A stretch of 64,000 nucleotides of DNA from Candidatus Aegiribacteria sp. MLS_C (GTDB taxonomy: Bacteria > Fermentibacterota > Fermentibacteria > Fermentibacterales > JCC-6): positions 62,001 to 126,000 of the forward strand of contig LQBI01000035.1 of assembly GCA_002030045.1 (NCBI GenBank). The letters are read 5' to 3'. Below are positions 1-64,000 of this stretch, piece by piece. How positions within the stretch are numbered: position 1 is the first letter of the stretch; each line of letters opens with the position of its first letter. The notes below the pieces were generated by a model. The model was given only the letters and a program-made list of their open reading frames with translations, searched no databases and was not told the DNA's origin. The position numbers were made by a program, and so were the translations under genes.

Positions 1-43
1 GAATAGGGGCATGAACTCGCCCTGGAAGTAATGTGGAGAGCAG

Positions 44-68
44 GCGCCTCCGGGAACACCGGGGGCGT
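44..68 (+). other. stem-loop upstream of the first operon
   Basis: Arms 44-53 and 59-68 can pair over 10 bp (two G-U pairs) around a 5-nt loop. No T-run follows, so it is not a clear intrinsic terminator. It lies 25 nt before the first start codon and just after a possible tail of an upstream gene: a short frame ends in TAA at 29-31. It may be a leader structure or a weak terminator of that gene. Confidence 0.3.
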
Positions 69-93
69 TCCCTCAGAGAGGTTAGGAGGGAAC

Positions 94-1317
94 ATGGAAC
101 GGATCTGGCTCCTGATACCGGTTCTGCTGATGTCGACCGCCGGACCGGCTGCGTCGGATACGGTCGGACCGCCTGGGACAGGGGTACCCGCGACGTTCGA
201 AGCGCCGGATGAGAGCGGTCCCCCGGAGGTAAGCAGAGCGGTGGACCTGCAGGCCTGCGACGTATCCAACGATGCCGGAGGCGCGGTGGACCTGACCTGG
301 CTCATGGAGACCGGGGGCGTGATCCCCGATTCTCTCGCGGTAATAAGAACGTCGCCTTCCGGTGAGGAGGAACGCATCGCGATCCTGGCCCCCGGGTCCA
401 TCATGTACCGTGACACAACAGCTTCCAACGGAGTGGAATACGAATACCGCATAGTATCGTTGATCCGCGGGGAGGAGGCCGCCTCCTCCGGGACTGCCGC
501 AGCCGCCGCCTCGGCGCAGTGGATCCACTCCGGAAGGATAGGCATGATGGTCATCCTCATCATCCTGGCGGGGGCTATCCTCTACTTCATTGATACGGGC
601 AAGAAGGGAAAGCAGCTCTACATCAGGGAGATCGCCGGTCTCGCCGCCGTGGACGATGCGGTGGGCAGGGCGACCGAGATGGGCAAGCCCGTCCTCTACA
701 TACCGGGCATAATGGACATGGACGATATTCAGACCATAGCCAGCATGGTCATACTGGGAAGGGTGGCCAGGAAGACCGCCGAGTACGGGTCCCCCCTCCT
801 GGTCCCCACCTGCAGGAGCGTTGTCATGAGCGTCTCACAGGAGGTGGTGAAGGAGGGATACCTCCAGGCCGGGAGGCCCGACGCATATAACAAGGAACAT
901 ATACAGTACCTGACCGACGACCAGTTCGGCTACGCCGCCGGAGTGGACGGAATAATGGTCCGGGAGAAACCCGCCGCCATCTTCCTCCTCGGGACCTTCT
1001 ACGCCGAGAGCCTGATACTGGCGGAGACCGGCAGGAGCGTGGGCGCCATACAGATATCCGGCACAGCAATGCCCAGCCAGATCCCGTTCTTCGTCGCAGC
1101 CTGCGACTACACGCTGATAGGAGAGGAACTCTTCGCCGCAAGCGCCTACCTTTCCAGGGAACCCAAGCTCCTGGGCAGCCTCAAGGGGCAGGATGCCGCG
1201 AAGCTGTTCTTCATAGTCCTGATAGTCCTCGGCGTGGTCGCCGCAACCATAGGCCAGTTCTGGCCCCCGCTCAACGGTATCGCGGAATTCCTCCGCGATA
1301 TCGTTACAGTGAACTAG
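94..1317 (+). CDS. DUF6754-like membrane-anchored protein
   Basis: Predicted exported protein of 407 aa, first gene of a four-gene membrane operon. ATG at 94 is preferred because AGGAGGG lies just upstream; an ATG at 31 lacks such a site. A signal peptide (residues about 1-20) is followed by a fibronectin-III-like stretch (about 55-125), a transmembrane helix (about 146-167), a conserved soluble domain with motifs EKPAAIFLLG, FYAESLILAETG, FFVAACDYTLIGEE and SAYLSREP, and a C-terminal helix (about 370-395). From memory the soluble part resembles DUF6754, known from Chloroflexota and others, whose function is unknown. Ten nt separate it from the next gene. The family name is recalled, not searched. 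Confidence 0.75.
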   Translation: MERIWLLIPVLLMSTAGPAASDTVGPPGTGVPATFEAPDESGPPEVSRAVDLQACDVSNDAGGAVDLTWLMETGGVIPDSLAVIRTSPSGEEERIAILAPGSIMYRDTTASNGVEYEYRIVSLIRGEEAASSGTAAAAASAQWIHSGRIGMMVILIILAGAILYFIDTGKKGKQLYIREIAGLAAVDDAVGRATEMGKPVLYIPGIMDMDDIQTIASMVILGRVARKTAEYGSPLLVPTCRSVVMSVSQEVVKEGYLQAGRPDAYNKEHIQYLTDDQFGYAAGVDGIMVREKPAAIFLLGTFYAESLILAETGRSVGAIQISGTAMPSQIPFFVAACDYTLIGEELFAASAYLSREPKLLGSLKGQDAAKLFFIVLIVLGVVAATIGQFWPPLNGIAEFLRDIVTVN

Positions 1318-1326
1318 GAGGCTGGC

Positions 1327-1950
1327 ATGAGACTGATGATCCCGCTGGCCATAACCTTCATAGCCGGCATGATAATGATCCTGAACTTCTTCATACCTCA
1401 TCAGCCCTTCGCCTTCCTCGGGGACAACCTCCAGGAGTGGTACATGATAGTGGCCTCCGGAGCGATCTTTCTGGGCGCCGCCAACCTGATGCACGTCCAC
1501 ATAAGGAAGATAAGGCTCAGGCTGAAGAACTGGGAATACAGCCCGGTGACAATCATCGGCTTCCTGGTGATGGTGGTCACGGGTCTCGTATACGGTGTGA
1601 CCGAGAACAGACCCTTCGACTACCTTTTCATGAACATGGTGGCTCCAATGGGCGCGACCATGTTCAGCCTGCTGGCCTTCTTCGTGGCCAGCGCTGCCTT
1701 CAGGGCGTTCAGGGCTTCCAACTGGAGGGCCACGCTGCTCCTCACCTCGGCCTTCCTGGTGATGCTGGGCCAGGTCCCCATCGGGGCCATGATCTGGGAC
1801 AAGATACCCCTGGCAAAGGTCTGGCTCATGTCCATACCCAACACGGCAGGCCAGAGGGCCGTCATGATAGGGGCCGCCATGGGCGTTGTTTCCACCTCCC
1901 TCCGAATGATCTTCGGCATCGAGCGGAGCTATCTCGGAGGTGCTGACTGA
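1327..1950 (+). CDS. polytopic membrane protein, unknown function
   Basis: A 207-aa integral membrane protein with about six hydrophobic helices and few loops. GGAGG, overlapping the stop of the previous gene, serves as ribosome binding site. The gene ends in TGA sharing its last base with the ATG of the next gene, so translation is probably coupled. The second helix region contains 'GAIFLGAANLMHVH' and is followed by a basic loop (HIRKIRLRLKN) that should face the cytoplasm. I do not recognise a family. Its place between two membrane-anchored soluble proteins suggests a channel or scaffold subunit of one complex, which is inference. Confidence 0.75.
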   Translation: MRLMIPLAITFIAGMIMILNFFIPHQPFAFLGDNLQEWYMIVASGAIFLGAANLMHVHIRKIRLRLKNWEYSPVTIIGFLVMVVTGLVYGVTENRPFDYLFMNMVAPMGATMFSLLAFFVASAAFRAFRASNWRATLLLTSAFLVMLGQVPIGAMIWDKIPLAKVWLMSIPNTAGQRAVMIGAAMGVVSTSLRMIFGIERSYLGGAD

Positions 1951-2789
1951 TGGCCGGCATATACGATAAGCTGAGCAACCTGGACAGGAGGATAATCTTC
2001 ATCCTCATTGCCCTGGCGGTGATAATACCCATCACCACGGACCTGGTCATACCCAATATCGTCGGGCAGGAGCCCAGCAGGGACCTCTTCGAGTTCGTGG
2101 ACTCCCTGCCCGAAGGCTCCATCGTGATAGTGAGCTTCGACTACGATCCCTCCACCATGCCGGAGCTGCAGCCCATGGCCGAAGCCATAGTGAGACACCT
2201 GTTCCGGGACGGGCACCGCATAATCGGGATGGCCCTCTGGCCCCAGGGAGCCTCCCTGGGCCAGGATGCCATGTCCGCCTTCGCCGACAGCCTGGGCAGG
2301 GCACAGTACGTCGACTGGGTCAATATGGGCTACAAGACAGGGGGAGCCGTGACCATAGCCCGTCTCGGCACCAGCATGAGGGCCGTCTTCCCCACCGACC
2401 GGGACAACGTTCCGTGGGACGACATACCCATGCTCCGGGGCGTGAACAACCTCGAGGACATAGACCTGGTCATCTCCCTCTCCGCCGGCGATCCCGGGAT
2501 CATACACTGGGTGATGATGGCGAAGGACCGCTACGGCACTCCGGTGGGCGGCGGGTGCACTGCGGTGAGCGCTCCCCAGCTCTACACCTACCTGCAGACC
2601 GACCAGATGGTGGGACTGCTGGGAGGCCTCAAGGGCGCCGCCGATTACGAGACCCTGGTGGGCCTCCTCGAGGGAGAGGCCACGAAGGGCATGTCGCCCC
2701 AGTCCGTTGCCCACATAGTGATCATGCTCTTCATAGTCATAGGCAACGTCACCTACTTCATGCAGAAGAAGAAGGGAGGTGCCAGATGA
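1950..2789 (+). CDS. membrane-anchored protein with large extracytoplasmic-type domain
   Basis: A 279-aa protein with one helix near the N-terminus (about residues 13-34), a soluble alpha/beta-looking domain of about 200 residues, and one helix at the C-terminus (about 250-270). The soluble part begins EGSIVIVSFDYDPSTMPEL, a strand-turn-helix start, and later has DLVISLSAGDPGIIHW and GGCTAVSAPQLYTY. I do not recognise the fold. The TM-domain-TM layout mirrors the first gene of the operon, so the two may be partners. It overlaps both neighbours by 1-4 nt, which indicates a coordinately made complex. Confidence 0.75.
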   Translation: MAGIYDKLSNLDRRIIFILIALAVIIPITTDLVIPNIVGQEPSRDLFEFVDSLPEGSIVIVSFDYDPSTMPELQPMAEAIVRHLFRDGHRIIGMALWPQGASLGQDAMSAFADSLGRAQYVDWVNMGYKTGGAVTIARLGTSMRAVFPTDRDNVPWDDIPMLRGVNNLEDIDLVISLSAGDPGIIHWVMMAKDRYGTPVGGGCTAVSAPQLYTYLQTDQMVGLLGGLKGAADYETLVGLLEGEATKGMSPQSVAHIVIMLFIVIGNVTYFMQKKKGGAR

Positions 2790-3439
2790 ACTGGGATATG
2801 GTCGGGATCTGGCTGGGGGCGCTGACCACCCTGTTCCTCTACAGCTTCCTCTACAGGGACAACCCCTTCTACAAGTTCGCCGAGCACCTCTTCGTGGGGA
2901 TGAGCGCCGGCTACTGGCTGATCTACAGCGTCTTCAACGTCCTGATACCCAACTGGTGGGACAGGATGCTCCCCGAGGGCGGAGGCTTCCAATGGGTATG
3001 GCTCATTCCCGGGGTCTTCGCGGTGTTCATGCTGGCCAGGATGGTGCCAAAGATAGCGGGACTGTCCAGGTTCGCGCTGGCGATGATAGTCGGCACCGGC
3101 GCCGGGCTGAACATGGTGACCTTCTTCCAGTCCAACGCCCTGGCGCAGGTGAAGGGTACCATCTTCTCCGTGGCCACAGGAGGAGTGTGGAGCGTGTTCA
3201 GCAGCCTGGTGCTCGTTGTAGGCGTGGTGAGCGGCCTGGTCTACTTCTTCTTCTCCAAGGCCCACACCGGTATGACGGGCCGCACCGCCAGCGTCGGAAT
3301 AACAATCCTGATGGTAGCATTCGGCGCCAGTTTCGGGTACACGATAATGGCCAGAATAAGCCTGCTGGTGGGAAGGGTCACCTTCCTCCTGGAGGACTGG
3401 CTGCCCACCATTCCAAGGCTGTTCGGTATAGGTGGGTGA
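2786..3439 (+). CDS. polytopic membrane protein, unknown function
   Basis: A 217-aa protein with about six hydrophobic helices. The ATG overlaps the stop of the preceding gene (ATGA), with AAGGGAGG as ribosome binding site, so this is the coupled fourth gene of the operon. It opens with MNWDMVGIWLGALTTLFLYS and carries aromatic-rich loops (YRDNPFYKFAEHLFVG, NWWDRM). The conserved-looking 'DNPFYKFAEHLFVG' resembles a recurrent family signature in DUF6754-type loci as I recall them. No transport or enzyme motif is visible. Function unknown. Confidence 0.72.
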   Translation: MNWDMVGIWLGALTTLFLYSFLYRDNPFYKFAEHLFVGMSAGYWLIYSVFNVLIPNWWDRMLPEGGGFQWVWLIPGVFAVFMLARMVPKIAGLSRFALAMIVGTGAGLNMVTFFQSNALAQVKGTIFSVATGGVWSVFSSLVLVVGVVSGLVYFFFSKAHTGMTGRTASVGITILMVAFGASFGYTIMARISLLVGRVTFLLEDWLPTIPRLFGIGG

Positions 3440-3458
3440 GGCCCTTCCGGGGGCCGGC

Positions 3459-3487
3459 TTGACGCGGACGGAGGCCGTTCGTATGGT
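3459..3487 (+). promoter_or_regulatory. candidate sigma-70-like promoter for the TonB receptor operon
   Basis: TTGACG at 3459-3464 and TATGGT at 3482-3487 are separated by 17 nt. The -35 matches consensus at five positions and the -10 at four. The implied leader is about 190 nt long. It contains a small inverted repeat, AGTTC-N6-GAACT at 3520-3535, which could be an operator or hairpin. Nothing else is visible between 3440 and 3682. Confidence 0.35.
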
Positions 3488-3682
3488 CTGTTCGGACGGT
3501 ATGAAACGTGTTTTGGAGGAGTTCTGACAGGAACTGTATCAACTGTAACAAGGTTTTGAAGGGTAAGTATTTACACGGTAAGGAAGCAAGCACGGGGGAG
3601 GTGTAAAGAAAAGTCTGTTTCCACACCGTGAAGGGTTTTGGTCCGCGCCAGGAGGCGCGGATAGAGGAAAGGAGCTACAGCG

Positions 3683-6448
3683 GTGCGTAGAAAATCGATG
3701 CTACTGTCTTTTGCACTTGTGCTGTTCGTGGCTCTGTCAGCGACGGCCGGCACCACCGGCAAGATAGCCGGTAGGGTTACCGATACCTCCGGAAATCCCC
3801 TCATAGGTGCCACCGTTTTGGTCGTGGGTACTTCCTACGGCGCTATGACGGACGCTAACGGAGAGTATTTCATCATCAACCTTCAGCCCGGCGAGTACTC
3901 CGTCGAGGCCAGAATGGTTGGTATGAGCGCGCAGACAGCAGAGGGTGTCATGGTCATAGTAGACCAGACGACTCCCATGGACTTCACTCTGGACCCGACC
4001 GCCGTGGGTGAGACCTTCATCCAGGTGACCGACTCCAGGGGGCTCATCATGATGGACGCCACCGAGTCGTTCCATGTCGTTGGCCGCGAGGACATCAAGA
4101 CGATGCCCGTCGCCGGCATAGCCGACGTGGTCAACAGGCAGGCCGGCGCCATCAGCCGCGGCGGACTGCACATGCGTGGAGGCCGCAGCGGTGAGGTCAC
4201 CTACATGATCGACGGTGTCGCCCAGATCGACCCCACCTCCAGGAGCTTCACAAGCGCTGTTCCCATGTCCGGTGTTGCCGAGACCGCAATCATAAGCGGC
4301 GGCTTCGGAGCCGAGTACGGCAACGCCCAGTCCGGTGTGGTCAACATCGTCACCCGCGAGGGCGGCAGCAGGTACACCGGCTCCCTGGACTGGAACGGCA
4401 ACGACTTCCAGACCATCGGCCTGGCCGACGACTGGCACTGGGGCGGCATCGATCCTGACGATATCAATCCCGCAGATCCGGAGGATCCCTTCCCATGGAG
4501 ATGGGCCAACGTAGGGCCCTTCGCCGAGGCCAGGTTCAACATGGAAAGTACCCTGGGCGGACCGGAGCCCTTCACCAGCTACCTGCTGCCCGCGATCGGT
4601 CTGGACATCCCCGGTGACATGAACATGTTCTTCTCCGGAGAGTTCCTTCAGACCGGCGGCGGAATGGACGGCAGGTACGGCTACGGCTTCAACGACTGGG
4701 TCGAGAGGTGGACGGGCAACCTGAAGCTGACCTACAAGCCGAACGCCAAGACCAAGATCAACCTGACCGGCTATTACATGGACGAGCAGTACGGTTACGG
4801 CCCCTGGGACTGGAGCAGGTACGAATTCCCCTATATCCTTGAGGGAGATACGCTGGCCCCCGGCCAGAGCATCCTCTACGGCTGCCCCACAATCTTCAGG
4901 GAGAACTACAGCCTCGGCGCCGGACTCACCCAGACCCTCAGCGACGCCACCTTCATGGAGATAAGGCTGAACCAGTACCAGACCGACATGACCTACAGGA
5001 TCTACAACGATCCCGACGATACCACCACCACCACCGAGTTCTACGGTGAGGACTTCACCTGGGACGACTGGCAGAACGTCACCCCTACCAGGCTGGTGGA
5101 CTACGACAGTTTCTACCGCTCGGGCAGGCACCGTTCGTCCTGGGCCGAGACCAGGAGCACCATCGCCACCTTCAGGACCGACGTCACCAGCCAGGTAAAC
5201 CAGCAGCACCAGCTGAAGGCCGGTATCGAGGCCAGCTACTACGACGTGTTCGACTACTACATCGACACCGCCTCCGGAGGCAACATCTACGCCGGAAGGT
5301 ACCACGTGTTCCCCAACGCAGGTGCGGCCTACATCCAGGACAAGATGGAGTACAGGGGCATGATCGTTAACGCCGGTCTCCGCTTCGACTACTTCGATGC
5401 GAACTTCGACGAGTACCCGGCGGACATCAACGATCCCATCAACCCCGGTACCCAGCCCGGTGACCCGGACCACATCAAGGAGCCGGTGGAAGTCCCCATC
5501 AAGTACCACCTGAGCCCCAGGGTGGGATTCTCCCATCCCATCACCGAGCGCGACGTGCTTCACTTCACTTACGGCCACTACTTCCAGACACCCACCTTCG
5601 ACCGTATGTTCAGCGGTTCCGACTACGACCTCTCCGGAGCCTTCCCGATCGTCGGCAATCCCGACCTCAACCCCGAGGAGACCATCTCCTACCAGGTCGG
5701 CGTGAAGCACCAGTTCGACGACGTCACAATGGTGGACGTCACCGGCTACTACAAGGACATCACGGGTCTCGTCGACATGCAGAACAACTTCTACTCGGCT
5801 GTCGATGCCTACGACCTCTACGTCAACGGGGACTACGGCAACGTGAGGGGTATGGAGATCAGCCTGGTCAGGCGTCCCAGCGACTTCTGGTCAGGAAGCC
5901 TCAACTACACCTACTCCGTCGCCAACGGCAAGAGTTCCAGCGCCACCCAGAACTACACCTACGTATGGGCCGGCTGGATCATCCCCAAGAAGGAATCCCC
6001 GCTGGACTGGGACCAGAGGCACACTGTCAACGCGGAACTCGACTTCCGCATCCCTCAGGGCGAAGGTCCCAGGATCGGAGACACTCCATTCCTCGAAGGA
6101 TTCGGAGTACACCTCTCCTGGAACTACGGCAGCGGATTCCCCTACAGCCCCTCGGGCCAGGGAACCGCTCAGCCCCTGATAAACAGCGAGAGGTATCCAT
6201 GGACCATGGAAACCACCCTCAAGGTCAACAAGACCTTCTGGATCGGTGGAGTGACCATGGATGCCTACTGCCAGGTGAACAACCTGTTCAACAGGCAGAA
6301 CATCAACACCATAGCTGACATAGCCTGGTACGATGCCGACCTGAACGGCGACGGGGAGCCCGACCACGATCCCACTGGATCGCAGGACAATCCGTACGTC
6401 TTCAGCCGGCCTCGTATGATAAGGTTCGGCCTGGGAGTGGAGTGGTAG
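3683..6448 (+). CDS. TonB-dependent outer-membrane receptor
   Basis: A 921-aa outer-membrane transporter. GTG at 3683 follows AAAGGAG with about 8-nt spacing. Signal peptide (1-23), then a carboxypeptidase-regulatory-like beta-sandwich (about 24-108; GKIAGRVTDTSGNPLIGA, the usual N-terminal extension in FCB receptors). A plug follows (about 125-235, with GGLHMRGGRSGEVTYMIDG and SGVVNIVTREGG). The rest is a long beta-barrel rich in Tyr, Asp and aromatic strand ends, closing with an aromatic residue (GLGVEW). It would import a ligand using energy from the ExbB/ExbD/TonB genes directly downstream. Substrate is not apparent; no TonB box is obvious. A 9-bp hairpin separates it from exbB. Confidence 0.93.
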   Translation: MRRKSMLLSFALVLFVALSATAGTTGKIAGRVTDTSGNPLIGATVLVVGTSYGAMTDANGEYFIINLQPGEYSVEARMVGMSAQTAEGVMVIVDQTTPMDFTLDPTAVGETFIQVTDSRGLIMMDATESFHVVGREDIKTMPVAGIADVVNRQAGAISRGGLHMRGGRSGEVTYMIDGVAQIDPTSRSFTSAVPMSGVAETAIISGGFGAEYGNAQSGVVNIVTREGGSRYTGSLDWNGNDFQTIGLADDWHWGGIDPDDINPADPEDPFPWRWANVGPFAEARFNMESTLGGPEPFTSYLLPAIGLDIPGDMNMFFSGEFLQTGGGMDGRYGYGFNDWVERWTGNLKLTYKPNAKTKINLTGYYMDEQYGYGPWDWSRYEFPYILEGDTLAPGQSILYGCPTIFRENYSLGAGLTQTLSDATFMEIRLNQYQTDMTYRIYNDPDDTTTTTEFYGEDFTWDDWQNVTPTRLVDYDSFYRSGRHRSSWAETRSTIATFRTDVTSQVNQQHQLKAGIEASYYDVFDYYIDTASGGNIYAGRYHVFPNAGAAYIQDKMEYRGMIVNAGLRFDYFDANFDEYPADINDPINPGTQPGDPDHIKEPVEVPIKYHLSPRVGFSHPITERDVLHFTYGHYFQTPTFDRMFSGSDYDLSGAFPIVGNPDLNPEETISYQVGVKHQFDDVTMVDVTGYYKDITGLVDMQNNFYSAVDAYDLYVNGDYGNVRGMEISLVRRPSDFWSGSLNYTYSVANGKSSSATQNYTYVWAGWIIPKKESPLDWDQRHTVNAELDFRIPQGEGPRIGDTPFLEGFGVHLSWNYGSGFPYSPSGQGTAQPLINSERYPWTMETTLKVNKTFWIGGVTMDAYCQVNNLFNRQNINTIADIAWYDADLNGDGEPDHDPTGSQDNPYVFSRPRMIRFGLGVEW

Positions 6449-6462
6449 TCTAAAATCCTTGG

Positions 6463-6498
6463 CGTCCGGCACTCGTGTACGCACGCGGATGCCGGACG
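6463..6498 (+). other. intercistronic stem-loop between receptor and exbB
   Basis: CGTCCGGCA (6463-6471) and TGCCGGACG (6490-6498) form a perfect 9-bp stem with an 18-nt loop. No T-run follows; the exbB ribosome binding site (GAAGGAG) begins a few bases later. It is more likely an mRNA stabiliser, processing site or partial attenuator than a full terminator. Confidence 0.5.
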
Positions 6499-6519
6499 TT
6501 GAAGAAGGAGTGGTAATAG

Positions 6520-7347
6520 ATGCGAAAATTCCTGCTACTGTTCCTCGTGGTTGCGTCCGTCCTGTGGGCGCAGCCTGAGGAACCCGGTTCCGGTGAACCC
6601 GCGGACACCGAACAGCCCGCGGAGGTAACGGAGGAGCAGACCGGACAGGCGGAGGAGACAGGCGGCGATACAGCCGGCGCTCCCGAGGGCGAAGAGGTTG
6701 AACGAGCGCAGAGCGCCAGCATGGACCTGATAGACCTGTTCATAGCCGGCGGCATCTTCATGTGGCCTCTTCTCATAGCCCTGCTTATCGGTCTTGCGGT
6801 GACGATAGAGAGGTTCATCACCTACAAGAGGGTCAGGATCGACGTAGGACCCTTCCTGGAGAAGATGGGCGGCTTCATTCGAAAGGGTGACGTCGGCGGA
6901 GCCGAGGAGCTCTGCGAGAGGACCAGGGGTCCTGTGGCCGCCATCATGCACGCAGGGCTGCTCCGTCACGACAAGGGGCTCGAGGCCGTTGAGAAAGCGG
7001 TCGAGAGCGCCGGTGGAATAGAGATGGCGTACCTTGAGAAGGGTATCGTCGTCCTGGCGTCAGTCTCGAGCATAGCCCCGATGCTGGGCTTCCTCGGCAC
7101 GGTTTCCGGCATGATCAGGGCCTTCGGCGAGATCGCGGCGGCGAAGAACGTGGAGGCCAGCCTTGTGGCCGGCGGTATTCAGGAAGCACTGATAACCACC
7201 GCCACGGGTCTCACCATAGCGATACCGATCCAGATGGCCCACAACTACTTCATATCCAGGATCGGAAGGTTCGTGCTAGATATGGAAGAGGCCAGCATCT
7301 TCCTTGTGGATACGCTGGCCGAGATGGAGCACCTGAAGCAGCTTTAA
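6520..7347 (+). CDS. exbB: MotA/TolQ/ExbB proton channel family protein
   Basis: A 275-aa inner-membrane proton-channel subunit that powers TonB. The N-terminus is a signal-like helix (1-17, ending LWAQ). A strongly acidic, Glu/Pro/Gly-rich segment follows (about 18-66), then a first core helix (FMWPLLIALLIGLAVTIERF, about 73-92). The ExbB core carries LGFLGTVSGMIRAF (about 189-202) and the pair of C-terminal helices (GGIQEALITTATGLTIAIP). The signal peptide plus periplasmic acidic extension is also known in some ExbB proteins of Gram-negative bacteria. Nine nt separate it from exbD1. It should act with the two ExbDs and TonB that follow. Confidence 0.93.
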   Translation: MRKFLLLFLVVASVLWAQPEEPGSGEPADTEQPAEVTEEQTGQAEETGGDTAGAPEGEEVERAQSASMDLIDLFIAGGIFMWPLLIALLIGLAVTIERFITYKRVRIDVGPFLEKMGGFIRKGDVGGAEELCERTRGPVAAIMHAGLLRHDKGLEAVEKAVESAGGIEMAYLEKGIVVLASVSSIAPMLGFLGTVSGMIRAFGEIAAAKNVEASLVAGGIQEALITTATGLTIAIPIQMAHNYFISRIGRFVLDMEEASIFLVDTLAEMEHLKQL

Positions 7348-7356
7348 GGAGCATGG

Positions 7357-8103
7357 ATGCGGATACGTAACAGACCGAGAGCAAGCGGGGCCATCCCCGA
7401 CGCCTCAATGTCCGACATTGCGTTCCTGCTGCTGATATTCTTCCTGGTGACCACTACTTTCGAGGTCCAGAAGGGCATCTCCTACAAGCTCCCCAAGAAG
7501 CCCGACGAGCAGACCGAGGAAGTGGTGATCGACGAGGCTAACAGGCTGGTGATGACCATCAAGCAGTGGGGGGCCCACGAGTACGTGGCGCTGATAGACC
7601 AGGCGCCGACCGGGGGACCTCTGCAGCGCGCGAGGGCCGGAGAGGACGTGAGTCTTCAGGATTCGACCCTGCAGAATGGCATCAGGACCCTTGCGGCGGA
7701 GAGGGCCGAGGCCGTCTCAGCCGTGGAGGACAGGCTGCTGAACAACCTGGAAGTGGCAAAGGGCCTGCCCGCGGGGACCTTCGGTTCCCTCGAGACGGCC
7801 ATCACCGCGGAGAACCTGGTGCCCATGGTGCGCCCCGGTATAATCCGGAGGCTCATGGGGACCGGAACGCCCGTTGAGGAGAGCGGTATCTTCGGAGAGA
7901 TAGCCTTCGGCGATACACTTGTTCTCTCCGACGCGAGGCAGGGAGAGATAGCCTCGGCGGTGAGGGAGAGCGAACTGGTGGTCATTCTCAAGTTCTTCCC
8001 TGACTGTGATTACGAGGGCATGGTGCATGCCCTCGACCTGCTGCGGATGAACGGTGTCAGCAGGACGGGCATCACGATCCAGGAGAGGCTTGGAGGTGCA
8101 TGA
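7357..8103 (+). CDS. exbD: ExbD/TolR biopolymer transporter, long form
   Basis: A 248-aa ExbD/TolR subunit. The single helix contains the hallmark Asp (DASMSDIAFLLLIFFLVTTTF, first residue about 17; split motif DIAFLLLIFF) that carries protons with ExbB. The C-terminal periplasmic part (about 195-245, ESELVVILKFFPDCDYEGMVHALDLLRMNGV) is the usual TolR-type fold. Between them is an insertion of about 100 residues with helical, charged character. Common ExbDs are about 130-150 aa, so this is an enlarged paralog. Its last base overlaps the start of the second exbD. Confidence 0.9.
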   Translation: MRIRNRPRASGAIPDASMSDIAFLLLIFFLVTTTFEVQKGISYKLPKKPDEQTEEVVIDEANRLVMTIKQWGAHEYVALIDQAPTGGPLQRARAGEDVSLQDSTLQNGIRTLAAERAEAVSAVEDRLLNNLEVAKGLPAGTFGSLETAITAENLVPMVRPGIIRRLMGTGTPVEESGIFGEIAFGDTLVLSDARQGEIASAVRESELVVILKFFPDCDYEGMVHALDLLRMNGVSRTGITIQERLGGA

Positions 8104-8564
8104 TGAAGTTCAAGAGCAGAATGAAGGTAGGCAGCACCATATTCACCGGCACAATGGCGGATATCGTGTTCCTTCTCCTTGTCTTCTTCATGTCGACCAC
8201 GCTCTTCAAGGAGGAGGGGGGCCTCAGGGTCCGCTTCCCCCAGGCGCATCCGGAGATCATGAGCGAGCTGGGCAAGCAGTTCCTTACGGTGAACGTGTGG
8301 ATAAAGCAGGTGGAACCGGGGAACGACGACAGCGAGCTGGTGGCCCGAATAGGCGACTACGACATGCCCATAGACCAGGTACCGGAGCAGCTGAACCGCC
8401 TCAGCAACAAGTTCTGGAGAGAACAGAACAAGAGGCTGGATGTGGTGGTCCTCAACGTGGACACCAGGGTCCCTATGGAAGATATGGTGGACCTCTTCAA
8501 CTCAATGCGCTTCGAGGAAATCTACAGCATCCAGTTCAACGCCGAAGAGCGCGGGCAGTTCTGA
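8103..8564 (+). CDS. exbD: ExbD/TolR biopolymer transporter, standard form
   Basis: A 153-aa second ExbD. Two adjacent ATGs exist (8100, 8103); GGAGG at 8092-8096 gives better spacing to 8103. The helix carries MADIVFLLLVFFMSTTLF with the expected Asp, followed by a periplasmic domain (DVVVLNVDTRVPMEDMVDLFNSM). The gene overlaps exbD1 by one base. Two unlike ExbDs beside one ExbB suggest a heteromeric stator, as seen in several FCB bacteria. Confidence 0.92.
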   Translation: MKFKSRMKVGSTIFTGTMADIVFLLLVFFMSTTLFKEEGGLRVRFPQAHPEIMSELGKQFLTVNVWIKQVEPGNDDSELVARIGDYDMPIDQVPEQLNRLSNKFWREQNKRLDVVVLNVDTRVPMEDMVDLFNSMRFEEIYSIQFNAEERGQF

Positions 8565-8576
8565 TGGGAGGAGAGA

Positions 8577-9242
8577 ATGGCTGAAAAGAGAACCGATTTC
8601 GCCCACTCTTCCCTGAACTTCGAGCTTGGAGTGGCCATCGGCCTGGCCCTGCTGATAATCCTCTTCGAGTTCATTCCGGCAAGTCAGCTGGGAAGGCTCT
8701 CCACGCGCACCACAGACAGCGAGATGGAGGCGGTGGAGACCGACCTGGCCTTCGATGACACCGTGGAGGAGCAGGAGGAGGAGGTCCAGGAGGAGCAGGA
8801 AGATCTCCAGCAGGAAACGGAAGAGATGGTGGAGCAGATCGATCAGGACATCACACTGTCGCTCGACGCCGACACCACCGGACTCGAGACCGTCGAGACG
8901 GTGGAACAGGGGGATGAGCTGCAGCAGTCCGAGACGGAGGAGATGGGACCGCCCCGCTTCATGGTGGTGGAAGTGTTTCCCAACTGCACCTACCAGCCGC
9001 GCCCGCAGTACCCTGAGATGGCGGCACAGGCGGGTGTCGAGGGAACCGTTACCCTATGGGTGTACGTTTCCACTGACGGGTCCGTGGAGGACGTGAGGCT
9101 CTACAACTCCAGCGGCGTCAACTCCCTGGACCAGGCGGCCCTTTCGGCGGCGTCGAACACCCGGTGGACGCCGGCCCAGAACAACGGGATACCCGTGGGA
9201 GTCTGGACCACGCTCACATACAACTTCGTCCTGACCGATTGA
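8577..9242 (+). CDS. tonB: energy transducer TonB with acidic linker
   Basis: A 221-aa TonB. One membrane anchor (about residues 15-35), then a Glu/Gln-rich, highly acidic linker (about 60-100) in place of the usual Pro/Lys-rich one. The TonB C-terminal domain follows (about 125-221): YPEMAAQAGVEGTVTLWVYV, SSGVNSLDQAALSAA and the closing strand TLTYNFVL. It should contact the receptor at 3683-6448 across the periplasm. A TGGGAGGAG ribosome binding site lies 12 nt after exbD2. Confidence 0.92.
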   Translation: MAEKRTDFAHSSLNFELGVAIGLALLIILFEFIPASQLGRLSTRTTDSEMEAVETDLAFDDTVEEQEEEVQEEQEDLQQETEEMVEQIDQDITLSLDADTTGLETVETVEQGDELQQSETEEMGPPRFMVVEVFPNCTYQPRPQYPEMAAQAGVEGTVTLWVYVSTDGSVEDVRLYNSSGVNSLDQAALSAASNTRWTPAQNNGIPVGVWTTLTYNFVLTD

Positions 9243-9353
9243 CCCTGAGATGGAAGAAAGAAGAATCATTTCAATGAATCGCGTAGCAAGCGGAGGGGGA
9301 CCAGGAGGGAACTCCCCGCTGCCGCGAAATATGAATTGGAGGTGAGAGAGAGT

Positions 9354-11597
9354 ATGAGGAACTCCTGGAACACTTGCGGGTTCCTGGTACTCACGGTACT
9401 TGCGGTGTTCACACTGTCAGGTACCGGTCTCGCGAGGGAAGTGCAGGAAGTGGAGATGCCGAGGGATACCGGGACTGACCAGACCCGGCCTCCGGTGGTC
9501 ACCATCCTGATGAACCTCGCGAATACCTGGAGTGCCTTTTTCAACATCGGCATCTACGGAGACCCATGGGAGAACTTCCCCTCGATGGAATGGCCCGGCG
9601 GCGAGGGAAGCAGCTACCTCTGGTGCGGAGACTACTGGAGCTGCTGCTACGGCCCGGTGACCGTATGGGGAGACTCCACGGAAAAGTGGGCCAGCTGCAG
9701 CGACTACGGCAACTGGGAGCTGCGCCCCAGCGTCGGCTACCCGGCCGAGAAGCTCCAGCCCGGTCCCATAGCGCTGGAGGAGACCCACTACGGCTTCGAC
9801 GACTGGAACACGGACTACAGCGCCAACCCCTACGGCATGTTCGTCTACACGGAGAACTACGACTGGGGTACTCCCGGCTACAACGACTTCATAGCCAACA
9901 GGTTCTGGATCCAGCACTTCAGCGACTACGGCAACCCCGGAGTACCTCTGGACGGATTCCTGTTCGCCATGAGGGGCGACTGCGACATCGCCACGGCTGA
10001 CCCGGTGGACCGCAACCTCGACGACAACGTCTACTACGACGGTCACGCCATCTGGTGCAACGACCCCGCCGCCACCTTCGACTACGAGTTCGACGACGGC
10101 GACCTGGCCAGCAACCAGGATGACTACACCTACCAGCAGAACCCGGACAACCCCCTCGATCCCGAGGACCCGGAGAACATCTGGTACTACTACAACTATC
10201 CCGGAAGCGACGGCATACTTGACAACGACGTGGACGGGAACGGTGTGAGCGACCACTTCACCATCCTGTTCAAGACCCTCGCTGCCACCGGCGACACTGT
10301 CTGGCTCCCGCCCAACAGCGCGGGGCTCATACCCTTCTCCGACGGCATGCCGGAGAACAGCTGGGCCCATACCGTGGGTGACACCGTCTACCATGTGGTG
10401 CCCAGGAACTTGAGCTACATGTACGATGGCGACTACGCCTCCTCAGGCGTCGACGACAGCGGCGAGCCCAGCCTCACTCCTCCCTGCAACGGCTACGTCG
10501 GCTGGAGGCTGATGGACTTCTACATCGTCAAGGCAAACGGCGACATCGAGCGGCCCATCGACGTGTACGGCTACCCGATCCCCATCTCCCACTCCTGGTG
10601 GAACTGGGAGAGCGACCCGGGTACCGACGACGAGAAGTACAACTACATGTGGGGCGAGAATCCCGATCTCAACGGAAGGACCAGCGGTCCCCTGTACATG
10701 GGGGACTGGGTGGGCAACCCCAACACCCCGCTGGCCTACCTTCCGGACAACCCGGGACCCTTCCCCGTAGTTTACGACAACCCGCTGATACTGGACTACC
10801 CGACCTTCGACTACAGGTTCCTCCTGTCCGCGGGGCCGGTTAACCTGGAGGACGGCGACACACTTCACGTAGCCGGCGGATGGCTGGTGGGAAGGGGTCT
10901 CGAAGGTATCCGCGTTGCATCCGACGAGATGCTGGACGCCTTCTACCGCGACGGCGGCTGGGGCGTTCCCTCGCTTCCGCCGACACCGGTGCTGTTCTAC
11001 GGCGCAGGTGACGGTGTCGTGAACCTGGAGTGGGGTGCCAACGCCGAGAGCTACGATCCCCTGGGCGGCTACAACATCTACCGTGCCACCTTCGAGCCCT
11101 CCGGATGGGAGCTTGTGGCATCAGTGGCTCCGGGGACCCTGAGCTACTCGGACAACACCGTGACCAACGGGTACCCCTACTACTACGTTGTCTGCGCATA
11201 CGATGCCGAGACCGAGGTGGAGAGCACCAAGTCCAACTACAAGCAGACCATACAGGGCACTCCGCAGCCGGTCACTCCGGTGATGGGCACGGACGCCAAC
11301 TGGACCGAGAACGTTACAGTCGTACCGAACCCCTACAGGGGATCGGCGGCATGGGAGCAGACCTACTTCGACAAGATAGCCTTCGTGAACCTGCCCGCCA
11401 TGTGCAACATCTACATCTACACCCTTGCCGGAGATCACGTCATAACGCTGGAACACCGCAGCTGGAGCGGACTGGAAGGCACGGAGTTCTGGGACCTGAT
11501 CAGCAGGAACGATCAGCAAGTGACGTCCGGTCTTTACATCTACCGTGTCGAGACCGAGGAAGACTTCGTCATCGGCAAGTTCGCGATACTAAAGTAG
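9354..11597 (+). CDS. large secreted protein with FN3-like and C-terminal sorting domain
   Basis: A 747-aa secreted protein. ATG at 9354 is preferred over a TTG 18 nt upstream because GGAGG lies at 9338-9342. Signal peptide (1-24, ending TGLA), then an aromatic/Asp-rich region of about 500 residues that I do not recognise. A fibronectin-like module follows (about 545-625: YNIYRATFEPSGWELV ... YYYVVCAYD), and finally a C-terminal domain opening VVPNPYRG and ending in a strand pair (TSGLYIYRVE ... GKFAILK). That domain is the FlgD-like/type-IX-style sorting domain common in FCB bacteria. The PorV-like gene follows after 13 nt, which fits secretion and surface attachment. Confidence 0.8.
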   Translation: MRNSWNTCGFLVLTVLAVFTLSGTGLAREVQEVEMPRDTGTDQTRPPVVTILMNLANTWSAFFNIGIYGDPWENFPSMEWPGGEGSSYLWCGDYWSCCYGPVTVWGDSTEKWASCSDYGNWELRPSVGYPAEKLQPGPIALEETHYGFDDWNTDYSANPYGMFVYTENYDWGTPGYNDFIANRFWIQHFSDYGNPGVPLDGFLFAMRGDCDIATADPVDRNLDDNVYYDGHAIWCNDPAATFDYEFDDGDLASNQDDYTYQQNPDNPLDPEDPENIWYYYNYPGSDGILDNDVDGNGVSDHFTILFKTLAATGDTVWLPPNSAGLIPFSDGMPENSWAHTVGDTVYHVVPRNLSYMYDGDYASSGVDDSGEPSLTPPCNGYVGWRLMDFYIVKANGDIERPIDVYGYPIPISHSWWNWESDPGTDDEKYNYMWGENPDLNGRTSGPLYMGDWVGNPNTPLAYLPDNPGPFPVVYDNPLILDYPTFDYRFLLSAGPVNLEDGDTLHVAGGWLVGRGLEGIRVASDEMLDAFYRDGGWGVPSLPPTPVLFYGAGDGVVNLEWGANAESYDPLGGYNIYRATFEPSGWELVASVAPGTLSYSDNTVTNGYPYYYVVCAYDAETEVESTKSNYKQTIQGTPQPVTPVMGTDANWTENVTVVPNPYRGSAAWEQTYFDKIAFVNLPAMCNIYIYTLAGDHVITLEHRSWSGLEGTEFWDLISRNDQQVTSGLYIYRVETEEDFVIGKFAILK

Positions 11598-11610
11598 GAG
11601 AGGAGTGACC

Positions 11611-12594
11611 ATGAAGTATACAGGAATCATCCTGACAGCAGCGGTCGCCGTTTTCCTGCTGTTTCCGGTCCCTGCCGAAGCATCTTCCTTCGCCAAGGTC
11701 GGAACTTCTGGCGCGCAGTTCCTGAAGATGGGACTGGGTGCCCGCGGCGCCGCGATGGGCGGGGCCTTCATAGCGACCGCCGATGATCCCAGTGCCGCGT
11801 ACTGGAACCCCGCCTGTCTGGTGAGGGTCCCCGGCACGCAGGTGCAGATCACGGGAATGCAGTGGTTCGCGGACATTCTCTACGGAGGCGGCATAGTCTC
11901 CCACGAGGTGGCCGGCGTGGGCACCTTCGCAGGTTCCTTCGCTCTGCTGCAGTCGGGTGATATGGACGTCACGACCATAGAGCAGCCCGAGGGAACGGGA
12001 GAGACCTTCACCTGCAGCGACATGGTGGCCGGTATTTCCTATTCCAGAATGCTCACTGACAGGTTCAGCGCCGGACTGACGATGAAGTACGTCAGAGAGC
12101 AGTGGGACGATGTTTCCGCAGGCGGAATAGCAGTTGACATCGGCACCCTGTACGACACGGGTTTCAAGACCCTGAGGATAGGGATGACGATCCAGCACTT
12201 CGGAGGCGAACTCACCCCCGACGGCGAGTTCACAACCTATTACAGCGGCGATGATTCACTCGAATCATACGAATCCTATTCCATGCCCATGGTGTTCAAG
12301 CTGGGCATGGCGATGGACATAATCAACCGCGGCCCTCATTTCCTGACGGTCGAGATCGACGGTGTCCATCCCAACGACAACGTGGAGCAGCTTGGAATAG
12401 GCGCCGAGTACTGGTTCAACAACATGTTCGCGCTTCGCGGCGGCTACCGTATAAACACCGATGAAGAGGGTCTTACAGCAGGCGCGGGATTCAACATCCC
12501 CGTAGGCGACAAGACCATATCACTGGACTATGCGTATGCGGACTGGAACCGGCTGGACATGGTACACAGGGCCGGCATAGGGTTCGCATTCTAG
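11611..12594 (+). CDS. PorV/PorQ family outer-membrane barrel protein
   Basis: A 327-aa outer-membrane beta-barrel. ATG at 11611 has AGGAG 5 nt upstream. Signal peptide (1-25), then the family opening FLKMGLGARGAAMGGAFIAT followed by DDPSAAYWNPA, diagnostic for PorV/PorQ (FadL-related) proteins. The end is GIGFAF with a terminal aromatic residue. In Bacteroidota, PorV shuttles type-IX cargo from the translocon to the attachment complex. Its position right after a sorting-domain protein supports a similar role, but no SprA/PorU genes are in this window. Confidence 0.88.
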   Translation: MKYTGIILTAAVAVFLLFPVPAEASSFAKVGTSGAQFLKMGLGARGAAMGGAFIATADDPSAAYWNPACLVRVPGTQVQITGMQWFADILYGGGIVSHEVAGVGTFAGSFALLQSGDMDVTTIEQPEGTGETFTCSDMVAGISYSRMLTDRFSAGLTMKYVREQWDDVSAGGIAVDIGTLYDTGFKTLRIGMTIQHFGGELTPDGEFTTYYSGDDSLESYESYSMPMVFKLGMAMDIINRGPHFLTVEIDGVHPNDNVEQLGIGAEYWFNNMFALRGGYRINTDEEGLTAGAGFNIPVGDKTISLDYAYADWNRLDMVHRAGIGFAF

Positions 12595-12610
12595 CTGACT
12601 GCATAACAAT

Positions 12611-12635
12611 CGGGGCAGGTCACCGGCCTGCCCCG
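12611..12635 (+). other. stem-loop before the first GWxTD gene
   Basis: CGGGGCAGG (12611-12619) and CCTGCCCCG (12627-12635) form a perfect 9-bp G/C stem with a 7-nt loop. There is no T-run, so complete termination is doubtful. It stands between the PorV-like gene and the ribosome binding site of the next gene, and may adjust downstream expression. Confidence 0.45.
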
Positions 12636-12649
12636 GTCGGAAGGGATGA

Positions 12650-13798
12650 ATGACACTTGCGGCTCTGGTGCTAACCGCGATGACCGGGTTCCAGGCAGCC
12701 TGGAACACCGAGCCGGCCCGGGATACTTCGGGCGGGTCCGTACACATCGTCGTCCAGCTGACCGAGGAGGATCTCCTCTTCGTGATGGAAGACGGTATGG
12801 AGACCGCTTTCTGGGAAATGGCGGCCGGCATAGACGGCATTTTCTCGGTGAGACGGAGCGGCAGCCTGCAGAGGGAACAGTTCCCGTTCTCGGAGGAGCT
12901 GGAGATAGCCGGGGTGGAACCCGGCGGTCACCTGCTGACCCTGATGATCACTGACAGGGAGACCGGCAACAGCACCGTATGGGAAGAGAACATCGACATG
13001 ATCATAATAGACAGCCTTTCCTGGTCCTCCGGCAACCTTCGGGTGGCCGGCGGGCCTTATCAGAGGGCCGATGGCAGCGCGGAGCTGGTATGGAACGTGT
13101 ACCCTCCCCGCGGCGGGACTCCCGTGCCAGATTCTCTGAGGGCCGCCTTCGTCATGCGTGACGTCGGCGGTGTCACTGAGCGGGAGGGCTGGATGGATAT
13201 GGTCGTGGAGGGTTCATCCTATCGCGGCAGGGCCGTGATCGAACTGAACGGACTGGGATCGGAGAACTACGAGGTAATTTCGGCGATGGTTTCCGGCGAC
13301 GAGATCCTCACCGCGGCACGGACCGACCTGCATCTTCTGCAGGCCTGGGACGTCTGGGGTGACGACCCCGAATTGACCGGGAGCCTGGTCAGGCCCATTG
13401 CACAGACCTCAGAGCTTAACAGGCTGGAAGCGGCCGAGGGACCCTCCAGCAGGAGGGCCGTGATGGCGGAGTTCTGGCAGGAAAGGGACCCGACCCCGGG
13501 CACTCTTCGGAATGAGTACCTCGAGATGTACCTGGCAAGGCTTGACGAGATCGACAGAAGGTTCTCGGTGCTGAACATCAAGGGCATCAACACGGACCAG
13601 GGAAGGGTCTACGCCCTCCTGGGGGAGCCCGACATCATCGATTCGAGGCCCATGGAGATCTCGACGCAGCCCACTCAGGTCTGGACCTACTGCTCGCCGC
13701 CCATAGAAGTGTCATTCATCGACCACGACGGATGCGGCATATATGAACTGGTCACCGACTGGGAGGAGGTGCAGGTCTTTCATGAGAGGCATAACTGA
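12650..13798 (+). CDS. GWxTD domain protein 1
   Basis: A 382-aa predicted periplasmic or surface protein with a signal peptide (about 1-18). The C-terminal third carries the GWxTD-type domain: RDPTPGTLRNEYLEMYLARLDEIDRRF (split: RDPTPGTLRNEYLEMY, then RLDEIDRRFSV), then GINTDQGRVYALLGEPDIID. The name motif is GINTD here instead of GW(K/R)TD. GWxTD proteins are restricted largely to FCB-type genomes and have no known biochemical function. The middle (about 30-240) looks like two beta-sandwich modules. It overlaps the second GWxTD gene by 17 nt, so the two are probably partners. Confidence 0.83.
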   Translation: MTLAALVLTAMTGFQAAWNTEPARDTSGGSVHIVVQLTEEDLLFVMEDGMETAFWEMAAGIDGIFSVRRSGSLQREQFPFSEELEIAGVEPGGHLLTLMITDRETGNSTVWEENIDMIIIDSLSWSSGNLRVAGGPYQRADGSAELVWNVYPPRGGTPVPDSLRAAFVMRDVGGVTEREGWMDMVVEGSSYRGRAVIELNGLGSENYEVISAMVSGDEILTAARTDLHLLQAWDVWGDDPELTGSLVRPIAQTSELNRLEAAEGPSSRRAVMAEFWQERDPTPGTLRNEYLEMYLARLDEIDRRFSVLNIKGINTDQGRVYALLGEPDIIDSRPMEISTQPTQVWTYCSPPIEVSFIDHDGCGIYELVTDWEEVQVFHERHN

Positions 13799-15128
13799 GG
13801 TGTTCGGAAACACATCCGATATGCTGAAGAACAGAACGGACCTGCTCATGCTGACGCTGCTGCTGCCGGGCCTTGCCGTCTCCGGTTCCGGGGACCTTGC
13901 GTCCCTGAGTTCCGGAAGCATAAGGTTCGGAATCGACACGGCACTCTTCGACTATACGGGAACGGACACCCTGGGACTGGAGGTCTACCAGCAGCTCGAG
14001 CTGCAGCAGTTCTCGATGGACCGGGACTCCGTGGCCAGTTTCAATACGTACGTCCTCCTCATCTCTGAGAATGGCGATACTGTGGCGGTCGACCAGTGGA
14101 ACTCCGAGACCCAATGGGTACAGGGAAGGTCCGTGGTGAACTCCACGGTGCTGCCCGTCGTACCCGGGGACTACACCCTCAGAGTCACCGTTACCGATCT
14201 CGGCAACGGGACAATGGGAGAGCTGTCGAGGGATATAACGGTGGAACCCATGGGTGCGCTCAGCCAGCTGGAACTGGCCCGCGCCCTGGTCCCCTCTCCC
14301 GAGGCATCAACGAATCCCCTGAGGAAGGGGCAGGTACTGGTCTACCCCGCAGCCAGCGGGACCTTCACGCTACCCGAGGATCACAAGGCCTACTATTACG
14401 TAGAGCTGTACGACCTCGGAGGGAACAGCATCCTTATCAGGGGGAGACTTGAGACCTCCTCAGGAGAGACCATCTTCGCCAGGCCCTGGACAGCTGTGAG
14501 CATCCCCGAGGGTGCCGACGCCGTGGGCCTGGTTGACAGTCTCGATCTGATGGTGGCCAGGAACTCCGGTCTTCACAGACTGGTGTTCTCGGCGATAGCC
14601 ATGGATGACACCCTGGAGACGGAGAAGTTCCTGGTCATCGGAAGGAGCGGAGGGGAAGAGGATTCCCTTCCGGACCCGTACGCCGTCGAGGCAATCCCTT
14701 ACCCGGACCAGTTCGGACTCATACTCTCCCAGACCGAAAGGGAGGTGTTCGAGGGCCTGGACGGGGAGGCACGGGACCGGTTCTACGCTGCTTTCTGGCA
14801 GGGAGCCCCCGATCAGAGGGAGGTTTTCGAGCAGAGGTGCAGGGATGCGGAGGAATACGCCAGCCCCTTCAAGGAGGGCTGGAGAACCGACCGGGGCAGG
14901 GTCCTGGTGATCTACGGCCCGCCTGACGACATCGATGCGGTCCTGATACAGGGAGAGCAATTACCCAACGAAACCTGGTACTACTACGGAAGGGGCAACG
15001 AAATGTTCGTTTTCGCCGACCTGAGCGGTACCGGGGATTACGTGCAGGTTTTCTCCACTGTTGAGGGCGAGGTCAGTTACACGAACTGGGAGAACATGAT
15101 TGCCCCCGTTTCCGGCGGTGAACAGTGA
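13782..15128 (+). CDS. GWxTD domain protein 2
   Basis: A 448-aa GWxTD-domain protein. ATG at 13782 is chosen because GGAGGAGG lies 12 nt upstream; an ATG at 13821 is possible. The N-terminus is a signal peptide (LLMLTLLLPGLAVSGSG). The C-terminal domain has FEQRCRDAEEYASPF, then GWRTDRGRVLVIYGPPDDID, the canonical form of the motif. The preceding 300 residues look beta-rich. It shares layout but little sequence with the GWxTD protein upstream, so this is an old duplication or a heterodimer. Function unknown. Confidence 0.83.
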   Translation: MRGITEVFGNTSDMLKNRTDLLMLTLLLPGLAVSGSGDLASLSSGSIRFGIDTALFDYTGTDTLGLEVYQQLELQQFSMDRDSVASFNTYVLLISENGDTVAVDQWNSETQWVQGRSVVNSTVLPVVPGDYTLRVTVTDLGNGTMGELSRDITVEPMGALSQLELARALVPSPEASTNPLRKGQVLVYPAASGTFTLPEDHKAYYYVELYDLGGNSILIRGRLETSSGETIFARPWTAVSIPEGADAVGLVDSLDLMVARNSGLHRLVFSAIAMDDTLETEKFLVIGRSGGEEDSLPDPYAVEAIPYPDQFGLILSQTEREVFEGLDGEARDRFYAAFWQGAPDQREVFEQRCRDAEEYASPFKEGWRTDRGRVLVIYGPPDDIDAVLIQGEQLPNETWYYYGRGNEMFVFADLSGTGDYVQVFSTVEGEVSYTNWENMIAPVSGGEQ

Positions 15129-15240
15129 TCTCCCGGTACAGGGAAGGTGATAACGGAAGAATGCCACGGAATCCTGAAACGGAGGGAAGGCATTTGGAAA
15201 TGCTCGTGCGGTTAGCAGCCGCTGAAATAGGAGGTCAAAT

Positions 15241-17679
15241 ATGAGAATCTTTGCGGGACCGTTCAGGAACGGTTTCACCGTCATCCTGACCGCGTTCCTG
15301 TTACCGGTACTGGGCTTCGGCGTGGCAAAGGCTGATTTCAACGTCGGGGATACCATAATGCTCAAGGTTCCCGACCTTGCGGAGTTCCCCGATCAGATCG
15401 AGGAACGGCAGTTCACCTGCCGCGCCGTCACGGAACATGCCTACTGGCTGGTTCAGGACACCATTTCGGTCAGGGAGGGTACGGGTCCCGGTGCAGCGGA
15501 TTCCCTCGTATGGGGGAACATCTTCACACAGGAGGAACTCGATACTCTCACCATGCACTTCGAGGGCGGAGGGGTCGATGTCTACGGCACCGTTTCCGAG
15601 TACCTCGGACCCGTTCCTGACACCGACGGGGACCCCAGGCTCTGGATAGTGCTGGCCACCATGCGCGACCAGTACACCTACGGTGGAAACCCCATCGACA
15701 GGAAGACCATGGAGTACGTCAACCCCGCGGATGTCGACGGGAGCGGCGGCTTCAACAACCAGGACATAATCTACATCAACGTCCACACTTTCACGGACAA
15801 TACCAGTGTCCTTAACATCGCCAAGGAGTACAGGAGATTCTGCGTCCCCAACGGCCTGGGCGTCTTCATCCGTACTGCAACAAAGCCCGACGAAGATCTC
15901 TGGATCACCAGGGGCCTCGGCGAGGTGTGCCAGTACCTGTGCTACGGAGTCTCGGCCACGACCACGGGCGGCTTCGGTGTCGAATACGACATCGAGCAGT
16001 TCGCCAAGTCCGCCTTCTTCGAGCTGATGTTCTGGAACAACGGCACTCCGAACATGGACTTCGGCGGAACCAGGGGACAGGCTTTCCTCTGGCTCATGTA
16101 CCTGGCGCAGCTTGAGGGCGACGGCATAATCGAGACCATCGCCCAGTCGGACACCACGGACATGCTCAGCATCGCCCGCGCCATCGACCCCTCGGTGCCC
16201 GACAGCACTGCCATCGACACCAACGTGGTGCCCATCTACAAGGACTGGCTGGTCTGCAACCTCGTAAGCACCTACCAGTCGGACATGGCCGGAGGCGTCT
16301 ACAGGTACGACATCTTCTCCGACCCCACCGGCTACCAGTTCACCCACATGGACTTCTTCTCCGCCTTCGAGGAACATTTCGAAACCGGGGACTACCCGCT
16401 GATGAACTGGATCCCCGGGGACGGAGTTGCGGCCCCGATATGGGCGGCTCAGTACAACGAGTTCGATGGTGACTACCCCAGCTATCCCACCTTCTACTTC
16501 AACGGGGCCTACGCCGACGCCGGCGGATCCGGCAGCCCCATCGACGGCAAGTGGGTACTGCTGACCGTGTCGCTGGACACCGTTGACTCCACGATAGTGG
16601 CGATCGAGGAAGTTACGCTGAACGACCTCTACAACGGTTCCTTCGAACTTCAGGGTGACATGGCATACACCATCGTCACGAACAACAATCCGGGCGGTAC
16701 GGCCGGACTCCAGTACATCCTCTCTCAGAATACGGATGTTCCGGAGGTCCTGATGGCCGTTCATCAGAACTCGGTCAACGACCAGTTCCTGACCGTCTAC
16801 ACCACCCTTTTCGACAGCATTCCCGAAGGCTTCGACTGGTACGGTCCCATCTTCACGGCCACTACGCCCGACAGCTCTGCGCTGGTGGACATGAGTGCTT
16901 TCTACGCGACCATCTGGGACGCCAGGTTCGATGCATGGGAAAGCGCCGACTACTCTCTGCAGGTGGCGGGCTATGACAGCGCCGGTTTCTACACCAGCGA
17001 AACCAAGGACGTCTCGGTGGGGTACGCTTCCACCGACCGCATGACCCTGGAGGTCCAGGGCGTGACACTCGACGTCCCCGCCGGAGCCGTTGCTCCGGGC
17101 ACCATGGTCAGCCTCTGCGAGTCCGGAATACTTGACATGGCGGTCAGCACGCAGGCACCTGTGGCGGAGACCGTTGACATGCTAACGGGAGTCCTCGCCG
17201 GACCGGTGAGCATTCCCGATGTCAGCGCCACACTGTCCTTCCCCGCTGCCACCGCCGATGGCTCCGTCTACCGCTACACCACCGAGGGATGGGTCAGGAT
17301 GGACAGCTACCACCAGGGCGGAATGATGTGCGCCCCGGTGCACGAGGGGGGCATATACGTCTACGGTGATTCACCCGGCGTCAGCTCACCCCAGGTCCCG
17401 GCCCAGTTCGCCTTCGGCGGCGTATACCCCAACCCCTTCAGCGCCGAAGCCGCCATCAGGTTCTCCCTGCCTTCGGCAGGGCGGGTCACAGTCACTATCT
17501 ATGACATGAGCGGACGCACCGTCAGGACTCTCACCGACACCGAGATGAGAGGCGCGGAACACACGCTGATGTGGGACGGAAGGGACGAGGGCGGCAACCT
17601 GCTCGGTTCAGGAGTCTACTTCTGCCGACTTGAAGCCGCCGGCCAGACCGTCACCCAGAAGATGCTCCGGATAGAGTAG
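15241..17679 (+). CDS. secreted metallopeptidase-like protein, catalytic motif lost, with sorting domain
   Basis: An 812-aa secreted protein preceded by a strong AGGAGG site. Signal peptide (about 1-27). Residues about 120-240 resemble the catalytic region of hyicolysin-like (M30-type) secreted peptidases: DGDPRLWIVL, then NPADVDGSGGFNNQDIIYIN, and later DEDLWITRGLGEVCQYL, where such enzymes have 'DTWLNEGLSE'. The expected HExxH is replaced by KEYRR (NIAKEYRRFC), so zinc binding should be lost. The C-terminus (about 722-812) is a FlgD-like sorting domain (VYPNPF ... DMSGRTVRTL ... WDGRDEGGNLLGSGVYF). Probably a binding or structural protein. The family assignment is by eye and moderate. Confidence 0.75.
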   Translation: MRIFAGPFRNGFTVILTAFLLPVLGFGVAKADFNVGDTIMLKVPDLAEFPDQIEERQFTCRAVTEHAYWLVQDTISVREGTGPGAADSLVWGNIFTQEELDTLTMHFEGGGVDVYGTVSEYLGPVPDTDGDPRLWIVLATMRDQYTYGGNPIDRKTMEYVNPADVDGSGGFNNQDIIYINVHTFTDNTSVLNIAKEYRRFCVPNGLGVFIRTATKPDEDLWITRGLGEVCQYLCYGVSATTTGGFGVEYDIEQFAKSAFFELMFWNNGTPNMDFGGTRGQAFLWLMYLAQLEGDGIIETIAQSDTTDMLSIARAIDPSVPDSTAIDTNVVPIYKDWLVCNLVSTYQSDMAGGVYRYDIFSDPTGYQFTHMDFFSAFEEHFETGDYPLMNWIPGDGVAAPIWAAQYNEFDGDYPSYPTFYFNGAYADAGGSGSPIDGKWVLLTVSLDTVDSTIVAIEEVTLNDLYNGSFELQGDMAYTIVTNNNPGGTAGLQYILSQNTDVPEVLMAVHQNSVNDQFLTVYTTLFDSIPEGFDWYGPIFTATTPDSSALVDMSAFYATIWDARFDAWESADYSLQVAGYDSAGFYTSETKDVSVGYASTDRMTLEVQGVTLDVPAGAVAPGTMVSLCESGILDMAVSTQAPVAETVDMLTGVLAGPVSIPDVSATLSFPAATADGSVYRYTTEGWVRMDSYHQGGMMCAPVHEGGIYVYGDSPGVSSPQVPAQFAFGGVYPNPFSAEAAIRFSLPSAGRVTVTIYDMSGRTVRTLTDTEMRGAEHTLMWDGRDEGGNLLGSGVYFCRLEAAGQTVTQKMLRIE

Positions 17680-17692
17680 GAAGGAGGGAGAA

Positions 17693-18730
17693 ATGAAACT
17701 GATAACTGCAATAGCGATCCTGGGCTCCCTCGTACTGCTCAGCGGTTGCTACGACAGCCCGACCTACCCTGAAACACAGGGTTACGACGGCTTCATTGAG
17801 CTAGGATGGGAATCCTATGGTGCAGGTAACTACTCGATAGCGCTGGAATACTTCCTTGACGCCGTCGATGCAGATCCCTCCCAGCCAGAAGGTTACGTGG
17901 GAGCCGGATGGGCCACCATCTATCTTCCCGACTACTGGAGGATAACCGACGAATACTTCTACATGGCGATACAGCAGCAGGCCGGGTACTACCCACTGGG
18001 CGAGTACAGCGAGAGCCAGGTGCAGGATACCATGTGGACAGTCTTCGAGTGCATCCATCCGGACCTTCCCACCAGCGTCCTTGATCCGATACTGGAGCAG
18101 ACCGCTGACTCGGGAATAGTATGGGTGGGAGAGCAGATAGAGGCGATAGTCGGCGACGCCGACCTTCCCTACCGTTTCCAGCCGCTCCAGAGCGGCCCCA
18201 TCGCCTGCTTCACCGTGACCAACGGCTACACCACCGTGCCTGCGGCAGTGGACAGCATAATGGACGGCTGGATCTACATCACCGTCCCGCAGTCCATGCT
18301 GGAGGTCGGCGGCGAGGACTACTACACCTGGATAGGCGTAGACGAGCAGAACAACTACACCTACAGGGTGTTCGACCAGAGCGGTTCGCCTTCCGGTCAG
18401 TCGATGCTGGACGCGATGGCAGGTTCGGTCATGATCCAGGACATCAGGGGAGAGAACGGCGATCCACTCCTGGGCGTGGCAAGCGCCTTCGCCCTGGACA
18501 TAGTGGATGGCGACTACTCCTTCGGCGACGGGACGATCTACTCCCAGTACGAGAGCCTGGACAACATGCAGGTGAAGGGCACCGGGGCCGCCCTGGCCTT
18601 CGCCATGCAGTACTTCAGGTTCGCATGGTTCACGTGCCTCAGCGAGGGACAGGGAACGGGACTCGATCCGACGAGCCCCACCTTCGTCACCGACCTGATG
18701 CTGGTGATAGAGAGCATGATCAGCAGCTGA
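17693..18730 (+). CDS. TPR-like lipoprotein
   Basis: A 345-aa lipoprotein: the N-terminus ends in a lipobox LLSGC (Cys about 19). A TPR-like pair follows: GWESYGAGNYSIALEYFLDAV and PEGYVGAGWATIYLPDYWRITDEYFYMA (each split here as helix-turn-helix repeats). The remaining 230 residues have no recognised motif and appear beta-rich. It starts 13 nt after the preceding gene with GGAAGGAGGG, and is the last gene before a strong terminator, so it closes the envelope operon. It may be an outer-membrane assembly or anchoring partner for the neighbouring secreted proteins. Confidence 0.8.
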   Translation: MKLITAIAILGSLVLLSGCYDSPTYPETQGYDGFIELGWESYGAGNYSIALEYFLDAVDADPSQPEGYVGAGWATIYLPDYWRITDEYFYMAIQQQAGYYPLGEYSESQVQDTMWTVFECIHPDLPTSVLDPILEQTADSGIVWVGEQIEAIVGDADLPYRFQPLQSGPIACFTVTNGYTTVPAAVDSIMDGWIYITVPQSMLEVGGEDYYTWIGVDEQNNYTYRVFDQSGSPSGQSMLDAMAGSVMIQDIRGENGDPLLGVASAFALDIVDGDYSFGDGTIYSQYESLDNMQVKGTGAALAFAMQYFRFAWFTCLSEGQGTGLDPTSPTFVTDLMLVIESMISS

Positions 18731-18753
18731 CAGAACCGGCTGCAGATTGATGT

Positions 18754-18790
18754 CGACCCCCCGGCCATCGGCCGGGGGGTCGTCTTTTTA
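18754..18790 (+). terminator. intrinsic terminator of the envelope operon
   Basis: CGACCCCCCGGCC (18754-18766) pairs perfectly with GGCCGGGGGGTCG (18770-18782) around a 3-nt loop and is followed by TCTTTTTA. A 13-bp G/C stem with a T-run is a strong rho-independent terminator on the plus strand. Confidence 0.92.
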
Positions 18791-18801
18791 AGCTCTGGTC
18801 T

Positions 18802-18833
18802 ACCCCCCTTCCAGGACCGGGGGGTCCTCTTTA
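18802..18833 (+). terminator. secondary, weaker terminator-like hairpin
   Basis: ACCCCCC (18802-18808) and GGGGGGT (18819-18825) pair over 7 bp with a 10-nt loop, followed by CCTCTTTA. It reuses the same C-run/G-run motif as the terminator 50 nt upstream and may be a back-up. Confidence 0.45.
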
Positions 18834-18930
18834 AACGGTATGGTCGTCCCCCTCAAGGGCAGGGGCTGTTCCAGTGACACCGTGTACGGCGTACCTGACA
18901 GTGCGCTGGACCGCTCCCGTACCGACCTGT

Positions 18931-18961
18931 ATGAACAAACCCCCCGGTAATGACCGGGGGG
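18931..18961 (-). terminator. intrinsic terminator of the beta-propeller lipoprotein gene
   Basis: ACCCCCCGGT (18938-18947) and ACCGGGGGGT (18952-18961) form a perfect 10-bp stem with loop AATG. Read on the minus strand the stem is followed by TTTGTTC, so it would end transcripts coming from the minus-strand gene that stops at 18987. Confidence 0.7.
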
Positions 18962-18986
18962 TATGTACAAAGTAGCGGAAACGTTA

Positions 18987-19892
18987 TCAGTACTCGGGTG
19001 CGTCTATGCTGTAAATATCGAAGTTGCTCCCACCCTCCTCGCGGTTGGAGGAGAATGCGAACCAGCCGTAAACGGGGTTCCAGGCCGGATAGAGGTCGTC
19101 CCCCGGATCCTCGGTAACCTGCACTATAGTGCCGCCGTCCAGGTCGCTTATCCAGATGTCGTAATTGCCGCTCCTGTCCGACGAGAACGCGAACCAGCCC
19201 GGATCGGGTCCCCAGCAGGGATGGATGTCGTTCGAGGCATCCTCGATCACGGCATGGGCGTCGCTGCCGTCGGGTCTCATCAGCCATATGTCCGTACTCC
19301 CACCTTCACGCACCTCGAAGAGCAGCCACTGACCGTCGGGGGAATAGGAGGGGCGGAGGCAGTCTATGTCCGGTGTGTAGAATTCCTCGAGGACCAGCAG
19401 ACTGTCCTCGGAGTATTCGGACTTCCAGAAGCCCCAGTAGCCGTCGCTGAAGGTGGGGACCAGTATGGAGTCCTCCCCGGCGGTCCAGGTGGGGTGGATG
19501 TGGTTCATCCCGTCGTCCACGACTACCAGAAGGGCACCGAGGTTCCCGGGTACCGTCCTGACCGTCGAGGTGGAATCGGTATTGTAGCTGGTGTAGACGA
19601 TGAGACCCTGATCACCGCTCCAGCATCCGTTGGGGCCGGCGGATTCGCCGAAGTAGGAGGCAGCTACCGGAATGGGATCGGTTATTCCGTCGAAACCAAG
19701 GATGCAGTATGAATTGTACGCGAATGATGTGAAGAGCAGCACGCTGCCACCGGGCGACCATGAGAGGGCGGTGTCGGGGTATACGCTCCCTAGGTACAGG
19801 TACGCACCGTCGGGCCATTGCTCAGGGCCCGAGGGGTCTTCACCGCAGGAGGCCGCCATGAGCAGTGCGGCCAGGGCGGTAATGTATCTCAT
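18987..19892 (-). CDS. PD40/TolB-like beta-propeller lipoprotein
   Basis: A 301-aa lipoprotein with lipobox MAASC (Cys about 16). The body is a series of PD40/WD40-like blades; the clearest read GWFAFSSDRSGNYDIWI and GWFAFSSNREEGGSNFDIY, with earlier PSYSPDGQWLLFEVREGG and GSTDIWLM. Such TolB-type propellers usually bind peptides or envelope polymers rather than catalyse. It lies 51 nt downstream of murA in the same direction and ahead of a minus-strand terminator, so it is probably the last gene of that transcript. Exact partner unknown. Confidence 0.8.
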   Translation of the reverse strand: MRYITALAALLMAASCGEDPSGPEQWPDGAYLYLGSVYPDTALSWSPGGSVLLFTSFAYNSYCILGFDGITDPIPVAASYFGESAGPNGCWSGDQGLIVYTSYNTDSTSTVRTVPGNLGALLVVVDDGMNHIHPTWTAGEDSILVPTFSDGYWGFWKSEYSEDSLLVLEEFYTPDIDCLRPSYSPDGQWLLFEVREGGSTDIWLMRPDGSDAHAVIEDASNDIHPCWGPDPGWFAFSSDRSGNYDIWISDLDGGTIVQVTEDPGDDLYPAWNPVYGWFAFSSNREEGGSNFDIYSIDAPEY

Positions 19893-19943
19893 ATAGCTCC
19901 GTCCTTTGATTATGAAACGAGCCGGGTGCGGTCCGGCTCCGGT

Positions 19944-21245
19944 TCAACGGGATCCGGCGGTTATATCGGCCCCGAGACCGATGAGCCTGGCTACGAGATC
20001 CTCGTACCCCCGCTCGATCTGGTGCACGTTCCTTATGATGCTTGTGCCTTCGGCGCAGAGAGCTGCGGTCAGCAGAGCCATCCCTGCCCTTATATCAGGA
20101 CTGCTGACATCGGTTCCACGAAGACGGGAGGGTCCTGATACCACGACCCTGTGAGGATCGCACTGTATGATGCCGGCTCCCATGGCTACCAGCTTGTCGA
20201 CGAAGAAGAGCCTGCTCTCGAACATCTTCTCGAAGATGAGGGAGATCCCTCTTGCCTGGGTGGCCAAAACAACTGCGGTGCTGGTAAGGTCAGGCGAAAA
20301 TCCCGGCCATGGCGCGTCGTAGACCGTGGGTATGGCGCCTCCGCGGTCGGGCCTTACCGATAGTTCCAGCGAACCGTCAACTGTGAGGGTACCGTCACTG
20401 TACCCCGTGGTGACACCAAGCTTGGAGAAACCGTTCATTATCGGCCTGATGATATCCCCGGGAACATCCGGTATGGAAACGACACTCCCGCAGCAGGCGG
20501 CGAGACCTATGAAGCTCCCTATCTCGATGTGGTCCGGTGCGACCCTGTGCCGGCAGCCGCCCAGCAGCTCTCCGGTACCCCTCACAAACATCCGGTTGGT
20601 CCCGGAGCCGCTTATGTCCGCGCCCATTGATTTCAACATCCGGGCCAGGTCCTGCACGTTGGGTTCGCAGGCGGCGTTGTATATCTCCGTCTCTCCCTCC
20701 GCGAGGACGGCGGCCATCAGCGCGTTCTCCGTCGCCGTGACGGAGGGTTCATCGAGGAAGATCCTGCTGCCCTTCAGACCGGATGACCTGAAACGGAGCA
20801 TCCTGTCCTCCATTGAGATCGATGCCCCCATCTGTTCCAACGCTAGGAAATGGGTATCAAGACGCCTCCTGCCTATCACATCGCCGCCGGGGGGAGGAAG
20901 AACCACCCTGCCGGCCCTGGCGGTGAGCGGGCCTGCCAGGAGTATGGAGGCCCTTATTTCCCTGCAGGCGGAGATGTCGATTGAGTCGGGATCAATGCTG
21001 GAGGCGTTCAGCACCATCCCTTCACCCATACTGCCGGATACCGTCACGCCGAGGCTCGAGAGAAGGTCTAGCATCTTCCTGACGTCCCTGATGTCGGGAA
21101 GATTTGAGAGTGTCACGTCACTGTCGGTCAGAAGGGTCGCGGCAAGGATCGGGAGGGCCGCGTTCTTGCTGCCCGAGGGCCGCAGCGTACCGGAAAGCGG
21201 AATGCCACCCTTCACGAGATAGCTGTCAGCCGGTGGGCCGTTCAA
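19944..21245 (-). CDS. murA: UDP-N-acetylglucosamine 1-carboxyvinyltransferase, Asp-type active site
   Basis: First committed enzyme of peptidoglycan synthesis: transfers enolpyruvate from PEP to UDP-GlcNAc in the cytoplasm. The TTG at 21245 overlaps the stop of the upstream exonuclease gene (TTGA) with GGAAGGAAG before it, giving 433 aa, near the family norm. Seen: SGSKNAALPILAATLL (substrate-binding Lys/Asn), the loop PPGGDVIGRRRLDTHFLALE, PGFSPDLTS (catalytic-region Asp) and DIRAGMAL. In E. coli MurA the loop reads PGGCTIGARPVDLH; the Cys (position 115) is Asp here. That replacement is known in fosfomycin-resistant MurA of mycobacteria, chlamydiae and Borrelia. An otherwise intact gene. 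Confidence 0.95.
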   Translation of the reverse strand: MNGPPADSYLVKGGIPLSGTLRPSGSKNAALPILAATLLTDSDVTLSNLPDIRDVRKMLDLLSSLGVTVSGSMGEGMVLNASSIDPDSIDISACREIRASILLAGPLTARAGRVVLPPPGGDVIGRRRLDTHFLALEQMGASISMEDRMLRFRSSGLKGSRIFLDEPSVTATENALMAAVLAEGETEIYNAACEPNVQDLARMLKSMGADISGSGTNRMFVRGTGELLGGCRHRVAPDHIEIGSFIGLAACCGSVVSIPDVPGDIIRPIMNGFSKLGVTTGYSDGTLTVDGSLELSVRPDRGGAIPTVYDAPWPGFSPDLTSTAVVLATQARGISLIFEKMFESRLFFVDKLVAMGAGIIQCDPHRVVVSGPSRLRGTDVSSPDIRAGMALLTAALCAEGTSIIRNVHQIERGYEDLVARLIGLGADITAGSR

Positions 21246-22048
21246 TCCCCGACTTCCTTCCTGCCGGTCTTCTCGAGTATGGTGTGATAAAGATCTGGGT
21301 AGTCCTGCGGCACCCATTTCTGTTTCAGGAGCCACATCATGTAGTCCCTGTCCTGGGCTGCGATGTCCTCCACAAGTTTGCCCCTGTACTTCCCGAAGGA
21401 GAAAACCTTCACCTCCAGCGGCGAAAGAGTGTAATCAACAAGCCCTCTCCATTCTTCGACATCCACAAGTCCACGGCTCAGGACCATCTCCACGAGGGAA
21501 CGGACCAGCTCGGTGTCGAACATGGCCCTGTGCGCATCACCCTGTATCTCCGAGTCCAGCTGGAACCTGTATCTGAGGGCCTGAAGCGAGTGGGAGGGTA
21601 TGAGGGGCCACAGGTGCCTGGCCAGCCTGAGTGAGTCCAGCTGGATCCCGGCTTCCCGGCCGCCGAAGGTTTCCGGCAGTTCCCGCGCCAGTATGCATAG
21701 ATCGTAGGGGAGGTTATGGGCGCACAGTATATCAGCCTGCCGGACAAGTGCGCCGATCTCTTCCTTCAGGTCAGATATCGCCGGTTTTCCCTCCAGCATT
21801 CCGTTGGTGATATGATGGACGGCAGAGGCCTCGGGAGGGACCGGGTCAGCAGGCAGGACAAGACTGCCAAGACGCTCGTCAGCTTCGGGCAGACGCGAGA
21901 AACCCTCGTATGTGGATAGCAGGAAGGCTACCTCGCAGGTACTGGCCGTCTCGGGGTCCGGACCGGTGGTCTCGGTATCCAGGAAGAGGACGCGGGTCAT
22001 TTTCCCGTTGCCGAGAGCATTTGTGAAAAGGTCAGGTTCATTGTTCAT
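21242..22048 (-). CDS. DEDDh exonuclease with ExoX-type C-terminal domain
   Basis: A 268-aa 3'-5' exonuclease. Exo I motif LFLDTETTG (about residues 21-29), later HHITNGML, the Exo II region LCAHNLPYDLCIL and Exo III HRAMFDTELV supply the acidic residues and His. The C-terminus (SFGKYRGKLVEDIAAQDRDYMMWLL, split as SFGKYRGKLVEDIA and DYMMWLL) is the small domain found at the end of E. coli ExoX-like enzymes. The start at 22048 lacks a clear ribosome binding site; an internal ATG at 22000, just before VLFLDTE, would give a more typical N-terminus. Coupled to murA. Likely DNA repair or turnover. Confidence 0.88.
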   Translation of the reverse strand: MNNEPDLFTNALGNGKMTRVLFLDTETTGPDPETASTCEVAFLLSTYEGFSRLPEADERLGSLVLPADPVPPEASAVHHITNGMLEGKPAISDLKEEIGALVRQADILCAHNLPYDLCILARELPETFGGREAGIQLDSLRLARHLWPLIPSHSLQALRYRFQLDSEIQGDAHRAMFDTELVRSLVEMVLSRGLVDVEEWRGLVDYTLSPLEVKVFSFGKYRGKLVEDIAAQDRDYMMWLLKQKWVPQDYPDLYHTILEKTGRKEVGD

Positions 22049-22114
22049 GGAGATATTCTAATTCCGGATGGAATGATTGAAAACCCGACTAAAAATAATG
22101 AACCGATTCATATT

Positions 22115-22142
22115 TTGGCAATTAAGAGGAATCGTATATAAT
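22115..22142 (+). promoter_or_regulatory. sigma-70-type promoter for the Met-rich lipoprotein
   Basis: TTGGCA (22115-22120) and a perfect TATAAT (22137-22142) are separated by 16 nt, inside a locally A+T-rich stretch. Transcription would begin near 22149, leaving a leader of about 40 nt before the GGGAGG site and ATG at 22192. This is the clearest promoter in the window. Confidence 0.8.
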
Positions 22143-22191
22143 ACAGACAGAGGCCTTTACGTATTGAACGTACATTTTCAGGGAGGAAACC

Positions 22192-23850
22192 ATGAAAGTA
22201 CTGCTGAGTTCAACGATGACGATGCTGCTGCTGCTCGCGGCATGCGGGGAACAGCCGGAGGAGACGGCAGCGTCTCCGCTGGACGTGATGCCCGACGCCG
22301 CTCTCTTCTCGATTGCGCTGGTCGATCCGGCGGCCGTCATAGCGGCGATGGACAGCTACGCAGCAGGAGTTCCTGTGCTCGGGGAGAGCGCTGTATCCGG
22401 GTGGATACTGTCGGCGCTGAACTGCGCCGACATGTCCGAGCTGGACGGCAGGCTGGGCATCAGGAGCGACGGCGGTCTGACTGTATACATGGAGAGCATG
22501 ATGCCTCAGAGCATGGGCGCAGCCCTGACGGTCTCGGATCCCACCGTCTTCTGGGCGAACATCGGGCTCACTCCACAGCCTGCCGAGCCCATCGATGACC
22601 ATGAAGTGACATCTATCCCGGTCGATTTCGGCAGCATATACTTCTGCAACACCAACGGTCTGCTGCTGGCAGCGGGAAGCAGGGCCGGGCTGCAGTCCAT
22701 GCTCGAACGCCTTGACGGCCGCATGCCCGAAGGAATGCCCGAGATCGCCCGGGGCAGTATCTACATGTTCACGAACGTGGAGCTCTTCGGTCCGATGGTG
22801 GCCGGTCAGCTGGCGATGGTTGAACCTCAGATCATGGCGGAAATGAGTGCTCAGGGTGAGATGAACATGGATATGATGCAGGGCGTTATGGGCATGTACT
22901 TCGACGCCATAGAACTCTTCCTGACCAGTACCAGCTCCTGGAGCTGCGTTCTCACCTTCGGTCCCGAGATCATCAATGGGAATTCGTGGGTCAGGTTCGT
23001 ACCCGGCTCCCCGCTTGATCAGAACGTGGTCCCTGCCTCGGTGGGCGACATTACTCACCTGGTACCCGCCGGCGATGTGATGGTTGCAAGGGTATGCATA
23101 GATCCCGCAACCAGCCGGGCCGCCATGAACGCCGTATTCGGAGCAATGGGTATCACCGATATTCCTATGGACATGGTCGACTTCTGGTCCAGCATGACTG
23201 CCAGCACGGCAATGAGCATGAATTTCGACGCCGACAATCCCCTGCACGTCACCGCCGTCTACGAGATACCGGAAGGTACTACACTTGAGGACGTGGGAGC
23301 AGCATACGATTCCCAGTTCGGTATGATGGAGCAGTTCCTGAGCATTCCCGGAATGTCCTTCAACCCAGTCGAGACGGTCGAGTACGGCGGTCGGCAGTGG
23401 ATGACTTTCGGTATGGATATGGACATGGCCGCCCTTCAGCCTGATTCCGTGGAGGTGGAGGCGCCGGTGGTCCAGAGCGTATCCTGGACTGCCTGGTTCA
23501 CCGTCGAGAGCGGTTCGCTCTATCTGGAAATGGCGCCTGAACCGGTAACCGTCTCTTCCATTCTGGAGGGAACCTATTCCGGAGGATACGTCTCCGACAT
23601 GCCAGAAATGGATACCTTCTCCGACGATTCCGAGATAGCGCTCCTCCTGAACATCCCAGAGTATCTGAACATGGCGATGGGGATGGCCGGACTTGAAGTG
23701 CCGCTCATCGACTCGGAGCCCGTCTGGATGATTGCGGAGGTCGATCTGCAGCAGGGGGGGGTGGCCGGCAGCTTCGAGGTCTCCGGAACCGACATGACCG
23801 CCTTCATAGGACAGGCCATACAGTCATTTGCGGCAATGGCCCAGCAGTAA
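22192..23850 (+). CDS. methionine-rich lipoprotein, unknown function
   Basis: A 552-aa lipoprotein with lipobox LLAAC (Cys about 18). The mature protein begins with an acidic linker, then PDAALFSIALVDPAAVIAAM, an opening seen in DUF3352-like surface proteins as I recall them. Met is strikingly frequent, for example GEMNMDMMQGVMGMYF and GMDMDMA. No enzyme motif is visible. It is monocistronic: a strong promoter sits upstream and an intrinsic terminator 20 nt downstream, so high independent expression is likely. Possible roles include a chaperone-like or metal-associated surface protein, but neither is supported by a specific motif. Confidence 0.8.
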   Translation: MKVLLSSTMTMLLLLAACGEQPEETAASPLDVMPDAALFSIALVDPAAVIAAMDSYAAGVPVLGESAVSGWILSALNCADMSELDGRLGIRSDGGLTVYMESMMPQSMGAALTVSDPTVFWANIGLTPQPAEPIDDHEVTSIPVDFGSIYFCNTNGLLLAAGSRAGLQSMLERLDGRMPEGMPEIARGSIYMFTNVELFGPMVAGQLAMVEPQIMAEMSAQGEMNMDMMQGVMGMYFDAIELFLTSTSSWSCVLTFGPEIINGNSWVRFVPGSPLDQNVVPASVGDITHLVPAGDVMVARVCIDPATSRAAMNAVFGAMGITDIPMDMVDFWSSMTASTAMSMNFDADNPLHVTAVYEIPEGTTLEDVGAAYDSQFGMMEQFLSIPGMSFNPVETVEYGGRQWMTFGMDMDMAALQPDSVEVEAPVVQSVSWTAWFTVESGSLYLEMAPEPVTVSSILEGTYSGGYVSDMPEMDTFSDDSEIALLLNIPEYLNMAMGMAGLEVPLIDSEPVWMIAEVDLQQGGVAGSFEVSGTDMTAFIGQAIQSFAAMAQQ

Positions 23851-23868
23851 ACAGGACCGTCAAGTGAG

Positions 23869-23903
23869 AGCGCCGGCAGCTATGGGCTGCCGGCGCTTTT
23901 CCT
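23869..23903 (+). terminator. intrinsic terminator of the Met-rich lipoprotein
   Basis: AGCGCCGGCAGC (23869-23880) pairs with GCTGCCGGCGCT (23886-23897) around a 5-nt loop and is followed by TTTTCCT. It separates this gene from the convergent pth gene. Confidence 0.88.
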
Positions 23904-23915
23904 CAACTGGACGTT

Positions 23916-24488
23916 TCAGATCGTGTCGGGATCCCGGTTGTAGATCTCCTGGGCCGGCATGATCCCCTTCTCAGCATAGAGGCTTACACAGTCAGCGGCC
24001 CTGTGTGCCATAACCGACGCTTCGTCCTCCAGTTTCGGAGGCACCCTTTCAAGTACGAACCTGGCAGTGTCCATGTTCGTTGGGGGAGGACCTATGCCCA
24101 TTCGAAGCCGGGGGAAACCCTCGGTCCCGAGACGGTCGATGATATCCTGAAGACCGTTATGCCCGCCGCTGCTTCCACCGGCCTTCAGCCGCAGTCTGCC
24201 GAGGTCCAGGTTGAAATCGTCGCAGACTACCAGCAGGCTTTCCGGCCCCAGCCCGCGGGAACCGAGGAAGGCGTTAACTGCTCTCCCGCTTCGGTTCATG
24301 TAGACCGTGGGCTTGATCATGAACTGTCCCCCCGGCAGGCATGCGACCTGAAAGAGCCCGGCATCCTCGAACCGCACACCGGATTCCCGAGAAAGGATGT
24401 CGGCTACCCAGAAACCCGCGTTGTGCCATGTCATCACATAGCGATCTCCGGGATTGCCGAGGCATGCCACAACCAGGGGGACCGGCAA
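23916..24488 (-). CDS. pth: peptidyl-tRNA hydrolase
   Basis: Releases tRNA from stalled peptidyl-tRNAs in the cytoplasm. 190 aa, the normal size. Seen: CLGNPGDRYVMTWHNAGF with the catalytic His in 'WHN' (usually 'RHN'), KPTVYMNRSGRAV, LLVVCDDFNLDLGRLRL with the conserved Asp, and GSSGGHNGLQDII. The start is TTG at 24488, 3 nt after the rplY stop, with AGAGGA upstream, so it is translated from the rplY message. The rplY-pth pair is a common bacterial arrangement. Confidence 0.95.
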   Translation of the reverse strand: MPVPLVVACLGNPGDRYVMTWHNAGFWVADILSRESGVRFEDAGLFQVACLPGGQFMIKPTVYMNRSGRAVNAFLGSRGLGPESLLVVCDDFNLDLGRLRLKAGGSSGGHNGLQDIIDRLGTEGFPRLRMGIGPPPTNMDTARFVLERVPPKLEDEASVMAHRAADCVSLYAEKGIMPAQEIYNRDPDTI

Positions 24489-24491
24489 GGA

Positions 24492-25166
24492 TCAGTCCTC
24501 TTCCGGTTCGGAAGTCTCTTCCTCCTGCTTGCCGGGTGTACCCTCGGCACCGGCGGGAAGCGTTTCGCCCTCGCCGGCCTCGGCCTCCTCGGAAGCCGCC
24601 GCCTTGGCAACGCTGGGGGCGACTACGGAAGCCACTACCAGCTCGTCGTCCATGTCCAGCGACATGCCCTCGGGAAGGATGATGTCACGGAGGTGCAGAG
24701 TACTGCCGATATCCATGTTGGCAACATCGACCTCGATGGTCGATGGGATATCCCTGGCGCGGACCTTGATGTAGATCTCGTGAAGGGCGTGTTCGAGGAC
24801 GCCACCCATCCTGACCCCGACGGGAATATTCTCAAGATGGAGATGCACCGGGATCGAGACCACCTGATCCGCAGAGACCCTCAGGAAATCGATATGAACG
24901 GGACGGTCCGTGAGCATGTCCCACTGAATGTCCTTGACTATGGCGGTAATGGGAGAAGTTCGCCCCATCTCCAGACTGATGATCCCGGTGGAGGTGGAAT
25001 AGCCCACCGTGTCCATGAATTCCTTCTCGGAAACGGTCACATTGATCTCGTCCCCACCCCTGCCGTAGACAACGGCGGGTACCGATCCCGATCTTCTAAG
25101 GCGACGTGCGCTGCGTGAACCGAACTCGGTCCGTTCAGTGATACTGATGGATCTCTTTTCAGGCAT
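24492..25166 (-). CDS. rplY: 50S ribosomal protein L25/Ctc
   Basis: Binds 5S rRNA in the large subunit. 224 aa, the long Ctc form. ATG at 25166 is chosen because AAGGAAAGG lies 9 nt upstream. Seen: the N-terminal L25 domain (RSARRLRRSGSVPAVVYG, SEKEF), and the C-terminal beta-domain (VPVGVRMGGVLEHALHEIYIK split: GVRMGGVLEHAL; DIPSTIEVDVANMDIGSTLHL split: IEVDVANMDIGSTLHL). It ends in an acidic Glu/Pro-rich tail typical of this form. It precedes pth. The prs gene often found upstream is replaced by tRNA-Gln and a tandem repeat. Confidence 0.94.
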   Translation of the reverse strand: MPEKRSISITERTEFGSRSARRLRRSGSVPAVVYGRGGDEINVTVSEKEFMDTVGYSTSTGIISLEMGRTSPITAIVKDIQWDMLTDRPVHIDFLRVSADQVVSIPVHLHLENIPVGVRMGGVLEHALHEIYIKVRARDIPSTIEVDVANMDIGSTLHLRDIILPEGMSLDMDDELVVASVVAPSVAKAAASEEAEAGEGETLPAGAEGTPGKQEEETSEPEED

Positions 25167-25182
25167 TACTATAGTCCTTTCC

Positions 25183-25232
25183 TTCATCTGAACGAATTGT
25201 CCAGACATTCATCCGAACAAGTCGTCCAGACA
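25183..25232 (-). repeat. two tandem 25-bp repeats between tRNA-Gln and rplY
   Basis: Copies at 25183-25207 and 25208-25232 abut exactly and agree at 21 of 25 positions. They fill the whole gap between the tRNA 3' end (25234) and the rplY ribosome binding region. Each copy ends, on the minus strand, in GATGAA. They may be leader elements, an RNA-processing site, or a slippage duplication. Confidence 0.75.
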
Positions 25233-25233
25233 G

Positions 25234-25308
25234 TGGCTGGGGCGGGAGGATTCGAACCCCCAATGCAGGGACCAAAACCCTGTGTCTTAACCATTTGACG
25301 ACGCCCCA
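25234..25308 (-). tRNA. trnQ-UUG: tRNA-Gln (UUG)
   Basis: A complete cloverleaf on the minus strand: acceptor arms TGGGGCG and CGCCCCA, D-stem GTC/GAC, anticodon stem CAGGG/CCCTG with loop TTTTGGT (anticodon TTG), T-arm with TTCGAAT, discriminator G and an encoded CCA. The U1-A72 pair is typical of tRNA-Gln. The 5' 22 nt overlap the 3' end of ispE; the stop codon of ispE (25287-25289) lies in the D-loop. Confidence 0.97.
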
Positions 25309-26198
25309 GCAGTATCTGCCGTTCTGCAGATGGAGCAATTCCATCGCAGTTTCCGCGAGAAGCTGCATGCCGCCTCGTCCGTTCGGAAAAGAGCGAAGAA
25401 GGTGGGTCCAGACCCGGAAAGCCCCCAGTCACCGCTGAGACTGCCGGACAGGAACCTGGACACTTCCGCGATCTCGGGAATGCGCTTCTCTAGCAGGGGA
25501 AGGAAGTCGTTCCGCAGGTCCAGCGGAAAAGGCTTACCCTCATGCCATACTGCTGACGAGGCTGAATCATGCCTAATCATGTCACTGTTTGTCAAGTAGC
25601 TAGGCAGTCCCGTCGCGCCGCCTGATCGTTCCTGCTGCACCGGAACCCCGGTGTCCCAGAGGCGGTAGGCTTCAGGGGTCGGGACTTTTACTGGCGGGTG
25701 TATGAGTACAGCGTGGAAAGGAATGGCCGGAAAAGGATGGAGCAACTCCCCGCGTCCCCTGACAAGAGCCGTTCCTCCTTCCAGGAAGAACGGGACGTCG
25801 CTTCCAAGCTGCGCTGCGGCGTCCTCCAGGTCAAGGTCCCGCCTTCCGGTCATTTCCGTCAGTCCCTTCAGGACCGATGCTGCGTCGCTGCTGCCGCCTC
25901 CCAGTCCGGCCTCGACAGGTATGCGCTTACTGAGTTTCATTCGTACATCGATGGGTTCGCCGGAGATGTCAAGGAACTTGCGGGCTGCCTTCCAGACGAT
26001 ATTGCCGGGACCTTCCGGCAGACCGTCGCCGCACTTGAGCGATATGTTCCCGCTGCCGTTCCGCACATTTATCTCGAGACGGTCACAGAGGCTGATCTCC
26101 TGGAAGACGCTGATGATGTCGTGGAATCCGTCACCCCGTGCACCCGTGATCCTGAGCCCGAGGTTGAGCTTGGCTCCGGGGTGGAGGGTGAGTCTCAA
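25287..26198 (-). CDS. ispE: 4-diphosphocytidyl-2-C-methyl-D-erythritol kinase
   Basis: GHMP-family kinase of the MEP pathway of isoprenoid synthesis; phosphorylates CDP-ME with ATP. 303 aa. Seen: PGAKLNLGLRITGARGDGFHDI near the start (split: PGAKLNLGLRI, GDGFHDI), the GHMP loop PVEAGLGGGSSDAA, and the C-terminal GLSGSGPTFFALF. The TTG at 26198 overlaps the stop of the upstream UbiA gene (TTGA) and fits the family N-terminus; an ATG at 26258 lacks a ribosome binding site. The 3' end reads into tRNA-Gln by 22 nt. It sits downstream of a prenyltransferase, so both belong to isoprenoid use. Confidence 0.93.
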   Translation of the reverse strand: MRLTLHPGAKLNLGLRITGARGDGFHDIISVFQEISLCDRLEINVRNGSGNISLKCGDGLPEGPGNIVWKAARKFLDISGEPIDVRMKLSKRIPVEAGLGGGSSDAASVLKGLTEMTGRRDLDLEDAAAQLGSDVPFFLEGGTALVRGRGELLHPFPAIPFHAVLIHPPVKVPTPEAYRLWDTGVPVQQERSGGATGLPSYLTNSDMIRHDSASSAVWHEGKPFPLDLRNDFLPLLEKRIPEIAEVSRFLSGSLSGDWGLSGSGPTFFALFRTDEAACSFSRKLRWNCSICRTADTAGASSNG

Positions 26199-27112
26199 AT
26201 CCCCGTCGTTCCGGTACCCGGACAGAGGTTGACCGCCAGTGCAACCGAGATGACCCATAGGAGTATGTTGACAAGAAGGGGTTTGTCAGACAGGAGGAGC
26301 CTGTCGGGGCTTCCGCCGTGTCCCTTCACGTGAATCAGGTAGAGGTACCTGAACACACCGTACGTAACGAAGGGTATCGTCAGCCATAGCCTGGTGGACA
26401 CCAGAGCCATGGTGCGGTCGCTTATGGAGTAGATGGAATACCCGATGATGCTTGCCGCAGTGGCTATTCCCATCATCTCATCCAGCAGCCGTACGCTGTA
26501 CTCCTCGAGGCTGCGACGGTGACCGGAGGCCTGCGGGCCCAGGGCGATCACTTCGGACCGTCTCTTGGCGAAGCCCAGGAACATGGCTAGAAAGAAGGTG
26601 CAGAGGATAAGCCAGTGGGAGATGGACACGTCGTGGTAGCCGGTGTCCATCGCCAGGGTGACCCCGGCGATGGCCCTCAGGACGAAGCCGAGGGCTATCA
26701 GCAGAACATCCAGGATGACCGCGTTCTTGAGACCTGCAGAGTAGGCGATCTGCATCGCCAGGTAGACGCTGAGGACCAGTGCGAACCTCGGGGCTGCGAA
26801 CCATGATACCGATAGGACTGCCAGTGCAAGGAAGGACGCTCCGCTGATAGCGCAGGAGACCGGCAGCCTTCCGGATGCCACGGGTCTGGTGCTCTTCTCC
26901 GGATGGTTCCGGTCCCTCTCCCTGTCGGCGACGTCGTTCATCAGGTAGACGGAACTCGATAGAAGGCTGAAGCCAACAGCTCCCAGCGCTGTTATGCCAA
27001 GGGCCCTGGGATTGGTCCAGTGGTCGGCGAAGAGGATGCCGGCGAAGACGAAGAGATTCTTCGTCCAGGATCGGACCCTGAGGCTCTGGAGGAATGCGCT
27101 GACAGTGTTCAT
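26195..27112 (-). CDS. UbiA-family prenyltransferase, decaprenyl-phosphate phosphoribosyltransferase-like
   Basis: A 305-aa integral membrane enzyme with about nine helices. The first Asp-rich motif reads NDVADRERDRNHPEKSTRPV, the form used by 5-phosphoribosyl-1-pyrophosphate:polyprenyl-phosphate transferases (Rv3806c type), rather than menaquinone or ubiquinone transferases. The second polar loop is LGFAKRRSEV. KNLFVFAGILFA at the N-terminus is also typical. The product would be a polyprenyl-phosphoribose used for cell-surface arabinose-type sugars. The oxidoreductase partners (DprE1/DprE2) are not in the window. Overlaps ispE by 4 nt. Confidence 0.87.
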   Translation of the reverse strand: MNTVSAFLQSLRVRSWTKNLFVFAGILFADHWTNPRALGITALGAVGFSLLSSSVYLMNDVADRERDRNHPEKSTRPVASGRLPVSCAISGASFLALAVLSVSWFAAPRFALVLSVYLAMQIAYSAGLKNAVILDVLLIALGFVLRAIAGVTLAMDTGYHDVSISHWLILCTFFLAMFLGFAKRRSEVIALGPQASGHRRSLEEYSVRLLDEMMGIATAASIIGYSIYSISDRTMALVSTRLWLTIPFVTYGVFRYLYLIHVKGHGGSPDRLLLSDKPLLVNILLWVISVALAVNLCPGTGTTGI

Positions 27113-27156
27113 GTGCTCTATAATACTTCAAGCAGAGTCCCCGAGAAAGCGCCTGG

Positions 27157-27194
27157 TGTCTCATTCTGGTGCCGGGCCTTGAAAATGAGACATT
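27157..27194 (+). repeat. left terminal inverted repeat, self-complementary ends
   Basis: Begins TGTCTCATT (27157-27165) and contains the perfect reverse complement AATGAGACA at 27184-27192, so this end alone can fold into a 9-bp stem. The matching end lies at 28103-28140. Confidence 0.85.
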
Positions 27195-27243
27195 ACCAGA
27201 AGCTATGAATGTAGATAGGGACTCCTGAACGATCGACACAGTA

Positions 27244-27966
27244 TCAGCATTCCAGCATCCATATTGAGATCTTGGCACCGAACTCCCAGTTCGCTGCCGC
27301 CTTGCCGTGCTTGATGGAACGAACGTGAGGCTGTGATATGCCTGCCATCCGGTAAGGGATGTTACGCTTCTTCTCATTGCACATCTCCTTCTGCTGACGG
27401 TAAACCTCATGAATCACGAGAAGCTTCCGATACCGATCCCGGCTGAGATTCTCAATGGATACTTCTTCGGAGAGCGTTTCTATATGATAAAGGCCCCTGC
27501 GAATGTATCCCGGCTGCTTCCGAATAGCTTTGCGAAGCTTACCGCATGCTTTCTTCTTCTTCGCCGCTCTCAGGTAATCGCGCCGGGCATTCTCCAGGTA
27601 GGTCCTGTGCTTCGTGCTGCCAGGTGGTCGAAATTCCTGAAGAGTATCGATGATCCCTTCGAGACATTCCCGTGAGCTGTTGAGAAGCTTCAGGTCAGCA
27701 GGGAAGGCTATGTCAGCAGGTGATACGGTGGCATCAAGAATGAGCTTCCCACGGTTACGGGGCCTCTTATCAACATCATCTTCTTCTGGAGGACCATCAT
27801 CCTGACCCCGGGCAGGGCTGCTCAGACTCTTCCTGTACTCCTCCTCGTTAATCGACCATGGAATTACTTCTGCGAGTTTTACTCAGCGATTATCCGCACT
27901 GAGATACTCTCAGAAAGGACTGTTGAATTCAATGAATTCCAGCTGATGACTGCTGTGTTTGAACAA
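27244..27966 (-). pseudogene. broken IS5/IS1182-like (DUF772-type) transposase
   Basis: Reading 241 codons from a TTG at 27966 (GGAGG 5 nt upstream) gives recognisable transposase pieces: FKHSSHQLEFIEFNSPF, then KLAEVIPWSINEEEY, then GKLILDATVSPADIAFPADL, RRDYLRAAKKKK, KLLVIHEVYRQQKEM, GISQPHVRS and EFGAKIS. Two in-frame TGA codons (27910-27912 and 27883-27885) interrupt the N-terminal part; the second stands where the family has Trp in 'NRWVKLAE'. About 200 internal residues between the 'IPW' and 'GKLILDAT' blocks are missing, and the C-terminus stops shortly after EFGAKIS, losing the end of the catalytic domain. Not functional. Confidence 0.88.
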
Positions 27967-28102
27967 TGATGCCTCCAGGTGCAAGGGTTGTATCCATTAT
28001 AAGATATCAATCGTGCATCAATATACTTGATATGTTTCTATCTATAAAGATTTCAAATAGTTATCCCATATTCAGTAGACCCTGAATACAGTTCTACAAA
28101 GA

Positions 28103-28140
28103 AATGTCTCTTTTCCCGGGCCCGGCACCAGAATGGGACA
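28103..28140 (-). repeat. right terminal inverted repeat
   Basis: The reverse complement starts TGTCCCATTCTGGTGCCGGG and ends AAGAGACATT, mirroring the left end at 27157-27194 with few mismatches. Its own inner palindrome is imperfect. Confidence 0.85.
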
Positions 28141-28267
28141 TTCATAACCGGGCGTGTTATTCCGGTCGCGGTCGTTTATATTCCAGTGTCGCTCACTGCA
28201 GCGATTCCGATCACGGTACATGTGATACTGAATTCTCCGTAAGACGTCACTGGAAGCAGGGTGAACG

Positions 28268-30328
28268 ATGAGAACCGTACTGATGGTCCTGCTGTCGATC
28301 CTGTCGGTCTCCTTCGCCGATGATTACAAAGTGGAGGAGTACGGCAACTCTCAGACCGGCAGGATAGAGACCGTGCTGGAAGACCAGCTGGCGGTACGGG
28401 TTCTCGATTCCCGCGGAAGACCCCTGGAAGGCGTTGAAGTAGTCTTCGAGACCTATTCCGACGGCGGCTCCATCGCGTATCCGTTCACCGGGGTTGATCC
28501 CACGATAATCGAAGGTGATACCGCATCAGGTGATTTCTCAGCGGTGAGGCTCCTCACGGACGATGAGGGATTCGCCGGGATATCACTCAAGCTCGGGGAC
28601 GAGACCAGCAACAACAGTGTTGACGCCAGGGTGCACTTTTCCGCCGACAGGGAGGAGAGGGTCCACTTCTCCGCTCTGGCGGTGGACCTGAGGACCATCA
28701 TCTTCCAGATCATAGGCGGCCTGGCCATCTTCCTGCTGGGCATGAAGATGATGTCCGAGTCACTTCAGACCGTGGCCGGAAGCAAGATGCGTTCGATACT
28801 CAAGAAGATCACCTGCAACAGGTTCGCGGCTCTTGCTGCGGGAGCCCTCATGACGGCGGTCATTCAGAGTTCCAGTGCGACTACCGTGATCGCGGTGAGT
28901 TTTGTCAACTCGGGACTGATGGTGCTTCAGCAGGCGGTAGGAGTCATCATCGGGGCCAACATAGGTACCACCATCACCGGCCAGCTGATTGCCTTCAAGA
29001 TAACTAGCTACGCATTCCCAATAGTGGCGGTTGGATTCACAATGTTCGCTTTCGCCAGGACTCGCAGGAACCAGTTCTGGGGAAGGGCCGTGGTGGGTCT
29101 GGGTCTAATATTCCTCGGCATGACGCTGATGAGCGACGTCCTGGTTCCCCTCAGGAGCAGCATGGCGGTGAAGAACTTCTTCACCGATTTCAGCGCGAAT
29201 CCCCTCCTGGCTGTCTTCGCCGGTACGGTTCTGACCTCGATAATCCAGAGTTCCAGCGCAACAGTGGGCCTGACCATGACCCTGGCAGGTGCCGGGCTCA
29301 TCGACCTGCAGGGCGCCTTCTACCTCGTCCTGGGAGATAACATCGGAACCACCATCACAGCTCAGCTGTCGGCGATAGGAGCCAGCAGGACCGCCAGGCA
29401 GACCGCCATGGCTCATACTCTCTTCAACTTCATAGGCGCCATCTACATGGGAATCCTGATCTCCGACAACGGAGGGTTCGTGCTCAACCTGGTAAGGTCC
29501 ACATCCAGCCACCCTCTGCGCCAGGTAGCCAATGCGCACAGCATGTTCAACATACTGAACGCCGTCGTGTTCCTGCCGCTGGTGCCCTTACTCGCCAGGC
29601 TCTGCAGGTTCCTGATACCCGACAGGGTACAGGTACAGGCAGAGGAAATCGAACTGCGGCTGGAGGAACACCTGCTGGATTCACCGGCCCTGGCCATAGA
29701 CAACCTGGAGAGGGAAATGGTCAAGATGGCGGCCTACGCCGAGGAGACCGTCAAAGGAGCAGTATCCTGCTTCTTCCGGGGTTACCCTAAGCAGAACACC
29801 ATAATGTCAATGGAGGACAGGGTCGACTTCATGCAGAGGGACCTTACGATATACGCCTCGAAGCTGTTCCAGAGGGATCTGGACCAGGAACAGTCGCTGA
29901 AGCTCCCGGTGATAATACACACCATAAACGACCTGGAGAGGATTTCCGATCACGCCGTGAACATCGTCGAAGCCAGGGGTAGGGTCACCAGCAACCTGGA
30001 CACGGACATCAGCGAGATGAGTTCGTCTGCACTGAAGGCCTCGGAAATGGTGCTGAGGATGCTGGACAACACAAGGATATCCCTGGAATCACACTCCAGG
30101 GAGGCCTCGCAGGCGGTCCTGGAGCTGGAGGCCAGGCTTAACGGGCTGGAAGAGGACGCCCGGGAACTGTATACCGACTGTCTGACCAGACGGGGGCAGG
30201 ACGGTCTGCAGAGGCTGGCCCTGCTGGATTTCACTGATTACTGCGAGAGAATAGGCGATCACCTTACCAACATTGCGCAGTCCCTCCTCGGAGGAGGCGT
30301 CTGGCACGGCACCGACGACCTGACCTGA
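28268..30328 (+). CDS. Na/Pi cotransporter family protein with Ig-like and PhoU-like domains
   Basis: A 686-aa membrane protein. Signal peptide (1-17), an extracytoplasmic beta-sandwich (about 25-130; LAVRVLDSRGRPLEGVEVVF is a bacterial Ig/Big-1-like repeat), then the NptA/PNaS core. Two QSSSATT/QSSSATV motifs (about residues 199 and 329), each followed by a GANIGTT or GDNIGTT loop, mark the inverted-repeat phosphate/Na+ transport fold. The C-terminus (about 460-680) is helical and PhoU-like. It would import phosphate with Na+. The N-terminal Ig-like domain is uncommon in this family. It lies just beyond the decayed insertion sequence. Confidence 0.93.
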   Translation: MRTVLMVLLSILSVSFADDYKVEEYGNSQTGRIETVLEDQLAVRVLDSRGRPLEGVEVVFETYSDGGSIAYPFTGVDPTIIEGDTASGDFSAVRLLTDDEGFAGISLKLGDETSNNSVDARVHFSADREERVHFSALAVDLRTIIFQIIGGLAIFLLGMKMMSESLQTVAGSKMRSILKKITCNRFAALAAGALMTAVIQSSSATTVIAVSFVNSGLMVLQQAVGVIIGANIGTTITGQLIAFKITSYAFPIVAVGFTMFAFARTRRNQFWGRAVVGLGLIFLGMTLMSDVLVPLRSSMAVKNFFTDFSANPLLAVFAGTVLTSIIQSSSATVGLTMTLAGAGLIDLQGAFYLVLGDNIGTTITAQLSAIGASRTARQTAMAHTLFNFIGAIYMGILISDNGGFVLNLVRSTSSHPLRQVANAHSMFNILNAVVFLPLVPLLARLCRFLIPDRVQVQAEEIELRLEEHLLDSPALAIDNLEREMVKMAAYAEETVKGAVSCFFRGYPKQNTIMSMEDRVDFMQRDLTIYASKLFQRDLDQEQSLKLPVIIHTINDLERISDHAVNIVEARGRVTSNLDTDISEMSSSALKASEMVLRMLDNTRISLESHSREASQAVLELEARLNGLEEDARELYTDCLTRRGQDGLQRLALLDFTDYCERIGDHLTNIAQSLLGGGVWHGTDDLT

Positions 30329-30345
30329 TGCTGGTTTTCTCTGAG

Positions 30346-30375
30346 TTGACAATCACATGCCGGTCTGAGAGATTA
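30346..30375 (+). promoter_or_regulatory. weak promoter candidate for the cyclic-DPG-synthetase-like gene
   Basis: A perfect -35 TTGACA (30346-30351) is followed at 17-18 nt by only a poor -10 (GAGATT/AGATTA, 30369-30375). The downstream leader to 30498 holds no gene that I can see. Offered with low confidence. Confidence 0.3.
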
Positions 30376-30497
30376 ACCGGGTCGAGTCCGGTCAGAACAG
30401 GCCGGAATTCTTGCACGATGGGAGAGGCCGAACCGAAGAAAACCGGTTCGCTGTTGCTTTCCCGCAAGCAGTCATCCACTTGCGGAAAGGACGACAG

Positions 30498-31823
30498 ATG
30501 AGCAAGATCAGAACTCTGATCCTGGGCGCCGCCGGGCGCGATTTTCACAATTTCAACGTAGTCTACAGGAATGATCCCGACTACGAGGTAGCGGCCTTCA
30601 CCGCCACCCAGATCCCCGACATCGACGGGAGGATGTACCCGCCCAAGCTGGCCGGTGACCTATACCCCGAGGGGATTCCCATACTCTCCGAGGAAGACCT
30701 GGAGGACATCATCAGAGACCGTGGAATAGAACTCTGTGTGATGTCCTACAGCGACCTGTCGAATGACAGCGTGATGGAACTCTGTGCCAGGGTGAACTCC
30801 GCGGGTTCAGATTTCACGCTGCTCGGGGCCGAGAGGACCATGCTCAGGAGCAGCAAGCCTGTCATATCTGTATGTGCAGTAAGGACCGGTTGCGGCAAGA
30901 GCCAGACCACCAGGAGAGTCATCGAGATACTGCAGAAGGCGGGGAGGAAGGTGGTGGCCGTAAGGCATCCGATGCCATACGGAGACCTCGTCGCCCAGCG
31001 GGTGCAGAGGTTCGAGAAGATAGAGGACCTGAAGAAGCACAACTGCACCATCGAGGAGATGGAGGAGTACGAGCCCCACATAAGAAGGGGGAACGTCATC
31101 TATGCCGGAGTTGACTACGAGGCGATATTGAGGGAGGCCGAGAAGGAAGCCGACATAATCCTCTGGGACGGCGGAAACAACGATACCTCATTCTACCGCC
31201 CTGACCTCCTCATAACCGTCGTCGATCCTCACAGGCCCGGTCACGAGGTGTCCTACTACCCCGGCCAGACCAACCTCCGCATGGCGGACGTGGTGGTCAT
31301 CAACAAGATAGACAGCGCCTATCCGGAGGACGTCGATACGGTCCGTGACAACATCAGGGCCGTGAACCCGGAAGCCGTAATCGTTGACGCCGCCAGTCCC
31401 ATCACTGTAGATGATCCCTCGGCCATCACCGGGGCAAGCGTTCTGGTGGTGGAGGACGGACCGACCCTTACCCATGGGGATATGGAGTATGGAGCCGGTT
31501 TCGTGGCAGCGGAGAAGTACGGTGCCGAGGACTGCATCGACCCCAGACCGTATGCGGTGGGTACCATAATAGAGACCTACGAGAAATACTACGCCGACCG
31601 TGAGGATGCCTACATACTACCGGCGATGGGTTACGGTGAGGACCAGATGAAGGACCTCCAGCAGACCATCAACGCATCGGACTGCGATACCGTGATAATC
31701 GCGACGCCGATAGACCTGACCCGCGTTATCAAGATAAACAAGCCGGTGGTGAGAGTGGGCTACGACCTTCAGGAGATAGGGAAGCCGGACCTTCCCCAGG
31801 TACTGAGGAGATTCACAGACTAG
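30498..31823 (+). CDS. cyclic 2,3-diphosphoglycerate synthetase-like GTPase
   Basis: A 441-aa cytoplasmic protein. ATG at 30498 has AAAGGACGA upstream and the family start KIRTLILGAAGRDFHNFNVV (split: LILGAAGRDFHNFN). A Rossmann-like N-terminal part (VAAFTATQIPDIDGR) is followed by a P-loop (CAVRTGCGKSQTTRR, about 132), HPMPYGDLVAQRVQRF, ILWDGGNND and NKIDSA, a G3E-like set. The family contains the cyclic 2,3-diphosphoglycerate synthetase known from thermophilic methanogens; in bacteria the activity is mostly untested. The reaction here could be cDPG synthesis or another ATP/GTP-dependent step. Confidence 0.83.
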   Translation: MSKIRTLILGAAGRDFHNFNVVYRNDPDYEVAAFTATQIPDIDGRMYPPKLAGDLYPEGIPILSEEDLEDIIRDRGIELCVMSYSDLSNDSVMELCARVNSAGSDFTLLGAERTMLRSSKPVISVCAVRTGCGKSQTTRRVIEILQKAGRKVVAVRHPMPYGDLVAQRVQRFEKIEDLKKHNCTIEEMEEYEPHIRRGNVIYAGVDYEAILREAEKEADIILWDGGNNDTSFYRPDLLITVVDPHRPGHEVSYYPGQTNLRMADVVVINKIDSAYPEDVDTVRDNIRAVNPEAVIVDAASPITVDDPSAITGASVLVVEDGPTLTHGDMEYGAGFVAAEKYGAEDCIDPRPYAVGTIIETYEKYYADREDAYILPAMGYGEDQMKDLQQTINASDCDTVIIATPIDLTRVIKINKPVVRVGYDLQEIGKPDLPQVLRRFTD

Positions 31824-31845
31824 CTGGAACGGAAATGTCTCACAA

Positions 31846-31880
31846 TGCAGAAGGCAGGATCGAAATCCTGCCTTTCTGCA
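31846..31880 (+). terminator. hairpin between the GTPase gene and the kor operon
   Basis: TGCAGAAGGCAGGAT (31846-31860) pairs with ATCCTGCCTTTCTGCA (31865-31880) around loop CGAA, with one bulged T. The distal arm contains the short T-run, and termination is plausible but not certain. Confidence 0.6.
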
Positions 31881-31927
31881 CAATCGCTTGACCGCCCGTG
31901 CGATCGAATAAGGGAGGTACAGGTTCA

Positions 31928-32287
31928 ATGGCAAAGAGTTCCTCACCTGCTGAGAAAGCCTCCACCGCTGACAGCAGCGGTGGCAAGGTGAAGGAGAAAG
32001 CCACGAAGGGAGCAGAACCGAAGGAGCCGACATCCTTCGTTCATATTTTTCCCGACTGGTGCAAAGGCTGCGGAATATGTGTGGCATTCTGTCCCACCGG
32101 CGTGCTGGAGATGAAGGGACAGAAGGCGGTGGTCGCGCACCCCGAGAAGTGCGTCCGCTGCTATCTGTGCGCCAGGAGGTGCCCGGACTTCGCCATAGGC
32201 ATCGAGGACAGCGAGGGGCGGGTTGACGATACCCAGGACAAGAACAAGAACGGTTCTGAAGACAGGGGAGAAGGTGGTTCAAGGTGA
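31928..32287 (+). CDS. korD: 2-oxoacid:ferredoxin oxidoreductase delta (ferredoxin) subunit
   Basis: A 119-aa ferredoxin-like subunit carrying two [4Fe-4S] clusters: CKGCGICVAFCP and CVRCYLCARRCP. It passes electrons from the catalytic subunits to soluble ferredoxin. ATG at 31928 follows AAGGGAGG at 11-nt spacing. The cluster domain is flanked by unusual low-complexity charged tails: an N-terminal Ser/Lys/Glu stretch of about 35 residues and a C-terminal Asp/Lys/Asn/Gly stretch. It overlaps korA by 4 nt (GTGA). Confidence 0.93.
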   Translation: MAKSSSPAEKASTADSSGGKVKEKATKGAEPKEPTSFVHIFPDWCKGCGICVAFCPTGVLEMKGQKAVVAHPEKCVRCYLCARRCPDFAIGIEDSEGRVDDTQDKNKNGSEDRGEGGSR

Positions 32288-33426
32288 TAGTGCCCTGGGG
32301 AGAGACCAGACTTGTTCAGGGCAACGAAGCCGTTGCTCTAGGCGCCATTGCCGCCGGAATCGGCTTTTTCGCGGGATATCCCATCACTCCTTCCACCGAG
32401 ATCGCCGAGCTGCTGGCGCGTTACATGCCGCTCAAGGACAAGAAGTGGATACAGATGGAGGATGAGATCGCCAGCATCAGCGCCCTGATAGGAGCCAGGC
32501 TGGCAGGTTCGAAATCAATGACCGCCACCAGCGGCCCCGGCTTCAGCCTTATGCAGGAGGGTATAGGCTACGCGTGCATGACCGAAGTGCCCCTGGTCCT
32601 TGTCAACGTGATGAGGGCCGGACCGTCAACCGGTCTTCCCACCCAGGCGGCGCAGGGTGACGTGATGCAGTCCAGGTGGGGTACCCACGGCGACCATCCG
32701 GTGATAGTCCTCGCTCCCTCCAACGTGATGGAGTGCTTCGAACTCACAGTTAGGGCCTTCAACCTCTCGGAGATATTCAGGAACCCCGTGATACTGATGC
32801 CCGACGAGATAATAGGCCACATGCGCGAGAGGATAACCTTCCCGCTCAGGGAGGATGTCCACGTCGAGAAGATACCGGTGCCGGACGTACCGGTGGAATG
32901 GTACGAGCATTACCACGAATCAGCCTCGTACGTTTCTCCTATGGCGATCTTCGGAAGCGGTTACCGTTTCCACGTGACGGGACTTACCCACGACAAACAG
33001 GGGTTCCCCACAAGGAAGGAGAACGAGGTTATCGCAAAGATGGAGAGGCTAAAATACAAGATCACCAGAAGACTGAGCGAACTGGAGGACGTAAGGATGC
33101 ACGGCATGGAAGACAGCCGTGTGGTGATATTCGCCTACGGTTCGGTCTACCGGTCGGCCCTTGCCGCCCAGGCGATCCTCAGGAAGAGAAAGAAGAGGGT
33201 GGGAGTATTCCGTCCGGTCACCCTGTGGCCCTTCCCGGACAGAACGGTCAAGGAGAACCTCGATTCCAAGGAAGTAGTCCTGGTGCCGGAACTCAACCAG
33301 GGACAGATGATACACGAGGTGGAGAGAATGACCGCGGATGCCGTCAGAGTGGTCCCCCTGCACAGGGTGGACGGCTACGAGATCACACCCGAGGAAATCG
33401 TCAACGCAGTCATGGAGGTGGTCTGA
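32284..33426 (+). CDS. korA: 2-oxoacid:ferredoxin oxidoreductase alpha subunit
   Basis: A 380-aa catalytic subunit. GTG at 32284 overlaps the korD stop. It has the pyrimidine-binding-domain signature GYPITPSTEIAELL (about 30-43), the stretch TATSGPGFSLMQEGIGYA, and GQMIHEVERM near the C-terminus. The delta-alpha-beta-gamma gene set oxidises 2-oxoacids such as 2-oxoglutarate with CoA and ferredoxin, typical of anaerobes using the reductive or ferredoxin-linked TCA steps. Substrate choice among 2-oxoacids is inferred from the family, not visible residues. Confidence 0.93.
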   Translation: MIVPWGETRLVQGNEAVALGAIAAGIGFFAGYPITPSTEIAELLARYMPLKDKKWIQMEDEIASISALIGARLAGSKSMTATSGPGFSLMQEGIGYACMTEVPLVLVNVMRAGPSTGLPTQAAQGDVMQSRWGTHGDHPVIVLAPSNVMECFELTVRAFNLSEIFRNPVILMPDEIIGHMRERITFPLREDVHVEKIPVPDVPVEWYEHYHESASYVSPMAIFGSGYRFHVTGLTHDKQGFPTRKENEVIAKMERLKYKITRRLSELEDVRMHGMEDSRVVIFAYGSVYRSALAAQAILRKRKKRVGVFRPVTLWPFPDRTVKENLDSKEVVLVPELNQGQMIHEVERMTADAVRVVPLHRVDGYEITPEEIVNAVMEVV

Positions 33427-34268
33427 TGCCTACCGTCCTGCCTTACGAATACAAGTATCTCAGGGCCAAGAAACGCTTCCCCCATGTCTGGTGCCCGGGA
33501 TGCGGCATCGGAATAGTGCTGGGTTCCATCATACGTTCGGTCCACGCATTGCAGTGGGACCTGGACGACATAGTGATGGTCTCGGGAATAGGCTGCACCT
33601 CAAGGATGCCGGTCTACGTCGACTTCAACACTCTGCACACGACACACGGGCGGAGCCTGGCATTCGGTACGGGTGTGAAGATGGCGAACCCCGATCTTAA
33701 CGTTATGGCGGTAATGGGCGACGGAGACGCGCTGGCCATCGGCGGCAACCACATAATACACGCTGCACGCCGCAACATCGACATTACTGCTATCATCGTC
33801 AACAACAACAACTACGGCATGACAGGGGGGCAGTTCTCGCCCACAACCCCAGCGGGAGCCCGTACCTCCACCACTCCCTACGGAATGATAGAGCCCAGTT
33901 TCGACGTATGCAAGCTCATGGAAGGCGCCGGCGCAACCTTCGTCGCCAGGGGGACGGTCTATCATGTAACCGAGCTGGACAACATCCTCCTCAAGGCTTT
34001 CAGGAAGAACGGTTTCAGCGTGGTGGAGGTCCTGGCGCCGTGCCCGACCAATTTCGGCAGGGCAAACCGCCAGGGCGGACCTGTAGAGATGATGAAGCTC
34101 CTGAAGAACAATACGATAAACCTCAGCCAGCTTAAAGCCATGAAGGAGGGGGAGGCAACTGACAAGATTGTCCGGGGCATATTCGTCGACCGGGATGTAC
34201 CTTCCTACGACGAAAGGTACAGGGAGCTATGTGAGCAGGCGAAGAAGGCTGCGGAGGCTGCGAAATGA
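33426..34268 (+). CDS. korB: 2-oxoacid:ferredoxin oxidoreductase beta subunit
   Basis: A 280-aa thiamine-pyrophosphate-binding subunit. The ATG shares its A with the TGA of korA. Seen: HVWCPGCGIGIVLG, the TPP motif MGDGDALAIGGNHIIHAARRN (split: GDGDALAIGGNH), VNNNNYGMTGGQFSPTTP and APCPTNFGR. These match 2-oxoglutarate-type ferredoxin oxidoreductases. Pairs with korA; the small gamma subunit follows at a 4-nt overlap. Confidence 0.94.
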   Translation: MPTVLPYEYKYLRAKKRFPHVWCPGCGIGIVLGSIIRSVHALQWDLDDIVMVSGIGCTSRMPVYVDFNTLHTTHGRSLAFGTGVKMANPDLNVMAVMGDGDALAIGGNHIIHAARRNIDITAIIVNNNNYGMTGGQFSPTTPAGARTSTTPYGMIEPSFDVCKLMEGAGATFVARGTVYHVTELDNILLKAFRKNGFSVVEVLAPCPTNFGRANRQGGPVEMMKLLKNNTINLSQLKAMKEGEATDKIVRGIFVDRDVPSYDERYRELCEQAKKAAEAAK

Positions 34269-34882
34269 AGAAACACTACGAAGTAAGACTGTCCGGTGCC
34301 GGAGGCCAGGGTCTGGGGCTTGCAGGCAGGGTCTTCTCCGAGGCTTCAATCGAGGCGGACTACAATGTATGCCAGACCCAGAGCTACGGTCCGGAAGCCA
34401 GGGGAGGCACCAGCAGGACCGACATCATTATCTCCAGGAAGGAGATACTCTATCCCAACTGCAGGCACCTGGACATACTGCTGGCAATGAACCAGGAGAG
34501 CGCCGACAAGTATGCCGACGAGGTCGATGAGGACGGTATGATCCTGGTGGACGGCACCTACGTGAACCAGCCGCCTCCGGGCAGCAGGGTATACTCCTTC
34601 CCCCTGACCGCGCGGAGCCTTGAGGAGTTCAATACACCGGTGGCAGCCAATATCATCGCCATGGGTATGCTGGCATCGCTTGGAAGGCTCTTCAGCATTG
34701 ACGTATGGGTCAGGGCCATCGAGAAGACAGTTCCCCCCAGGTTCCTCAGAATGAACCTGGACGCCTTCGAGATAGGCCACAGGGAAGGCAGGGAGATACT
34801 GAACGTCGAAGAAGGAAGGGTCCCGATGGCATACGACAGGAAGCAGCCGGTTCCGGAGGCCCTCAAGAGGAATAAGCGGTAG
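34265..34882 (+). CDS. korC: 2-oxoacid:ferredoxin oxidoreductase gamma subunit
   Basis: A 205-aa gamma subunit. It opens YEVRLSGAGGQGLGLAGRVF, the Rossmann-type loop of the family, followed by TQSYGPEARGGTSRTDIIIS. The C-terminus (PPRFLRMNLDAFEIGHREG) is also typical. It completes korDABC and ends 6 nt from a convergent gene. Confidence 0.94.
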   Translation: MKKHYEVRLSGAGGQGLGLAGRVFSEASIEADYNVCQTQSYGPEARGGTSRTDIIISRKEILYPNCRHLDILLAMNQESADKYADEVDEDGMILVDGTYVNQPPPGSRVYSFPLTARSLEEFNTPVAANIIAMGMLASLGRLFSIDVWVRAIEKTVPPRFLRMNLDAFEIGHREGREILNVEEGRVPMAYDRKQPVPEALKRNKR

Positions 34883-34888
34883 CAGTTA

Positions 34889-35281
34889 CTAGAGCTTTTC
34901 CATGTGATCGACGAAATCGGTAACGACGAAGGCCCGAATGGTGTTGCACTCCGGATCGCAGGGGGTCATGAAGAACCCGTGCCTGTCAGGACCGTATCCG
35001 GTTGCCACGCCTGTGAATTCCTCACCGTCCCGGAAGACCACCTTCAATTTCGAACCGTAACCCGCTGATTTGCCGGGGTCGAAATCGCTGGCTTCGCGGT
35101 AATCCGGGTCGCCGTCGAATTCCTTGACTATGAAGACCGCCTTGAGCCTGTCAACGTTGACCACGTGCACACTTCCGTCGGTCCTGTCTGCAAGGTGGAA
35201 CATCCTCCTGTCAGGAGCGAAGTCGTTCGTGAATCCCTTCAGCACGTTACCGTCCGCGTACCTGGCGACTATCTTGTTCAT
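34889..35281 (-). CDS. small conserved protein, unknown function
   Basis: A 130-aa protein. ATG at 35281 is preferred because AGGAG lies 6 nt upstream. It starts KIVARYADGNVLKGFTNDFAP and continues with DRRMFHLAD and VHVVNVDRLKAVFIVKEFDG (split: VDRLKAVFIVKEF), a beta-rich pattern I have seen in small uncharacterised proteins (possibly DUF6982), related in feel to PilZ-type domains. The second half has EEFTGVATGYGPDRHGFFM. No catalytic motif. It lies 84 nt downstream of the radical SAM gene in the same direction. Confidence 0.75.
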   Translation of the reverse strand: MNKIVARYADGNVLKGFTNDFAPDRRMFHLADRTDGSVHVVNVDRLKAVFIVKEFDGDPDYREASDFDPGKSAGYGSKLKVVFRDGEEFTGVATGYGPDRHGFFMTPCDPECNTIRAFVVTDFVDHMEKL

Positions 35282-35365
35282 GAGCGCTCCTGTCGATGGT
35301 CGGTGAATTCCATGATGACAGATAAAACCCCTTTGCACCTCTGTCAATGAGGCCCGCCAGCGGGT

Positions 35366-37162
35366 TCACAGGTCCATGGTCCTGCTCCACGCCTCCTCCA
35401 TCACCCTGCTTTCGAAGAAGACCTGGTGCATGGAGGGGACCATGGATGACAAGCGGTCCATGTCCCAGTGTTCACCGTGGAGACGGATGCATACTCCAGC
35501 CTCCCAGAGATGTTCATTCAGTTCCAGGGGCGATTCGGTGTCCACCACAACCGTGCATTGACCGGCCAGGGCGGCCAGCCAGCCGGGGTCCTTCGGACCG
35601 TCTTTCTCAACCAGGACCGCAACCCTGAGGTTACCCTCCCTGCCGAGGATACTCGCCGTCCTGGCGGAATAGCCGCCGATTTCGTCGCACTCCCTGATCG
35701 ATCCTATCAGGTCCACCGGGAACATCCCTCCCGGTACGAGCACAACGTCGAGCACACAGAAGGGCTCTTCCCTTCTCAGCCGCCGAACGGAACGAAGCAG
35801 CAGGTCCTTCCCCGTCCAGTGGTCCGAGGACCTGACCCGCAGCGCCGTGAGCCTCAGCGAAGGGGAGGGGATCACGCCCGGCTCCATGACATCCAGATCG
35901 AGGCAGATTGTTCCCGGCCAGCCCTCGAAGAGCACAGGTCTCTCGGGAAGGTCGATATCGTAGCCGAGTATATCCGCTATCCCCTCTCTTGCCAGGGCGA
36001 ATTCATCGCTGAGCGGACCCAGGTCCCTGTAGTAGGGGGGGAGTTCCATGTATGAGATCCCTTTGTTTTTCCGCAATCCCGTACCGGGCAGTACGCAGGT
36101 GTAGAATACCTGGACATTGCGGTGGAGGTTCCTGTCTCTGACCATTCGTGCAGTCATTACGGCATCCTCGGGAGTATCACCAGGCAGTCCGAGCATGATG
36201 TCGATGATCGGCTCGATCCCCGCGTGCCTGAGATGAAGGGCTCCCTGAAGGACCTTTTCCGGATCCACGGGTCTTCCGGACAGTTCGAGCGACCTTGGAT
36301 TGCATGACTGAAGGCCGATCTCGACCGTCCGGAACCCGGCCTCTCCTATCAGCCGCGCTGTCTCGGCGTCCAGCAGGTCCCCCCTCATCTCGCCGAAGTA
36401 ATCGAGTCCCGTTTTCGTCAGTCCTTCCAGCAGAGGTACAAGGTCGGGCCTGGCGTTGAAGGTCGGGTCCAGGAAGACCACCTCCGAAGCTCCCCTCCGC
36501 GACAGGGCGGAGATCTTATCCAGCGCTGCGCCGGCATCCATGATCAGCGGTGTCGGGTGTGTCCTCCGGTATGAGCAGAAGGTGCAGGTCCCCGGGCATC
36601 CCCTTACCGTTTCCAGGTGGACGGGACCCGAGGACGGGTCAAGGTAACCGGTGAGCCACGGATCGGGGTAGGAACCGGGAGAAATACCGTTACCGCCGCT
36701 CTCGAGAAACCCTCCGGTCCTGCGAACTATCTCCCGGACACTTTCAGGGTCGAGGACCCGGCAGGCGCGCTCCTCTCCCTCCCCGCACACCAGCAGGTCG
36801 AAAGCGCCGCTGGAGACCAGCCACCGGTTGTCGAAAAACACTTCCGGTCCGCCCCCCACAGTGAGCAACCCGGGTTTCCGCTCCCTGAGCATGGCCGCCA
36901 GCCTTGCGCTCCTCTCGGAGTTCCACATGTAGAGGGTGAATGCCACCAGCCGGGGATCCCTATCCAACAGGTTGTCCACCAGGGCACCGTCGCTAAGGGA
37001 ATCCGCCGTGTCCTGATCCACCAGCGATTCCGGCGGGAGCCCGGCGGCAGCTGCAAGTGTCGCTCCCGCAAGGGGCACGTTGCCGGTGGCTTCCAGTGGT
37101 GCCGAGGGATTGAGGGGCAGCTGGAGGAGAACGGTACGCAGGGAGTCAGCCGATGGATACAT
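35366..37162 (-). CDS. B12-binding-domain radical SAM protein
   Basis: A 598-aa enzyme. The N-terminal part (about 1-130: LVAFTLYMWNSERSARLA, GLLTVGGGPEVF) resembles the cobalamin-binding fold of class B radical SAM proteins, although the usual DxHxxG histidine is not obvious. The radical SAM core has VRGCPGTCTFCSYRR with the CxxxCxxC cluster (about 187-194), then GASEVVFLDPTFN and the substrate barrel (VEIGLQSCNPRSLELSGRP). A C-terminal extension of about 200 residues is present. Such proteins methylate or rearrange unactivated carbons; the substrate is unknown. It overlaps the membrane protein gene upstream by 17 nt. Confidence 0.87.
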   Translation of the reverse strand: MYPSADSLRTVLLQLPLNPSAPLEATGNVPLAGATLAAAAGLPPESLVDQDTADSLSDGALVDNLLDRDPRLVAFTLYMWNSERSARLAAMLRERKPGLLTVGGGPEVFFDNRWLVSSGAFDLLVCGEGEERACRVLDPESVREIVRRTGGFLESGGNGISPGSYPDPWLTGYLDPSSGPVHLETVRGCPGTCTFCSYRRTHPTPLIMDAGAALDKISALSRRGASEVVFLDPTFNARPDLVPLLEGLTKTGLDYFGEMRGDLLDAETARLIGEAGFRTVEIGLQSCNPRSLELSGRPVDPEKVLQGALHLRHAGIEPIIDIMLGLPGDTPEDAVMTARMVRDRNLHRNVQVFYTCVLPGTGLRKNKGISYMELPPYYRDLGPLSDEFALAREGIADILGYDIDLPERPVLFEGWPGTICLDLDVMEPGVIPSPSLRLTALRVRSSDHWTGKDLLLRSVRRLRREEPFCVLDVVLVPGGMFPVDLIGSIRECDEIGGYSARTASILGREGNLRVAVLVEKDGPKDPGWLAALAGQCTVVVDTESPLELNEHLWEAGVCIRLHGEHWDMDRLSSMVPSMHQVFFESRVMEEAWSRTMDL

Positions 37163-37988
37163 TCAGGCTCGTGAAGGAATCTACGAGAAGACGGACCAGG
37201 CGCAGCAGCCAGGCGATGGAAACAAGTGCGACAGCCGGAGTATGGTGCAGCATCATCCGGTCCCTGAACACCGCCAGGGAGGAGAGCAGCAGAAGCACCG
37301 TAAGCAGGTTCATCATGGCAGGCAGAAGAGGATAGCCGTAACCTGCGACCAGTACGGAGAGGGAGAGGAAAAGCGCCAGGGCCAGAGCCGCCGTGAACCT
37401 CGTGAGCCTCCTTATCCAGTACTCGGAATAGACGAGGGAAGGGAGGAAATAGAAGAAGCTGCCATCCTCCCTGGAAAGAAGCCTCAGGAAGTACGTGGCG
37501 CAGAAGGGGACGGTTACCGTGAGCAGGAAGAACACGCTGAAGGATACCATCGATATCATCCACCTTCCCGGGAACACACCCGAACCCTCTGGAACAGTGG
37601 GGTCCGCACCCGTAATGAGCATCAGCAGGAGCATAAGCACCTGCAGCACCACGGTCATGCCGAGAACCGACCACTGGTTGATGATCTTCCTGTTCACTAT
37701 GCGCACCACCTGGGTCAGAAGAAGGAGTCCCGACAGCTGGCCGGCGGGAGTGTTCAGCAGCTGCACACCTGTACTCGATGCCGCCAGTACGAGAAGCAGA
37801 CCGAAGACCAGCAGCTGGACGAACCTGGCCCAGGACATCACCCGCAGAAGGTTTCCCCCTGCCTTTTCCGTACCCTCCACCGTATCGCCAGCCAGGTCAA
37901 CGCTGAGGGAAACCTTTCCCCTGCTTAACCTGTAGATCAGTTCCTCGACGAGCAGAAGGCCTAGAAGCACTATTACTGTCGCTGTCAT
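37146..37988 (-). CDS. polytopic membrane protein, unknown function
   Basis: A 280-aa protein with about seven hydrophobic helices separated by short basic loops (VVRIVNRKIINQW, YWIRRLTRF). No family is recognised. Its ATG overlaps the MFS stop (ATGA) and its end overlaps the radical SAM gene, so the three are translated as a unit. It could be a partner that holds a membrane substrate for the radical SAM enzyme, which is only inference. Confidence 0.72.
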   Translation of the reverse strand: MTATVIVLLGLLLVEELIYRLSRGKVSLSVDLAGDTVEGTEKAGGNLLRVMSWARFVQLLVFGLLLVLAASSTGVQLLNTPAGQLSGLLLLTQVVRIVNRKIINQWSVLGMTVVLQVLMLLLMLITGADPTVPEGSGVFPGRWMISMVSFSVFFLLTVTVPFCATYFLRLLSREDGSFFYFLPSLVYSEYWIRRLTRFTAALALALFLSLSVLVAGYGYPLLPAMMNLLTVLLLLSSLAVFRDRMMLHHTPAVALVSIAWLLRLVRLLVDSFTSLNVSIG

Positions 37989-39316
37989 GGACCTCCGATC
38001 GGTTCCGTCGCCGGGTCACCCGGGTCCCTCACGGTGCGGAGCACCAGTCCTCCGGAGATGAACAGGACCAGCAGCGAGAGTATTGAGATCCTCGAGCTGC
38101 CGGTGATGTCGTTCACCGCCGCGAACATCAACGGTCCGAATATACTGGCAAATCTCTGTGATACGGAAAAGAAGCCGAAGTACTCAGCGTTCATGCCTTC
38201 CGGTATCATCCTGGAATAGTAGCCACGGCTCACCGCCTGTATCCCGCCCATGAAAAGGGCCACGACGCCGGCCAGTATCCAGAAGTCAAGGGCGGTGCTC
38301 ATTCGGACGGCGCAGGCGACTATTACGACATAACCGGCGATGCCCACGAATATCATGCGCCTGGAACCGAATCGTGCGGCCAGCCACCCGTAGGCCAGGC
38401 TACCGGGTACACCCACCAGCTGCGTGAGAAGGAGCGCACCTATGAGGTGTCCGGATCCAAGGCCCAGTTCTGCCTTCCCGTAGACAGCGGCCATCATGAT
38501 GACCGTCTGGACCCCGTCGTTGTACAGCAGGAAAGCCAGCAGGAACCGGAAGATGTTCCTCCTGGCCCGAATGTGCCTGAAAGTAGAGAGGGTGGTCAGG
38601 AAACCCCTGCGTACCGCTGCTGAGACCGTCCTTGCACCTCCGGACACCCCCTCCGGAACCTTCAGGAACAGCGGTATCGAGAAGAGAGCCCACCAGATCG
38701 ACACGCTCAGGAAGACCAGCCTCACCGCGGACCCGGTATCCGGTATGCCCAGGAGGCCGGGCTTCCTTATCATCAGCAGGTTAAGGGCAAGCAGAAGACC
38801 TCCGCCAAGGTAACCGAAGGCGTAGCCTCTCGCCGATACCAGTTCCCTTCTTTCCGGACTCACAACCGAGATCAGCAGGGAGTTGTAGAAGACGTTGGCT
38901 CCTGCGAATCCTATCTGCCCCGCAACCAGAAGACCAAGCACGGGCCAGATGTCACCGGGGCCGGTCAGCGCCAGCATTCCCGAGGCAACGACACCCAGGC
39001 CGGTCATCACTCCAAGGAACTGCTTTCTTCTTCCACCGGCGTCCGCCGCCGCCCCCATGACCGGAGCCATCAGCGCCACAAGAAGGGCGGCAAGGGCCAT
39101 GGCGTAACCCCACAGGGAGGTGGCGTTGCTGGAGACCCTGAGGCCCAGGAGCGACCAGCTCTCGGTCCTGGAGCCGCATACGGTCTCGGCGAAGTATACG
39201 GGAAGTACAGCCGCGACCACTGTGGTGACGAACGCGGAATTGCCCCAGTCGTACAGGCACCATGCGTTCTCGGCCGAAAGACCGGGCGTACCCCTGGATT
39301 CGGTCCGTCGCTTCAC
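37985..39316 (-). CDS. MFS transporter, UMF1/Atg22-like
   Basis: A 443-aa, 12-helix exporter-type permease. The start is GTG at 39316 with GGGAGGT upstream. The N-terminus NAWCLYDWGNSAFVTTV is the UMF1/Atg22 signature; later FLLAFLLYNDGVQTVIMMA and GGIQAVSRGYYSRMIP are typical of this family. Members in yeast export amino acids from the vacuole; bacterial substrates are unknown. It begins the operon that continues with an unknown membrane protein and a radical SAM enzyme, and diverges from pckA. Confidence 0.9.
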   Translation of the reverse strand: MKRRTESRGTPGLSAENAWCLYDWGNSAFVTTVVAAVLPVYFAETVCGSRTESWSLLGLRVSSNATSLWGYAMALAALLVALMAPVMGAAADAGGRRKQFLGVMTGLGVVASGMLALTGPGDIWPVLGLLVAGQIGFAGANVFYNSLLISVVSPERRELVSARGYAFGYLGGGLLLALNLLMIRKPGLLGIPDTGSAVRLVFLSVSIWWALFSIPLFLKVPEGVSGGARTVSAAVRRGFLTTLSTFRHIRARRNIFRFLLAFLLYNDGVQTVIMMAAVYGKAELGLGSGHLIGALLLTQLVGVPGSLAYGWLAARFGSRRMIFVGIAGYVVIVACAVRMSTALDFWILAGVVALFMGGIQAVSRGYYSRMIPEGMNAEYFGFFSVSQRFASIFGPLMFAAVNDITGSSRISILSLLVLFISGGLVLRTVRDPGDPATEPIGGP

Positions 39317-39462
39317 GTCGACCTCCCATCACCGGCTGAACATAAGCTCATCGGTTCGGCCGTGGTAGAGATGCGGCAGAAGCTGGCAGACGTTCCGTTC
39401 TTGGAGTATCTTACATAGCCTCGGACCATCCAGGACCGAAAACAACTCCGGAAAGGTTGCAT

Positions 39463-41121
39463 ATGAACCTTCAGAAACGGATATCGGAACTCCTCGACTC
39501 CAGGGAGGGAGTTCACCGCAACATTCCCAGGGCGGAGATGATCAGGAAGTCCGTGGAAAAGGGTGAAGCCCTGGTAAGCGCCTGCGGGGCGCTCTCTACA
39601 TGGACTCCGCCTGAATCCACCGGCCGCAGCCCAAAGGACACCGTGATAGTGAAAAGGCCGTCCAGCAGCGATACCATCGACTGGACCAGTCCCAACAACA
39701 TTCCCATCGAACCGGAAACCTTCGACATGGCCTTCGAGGACGCGATCGAAAGGTTGTCCAGGGCGGAAGAGATCTTCGTGACAGACAGACTGGTGGGAGC
39801 GGACCCGTCGTACACCCTTCCGGTGCATACGGTTTCTGACGAGGCACTTCCCGCCCTCTTCACCGATAACATGTTCAGGCCGTGGGACGATGAAGCCGCA
39901 GGGGCGTCGTGCTTCTCGGATGCACATTTCACGCTCCTGGTGCTCCCCTACTGCAAGCTGGAGCCGGAAAGGTACAGGGGCCGACTGAGGGTTGACCCCC
40001 TTCTAGGGCACACATCCACGATGATAGTTGCCATGGACATGGACAGGCGAATGGGGATCGTATACGGATCAGCCTACGGCGGCAGCGTCAAGAAGCTGAT
40101 ATTCACCGTCATGAACTACATGCTCCCGGCCAGGGGCATCCTTCCCCTGCACTGCAGCGCCAACGAGGGACCGGACGGCAGGAGCGCACTGCTGCTGGGC
40201 CTGTCGGGTACCGGGAAGACGACGCTCTCCGCCGATGCCTCCAGGGCCCTTCTGGGTGACGATGAGCACGGCTGGGGGGACAACGGCATAGCGAACTTCG
40301 AGTACGGATGCTACGCAAAGCTGATAAACCTGAGTTCGGAGAAGGAACCCGAGATCTACAACGCCTGCTTCCACGAGGACGACTGGCTGGAGCACGGCTC
40401 CATCATCGAGAACACCATGATGTACCCAGACGGCAGTTTCGACCTCTTCGACGACAGGCTCACACCCAATTCAAGGGGCTCCTACCCACTTCGGTACCTT
40501 ACGAACATCAAGGAATCCTCCAGGGCGGGACATCCCTCCACCATCCTCTTCCTTACAGCCGACGCCAACGGGGTGATACCTCCTGTCGCCAAGCTCAACA
40601 GGGGACAGGCGATGTTCTGGTTCCTCATGGGATACACAAGCAAGCTGGCCGGCACGGAGACCGGGATCACCGAACCTGTGAGCACCTTCAGCAGGTTCTT
40701 CGGCGAGCCCTTCATGCCCAGGAACCCTGATGTATACGCCGCCATGCTCGGTGAACGCATGGATCGTCACGGTACGGAGGTCTACCTGGTGAACACCGGC
40801 TGGAGCGGCGGTCCCTACGGCATCGGGTCCAGGATCGACCTGCCCCTTACCAGGAAAATGGTGAACGCCGTGCTTTCCGGTGAGCTCAGCGATGTTCCCT
40901 GCCACCAGGACCCGGTATTCCGTGTCATGGTGCCCGAGCGCTGTCCGGGACTTCCGGACCAGTCCATCCTCGATCCGGTCAACACCTGGCAGGACAGGGA
41001 AGCCTACAGGCAGAGGGCGAACAGGCTTGCGGGGGAGTTCAGGGCTCATTTCCAGAAGGCGTACGGGGACAAGGGTATTTCCGAAGAGATCGCGGGTGAG
41101 TGCCCGTTCCAGATGGACTGA
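39463..41121 (+). CDS. pckA: phosphoenolpyruvate carboxykinase (ATP)
   Basis: Interconverts oxaloacetate and PEP with ATP/ADP; in anaerobes it can run in the anaplerotic direction. 552 aa, normal for the ATP type. ATG at 39463 has GAAAGG 6 nt upstream. Seen: the kinase-type P-loop GLSGTGKTTLS, metal motif GDDEHGW, PLHCSANEG, and RYLTNIKESSRAGHPS. The fit is close over the whole length. It diverges from the MFS gene and converges on the histidine kinase with a 9-nt gap. Confidence 0.96.
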   Translation: MNLQKRISELLDSREGVHRNIPRAEMIRKSVEKGEALVSACGALSTWTPPESTGRSPKDTVIVKRPSSSDTIDWTSPNNIPIEPETFDMAFEDAIERLSRAEEIFVTDRLVGADPSYTLPVHTVSDEALPALFTDNMFRPWDDEAAGASCFSDAHFTLLVLPYCKLEPERYRGRLRVDPLLGHTSTMIVAMDMDRRMGIVYGSAYGGSVKKLIFTVMNYMLPARGILPLHCSANEGPDGRSALLLGLSGTGKTTLSADASRALLGDDEHGWGDNGIANFEYGCYAKLINLSSEKEPEIYNACFHEDDWLEHGSIIENTMMYPDGSFDLFDDRLTPNSRGSYPLRYLTNIKESSRAGHPSTILFLTADANGVIPPVAKLNRGQAMFWFLMGYTSKLAGTETGITEPVSTFSRFFGEPFMPRNPDVYAAMLGERMDRHGTEVYLVNTGWSGGPYGIGSRIDLPLTRKMVNAVLSGELSDVPCHQDPVFRVMVPERCPGLPDQSILDPVNTWQDREAYRQRANRLAGEFRAHFQKAYGDKGISEEIAGECPFQMD

Positions 41122-41130
41122 GTTCCGGTT

Positions 41131-42780
41131 TCAGGGAGCGGCGTCGCGTTCACCGGTTCCCGTCAGGGCCCGGAGGAGCGTATCCATCTCCTTCATCGTA
41201 TAGGGTTTGGAAAGCACTCCGCTGAAGCCGCAGGAAAGATGATCGGCCATCACCGGGTCCGTGGAGTAGCCGCTGGATACCACGAGCACAGCATTCTCGT
41301 CCATCGCCAGGATCTTCCCGGCGGCATCCCTGCCTCCCATGCCCCCCGCCACCGTCAGGTCCAGGATGACCACGTCGTACCTGCTGCCGGAGGACATGGC
41401 CCTGGCGTACATGGATACCGCCTCCTGGCCGTTTGAAGCCAGATCCGCGATCTGCCCGAGGGCTTCCAGCATTCCTGCGGCCACGTTCCTCACGTAATCC
41501 TCGTCGTCCATGACAAGGACCCTGATCCCACCGGGCCGGGCCTGCTCCTCGATTGCCCCGGCGGTTTCCGCTTTATTCGGGAGACTGTCGGATACGGGAA
41601 GGAAGATGGAGAAAGTGGAGCCCTCGCCGGGAACCGAGAAAACCCTGGTGCGGCCTCCGTGTTTCTCAACGACGGAATGAACCACCGCCAGGCCAAGTCC
41701 GGTCCCCTGGGGCCTGGTGCTGAAAAAGGGTTCGAATATTCTGTCAAGATCCTCCGCCGGTATGCCGGTGCCGCTGTCCCGGAAGTCCATTCTCACGAAC
41801 CTTCCCTCCTTCAGTCCCTCGGCCGCCGCCTCTTCAGCAACGAGGTTCCTGGCCGCCACCTCGAGTTTACCTCCCTCGGGCATCGATTCCCTTGCATTGA
41901 TCACCAGGTTGGAGATCACCTCACCCAGCTGTCTGGCATCCCCCCTCAGGCACCACAGGTCCCCGGGGAGGTCGAACTCCGCCTTCACGCTGCATCCGGC
42001 CAGGTGGAAGGCCACCGTCTCACGGAGCAGTCCGCCGGTGTCAAGGCTTCGAACCACCGGTTCGCTCCCCCTGGCGAAGGTCAGCAGCTGGTGCGTCAGT
42101 GCCACGGCCCTGCTCATCGAGCCTTCCACAGCGTCAAGGTACCCCCTGGCCGGGCTGTCTTCCGGAAGAAGGGACGATACTATGGATATGTTACCGAAGA
42201 TACCGCTGAGAAGGTTGTTGAAATCATGGGCGATCCCGCCGGCCAGTGTCCCAAGGGATTCCAGCCTCCTGCTCCTCATCAGTTCGGCCTCGTAGAGTTT
42301 CCTCTGTGTGATGTCGGTGTAGACGCCGATCACGCCGAGAAGTACGCCATCCACGATAATGGGTGCGCCGGAGAGAAGAACGTCAACCGGAGTCCCGTCC
42401 CTCCGATACCTCACGGTTTCCACGGGAGGTATCCGTTCGCCCCGGAGTACTTTCTCGGTGTATGACCTCGCCTCCCTGACGGTGTCGTCCCTGGAGATGA
42501 GTTCGTCGACGTCATGACCGACCACCTCGTCCCTCGTGTATCCGAAGAGTTCGGCGGCACCACTGTTCCAGTCTAAAATCCTGTGATCGGCGTCCAGGGT
42601 CACGATGGCGTCAGGAGCTGACTCCAGAACCACTTCCAGGTACTCTCGCCTTCCGGCGCCGTCCAGTCCGGAAACCAGGAGCTTCTTCTCTCCACCCTCC
42701 CCGTGTGCCCGGCATTCACCGTGAATACAGAATGAACAAAGGGAACGCTGGACGCAATGGTACCGAAGCACGGAATGCAC
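41131..42780 (-). CDS. hybrid PAS histidine kinase with receiver domain
   Basis: A 549-aa cytoplasmic sensor kinase. N-terminal Cys-rich stretch (HCVQRSLCSFCIHGEC, about 8-23), PAS domain (about 45-160; APDAIVTLDADHRILDWN), HisKA box with phosphoacceptor His (GGIAHDFNNLLSGIFG), HATPase (NLVINARESMPEGG, DSGTGIPAEDLDRIFEPFFS, GTGLGLAVVHSVVEKHGG) and a C-terminal receiver (VLVMDDEDYVRN, phosphoacceptor Asp in VVILDLTVAGGMGG). No membrane segment, so it senses a cytoplasmic cue. It follows the cyclase gene by 14 nt in the same direction, so the two are probably co-expressed; the start is not fixed by a clear ribosome binding site. Confidence 0.92.
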   Translation of the reverse strand: MHSVLRYHCVQRSLCSFCIHGECRAHGEGGEKKLLVSGLDGAGRREYLEVVLESAPDAIVTLDADHRILDWNSGAAELFGYTRDEVVGHDVDELISRDDTVREARSYTEKVLRGERIPPVETVRYRRDGTPVDVLLSGAPIIVDGVLLGVIGVYTDITQRKLYEAELMRSRRLESLGTLAGGIAHDFNNLLSGIFGNISIVSSLLPEDSPARGYLDAVEGSMSRAVALTHQLLTFARGSEPVVRSLDTGGLLRETVAFHLAGCSVKAEFDLPGDLWCLRGDARQLGEVISNLVINARESMPEGGKLEVAARNLVAEEAAAEGLKEGRFVRMDFRDSGTGIPAEDLDRIFEPFFSTRPQGTGLGLAVVHSVVEKHGGRTRVFSVPGEGSTFSIFLPVSDSLPNKAETAGAIEEQARPGGIRVLVMDDEDYVRNVAAGMLEALGQIADLASNGQEAVSMYARAMSSGSRYDVVILDLTVAGGMGGRDAAGKILAMDENAVLVVSSGYSTDPVMADHLSCGFSGVLSKPYTMKEMDTLLRALTGTGERDAAP

Positions 42781-42794
42781 CGGTGAGCCCGGGT

Positions 42795-45700
42795 TCAGAG
42801 TATCTGAAGGACTGCGCTGCTCCTGCGGGCCGTGACACCGAGCTCGCGCTCGAGGGCATCCAGAGTTTCCCCGGCACCTGCGCCGTTCTCGGAACCTCTC
42901 AGAGAACAGAGGAAGTGAAGGGCATCGGCCAGCGCCGGTCTGAGACCCTTCTCACGAAATACATCTATCGCCGAACCTGTCTCCTCCACCGCCGCCTCGG
43001 TCTTCCCTTCCAGGTCGAGCATCCTTGAACGAAGTACATGGATCCTGCCGGCGCCCGACGCCATGCCCATCTCCTCCAGTAGTTCACCGGCCTCCTCCAC
43101 GATTCCTGCGGCTCCCTCCGCGTCACCGGTGACGGAACAAAGGTACATGCGCGCAGTAAGGGCGTTGAGCAGCTGGCTCCTGGACTGGACTCTCCTGCAG
43201 AGTTCCTCGCCTCTCCCGAAGAGTTCGCCGGCACCGGCGGGGTCATCCATTTCCATGCGCAGCATACCCTTGAGGATGAACGCGCTGGCCCTCTCGCGCT
43301 CGTAGGCTTCCGCGCCGGGCATATCCAGTATGCTGTCAGCATGGATCCCGGCCTGCAGCATGTTGCCGAATGCAAGCTGAAGAATGCCCATCTGGCAGTG
43401 GGCCAGGAGGATATCCTGCATGGCCGGCAGCTCCATCGCAAGTCTCAGGTAGGTGCAGGCGGCGTCCATGGACCCGCCGAGGTCTCCGAGGGTACCGCAG
43501 GCTGAGGAGATGGAGCCGTAGGAGGAGAGCAGGATGAGCTTCTCCCCGATCTGTTCTGAGAGGGACTTCTGCATTTCGAAGGCGGCCACTGCCGCGTGCA
43601 GGTCATCCAGTTTCTGCGAGACCAGCCCTATGTTGCCGGAAGTGACGGCCATCTCCCTCTTCATGTCTTGTTCCCTGGCGATCGCCAGTGCCCTCTGGTA
43701 GTACTCCCTGGCCCTTTCGTAGTCGCCGTTGCCCCAGTGGACCGTGGCCAGTGTGTTATAGGCGAAACCCCTGCGATGGTCCTTCTCCCTGTCCGGCACA
43801 CCCTTCAGGCCTTCGGCCAGCTCCAGCGCTTTCAGGGCCTTTTCCATGGCCGGACCTGTCCTGCCCGTCACGCAGTAGGCCCAGGACCTGAAGCATTCGA
43901 TGCGGACCATCAGGAGGTCGTGGTTCTCTCCGGAGGCTTCCAGCATGGATTCTATGTCATCAAGTTCCGCCAGGGACTCCTCGACCCTGCCTGTCGTGTA
44001 TGCTATGTCCGCCCTTAGAAGCCTGACCTCGGCCAGGAATCCGGCGTCCCGTGGGGAGGTGCCCCGGACCGCGGCGGAAAGGGATGCGCCGTAGTAATCA
44101 CCGGCCTCGTCGTACCTTCCCAGCCTGTCATATATCCTTCCCAGCTCCAGCAGTGACTCGGCCAGCTGGTCCGGCGTCTCTTCGGGGTGTGACTTCATCA
44201 TCTCCAACGCCGAGGTGTAATGACCTATCGCGTCATGGTTCCTGTAGTCCGAGCAGGCTTTGCTGCCGGCGAGAATGGAGTATCTGACGGCGCTGTCCCA
44301 TGACTCCGCGACCCTGAAGTGATGGGCAAGGAGAGGACTTACGGTCCCGAGATCGTCACGGTGGACTTCCTCCAGTATGGAGGCAATGCTGCCGTGGATA
44401 TCCCTTCTCCTCTTCCTGAGTATGGAGTCATAGGTCACGTCCTTTATCAGCGTGTGGGAGAAGACGAACTCCAGCGCCCTGAGATCCGACCTGCAGGTGA
44501 GGCCGGCCGCCAGGCACTGTCCCAGGCTGGAGCTGACATCCCTTCCCGCTACCCTCCTCACCGTCTCCTCGTCGAACCTCAGACCGATCACGCTGCCTAT
44601 CCTGAGGCTCTCCTTGGCCTGTTTCTCAAGCCTGTCGATCCTGGCCATTATCATCGTGAAGATGTTCTCCGGCAGTTTCTCGTCGCTGTACGCATCGGTG
44701 CGTGACCAGACTCCGTCCACGGGACTGATGAGACCCTCCTCCACCAGATAGAGCAGGAACTGCATGAGGTAGAAGGGATTCCCTCCGGCCCTGTTCCTGA
44801 TGACCTTGTCCAGTTCATCCTCGAGTGGCCTGGAGCCCAGTATCTCCATGGCGAGTCCGCCCAGGGCCCCGTCCTCGAGGGAACTCAGGAGGACCCTGTC
44901 GGGAATGTGGTCCCCCGTTCCGGGCAGCTCCCTTGCGTCGGGTCTTCTGGAGAGCAGAATGGAGATTCCGGTCCGTCTCCTCTCCAGGATCCTGCGGCAT
45001 ATGTAGCCCACCGCTTCCAGGTCCTCCTCGCCGCAGTTGTGCAGGTCCTCCAGTATGATGCATGAATGTCCGGAAAATGCCAGGACAAGATCGCACACAC
45101 CGTCCAGCAGGTTCTCCCTCCTGAGCGCCGGTGGAAGGCGGTGGTGGTCCGAATCGGGATAGTCCAGCGAGAAGAGCATGCTTCCTATGAAAGGTTCCCG
45201 GTGCGAAAGTGCACCGGAGGAATCCTCCAGTTCGTTCACCAGATAGCAGAGCCTGCTCTTTCTGACCGCCTGTGTGTCTCCGTCGGCCATGCCCGACATG
45301 TCCTCCACGAGTGATGCCAGGATGCCGTTGCTCAGACCCCGTTCACCCGCTGAAGCATGGTGGCACGTGATCCCTCTCGACGAGAGGATGCCGGACAGCC
45401 TGTCCAGGAACCTGGTCTTGCCGATCCCGGCTTCCCCCTCCACCAGCCCGAAGTAGCTGCCCGACCCCATGCCGGCGAGTATCCTCTCCGTTTCCGGTTC
45501 CCGGCCCACGAAACCGTAGCTGTATACCCTGTCACTCCTTCTGGATACTGGAGTGTGGACCTGCTGGGGCCTGTCCCGGCCCCTTATCTCGACGGTTCCC
45601 ATCCCGCTGAATACGAAATCGTTCCTGGTCATCCTTCGGACCCGGTCGGACACCAGCAGTTCGCCAGTCGCGGCCAGGTCGGCGATACCGGCCGCCGAGT

Positions 45701-46724
45701 TGACTACCTCGCCTATCACCGTGTAGTGCTTCCTGCGGGAGCTTCCGATGACTCCGGCGAACGCGTATCCCTCGTCCATTCCGATGTGGATGTCCAGGTC
45801 CGGGCTTCCGGAGGTCCTGTCCCTCATTTCAATGGCCGAGGCTACCGCGTGTACGTGGTCGTCTCCGTGTGATACCGGGGCTCCGAAGAGAACGAGTATC
45901 CTGCAGCCTCCAGGGAGCATGTTGTCGATCGAGTGCACGGTCCCGGAGTACTTTGCCGCTGCGTCGGCTATCCTTCCGTAGACCTCCCGCAGCCTCGCCA
46001 CCGGAGGCCTGGCCGGATCGTAGCCGGTAACGTTCACGAATATTGCTGACACGGACCTGTGTTCGCCCGGTGTCCCACCCTCGCCGTGTATCAGGAACGC
46101 TTCGTCGAGTATGCCCTCGAGGGGAGAAGGAGGTATTCCGGGCTCCATATCCGATACCACCGAGACCAGGTCCCCCTCCGATGCAGATGATTCCGCATGG
46201 GCCATCCTGGCAACCAGGTCCCCCGCGAGGTAGAGGTGCGCTCCGCGGGCATCCCCCATGATGAACCTGCCCCATGGGCCGTATCCGAGAACGGTCTTTA
46301 TTCCCAGCCGGAACGGGCCGGCGCTCGTCTTCAGCCCGCGGAAGCCCTGCATCGCCTCCATAATCTCCGCCGCACACCGGTCGGGACCGGGACCCTCGGG
46401 GAATGAAGCCAGCATGGAGTCACCGGCGGATGACAGCACTGAACCTCCGTATTCCCAGACTATGCCGTGCATCGCGCTGAAGAACGAGTTGAGTATGTCC
46501 GAGAGTTCCTCGGTGCCCTTCTTGCCGTGGCGGGCCAGTCTTCCCGTCAGTCCGGTGAAGCCGGAGATGTCCGTCAGAAGAAGAGCGCCCCTGAAAATGC
46601 AGGTACCCTCCCTGATGGTCTTCAGGTCAGGCGGGAGGAAGAAGTTCAAATGCCGGTACCTCCTGTTCTGGAGCATTGAATACCAGAAGCCGTGATGAAA
46701 ACTCGTCAAGTCGAACCCGCCCAC
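42795..46724 (-). CDS. tandem class III cyclase with NTPase and TPR array, soluble-adenylyl-cyclase-like
   Basis: A 1309-aa soluble protein; start GTG at 46724. First cyclase domain (about 40-190): LLLTDISGFTGLTGRL and SSAGDSMLASFPEG supply two metal-binding Asp. Second domain (about 215-390): AIFVNVTGYD, GGCRILVLFGAPVSHGDDH, and HYTVIGEVVNSAAGIADLA, where the first metal Asp is Asn and the catalytic Arg four residues after the Asn is Gly. An AAA/STAND NTPase follows (FVGREPETERIL; P-loop EGEAGIGKTRFLDRL), then TPR-type helices (about 780-1290). This is the order of eukaryotic soluble adenylyl cyclase (ADCY10). It may make cAMP or be a pseudo-enzyme. Followed by the kinase gene. Confidence 0.9.
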   Translation of the reverse strand: MGGFDLTSFHHGFWYSMLQNRRYRHLNFFLPPDLKTIREGTCIFRGALLLTDISGFTGLTGRLARHGKKGTEELSDILNSFFSAMHGIVWEYGGSVLSSAGDSMLASFPEGPGPDRCAAEIMEAMQGFRGLKTSAGPFRLGIKTVLGYGPWGRFIMGDARGAHLYLAGDLVARMAHAESSASEGDLVSVVSDMEPGIPPSPLEGILDEAFLIHGEGGTPGEHRSVSAIFVNVTGYDPARPPVARLREVYGRIADAAAKYSGTVHSIDNMLPGGCRILVLFGAPVSHGDDHVHAVASAIEMRDRTSGSPDLDIHIGMDEGYAFAGVIGSSRRKHYTVIGEVVNSAAGIADLAATGELLVSDRVRRMTRNDFVFSGMGTVEIRGRDRPQQVHTPVSRRSDRVYSYGFVGREPETERILAGMGSGSYFGLVEGEAGIGKTRFLDRLSGILSSRGITCHHASAGERGLSNGILASLVEDMSGMADGDTQAVRKSRLCYLVNELEDSSGALSHREPFIGSMLFSLDYPDSDHHRLPPALRRENLLDGVCDLVLAFSGHSCIILEDLHNCGEEDLEAVGYICRRILERRRTGISILLSRRPDARELPGTGDHIPDRVLLSSLEDGALGGLAMEILGSRPLEDELDKVIRNRAGGNPFYLMQFLLYLVEEGLISPVDGVWSRTDAYSDEKLPENIFTMIMARIDRLEKQAKESLRIGSVIGLRFDEETVRRVAGRDVSSSLGQCLAAGLTCRSDLRALEFVFSHTLIKDVTYDSILRKRRRDIHGSIASILEEVHRDDLGTVSPLLAHHFRVAESWDSAVRYSILAGSKACSDYRNHDAIGHYTSALEMMKSHPEETPDQLAESLLELGRIYDRLGRYDEAGDYYGASLSAAVRGTSPRDAGFLAEVRLLRADIAYTTGRVEESLAELDDIESMLEASGENHDLLMVRIECFRSWAYCVTGRTGPAMEKALKALELAEGLKGVPDREKDHRRGFAYNTLATVHWGNGDYERAREYYQRALAIAREQDMKREMAVTSGNIGLVSQKLDDLHAAVAAFEMQKSLSEQIGEKLILLSSYGSISSACGTLGDLGGSMDAACTYLRLAMELPAMQDILLAHCQMGILQLAFGNMLQAGIHADSILDMPGAEAYERERASAFILKGMLRMEMDDPAGAGELFGRGEELCRRVQSRSQLLNALTARMYLCSVTGDAEGAAGIVEEAGELLEEMGMASGAGRIHVLRSRMLDLEGKTEAAVEETGSAIDVFREKGLRPALADALHFLCSLRGSENGAGAGETLDALERELGVTARRSSAVLQIL

Positions 46725-46777
46725 TTCCCCGCCGGGTTCAGAGCGAATATCTTACCTTCCGGAAGGGAAGTCAGTCC

Positions 46778-47302
46778 ATGGAGGGCAGGTTGCAGGTCTA
46801 CACAGGTAACGGCAAGGGCAAGACCACCGCGGCTCTTGGTCTTTCGGTGCGGGCGGCGTGTGCGGGCATATCCGTGTACTTCGGGCAGTTCATGAAGGGT
46901 AGACGCTACTCCGAGCTGGCCCTTCCGCAGCGGTTCCCGGGTCTCCTCACGATGGAGCAGTTCGGTTCTCCAAGGCTTCTGTGCATGGGCGAGGAACCTT
47001 CCGAGAATGACATACGGCTTGCCCGCAACGGCCTGGTAAGGGTGAGGGAGGCCCTGTTCTGCGGGAAGTACGGTCTGGTCGTCGCCGACGAACTCAGCGT
47101 GACGGTTCACCTGGGACTCCTCTCGGAGGAGGAGGCGATGGAGGTCATAATGTCCAGACCGGAGGAGGTGGAACTGGTCGTGACGGGCAGGTACGCTCCG
47201 GAGAGCTTCGTCAGGGCCGCCCACCTTGTGACGGAGATGACGGAAGTGAAGCACTACTACTCAACGGAGGGTCTGGAGGCCAGGCCGGGAATAGAATTCT
47301 GA
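46778..47302 (+). CDS. cobO: cob(I)alamin adenosyltransferase, CobO/BtuR type
   Basis: Adds the 5'-deoxyadenosyl group of ATP to cobalamin. 174 aa. ATG at 46778 follows GGAAGGGAAG. Seen: P-loop VYTGNGKGKTTAALGLS, VYFGQFMKGRRYSELALP and VVADELSVTVHLGLL, matching the family (DELN-type motif). It diverges from the cyclase gene over only 53 nt. A B12-binding radical SAM enzyme lies elsewhere in the window, so B12 is used here, but no corrin synthesis genes are visible. Confidence 0.93.
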   Translation: MEGRLQVYTGNGKGKTTAALGLSVRAACAGISVYFGQFMKGRRYSELALPQRFPGLLTMEQFGSPRLLCMGEEPSENDIRLARNGLVRVREALFCGKYGLVVADELSVTVHLGLLSEEEAMEVIMSRPEEVELVVTGRYAPESFVRAAHLVTEMTEVKHYYSTEGLEARPGIEF

Positions 47303-47342
47303 AGGATCATTCCTGCAGGATAATAAAGGACGGGAGATCGAC

Positions 47343-47903
47343 ATGAAATCAGCAGTAATCTTGCTTGTGCTTTCGGTGCTGGCGGTACATGGGGAGGAGA
47401 GGGGAAGCCTCGAGTTCTCGCTGGGAGGGGGATTGTGGATGCCGGCCCTCCTTGAATCCGACGCTCAACTCGACCCGGGACCCGCTTTCCTAGTCTCCCT
47501 GCGAATACCGCCTTCCCTCGGCAATGTATTCGTCATACAGACGGGATACCTCAGCGCGTCCTCGGGCAGGGACGCATACGACGGAATAGCCGGTATTCCA
47601 CTAACGGTCGGCTACAGGATGTACCCCATGTACCGACGGTTCGCCGGTCCCAGGGGTATCGAACCCCTGCTGGGGATCTACGGTGGCGGCATGCTCCTCT
47701 GGGACAGTCCCGCGGGGAACCAGGATGCCTCCAGTACCGGTGCGGCTGTGATAGGAGCTGAACTGGGCGCCAGAGTGGGCATCGGTGAGTCGGCTTCACT
47801 GGACCTGGTGGTATCCCCGGAATGGGTCGGGGCGGGTTCCTCGGTGGCAGGTGAGGGCAAGGACCTCACAGGTCTGAGGCTGTCCCTCTCTGTGGTCTTC
47901 TGA
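47343..47903 (+). CDS. small outer-membrane beta-barrel-like protein
   Basis: A 186-aa protein with a signal peptide (about 1-17) and alternating beta-type strands (LEFSLGGGLWMPALL, LTVGYRMYP, IEPLLGIYGGGMLLW), ending in a terminal Phe (LSLSVVF), the usual signal for barrel assembly. About eight strands fit an OmpW/OmpX-size barrel; no family is recognised. It starts 40 nt after cobO and overlaps the convergent rlmN end by 38 nt. Confidence 0.7.
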   Translation: MKSAVILLVLSVLAVHGEERGSLEFSLGGGLWMPALLESDAQLDPGPAFLVSLRIPPSLGNVFVIQTGYLSASSGRDAYDGIAGIPLTVGYRMYPMYRRFAGPRGIEPLLGIYGGGMLLWDSPAGNQDASSTGAAVIGAELGARVGIGESASLDLVVSPEWVGAGSSVAGEGKDLTGLRLSLSVVF

Positions 47904-48939
47904 CCCCTCCCAGCTGCCCGCAAGCTGCTGCTATATCGACTCCCCTGGAACGCCTCAGTGTGACGGCCTGGCACCTCGGGTACAGGAACTCCATGAAACG
48001 CCTCACCCTGTCCTCTCCAGGCCTCAGCAGGTCCACTCCCTCGACGGGGTTGTAGAGCAGTAGGTTTATCTTGCACTGCAGCCCCTGCGAGAAGCGGACC
48101 AGAGCCTCTGCCTCATCCGGTGTGTCGTTTATTCCCTCGATGAGGCAGTACTCCAGGGTGATCCGTCTTCCCACGGCGCGGTTGTAGAGTTCCAGGTCCC
48201 TCCTCAGCTCCGGCAGTGGAAGGGCCGCCGAGATCGGGACCAGTCTCCTTCTCGTTTCCTCAACGGCGCTGTGGAGCGACAACGCGAGACCGTACTGTCC
48301 TCCCAGCCCTATGAGCTTTTCGATGCCGCCCGGCAGACCAACCGTCGAAACGGTTATCTTCCGGGCACCTATGCAGATCCCACGGGGATCGCTGATGATT
48401 GACAGTGCGGACGCCACCGGCCCGAAGTTGTCCATCGGCTCCCCCATGCCCATGAGCACAACGTTGGTTATCCTCTCCCCCGACCTTTCCTGCAGTGCGT
48501 AGAGCTGGCCCACTATCTCCGAGGCTCTCAGGTCCCGCACGAACCCGCTGCGTCCTGTCTGGCAGAAGATGCAGGCGCACCTGCATCCCGCCTGGGTGGA
48601 AAGACATGCGGTCAGCCTGGGGGGTTCAGGAATAAGGACCGATTCCACGGTCACTCCGTCCGACAGGTCCAGGGAGTACTTCTCCGTGCCGTCACCGGCC
48701 TCCAGGTGCGCCGAAGGTGCGAGGACGGTCAGATAAGCCCTCTCCTCCAGTTCCGACCTGGCTTCCCGGGATATGCTGGTCATCCCCTCGAAGGAACCGG
48801 TCCTCCTCCGGTGTATCCAGCCGAAGACCTGGTCGGCACGGAATGGTCTCATCCCCATCCTTTCCGTGACCCATTCCCTCAGTTCCCCGTAGGTGAACCC
48901 TGTCAGGTCCGCACGGGCTTCACCGGTTGTACCGTTCAT
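47866..48939 (-). CDS. rlmN: 23S rRNA (adenine2503-C2)-methyltransferase
   Basis: Radical SAM enzyme that methylates C2 of A2503 (and may methylate tRNA A37). 357 aa. ATG at 48939 has AAGGGA upstream. Seen: RADQVFGWIHRR, the radical SAM cluster in STQAGCRCACIFCQTG (CxxxCxxC), NVVLMGMGEPMDN, and ALSLHSAVEETRRRLVPI. The C-terminus contains the conserved Cys near CQAVTLRRSRG and a normal 'DIAAACGQL', followed by a short extra tail that overlaps the convergent barrel gene. Confidence 0.95.
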   Translation of the reverse strand: MNGTTGEARADLTGFTYGELREWVTERMGMRPFRADQVFGWIHRRRTGSFEGMTSISREARSELEERAYLTVLAPSAHLEAGDGTEKYSLDLSDGVTVESVLIPEPPRLTACLSTQAGCRCACIFCQTGRSGFVRDLRASEIVGQLYALQERSGERITNVVLMGMGEPMDNFGPVASALSIISDPRGICIGARKITVSTVGLPGGIEKLIGLGGQYGLALSLHSAVEETRRRLVPISAALPLPELRRDLELYNRAVGRRITLEYCLIEGINDTPDEAEALVRFSQGLQCKINLLLYNPVEGVDLLRPGEDRVRRFMEFLYPRCQAVTLRRSRGVDIAAACGQLGGVRRPQRGTASDL

Positions 48940-48969
48940 CTTCGAATTTCCCTTCAACCATCTCCAGGT

Positions 48970-48979
48970 GTATATATAC
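48970..48979. promoter_or_regulatory. A/T palindrome in the rlmN/mtnP divergent region
   Basis: TATATATA with flanking bases forms a short palindrome midway between the divergent rlmN and mtnP genes. It can serve as a -10 element on either strand, but no convincing -35 is visible, so this is only a candidate divergent promoter. Confidence 0.25.
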
Positions 48980-49045
48980 AACATGCGGTACGGGGCATCC
49001 TTAATCAGGAGGCACTGCTGAACAATCGTCGACCTGGCATGGAAC

Positions 49046-49084
49046 GAACAATCGAGTAGGCGTGAAATGAACAATCGAATAGGC
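49046..49084 (+). repeat. direct repeat spanning the mtnP start codon
   Basis: A 16-bp word at 49046-49061 (GAACAATCGAGTAGGC) recurs at 49069-49084 with one change; the second copy is preceded by AT and forms the first codons of mtnP, the first by AC. A third partial copy (GAACAATCG) lies at 49020-49028. The spacing is 23-26 nt, so this is not an in-frame duplication. Confidence 0.7.
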
Positions 49085-49933
49085 ATAATAGGCGGGTCAG
49101 GCATCTATACATTCGAAGGCGTGAAGATACACGAGAGGCTGAGCACGGAGACCCCCTTCGGCAAGCCCTCGGCGCCTCTGATAATGGCCGATTTCGATGG
49201 GATACCCCTGGTTTTCCTTCCCAGGCACGGAGAGGGGCACACGCTCTCCCCCTCGGAAGTCCCCTACGCAGCAAACATCTACGCACTGAAACAGGCGGGG
49301 GTGAGGCAGCTCATATCCGTCTCCGCAGTGGGCAGTCTGCAGGAGGAATACCATCCAAGGCACTTCGTGGTCCCCGATCAGATCTACGACAGGACCAAGG
49401 GGATCAGGAGGTCCACATACTTCGGGGGCGGTATCGTCGGACACATCGGTTTCGGCGATCCCTTCTGTCCGGAGCTGTCCAGGCTCCTGTACGACGCGGC
49501 GGGCAGGGCCGGGGCCACGGTGCACATGGGAGGCACCCTCGTATGCATGGAGGGACCCGCTTTCTCGACCAGGGCCGAGAGCATGGTCTACAGGAAACTC
49601 GGACACTCAGTGATAGGGATGACGGCCCTTCCCGAGGCCAAGCTTGCCAGGGAGGCCGGCATATGCTACGCGATCCTGTGCATGGTCACCGATTTCGACG
49701 TGTGGCACGAGACCGAGGAGGACGTCACGGTCGAGGCAGTGATGGCCAACGTAAGGGTGAACACCGTGAGGGCCAGGAAGACTCTGGAACTTGCGCTTGG
49801 AATGATGGACCCGGAGAAGGGCTCCTGCGAATGCTACGGAGGACCAGAGGGGATCGGGAACGCGATAATCACGACCCCGGAACACCGCAGCTACCTTGCG
49901 AAGGAGCATCTCAAGGTCATCCTCGACAGGTAG
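49067..49933 (+). CDS. mtnP: S-methyl-5'-thioadenosine phosphorylase
   Basis: Splits methylthioadenosine to adenine and methylthioribose-1-phosphate. 288 aa. It has GIIGGSGIYTFEG, PRHGEGHTLSPSEVPYAANIYAL (split: FLPRHGEGH, VPYAANIYAL), SAVGSLQEEYHPR, CMEGPAFSTRAES, and the nucleoside-pocket block VIGMTALPEAKLAREAGICYA (split). CMVTDFDVWH also fits MTAP. The start lacks a strong ribosome binding site and overlaps a direct repeat. thiL follows after 6 nt. Methionine-salvage partners are not in the window. Confidence 0.95.
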   Translation: MNNRIGIIGGSGIYTFEGVKIHERLSTETPFGKPSAPLIMADFDGIPLVFLPRHGEGHTLSPSEVPYAANIYALKQAGVRQLISVSAVGSLQEEYHPRHFVVPDQIYDRTKGIRRSTYFGGGIVGHIGFGDPFCPELSRLLYDAAGRAGATVHMGGTLVCMEGPAFSTRAESMVYRKLGHSVIGMTALPEAKLAREAGICYAILCMVTDFDVWHETEEDVTVEAVMANVRVNTVRARKTLELALGMMDPEKGSCECYGGPEGIGNAIITTPEHRSYLAKEHLKVILDR

Positions 49934-49939
49934 GATGAA

Positions 49940-50908
49940 GTGGGACCTACACTGGGCGAACTGGGGGAGAGGGGTTTCATAGCCGAACTGAGGAGGGCGG
50001 TGCCTCACGGGAATCTCATGGGCGACGATTCCGCGGTGATACCGCCCCTTGCCTGCCCGGTGGTCACAACCGACAGCTTCTTCGAGGGAAGGCATTTCCA
50101 CAGGTGGTGGGCACCGCCCGAGGTGCTCGGGCGCCGTCTGCTGGAGGCGACCGTTTCTGACCTGGCCGCCATGGGGGCCGAACCTGCATGGCTGCTGGCC
50201 GCCGTCTCCCTGGAACCATCGATGGAGCTTGACTGGCTCCTGGCCTTCTACAGGGGGCTGGCTTCACGCCGGGGGACCGTCATCGCGGGAGGAGAAACGG
50301 TGAGGGGACCCGGTTTCGGACTGACCCTCACGGCCATAGGCGAGGGGACGGAGCCTGGAACCCTCCTGCGTAGGTCCGCGCTTCGTCCGGGAGACCGTCT
50401 CTGGACCGGTGGTCCGGTGGGCCGGTCGCTGGATGCCCCGAAGTACCTCGAGGAGTGCGGAGGCCTGACCGGAAAGGACCTGGATCCTGTTAGGGACGCG
50501 GTCACCGCGGAAAGGCTCGAACAGCTGAGGGCTTTCCTGACCCCCTCGGCCCAGGTGGAGCTCGGGCAACGCCTGCGGGAGGAGGGAGTCGAATGCGCCA
50601 TAGACATCTCGGACGGCCTTTTTTCTGAAGCCCGGCACCTCGGCGAAGAGAGCGGGTTGGACGTGGTCCTGAAAATAGACGGGTCGGTCTTTCTGCCCTC
50701 GGTAAGGGAAAGACCGCTGGAGGCCGCCGCTGCCGGTGAGGATTTCCTTCTGCTCTTCGGAGCCGATGAAGGCAGGGACTTCAGGGACATGGGGTGCCTC
50801 CCGGTAGGTCGGGCAGAGGAGGGGGGGACCGGTATGCTTACCGTTATTCTGAATGGAACAGAGGTGCCTGTGAGAACCATCGGGTACGATCACATGGAGG
50901 TTGACTGA
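49940..50908 (+). CDS. thiL: thiamine-monophosphate kinase
   Basis: Phosphorylates thiamine monophosphate to the cofactor TPP. 322 aa, start GTG at 49940 with AGGA upstream. Seen: ATP/Mg motifs MGDDSAVI and TTDSFFEGRHF, LLEATVSDLAAMGAEP, AGGETVRGPG, and IDISDGLFSEARHL. The cofactor would serve the korAB enzyme in this window. It follows mtnP by 6 nt and overlaps the next gene by 1 nt. Confidence 0.94.
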   Translation: MGPTLGELGERGFIAELRRAVPHGNLMGDDSAVIPPLACPVVTTDSFFEGRHFHRWWAPPEVLGRRLLEATVSDLAAMGAEPAWLLAAVSLEPSMELDWLLAFYRGLASRRGTVIAGGETVRGPGFGLTLTAIGEGTEPGTLLRRSALRPGDRLWTGGPVGRSLDAPKYLEECGGLTGKDLDPVRDAVTAERLEQLRAFLTPSAQVELGQRLREEGVECAIDISDGLFSEARHLGEESGLDVVLKIDGSVFLPSVRERPLEAAAAGEDFLLLFGADEGRDFRDMGCLPVGRAEEGGTGMLTVILNGTEVPVRTIGYDHMEVD

Positions 50909-51168
50909 TGACAGAGGAGAGTACGACGGGTGAAAAGGAGTTCAAGGTCTCCGGAGGTGAGCTTCTGGGAAGGTTCAGGGATCTTGTCCACCAGGGGAAC
51001 GTAAGACATATCATCATACAGAACGAGAAGGGCAGGACCCTCCTGGAGGTGCCTCTCACACTGGGGGTAGTCGGCGTTGCTCTGATCCCGGCCTATGCCG
51101 CCGTGGCCGCCATCGCAGCCCTGGTGGCCAAGTGCAATATCATCGTCCTGAACACGGAGGATGAATAG
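50908..51168 (+). CDS. DUF4342 domain protein
   Basis: An 86-aa small protein with one amphipathic helix (LLGRFRDLVHQGN), RHIIIQNEKGRTLLEVPLT, then a hydrophobic glycine/alanine helix (VVGVALIPAYAAVAAIAALVA split) and a short C-terminal strand. This matches DUF4342, a family without known function that is often membrane-associated. Start ATG overlaps the thiL stop by 1 nt. Confidence 0.88.
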   Translation: MTEESTTGEKEFKVSGGELLGRFRDLVHQGNVRHIIIQNEKGRTLLEVPLTLGVVGVALIPAYAAVAAIAALVAKCNIIVLNTEDE

Positions 51169-51180
51169 GGGGATCCCGGG

Positions 51181-52047
51181 TCAGACGCTGAGGACGCCCA
51201 GGAAGAACCTGGAGTAGAGTATCTCCATCATTCCGTCGGTGATCAGCTCTATGCCCGTGATGCCCTCCACCGTGCTTTGAGGAAGCGGGAAGATCAGAAG
51301 TGTATCCCCCTGCCATGAACCGCCGTATATCCATTCCTCCCAGGTGGCCCACATGCCTTCCAGCTCCTTCGTCTTCATGGTCCCCTCCGCCCAGTCGCAG
51401 AGCGTCTCGATGACCTCTTCCTCCGGAGGGTCCACCATCACCACCGAGCCCCCATCCCTTGCGAAGGACATGACCGGTCCCGCGTAGTCGGGGTCGAGGG
51501 AGAAACCATCCTCCGAGGTCCTGACGGGGTCCCACGCGCCTGTACCGCCGTCGATGGAGCACTCGTAGTAGATGAAGCTCTCACTGCCCCCGTCATCGAA
51601 CAGAAGGTTCTTCGAGAGCGGTTCCCTCCAGAGTTCCAGCAGGTCTTCGGGAATGCACCCGGTCCCCGGAGGGTAGCCAGGAGTACCGCCTTCCTCCCTT
51701 GCGGAAGTCCCGATGATGTTCCATGAGGCGGTTGCACAGGGCCCATCGGTCATCGAGGCCGGGGTCGGCCAGGTCTCGATGAAGGAGGCCGAACCCGCCC
51801 TGACCACGAAAGTGCCGGAGAATGCCGGTCCGTAGAAGTAGACCACCGGAGCGCGAACCACCATCTCCTGTTCCGGGTCCTGCTGGAACGGTGTCTGCCA
51901 GTGGGAAACCGTGGCAGGATCCGATCCCGGCACCACTGAACCTTCGATGAAGGTAACCACTCCCCATTCGTGAACCTGGACCGTCCCGTCGCCGGGCACC
52001 GCGATGACGGTGTCAAGGAGCGCCGTAGCCAGGAGCATCTCTATCAT
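51181..52047 (-). CDS. secreted protein, unknown function
   Basis: A 288-aa protein with a hydrophobic N-terminus (MLLATALLDTVIAV). ATG at 52047 is preferred because GGAGG lies 5 nt upstream; the ATG at 52059 has none. The mature protein begins VQVHEWGVVTFIEG; a similar HEWG opening is known to me from uncharacterised planctomycete-type secreted proteins. Later blocks: PVVYFYGPAFSGTFVV, FIETWPTP, and an acidic middle. Beta-rich, no catalytic motif recognised. Converges with the DUF4342 gene (12-nt gap). Confidence 0.7.
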   Translation of the reverse strand: MIEMLLATALLDTVIAVPGDGTVQVHEWGVVTFIEGSVVPGSDPATVSHWQTPFQQDPEQEMVVRAPVVYFYGPAFSGTFVVRAGSASFIETWPTPASMTDGPCATASWNIIGTSAREEGGTPGYPPGTGCIPEDLLELWREPLSKNLLFDDGGSESFIYYECSIDGGTGAWDPVRTSEDGFSLDPDYAGPVMSFARDGGSVVMVDPPEEEVIETLCDWAEGTMKTKELEGMWATWEEWIYGGSWQGDTLLIFPLPQSTVEGITGIELITDGMMEILYSRFFLGVLSV

Positions 52048-52062
52048 GTCAGCCTCCATCGT

Positions 52063-52093
52063 TTTACATACGCCTGCCGAACCCGGATATGAT
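52063..52093 (+). promoter_or_regulatory. promoter candidate for the MscS-type channel
   Basis: TTTACA (52063-52068) and TATGAT (52088-52093) with a 19-nt spacer. Both boxes match at five positions but the spacer is long. The leader to 52229 is about 130 nt and shows no gene. Confidence 0.35.
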
Positions 52094-52228
52094 ACAGCAC
52101 CACAGACCTGAATATTCCGCAGGACAGGACGGAAGTACAGTCTTCGGAGCTGCCCTGACGACTATTCCGTTCCGTTCCCCTTTGGGTTATTGTACTCCCG
52201 TCAACGCTGCCATGCGGGAGGTCCCTGA

Positions 52229-53734
52229 ATGAACACGCAGATGGTCCTGCACGGTGTCCAGGCAGTCGTACTCGGGCTTTCCGTCGGACTCATACTCCTT
52301 TTCATAAGGAGGCACGCACCGGGGAGCAGGCTCAGACTGTGGGTCTTCCTGGCCGGCATAGCCGGGGCCGCTTACCTGGTTTTGAAGATGTTCGGTGTCC
52401 CGGGGGACAACACCTTCTCCAAGATATCCCTGGCCTTCACGGTATTCCTGTCCGCAAACATCGTGCTGAAAATGCTGAACCTTCTCTTCTGGGACTACCT
52501 CCTGAAGAAGCAGGTGGAGGTCTACATTCCACGCCTGGTCATAGACATCATTAACGGAATCGTCCTCGCCATAGTCGCCCTGGCAGTGCTCAACGGAGTG
52601 TTCGGTGTGAAACTCTCCGGACTGCTGGTCACCTCCACGGTCCTGTCCGCAGTGATAGGTCTCTCGCTGCAGGACATACTGGGCAACCTCTTCGCGGGCC
52701 TGGCCCTGCAGATGGAGAGGCCCTACAAGCTGGGTGAATGGATTAGCGTCGGGGATCATGAGGGAATCGTCATACAGATGAACTGGAGGACCCTGACCAT
52801 CAGGACAAGGGAGGGCGACAACGTCACCATCCCGAACGCCACTGTCTCGAAGGACATAGTGACCAACCATTCCCGGCCCGACAGGAACCACATGTGCAGG
52901 GTGGAGGTGGGCATCTCCTACGACAGCAGGCCTGACAGGGTCAAGAGCGTCATCGCATCGACCCTGGAGAGGATGGACGGAGTGCTCGGCCACCCTCCTC
53001 CAAAGGTTTTCCTGAAGCAGTTCGGCGACTTCTCCATACTCTACGAGGCCAGGTTCTGGACCGGCGAGTACCACAGGAAACCGGAACTCGAGAATACTGT
53101 CAGGACAAGGATATGGTACGTGCTCAGGAGGCACGGCATGTCCATACCCTTCCCCATAAGGGACGTCACCGTGAGGGAGGTATCCCGCGAGGAGGAGGAC
53201 CTCGTCAGGGAGAACCTGAGGATGGAGGTGGTCCTCGGTCTCAGGAGCGTGGAGCTTTTCAGGCCTCTGTCCGACGTCCAGATGGAGGAGCTTGCGCGGA
53301 ATTCATCCAGGCTTGTCTATTCCCCGGGCGAGACCCTGGTGAGGCAGGGCGACTCCGGTGATTCACTGTTCATCATAACATCCGGCAGGGTGGAGATATA
53401 CGTTTCCGATGGCTCCGGCAGGAATACCCATCTTGCCGACCTCGCCGCCGGGGACTACTTCGGAGAGATGAGCCTCCTGACCGGGGAACCCAGGACGGCT
53501 TCCGTCATAGCAGCTGTCGAGACGGAGGTCATAATGGTAAGGAAGGCGGGCATCAGTTCCATCCTTGAACAGGAGGCCTCGGTGCTGGAGCCCCTTTCGG
53601 CAATGCTGGACAGGAGGCTGCAGGAACTCTCGGGCAGGATCGTCGACCAGAAGGCCAGGGAGGATAAGGGTCGCCAGCCGGACCGCAAGGAGCACCTGCT
53701 GGGCAGGATCAGGGATTTCTTCGGCATCGGCTGA
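52229..53734 (+). CDS. MscS-family channel with cyclic-nucleotide-binding domain
   Basis: A 501-aa protein. About four N-terminal helices lead to the MscS pore segment (GLLVTSTVLSAVIGLSLQ, then LGNLFAGLALQMERPYKLGEW split) and the MscS beta-domain (GIVIQMNWRTLTIRT, VTIPNATVSKDIVTN). A cyclic-nucleotide-binding domain follows (about 350-460): PGETLVRQGDSGDSLFII and the phosphate cassette FGEMSLLTGEPRTASV with its conserved Glu and Arg. Such channels (bCNG type) may be gated by cAMP or cGMP. The putative cyclase in this window (42795-46724) would be a possible source, by inference only. Confidence 0.93.
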   Translation: MNTQMVLHGVQAVVLGLSVGLILLFIRRHAPGSRLRLWVFLAGIAGAAYLVLKMFGVPGDNTFSKISLAFTVFLSANIVLKMLNLLFWDYLLKKQVEVYIPRLVIDIINGIVLAIVALAVLNGVFGVKLSGLLVTSTVLSAVIGLSLQDILGNLFAGLALQMERPYKLGEWISVGDHEGIVIQMNWRTLTIRTREGDNVTIPNATVSKDIVTNHSRPDRNHMCRVEVGISYDSRPDRVKSVIASTLERMDGVLGHPPPKVFLKQFGDFSILYEARFWTGEYHRKPELENTVRTRIWYVLRRHGMSIPFPIRDVTVREVSREEEDLVRENLRMEVVLGLRSVELFRPLSDVQMEELARNSSRLVYSPGETLVRQGDSGDSLFIITSGRVEIYVSDGSGRNTHLADLAAGDYFGEMSLLTGEPRTASVIAAVETEVIMVRKAGISSILEQEASVLEPLSAMLDRRLQELSGRIVDQKAREDKGRQPDRKEHLLGRIRDFFGIG

Positions 53735-53743
53735 TCCGCATTT

Positions 53744-54202
53744 TCAGAACAGCACCCGGCTCAGTGCGTAGTACACGGCCATAAGCGAGGAGAACACCGC
53801 GCTGGCGAGGAACCTCCACTCAAGGGATATCCTGTTCTGTATGGAATAGTTCGCGGCAAAGGTCACGGGTATGTTGACCGTGAAGGAGAGAAGCCCGAGT
53901 CTGAGAAGCTCGGGGGAGACCGCCCGCCATTCGAAGGAGAACACGGCAATGAACAGCAGGTGCCTGGCTATCCATAAAGGGTTGAAGTAGAGGAGCGCGA
54001 ACCCTGTTCGCGCCAAGGAGGCTGACAGCCCTCCCATGCCGGCTGTCCTGCGCTGAATGAACCGGAAGTACCGGGGTATCTCCAGAGCGTAGACACACCC
54101 TCCCACCAGCATCATGCCCGCCAGCCTCGACAGCATGAACTGCGATAGTATGAGGGATGCAGCCGTGTCCCCGGCGGCGTACACCAGCATTCCCCGGAAC
54201 AC
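53744..54202 (-). CDS. small polytopic membrane protein, unknown function
   Basis: A 152-aa protein with about four helices and basic connecting loops (RYFRFIQRRTAGMGG). GTG at 54202 follows GGAG at about 5 nt. No family is recognised. It follows the molybdenum subunit gene by 80 nt in the same direction and may be a late member of that transcript. Converges with the MscS gene (9-nt gap). Confidence 0.65.
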   Translation of the reverse strand: MFRGMLVYAAGDTAASLILSQFMLSRLAGMMLVGGCVYALEIPRYFRFIQRRTAGMGGLSASLARTGFALLYFNPLWIARHLLFIAVFSFEWRAVSPELLRLGLLSFTVNIPVTFAANYSIQNRISLEWRFLASAVFSSLMAVYYALSRVLF

Positions 54203-54282
54203 CTCGCTCCGCCGGAAGGGGTTGCTCGTACCGCCCTCACCGATCCGACCAGCGGGACCGGGACGCGCCCCGTTCAGAAGAA

Positions 54283-56532
54283 CTACCCTGTTCCGAGGCC
54301 CTCGAGGAGCATCAGGAGTCTCTCGTTGCTGAGGGGTGCCGTGTAGTGACCCCTTTCGAAGGGACGGAATGCCTGCAGGGCCTCCATCAGGGCAAAATAG
54401 GTTCCTATCCCGTACATGAATGGCGGCTCACCGACGGCTTTGGAGTTGTAGATGCCGGCGTTGTCCCCCCGAGGAGGAAGGAACTCAATGGTGATCTCCT
54501 CGGGGGTCGAGTATATGTCCGGCACCTTGTAGGTGGCCAGGGAATCCGTGAGGAGCCGACCGGAGTCGGAGTACCTAAGCTCCTCCATTGTCATCCATCC
54601 TATGCCCTGAAGCAGTCCGCCCTCTATCTGGCCCCTGTCCACCAGAGGATTGATGCTCTTCCCGGCGTCATGTACAATGGTCACCGAGTCCACTCTCCAG
54701 ATGCCCCTGAGGCAGTCCAGGCTGACATCGGTGACCGCTGTGCCCGCCACGTGGTAGGCGAAGGGCCTGCCCTTCTCCGTGGCAGTATCGAAATGTATGC
54801 CGGGAGTGGCGTAGTGGGCTTGCGCAGAAAGACTTATCCTCCTCAGGTAAGCCTCCTCCACCAGCTCCCGCCATTTGAGGCCCGTTCCTCTGCCGTCCAC
54901 CAGCACTTCGCCTCCGGACATCACCACGGCGACGCCGGGTCCAGCACCCAGCCTGTTCACGGCGAATGCCAGGAGCCTTCCCAGTATCTCGCTGCAGGCT
55001 ATCCTGGTGGCGTTGCCGTTCATGTCCGCGCCTGTGCTTGCTGCGGTGGGGGAGGTGTTGGCCGCCCTGGTGGTGTTGGTGGTCTCCACCTTGATCAGGG
55101 ATACATCTATGCCCAGGGTCATGGCCGCGGCCTGCGCTATCTTCGTGTTCACTCCCTGTCCCATCTCCACGGCTCCGGTGCTCACCCCCACGCTCCCGTC
55201 GGTGTAGACGTGGACAAGAGCGCTTGCCTGGTTCAGCGAAGTGTTCGTGAAGGAAATGCCGAAGCAGACGGGCATCAGGTAACGGCCTCTGGAAATGTGC
55301 CCTGTGCAGCTTTCCTCCCCGTCCTTCCGTTCCGGAGACAGCCGGACGGCCCTTTCCCAGGAGCGCCTGATCTCGTCGCCCTCGTACTCCATGCCGCAGG
55401 GGAACCGGTCGCCTCTCCGAAGGAGGTTCCTCTCCTGGATCACTGATGGTTCCAGTCCCATCCTGGTGGCTGCCATGTGAATAGCGGTCTCCATCACGAA
55501 CATCGCCTGAGGTGCGCCGAACCCCCTGAAAGCGGTGTTGGGCGGCAGGTTGGTCCGGCAGCAGATCCCGGTGGCCCTGACATTGGGTATCATGTAGGCG
55601 TTGGTGCAGTGGAAGAGGGTCCTCTCCAGGATGGCCGTGGAAAGGTCCGAAGCGGCTCCTCCGTTCTGGTAGTAGGTCACCTCCCAGGCAATCATGTCAC
55701 CCTCGGCACTGAGTCCCAGCCTGAAGTCGGAACTGTACGGGTGGCGCTTGCCGGTCCAGGCCATGTCGCTCTTCCTGTCCAGGACCACCTTTACGGGTCT
55801 GCCGGTAAGGTGCGTCCCGAGAGCTGCCATCACGGCCCAGGGGGTGGCCTGGTCCTCCTTGCCGCCGAAAGCTCCGCCCAGCCTTCCCACGTCGACCTCC
55901 ACCCTGTGCATCGGGATGCCAAGGACCCTTGCTGCCACCTTCTGCACGAAGGTGGGACCCTGGGTGGAGGAGCAGATCCTTACGCACCCGTTCTCCATGG
56001 GAAGCGCCACCGATGCCTGGCATTCTAGGTAGAGGTGCTCCTGGCCGCCGGAATCGGCCCGGCCCTCCACCACCAGGTCGCACATTCCCCACGCCGAATC
56101 CGTATTCCCGGCGCAGAAGGTCCTTGGTGGCGCGATGAGCATTCCGAGATCGAAAGCCGTCCTGGGATCGAAGACCGGAGGGAGTTCCTCGATGGCTGTC
56201 TCCACCAAGGAAGCCGCCAGCCTGGCCGCATCCATGGATTCAGCAAGGACGAGTGCCACGGGCTCTCCCGTGTAATGAACCGTATTCACGGCCAGGAGGG
56301 GCTCGTCAAGGATGATGTTGCCTATCTGGTTCTCCCCGGGTATGTCCTCGGCCGTGATGATCCGACGTACACCCGGTACGGAGCGGGCCGAGGAGACATC
56401 CAGCGAGATTATTCTGCCGTGAGGCATGGCCGAAACCGCAACGGCGCCGAACAGGCAGTTGTCCGGCAGCTGCAGGTCGTCGACGAAGACCGATGCACCG
56501 CGGACGTGGAGGAGGGAATCGATGTGCTTCAC
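54283..56532 (-). CDS. xanthine dehydrogenase-type molybdenum subunit
   Basis: A 749-aa molybdopterin-cytosine/guanine-dinucleotide-type hydroxylase subunit. Seen: RLGGAFGGKEDQATPWAVM with Glu of the substrate pocket, ILERTLFHCTNAYMIPN with the pocket Arg, PPNTAFRGFGAPQAM, GAVEMGQGVNTKIAQ, and the catalytic Glu in AVGEPPFMYG. Pocket Glu and Arg follow the purine-hydroxylating xanthine dehydrogenases, so hypoxanthine/xanthine are likely substrates. Its ATG overlaps the stop of the FeS/FAD subunit (4 nt). The XdhC maturation factor is not in the window. Confidence 0.93.
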   Translation of the reverse strand: MKHIDSLLHVRGASVFVDDLQLPDNCLFGAVAVSAMPHGRIISLDVSSARSVPGVRRIITAEDIPGENQIGNIILDEPLLAVNTVHYTGEPVALVLAESMDAARLAASLVETAIEELPPVFDPRTAFDLGMLIAPPRTFCAGNTDSAWGMCDLVVEGRADSGGQEHLYLECQASVALPMENGCVRICSSTQGPTFVQKVAARVLGIPMHRVEVDVGRLGGAFGGKEDQATPWAVMAALGTHLTGRPVKVVLDRKSDMAWTGKRHPYSSDFRLGLSAEGDMIAWEVTYYQNGGAASDLSTAILERTLFHCTNAYMIPNVRATGICCRTNLPPNTAFRGFGAPQAMFVMETAIHMAATRMGLEPSVIQERNLLRRGDRFPCGMEYEGDEIRRSWERAVRLSPERKDGEESCTGHISRGRYLMPVCFGISFTNTSLNQASALVHVYTDGSVGVSTGAVEMGQGVNTKIAQAAAMTLGIDVSLIKVETTNTTRAANTSPTAASTGADMNGNATRIACSEILGRLLAFAVNRLGAGPGVAVVMSGGEVLVDGRGTGLKWRELVEEAYLRRISLSAQAHYATPGIHFDTATEKGRPFAYHVAGTAVTDVSLDCLRGIWRVDSVTIVHDAGKSINPLVDRGQIEGGLLQGIGWMTMEELRYSDSGRLLTDSLATYKVPDIYSTPEEITIEFLPPRGDNAGIYNSKAVGEPPFMYGIGTYFALMEALQAFRPFERGHYTAPLSNERLLMLLEGLGTG

Positions 56533-57950
56533 GGCAGCGCTTCCCGTCCCAGCTCCGGGCGGACCTTCAGGAAGTGGGCCCTGACCAGCCTTCCCAGTAG
56601 CTTTCGCTTGTACTCCGCAGAACCCCGGACGTCGTCGATGGGGGAGACCTCTTCCATGGCTGCCATTGCAGCCGTTCCCGCCGTTTCGGCGGACAGCGTC
56701 CTTCCGGCAATGGCCCGTGAAGTGTTCGCGAGCAGCATCGGCACGGGAGCAACCCCTCCTGCGGATATCTCCGCGGATACTATGGTATCGCCCGACAGGA
56801 CGAAGAGCGCGGCGGAGTTCACCGATGCTATGTCCATGTGCCTTCTCATCGACACTTTCTCGAAGCTGCAGAGAATACCCGGGTCCGGAGCAGGAAGGCG
56901 CACCGACTCGAGGAGTTCGTCCTCCCTCATGTCCAGTTTCCTGTATCCCAGGAAGAAACGGTGCAGGGGCAGGGTCCTCGCGGCACCGGCCTCGCTCCTG
57001 AGCAGCAGCTCGGCTCCAAGGGGCATCAGCATGACGGTGAGGTCGCCTATGGGGGAAGCGTTGACGATGTTGCCTCCCAGAGTGGCCCTGTTCCTTATCT
57101 GTGTCGATGAGACGAGATCCAGGGAATCGTGGAAGTCGCCGTAGGGACGGAGCACCCTCGACTCGACAAGCTCAGTCACCGTGACCGCCGCGCCAAGGAC
57201 CGTACTCCCTTCCTCCCTGCGGATGCCCCTCAGAGACGGATCCCTGCAGAGAAGCTCAAGAGGCATTTCCCGAAGTTCCCCGGCCCGTACCGCGAAGAGG
57301 TCGGTACCGCCGGCCAGCCTGACCGGCCGGGCATCAGAGTTCACGGTGCCGCCCGTATCCAGCTCCCCTATCCTTGAGGAGATTCCCGGAAAGTACTCAG
57401 GCAGAACGCCCTTCTCCACCAGGAACTCGAGGTGAGCCGGAGAGGACGAACTACAGGCGGGAGAGGGGCCGATGCAGCGTACTGTCTCTTCCGCCGCCCT
57501 TCTTACCGCCGCGTACCCCGTGCACCTGCATATGTTCCCTCCGAGAGCATCCGCGGCCCCCTTCCCGGTGGGTTCCAGGGTGGAAAGGAGGTAGCCGGTC
57601 ATAGAGACGATCATTCCCGGAGTGCAGAAGCCGCACTGTGAAGCCCCCAGGTCCACGAATGCCTTCTGTACGATGGAAAGGCCGCCTTCGGGAGTGAGTC
57701 CCTCGATGGTCACCAGGTGACGGCCACGGAGTTCGGCCACTGGAAGGAGACAGGAGTTGACAGCCCTGTAGGAAACGCCCTCCGCCAGGGGAGTTCCGAT
57801 CAGTACCGTGCAAGCACCGCAGTCACCCTCACGGCAGCCTTCCCTGGTCCCGGTAAGGTGAAGACCGTTGCGGATCAGGTCGAGCACTACGGCTCCGCCG
57901 GGCATCGTCGTTTCCGTCTCATAGCGGTTGAGCAGAAAGTGAAGTGCCAT
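56529..57950 (-). CDS. xanthine dehydrogenase fused FeS/FAD subunit
   Basis: A 473-aa electron-transfer subunit. ATG at 57950 has GGAGG 5 nt upstream. N-terminal plant-type [2Fe-2S] (REGCREGDCGACTVL, VNSCLLPV), second [2Fe-2S] (SQCGFCTPGM, GGNICRCTGY), then the FAD domain (LAGGTDLFAVR; ATLGGNIVNASPIGDL) and CO-dehydrogenase-flavoprotein-like C-terminus. Fusion of the iron-sulfur and flavin parts is the bacterial two-subunit XdhA/XdhB type. Together with the next gene it passes electrons from purine hydroxylation to NAD+ or another acceptor. Confidence 0.94.
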   Translation of the reverse strand: MALHFLLNRYETETTMPGGAVVLDLIRNGLHLTGTREGCREGDCGACTVLIGTPLAEGVSYRAVNSCLLPVAELRGRHLVTIEGLTPEGGLSIVQKAFVDLGASQCGFCTPGMIVSMTGYLLSTLEPTGKGAADALGGNICRCTGYAAVRRAAEETVRCIGPSPACSSSSPAHLEFLVEKGVLPEYFPGISSRIGELDTGGTVNSDARPVRLAGGTDLFAVRAGELREMPLELLCRDPSLRGIRREEGSTVLGAAVTVTELVESRVLRPYGDFHDSLDLVSSTQIRNRATLGGNIVNASPIGDLTVMLMPLGAELLLRSEAGAARTLPLHRFFLGYRKLDMREDELLESVRLPAPDPGILCSFEKVSMRRHMDIASVNSAALFVLSGDTIVSAEISAGGVAPVPMLLANTSRAIAGRTLSAETAGTAAMAAMEEVSPIDDVRGSAEYKRKLLGRLVRAHFLKVRPELGREALP

Positions 57951-58027
57951 GGGTACCTCCCGGGTATGAGGGAGTATAATCCACGCCTCGTTATTCCGCA
58001 CCGGTCCGTCCCGGCGCCCGGATGCCC

Positions 58028-58897
58028 TCAGGAGAGCGCGGCCAGCTGCTCCCTCAGCTGGTCGATGGACGATTCAGCCGCCTTGTATATCTCCTCCGCC
58101 CGATGGAACTCCAGGAGCCCGATCCCCTTCAGTTCGGGCCTGAAATAGATGTCCGGCGGCGAACTGTCCAGCCTTGTCCTTACCATGGACCGCTGCATTA
58201 TGTCGAACATCTCAACAACCGCCCTGAAGGCGCTCGGCTCGTCATCGTTCCCCTTCTCCAGCGAGCCGAGGACATCCACGGCGAGCACCAGGTCGCAGTC
58301 CTCCAGCAGGTCCCACGGTACCGGGTCGACTCCGCCCCCGTCCACCAGCACCCGTCCGTCCCGCTCCACCGGCGTGAATATTCCCGGAAGGCTCATGCTG
58401 GCCCTCACCGCCGATATCAGCTCGCCCTCTGAGACCACGACCTGCCCGGCTGTCCAGAAATCCGATGTAACCACCTTCAGCGGGATGTCCAGCTCCTCGA
58501 AGGAGTCGGTATCGATGGCATCGTAGAAGTAGTCCATGAAGGATTCTCCCTTGAACATGCCGGAACCCATGAAATCCAGGTCAAGGAACCGGATGACCGT
58601 CTTCAGGTTCCTCATTACCTTGTTCGGAGGGTCTCCCTTCTTCAGGACCGTATCGTCAACCAGCCCTCGAATGTCCGAGCCGCTCATGCCCGACGCGTAC
58701 AGGGCGCCGATCACTGCCCCGATGCTTGTGCCGGCCATGCATACGGGCCTTATGCCCATTTCATCCAGCAGTTCTAGGACCGGCACATGGGCCAGGCCCC
58801 TGGCACCGCCGCCCCCCAGGGCAACCCCCAGCCGGCGGCCTTGTCTGCCGCCCATTCCCAGGAAGCTCCTGATCCTGCCACCTAATGAACTCTTCAT
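58028..58897 (-). CDS. patatin-like phospholipase
   Basis: A 289-aa serine lipase/phospholipase of the RssA-like type. Seen: oxyanion loop LGGGGARGLAHV, nucleophile GTSIGAVIG, and the catalytic Asp in VLVDGGGVDPVP. A short basic N-terminus precedes the domain. It lies 34 nt after the nitroreductase gene and 77 nt before the xanthine dehydrogenase genes on the same strand. Substrate unknown; cytoplasmic or membrane-peripheral. Confidence 0.93.
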   Translation of the reverse strand: MKSSLGGRIRSFLGMGGRQGRRLGVALGGGGARGLAHVPVLELLDEMGIRPVCMAGTSIGAVIGALYASGMSGSDIRGLVDDTVLKKGDPPNKVMRNLKTVIRFLDLDFMGSGMFKGESFMDYFYDAIDTDSFEELDIPLKVVTSDFWTAGQVVVSEGELISAVRASMSLPGIFTPVERDGRVLVDGGGVDPVPWDLLEDCDLVLAVDVLGSLEKGNDDEPSAFRAVVEMFDIMQRSMVRTRLDSSPPDIYFRPELKGIGLLEFHRAEEIYKAAESSIDQLREQLAALS

Positions 58898-58931
58898 TCA
58901 GTCCCGTCCCATGTCATGGCCCCTGCTGAGA

Positions 58932-59435
58932 TCACCACCGGTCCAGGCGGACCCTCCCCGGGTCGTACCTGTCCTCGAATTCCTTCTCCTCGGCGGGCCA
59001 GCCCAAGGATACGAGGGCGATGGGAACGATGTTGCACGGCAGCCCGAACAGCTCTGCCATTCCCTCCATCCTCTCCTTCCTCGGGAAAACTCCCAGCCAA
59101 ACCGCTCCCAGACCCTGTTCCACCGCCTCCAGGAGGAGGTTCTGCACCGCGGCGGCACAGTCCTGGGCAAGGTATCCCGTGTTCGCCTGAATGTCTGTGT
59201 TGCCGCAGACCAGCACCGCCGCCCCTGCCTTCGGGACCATGGAGGAGTACGGGTGGTAATCGGGGATCCTCTGCAGGATCTTCCTGTCACGGACAACCAC
59301 GAACTCCCAGGGTCGGAGGTCCCTGGCCGACGGCGCCTGCATTGCGGACCTGAGCAGCTCCTCCAGTACCCTGTCCGGCAGGGGCGAATCCCTGTACTTC
59401 CTTACGCTGCTGCGCTTCCTTATGGCTTCCAGCAT
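58932..59435 (-). CDS. nitroreductase family flavoprotein
   Basis: A 167-aa FMN enzyme. It opens AIRKRSSVRKYRDSPLP and has SAMQAPSARDLRPWEFVVV, QDCAAAVQNLLLEAVEQGLGAVWLG (split) and VSLGWPAEEKEFEDRYD (split), a standard small nitroreductase. The reductant and acceptor are unknown. AAAGAAAGG lies upstream. It sits between rtcB and the patatin gene. Confidence 0.94.
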   Translation of the reverse strand: MLEAIRKRSSVRKYRDSPLPDRVLEELLRSAMQAPSARDLRPWEFVVVRDRKILQRIPDYHPYSSMVPKAGAAVLVCGNTDIQANTGYLAQDCAAAVQNLLLEAVEQGLGAVWLGVFPRKERMEGMAELFGLPCNIVPIALVSLGWPAEEKEFEDRYDPGRVRLDRW

Positions 59436-59481
59436 TCCGCAAAACCTTTCTTTGTCTTTCTTTCGACGGAAGTGAAGGGCC

Positions 59482-60675
59482 TCAGCCCTTGACCACTCCC
59501 AGGGGATGGAGCCTGACAGCAGGTTCCACCAGGTCGGTCTGCTCCTTCATGACCTCTTCGATGTCCTTGTACGCCGCAGGCGCCTCGCTGAGGTCCAGAA
59601 CGGGAGCCCCCCTGCCGCGCCTGCCCCGTTCCGGGAACCTCTTCCACCCGCTGAAGACGATCCCTCTCATCGCTTCGTCACACTTCTTCGGGTTCAGCTT
59701 CCTTGACGCCTCCTTCCTCCCCATGACGCGGCCGGCTCCGTGGGAGCAGCTCCTGAACGAGTCGGGGCTGCCCAGTCCCCTCACGATGTAGGAGCAAGTT
59801 CCCATGCTGCCGGGGATTATGCCCGTCTGGCCCTTCGCTGCCGAAGTGGCCCCCTTCCTGTGAACCCATACCATCCTGCCGAAATGCTCCTCCAGGGCGG
59901 CGTAGTTGTGATGGATGTCTATCCTTTCTTCGAAATCCTCTTCACCGGCTGTTTCCGCATAGATCTCCATCAGGGATGCCATGAGCCTCCGGCGGTTCTC
60001 CCTTGCGTAGTCCAGGGCGAATTCCATGTCCCGTATGTACTCCTCTCCCTCGACGCTGTTCACCGGAAGGTAGGAAAGCTCGTCGGTGGGAAGCTTCAGG
60101 GACCTTTTCCTGCAGTAGGTCACGGCTATGCGGTGGTGGTGGCCGGCGATCCTGTATCCCAGGTTTCGTGATCCGGAGTGTATCATGAGCCATACACGGC
60201 CGTCGTCACCCTCCTGCAGCTCCAGGAAGTGGTTGCCTCCCCCAAGTGTGCCAAGGCTCCTTCGGCACAGGTCCCGCCCCCTGGCGTCCATCCAGGATGG
60301 TATTCGGCCGAACTGGTCCCATTCCTGGTCCGACCTGTGGGAGTGACCCTCACCCGCCGGTATGCGCCTCGCGGCCTCGGCCACCACCTTCTTGACAAGG
60401 CCGCCTCCCGCCTTGCCGGCGGAAGTCCCGGTCCTGACCGCCACCATTCCGCATCCGATGTCGACGCCAACCGCGTAGGGTATCAAGGCTTCGGGACAGG
60501 CGATGACCCCGCCTATGGGCATGCCGTATCCGGGATGGCAGTCGGCCATCACGGCCACGTGGTGGAAGGTCTGGCTGTGCACGGTGAGGTTCCCGGCCTG
60601 GACCGAGGCTGCCTTGTCCATGGACCTGCACCAGGAGTACAGGGGTATTCGGCCCCCGGTATCGATGATCCTCAA
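59482..60675 (-). CDS. rtcB: RNA-splicing ligase RtcB
   Basis: GTP- and Mn-dependent ligase that seals 2',3'-cyclic-phosphate or 3'-phosphate and 5'-OH RNA ends. 397 aa, short for the family. Seen: metal motifs MADCHPGYGMPIGGV and VGVDIGCGM, GTLGGGNHFLEL, HSGSRNLG, and the guanylated His in SHGAGR. TTG at 60675 is the best start (GAGGCGGG upstream). No archease or RtcA gene is nearby. First gene of the minus-strand run to 54 kb. Confidence 0.95.
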   Translation of the reverse strand: MRIIDTGGRIPLYSWCRSMDKAASVQAGNLTVHSQTFHHVAVMADCHPGYGMPIGGVIACPEALIPYAVGVDIGCGMVAVRTGTSAGKAGGGLVKKVVAEAARRIPAGEGHSHRSDQEWDQFGRIPSWMDARGRDLCRRSLGTLGGGNHFLELQEGDDGRVWLMIHSGSRNLGYRIAGHHHRIAVTYCRKRSLKLPTDELSYLPVNSVEGEEYIRDMEFALDYARENRRRLMASLMEIYAETAGEEDFEERIDIHHNYAALEEHFGRMVWVHRKGATSAAKGQTGIIPGSMGTCSYIVRGLGSPDSFRSCSHGAGRVMGRKEASRKLNPKKCDEAMRGIVFSGWKRFPERGRRGRGAPVLDLSEAPAAYKDIEEVMKEQTDLVEPAVRLHPLGVVKG

Positions 60676-60695
60676 CAGGACCCGCCTCTCTCCGT

Positions 60696-60725
60696 TTTAC
60701 ATCACCCGCCGCTGTTCCGTATAAT
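60696..60725 (+). promoter_or_regulatory. sigma-70-type promoter for the M1 aminopeptidase
   Basis: TTTACA (60696-60701) and a perfect TATAAT (60720-60725) with an 18-nt spacer, about 40 nt before the ATG at 60767. It lies in the rtcB/M1 divergent region. Confidence 0.65.
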
Positions 60726-60766
60726 GGAGATAATCGAAAAAACTCGTCGTGAAAAGGGCGGCGGAT

Positions 60767-63550
60767 ATGATATACCTACTGCTTACGGCGCTGGTCTGCG
60801 AAGCCGGGTTCCCGGGGCCCGAGAGCCGGGCCGACTACCGGATGGAAGCCAGGCTTGTCCCCGATTCCCAGATGGTCATCTGTACCTCGACCATACTGTT
60901 CACAAGCGGGGTGGACTACCCTGTGGACACCCTCTGGCTCCATCTCTACCCGAATGCATACCGTGATCCCTCCACCCCCTTCGGCCGCGACATGGAAGCG
61001 GCGGGAAGCTACGGCTTCAGAGCATCGGGCGCTGAGGAGAGGGGCTGGCTGGACCTCTTCGAATGGGAGCTGGACGGGGATCCCGTCACCGTGGAAGTGG
61101 ACGACTGCCTGGGGTACATCGCACTGCGGAGGCCGCTTCCCCCGGGCGGCACCCTGACACTGAGCGGGGGGTTCGCTCTGAAGGTCCCGTTTTTCTGGAG
61201 CAGGCTGGGTCACTCGGGGGACACCTATCAGATAACCCAGTGGTACCCCAAGATGTGCGTCCTGGATCCCCGGGGATGGCATTCGGGCCGGTACCGCCGG
61301 CGAGGGGAGTTCTACAGCGATTTTGGTGATTACAGGGTGGAGATAACGGTACCCCGTGAATTCATCACCGCAGCCACCGGAAGGGTTGCGGGAACGGTCT
61401 TCTCCGAGGATTCGACCCTTCGTACGGATACCTGGCTGGCCCGGGATGTCCACGATTTCGTGTGGTCAGCAAGCCCCGACTACCACGTAAGGGAACACAC
61501 CTTCCATTACCCCGAGGATCTCGGCGGGGACGGCATATCGGTTCATCTCGTCCTGCTGGACGACGATCCCGGCCACTGGGAGGATGTACCCGCGGTCATT
61601 GACTCGACCCTGCTCTACTACGGCCAGTGGTACTGTCCCTACCCCTACCCGGACCTCTGGGTGGTGGAGCCCGCACAGCTGACGGCAGGGGGCATGGAGT
61701 ACCCGCAGTTCGTCTTCTCGGCCGCTGAGATACCGCTCACCAGGGCCCTGGAGATGGTCACGGCCCACGAGATCGGGCACCAGTGGTTCTACGGCATCCT
61801 GGCCAACGACGAGGTGAACGAGGCCTGGCTGGACGAGGGCATGAACACCTTCAGCGAACTCCGCTACATGGAGCGCAGGCACGGATTCCACGGGAACATG
61901 ACCACAACGCCGGACTGGCTGCTCAGCGTAAGCGACCGGGAGCTTACGCTAACCGGATACGTCTCGGGGACCGCCGGCTTCGAGAAGATGCCGGTCCTCA
62001 GCGATGCCACCTCGGCAGGGGACGGGAGCCATCCAACCGGATTCACCTACTACTCCAAACCCGCACTCTTCGTCAGCATGCTGAGGGACCAGGCAGGCGA
62101 GGATGAGTTCGACCACGCCATGGACCTCTACTTCAGGAGGTTCATGTTCCATCACCCGCATACTGATGATTTCATGGAGGTACTTGAGCAGGTTACCGGC
62201 GAGTCCTGGGACCGTGAGTTCGACTACTGGCTCAGGGGGACCGGTAACGCCGACCTGGTGCTGGCAGACCTCCGCTGCTCCGAAGAATCCACCACGGTTG
62301 TCCTGTCCGGCGACCTGCCCCACTCCCTCGATCCTGAGCTGCTCCTGGTGGACGGAGAGGACTCACTGCTCTCCAGAGTTCACATGGAACCCGGAGAGAC
62401 CGTATCCCTGACCGTCCCGGGAACATGGTCCCGGGCGGTGGCTGACCCGTTCTCCGAGTTTCCGGACCGCGCTCCATGGAACAACTCACTTCCACCGCTC
62501 TCACAGGTGCGCCCCCTTCTGCTGCCGGTACCCAGGCCCACCCACTACGGTCTCTGGCTCCTGCCCTTCCCCTCCTACGGTGCAGGTTCATGGCGGGGAG
62601 AACTGCTTCTCATGTCGACTCCTCTGCCTTCCTACATGGGCGGCCCGTACACCTTCACCGGCAGCGTATCCCTGCCCTTCAGCACGGGCAGCTGGTCCTC
62701 ATGGGGTTCCTACGTACATTTCCCCCTTTTCAGGGGCCGGCACAGGGAACTCTTCGGTTCGGTCGGCCTGGAAAGGGGTTACGGGATCGGAAAGGCTTTC
62801 ATCGGGGCCGAATACCGGTCAAGCGGCAGGGTGCCCTCGGACCCGTCTGTGGAGATCGGGCTTGGAATACGGCTCTTCAGCGTGGAGGACACCACCGTCT
62901 ACGGAGGGAGGAACCTGGAGGAGGGACGGGGGGTGGAGGCGGCCGCAGGTCTTCAAGTCTCGGACGAGGGCTACCGTTTCTCCTGGAAGGGAGATCTCGA
63001 ATTCCTCGGATCCCCTGGCTGGGAAGAGGGTCCCTACGGAACTGCGGAGGTCACCTTCGATCTGAGGACCAGGCTGTCCGGGGGCTGGTTCACAAGGAGC
63101 AGGCTGTACGCGGGAAGGGTTGCCGGGGATGCTCCCCGCCACGTTCTGCTGAGACCCGGGGGCGGTCTCTTCGCCGATGGCATTGTCGGAGCCTTCCTTC
63201 CGCCGGACGGGACACTTTCCCCGCAGGAGCACTACTACGTGAGGAGCGGTCCAGCGCTTCCGGGATACCGGGAGAGTCACGTCCGTGGAAGGGCTGCGTT
63301 GACCGCCGAACAGAGGCTGGACCTGCCCGCTGTCCCTCTGGAGGTCTACTGGGCAGGGGGCTGGCTGGCCGACGGTTTCGAAGGTTTCAGTGGAGACTCC
63401 TTCATGTCGGAGCTGGGGGTCGCACTGAGGCTCGCCATGATGGAGGTCCTGTTCCCGCTCTGGGTCTCCGACCCGGGCGAAGGAGAGGAAGACTGGAACT
63501 TCAGATGGAGGATAGGGCTTCATCCATCCGGGTTCCCCGATCTCTACTGA
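60767..63550 (+). CDS. M1 aminopeptidase fused to a putative outer-membrane barrel
   Basis: A 927-aa secreted zinc peptidase. ATG at 60767 has AAGGG upstream and begins a signal peptide (LLLTALVCEA); a GTG at 60749 is possible. N-terminal M1 beta domain, then the active site HEIGHQWFYGILAND with the third ligand in NEAWLDEGMNTFSE, and TAGGMEYPQFVF (GxMEN-type). After about residue 600 the sequence becomes strand-rich (YTFTGSVSLPFSTGSW, ELFGSVGLERGYGIGKAFIG) and ends with Omp85-type features (GYRESHVRGRAAL, VYWAGGWLADGF). That suggests a C-terminal barrel that anchors the peptidase at the surface. The fusion is unusual. Confidence 0.88.
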   Translation: MIYLLLTALVCEAGFPGPESRADYRMEARLVPDSQMVICTSTILFTSGVDYPVDTLWLHLYPNAYRDPSTPFGRDMEAAGSYGFRASGAEERGWLDLFEWELDGDPVTVEVDDCLGYIALRRPLPPGGTLTLSGGFALKVPFFWSRLGHSGDTYQITQWYPKMCVLDPRGWHSGRYRRRGEFYSDFGDYRVEITVPREFITAATGRVAGTVFSEDSTLRTDTWLARDVHDFVWSASPDYHVREHTFHYPEDLGGDGISVHLVLLDDDPGHWEDVPAVIDSTLLYYGQWYCPYPYPDLWVVEPAQLTAGGMEYPQFVFSAAEIPLTRALEMVTAHEIGHQWFYGILANDEVNEAWLDEGMNTFSELRYMERRHGFHGNMTTTPDWLLSVSDRELTLTGYVSGTAGFEKMPVLSDATSAGDGSHPTGFTYYSKPALFVSMLRDQAGEDEFDHAMDLYFRRFMFHHPHTDDFMEVLEQVTGESWDREFDYWLRGTGNADLVLADLRCSEESTTVVLSGDLPHSLDPELLLVDGEDSLLSRVHMEPGETVSLTVPGTWSRAVADPFSEFPDRAPWNNSLPPLSQVRPLLLPVPRPTHYGLWLLPFPSYGAGSWRGELLLMSTPLPSYMGGPYTFTGSVSLPFSTGSWSSWGSYVHFPLFRGRHRELFGSVGLERGYGIGKAFIGAEYRSSGRVPSDPSVEIGLGIRLFSVEDTTVYGGRNLEEGRGVEAAAGLQVSDEGYRFSWKGDLEFLGSPGWEEGPYGTAEVTFDLRTRLSGGWFTRSRLYAGRVAGDAPRHVLLRPGGGLFADGIVGAFLPPDGTLSPQEHYYVRSGPALPGYRESHVRGRAALTAEQRLDLPAVPLEVYWAGGWLADGFEGFSGDSFMSELGVALRLAMMEVLFPLWVSDPGEGEEDWNFRWRIGLHPSGFPDLY

Positions 63551-63561
63551 GGGGAGGAATG

Positions 63562-63807
63562 ATGATACTGACCCTTGTGCTGATGACATGGGCCCTCCTG
63601 TTCACCGGATCCAGACCGGAAGGGGAGGGAACCGTGCGTCTACCGGCGGTGATCGAGCACATAATGGCACTTGCCGGCGATGAAAGGCCGTGGGCGAGGC
63701 CCATCGAGGCGGCGGACATGGAACTGATGGAGGAACTCGAAGAGTCCGGCTGGACGACGTTCCATGCCGCCGAGTGGTGGGTGAAGAAGGACGAAGATGA
63801 GCGGTAG
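63562..63807 (+). CDS. small secreted protein, unknown function
   Basis: An 81-aa protein with an N-terminal hydrophobic segment (MILTLVLMTWALLFTG). Two adjacent ATGs (63559, 63562) exist; GGAGG spacing favours 63562. The rest is charged (PAVIEHIMALAGDE, ELMEELEESGW). No family is recognised. It begins 11 nt after the M1 gene and overlaps the radical SAM gene by 11 nt, so it may be a coupled partner of either. Confidence 0.6.
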   Translation: MILTLVLMTWALLFTGSRPEGEGTVRLPAVIEHIMALAGDERPWARPIEAADMELMEELEESGWTTFHAAEWWVKKDEDER

Positions 63808-64000
63808 GGTACAGTGCGTGCTCTGTCCACACATGTGCGTCCTCGACCCCGGGCAGCGCGGCCGGTGTACGGTAAGGCTCAACGTTGAAGGGGAGCTTGT
63901 GAGCCTGGTATACGGAAGACCGGTGGCGGTAAACGTCGACCCCGTGGAGAAGAAGCCCCTCTTCCATTTCCTTCCCGGCAGCGATGTGTTCTCCATCGCC
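63797..64000 (+). CDS. AmmeMemoRadiSam system radical SAM enzyme, 5' part
   Basis: The first 68 codons of a gene that runs past the window end. The ATG at 63797 overlaps the preceding gene by 11 nt. The sequence QCVLCPHMCVLDPGQRGRC followed by DPVEKKPLFHFLPGS is the hallmark of PflA-like AmmeMemoRadiSam proteins, which are usually encoded with AMMECR1 and MEMO proteins; their role is not settled. The radical SAM CxxxCxxC should lie beyond position 64000. Confidence 0.88.
   Translation, partial: MSGRVQCVLCPHMCVLDPGQRGRCTVRLNVEGELVSLVYGRPVAVNVDPVEKKPLFHFLPGSDVFSIA

Follow-up and report, generated by a model that had tools for sequence, protein, structure and literature searches.

A bacterial STAND protein of the soluble adenylyl cyclase family with a probably crippled cyclase head

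The 64,000-nucleotide window analysed here (contig LQBI01000035.1 of Candidatus Aegiribacteria sp. MLS_C, positions 62,001 to 126,000) carries on its minus strand a gene whose product is, with a probability of about 0.68, a STAND signalling protein of the soluble adenylyl cyclase (sAC) family, in which the cyclase head would be crippled (weak or inactive) and the mammalian-type bicarbonate switch absent. Judged from profile, tree and model comparisons, its likeness to human ADCY10 is homology domain by domain (C1 to C1, C2 to C2) and goes beyond a shared layout. The architecture itself is already known; the real anomaly of the protein is the rare loss of the catalytic arginine corresponding to human Arg416.

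The open frame runs from 42795 to 46724 (minus strand; 1309 codons counted from GTG 46724, from which all residue numbers are given), and the likely coding sequence is the shorter 42795..46649 (minus strand), with a TTG start at 46649 and 1284 aa. This start is preferred because AGGAGG stands 8-9 nt ahead of the TTG, because the ortholog alignment begins at about residue 26 of the frame, at the TTG position, and because seven orthologs of the same genus whose motif can be read have TTG at the same place, as one distant ortholog has ATG. Two non-identical cyclase homology domains lie in one chain, C1 (residues 45-190; 46155..46592, minus strand) and C2 (residues 218-395; 45540..46073, minus strand), and are followed by a STAND-type AAA/NTPase region (residues 403-800, limits approximate and set by alignment; 44325..45518, minus strand) with an intact Walker A box, GEAGIGKT (residues 430-437; 45414..45437, minus strand), and by a TPR region (residues about 801-1300; 42825..44324, minus strand). 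An AAA_16-type P-loop domain succeeded by TPR/MalT-like repeats is the arrangement of a STAND NTPase, and paired cyclase domains ahead of an NTPase and helical repeats are the layout of sAC/ADCY10. Pfam detects the cyclase domain in C2 only and scores AAA_16 at 29.9 bits, just under the cut-off of 32.6; the same domain lies above the cut-off in the scanned orthologs (48-56 bits) and in the scanned paralogs, and the TPRs of the window protein are well above theirs. The original prediction of an ADCY10-like order of two cyclase domains, NTPase and TPR region is borne out by these domain scans, by PDB matches and by a structural model.

In a phmmer search of the PDB, human ADCY10 was the best match for both C1 (residues 43-187) and C2 (residues 217-346), at E about 3e-19. 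Profiles built from the bacterial domains separate the two halves of the human protein, represented throughout by one sequence (residues 38-192 and 284-432): the C1 profile gives 98.9 bits to human C1, 64.6 to the next protein and 16.6 to human C2, and the C2 profile gives 93.8 bits to human C2, 86.3 to the next protein and 9.4 to human C1. Furthermore, the AF2 model of the C1-C2 pair (pLDDT 93.4, pTM 0.92) has human sAC as all of its top 24 PDB matches, ahead of AC9. What the window protein shares with the human core (4CLF and relatives) comprises the tandem C1-C2 chain, the metal site in C1, the Thr/Asn pair in C2 and the Asn at human N298; a predicted STAND P-loop has also been described downstream in full-length human sAC (PMC12802110). 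The differences are that the window protein is bacterial, has clear TPRs, measures 1284 aa against 187 kDa, and does not keep human Lys334, Arg416, Lys95, Arg176 or the C2 DKG loop.

Residue roles were taken from PMC12867704 (Table 1) and PMC12250328. Both metal-binding aspartates expected of an sAC-like C1 are present as D52 and D102 (human D47 and D99), as the original prediction held, and the Lys at human K144 together with T335 and N342 (human T405 and N412) is likewise retained. Within C2, the Asn412-Arg416 pair that marks catalytic competence is broken, N342 being kept and the arginine replaced by Gly346 (codon GGT, 45687..45689, minus strand), and so is the Lys334-Thr405 pair of base recognition, in which the threonine is kept and the lysine is S265. 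Arg416 contacts the alpha-phosphate in sAC (PMC12867704), and no compensating Arg or Lys is seen next to the altered site. The C2 blocks HYTVIGEVVN and GGCRILVLFG and the glycine in place of the catalytic arginine had been noted correctly from the sequence, and the doubt then raised about the activity of an altered composite site is supported by the Arg-to-Gly change at 416. The C2 asparagine found where an aspartate was expected does exist (N231); reading it as damage does not hold, as human sAC has the same Asn (N298) and the position lies outside the composite site. The residues listed at that stage were correct, and three further changes were not on the list: Lys334 to Ser, Lys95 to Ser and Arg176 to Ala.

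The rarity of these changes was gauged by a census of 96 loci read closely and picked for strong matches rather than at random, 94 of them tandem (93 distinct, L091 and L200 being one record); the rows are mutually related, so that the figures count sequences and not independent events. The metal aspartates are invariant where readable (D47 in 93/93, D99 in 94/94), metals being supplied by C1 in all family members, and of the 94 rows 90 have N412 and 91 have R416. R416 is missing from only three of these proteins. Two are the window protein and L045, which is its nearest relative; the third, a separate case, is L051 (AGG to GGG). Lys or Arg occupies position 334 in 36 of the 94 rows, none of them in the ortholog group of the window protein. 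Four tandem proteins of other lineages (L201, L202, L262 and L269) keep Arg416 and have Ile or Thr at Asn412, the site being altered there in another way. In the window genome itself, a single-domain cyclase-STAND-TPR protein (L037:3807-6962, plus strand) has its second metal Asp replaced (SEGARL for the usual xGDxx) and possibly an inactive head.

Despite these losses, the head does not appear to be eroding. Among close orthologs dN/dS is low, and lowest in C1 and C2 (about 0.05-0.15), which indicates that C2 is under purifying selection and is being kept rather than decaying. In the comparison of the window protein with L045, both without Arg416, dN/dS is 0.24 for C2 and 0.28 for C1, so that C2 is not relaxed, although this is weak evidence because dS is near saturation. 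The loss of two reaction-site residues and of the bicarbonate switch points to a cyclase that is probably weak or inactive and has been retained for signalling, and the conservation of C2 favours a regulatory or weakly active head over a dead relic. In such a protein the TPRs would, purely by analogy, sense a ligand or partner protein, and the STAND NTPase would, again by analogy only, switch oligomeric state with ATP; the change in assembly would normally drive the C1-C2 head. In the Arg-less sub-lineage this head would be a weak or inactive pseudo-cyclase, perhaps still able to bind ATP and metal, and may be retained as a regulatory or assembly module. The cyclic nucleotide would come from paralogs of the same genome in which the catalytic Arg is kept; L033, for one, has both Lys334 and Arg416.

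A more specific version of this reading is possible and is offered tentatively: a STAND protein of the sAC lineage whose conserved pseudo-cyclase head would serve as an ATP/metal switch, within the clade nearest to animal sAC, the bicarbonate switch being a late eukaryotic addition. Somewhat less probable, and on balance unlikely, is a nucleotidyl cyclase that still functions, with a low turnover or a changed preference for the base; the metals, the Asn, the Thr and the pyrophosphate-binding Lys would suffice for it, and STAND assembly would raise its activity. Class III cyclase mutants without this arginine have lowered rather than abolished activity, so low but useful activity is conceivable. 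The intact equivalents of D47, D99, K144, T405 and N412 and the purifying selection on both domains are consistent with such an enzyme, as is the equal conservation of Arg-retaining orthologs that already do without Lys334; against it stand the loss of an arginine so widely kept among the relatives and the exchange of Lys334 for Ser with no Arg or Lys seen nearby to compensate. A crippled head kept for signalling is preferred.

Cyclic nucleotides themselves probably have a place in this organism. The window genome has seven cNMP-binding domains, so that cyclic nucleotide signalling probably exists in it, and its cNMP-binding proteins suggest that these nucleotides are used. Among those proteins is an MscS-type mechanosensitive channel (52229-53734, plus strand), encoded some 5.5 kb away from the cyclase gene and bearing a cyclic-nucleotide-binding domain at its C-terminus; it is likely a cyclic nucleotide effector.

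Directly downstream of the cyclase gene lies a gene for a PAS-histidine kinase-receiver protein (41131..42780, minus strand), and the original prediction had joined the two as a pair. That they are adjacent here is correct, on the same strand and, by the longest frames, 14 nt apart; that the kinase forms part of the system is not supported, the kinase being absent from every ortholog locus examined. In Aegiribacteria, the cyclase gene of the ortholog loci likewise lies between CobA and PEPCK, with no kinase beside it, and no histidine kinase ORF occurs in the flanks of any ortholog locus examined, that of the closest genome included. The orthologs are followed by a metallophosphoesterase-like gene or by glutamine synthetase (both named by sequence inspection), the latter in the closest genome. 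As the kinase is absent at all these loci, the pairing appears local to the window genome and outside the system; a conserved pair is rejected by synteny, and it is very improbable that the window protein works together with this kinase.

Regulation by bicarbonate and calcium, as in mammalian sAC, is if anything more improbable still. The window protein has S98 for Lys95 and A175 for Arg176; human sAC all but loses its bicarbonate response when these residues are neutralised, and bicarbonate does not regulate the sACs of sea urchin and salmon, which lack one of them (PMC12867704). An ADCY10-type response is thus not supported by the residues of the window protein. The shared lineage and fold speak for such regulation, and a review holding bicarbonate activation to be ancient, on the strength of a bicarbonate-activated Chloroflexus cyclase (PMC11006738), leaves room for bacterial relatives to respond via other residues. 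Across the census, Arg176 occurs in only one of the 94 bacterial tandem relatives and never together with Lys95, which suggests that the ancestor did not have the Lys95/Arg176 site as such, other routes of bicarbonate response being possible.

The tree of 97 domains (31 C1 and 31 C2, human included, and 35 single-domain cyclases; eukaryotes represented by a single sequence with a long branch) unites all C1s in one clade (100/99) and all C2s in another (100/97), with the 35 single-domain cyclases outside. Forcing C1 and C2 of the window protein into one clade costs 137 log units and is rejected (p-AU 6e-6); doing the same for the human pair costs 47.8 (p-AU 0.041), which also disfavours an independent C1/C2 duplication in eukaryotes. 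That the bacterial C1 and C2 come from a class III domain of the ordinary kind, duplicated independently and only converging on the sAC layout, is the least probable explanation of all, for the human domains sit inside the separate bacterial C1 and C2 clades and resist being joined, even if single-cyclase CHD-STAND-TPR proteins in the same genome imply that such fusions arise often and the tree has its single eukaryotic sequence on a long branch. A place for C1 and C2 among ordinary bacterial cyclases, the result named beforehand as counting against the original prediction, emerged from neither the profiles nor the tree nor the model. In the concatenated C1+C2 tree, human sAC stands beside the ortholog group of the window protein (86/85, not firm); C1 alone groups it with that group (100/91) and C2 alone with L191 (83/85). 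The three tandem paralogs of the window genome (L033, L034 and L035) belong to another clade of the concatenated tree than the window's group.

Several other cyclase families invite comparison. The single-domain STAND-TPR cyclases of the same genome (L036, L037, L039 and L040) have the same cyclase-AAA_16-TPR order, but their one cyclase domain falls outside the C1 and C2 clades and would, if active, be expected to form homodimers. The TOMM kinase/cyclase fusion (TIGR03903) is the best NCBIfam match, via cyclase, NTPase and TPR; the assignment is rejected, as the match scores 165 bits against a cut-off of 705.75 and covers profile positions 319-1130 only, and the window protein has no kinase domain. 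PADLOC matches to Pycsar cyclases are weak, reflect general cyclase similarity and were set aside. On contig C11 of the same genome, a further gene (L038:3563-7243, minus strand) encodes a fusion of TIR domain, STAND NTPase and TPRs; a degenerate segment resembling a cyclase lies in between.

A bacterial protein of this layout is not exceptional. Going by the title of Kobayashi et al. (2004) and the account in a review, an sAC-like layout was already reported in bacteria by then, and the window genome alone (Fermentibacterota; 2.98 Mb, 97.6% complete) encodes four tandem-cyclase proteins, the window protein and its three paralogs (25-27% identity), besides several with a single cyclase domain. 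The 99 relatives searched yielded about 17 near full-length orthologs (59 to 30% identity), and orthologs are known from about 18 genomes. The named ones are MAGs of Candidatus Fermentibacteria, Aegiribacteria and Sabulitectum, apart from two outliers, a WOR-3 MAG and 'Desulfuromonas sp. SDB'; a scan of IMG/VR returned no viral relatives. Outside the order, C1-type domains are found in long ORFs of many lineages, and plasmid lbp2 of Leptospira borgpetersenii encodes a tandem C1 + C2 protein of 1397 aa (L241:3959-8152; WP_002741124). The Leptospira protein, whose annotation says no more than 'adenylate/guanylate cyclase domain-containing protein', has the Asp/Asp/Thr/Asn/Arg set intact. Three genomes (G281, G282 and G353) show an expansion, with nine or more C1-type matches each, most in ORFs of 1200-1500 aa. 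The 94 bacterial tandem cyclases share with the window protein the domain order and the division of labour between C1 and C2, but nearly all keep Arg416, and many keep Lys/Arg at 334 and the DKG loop.

Altogether, these comparisons set ADCY10 within a wide bacterial family whose C1 and C2 had already taken on different tasks. The census also makes a debated point testable, namely whether bicarbonate control via Lys95/Arg176 is an old trait or one acquired later, and the lineage in which Arg has become Gly offers a natural experiment on an sAC head deprived of its catalytic arginine.
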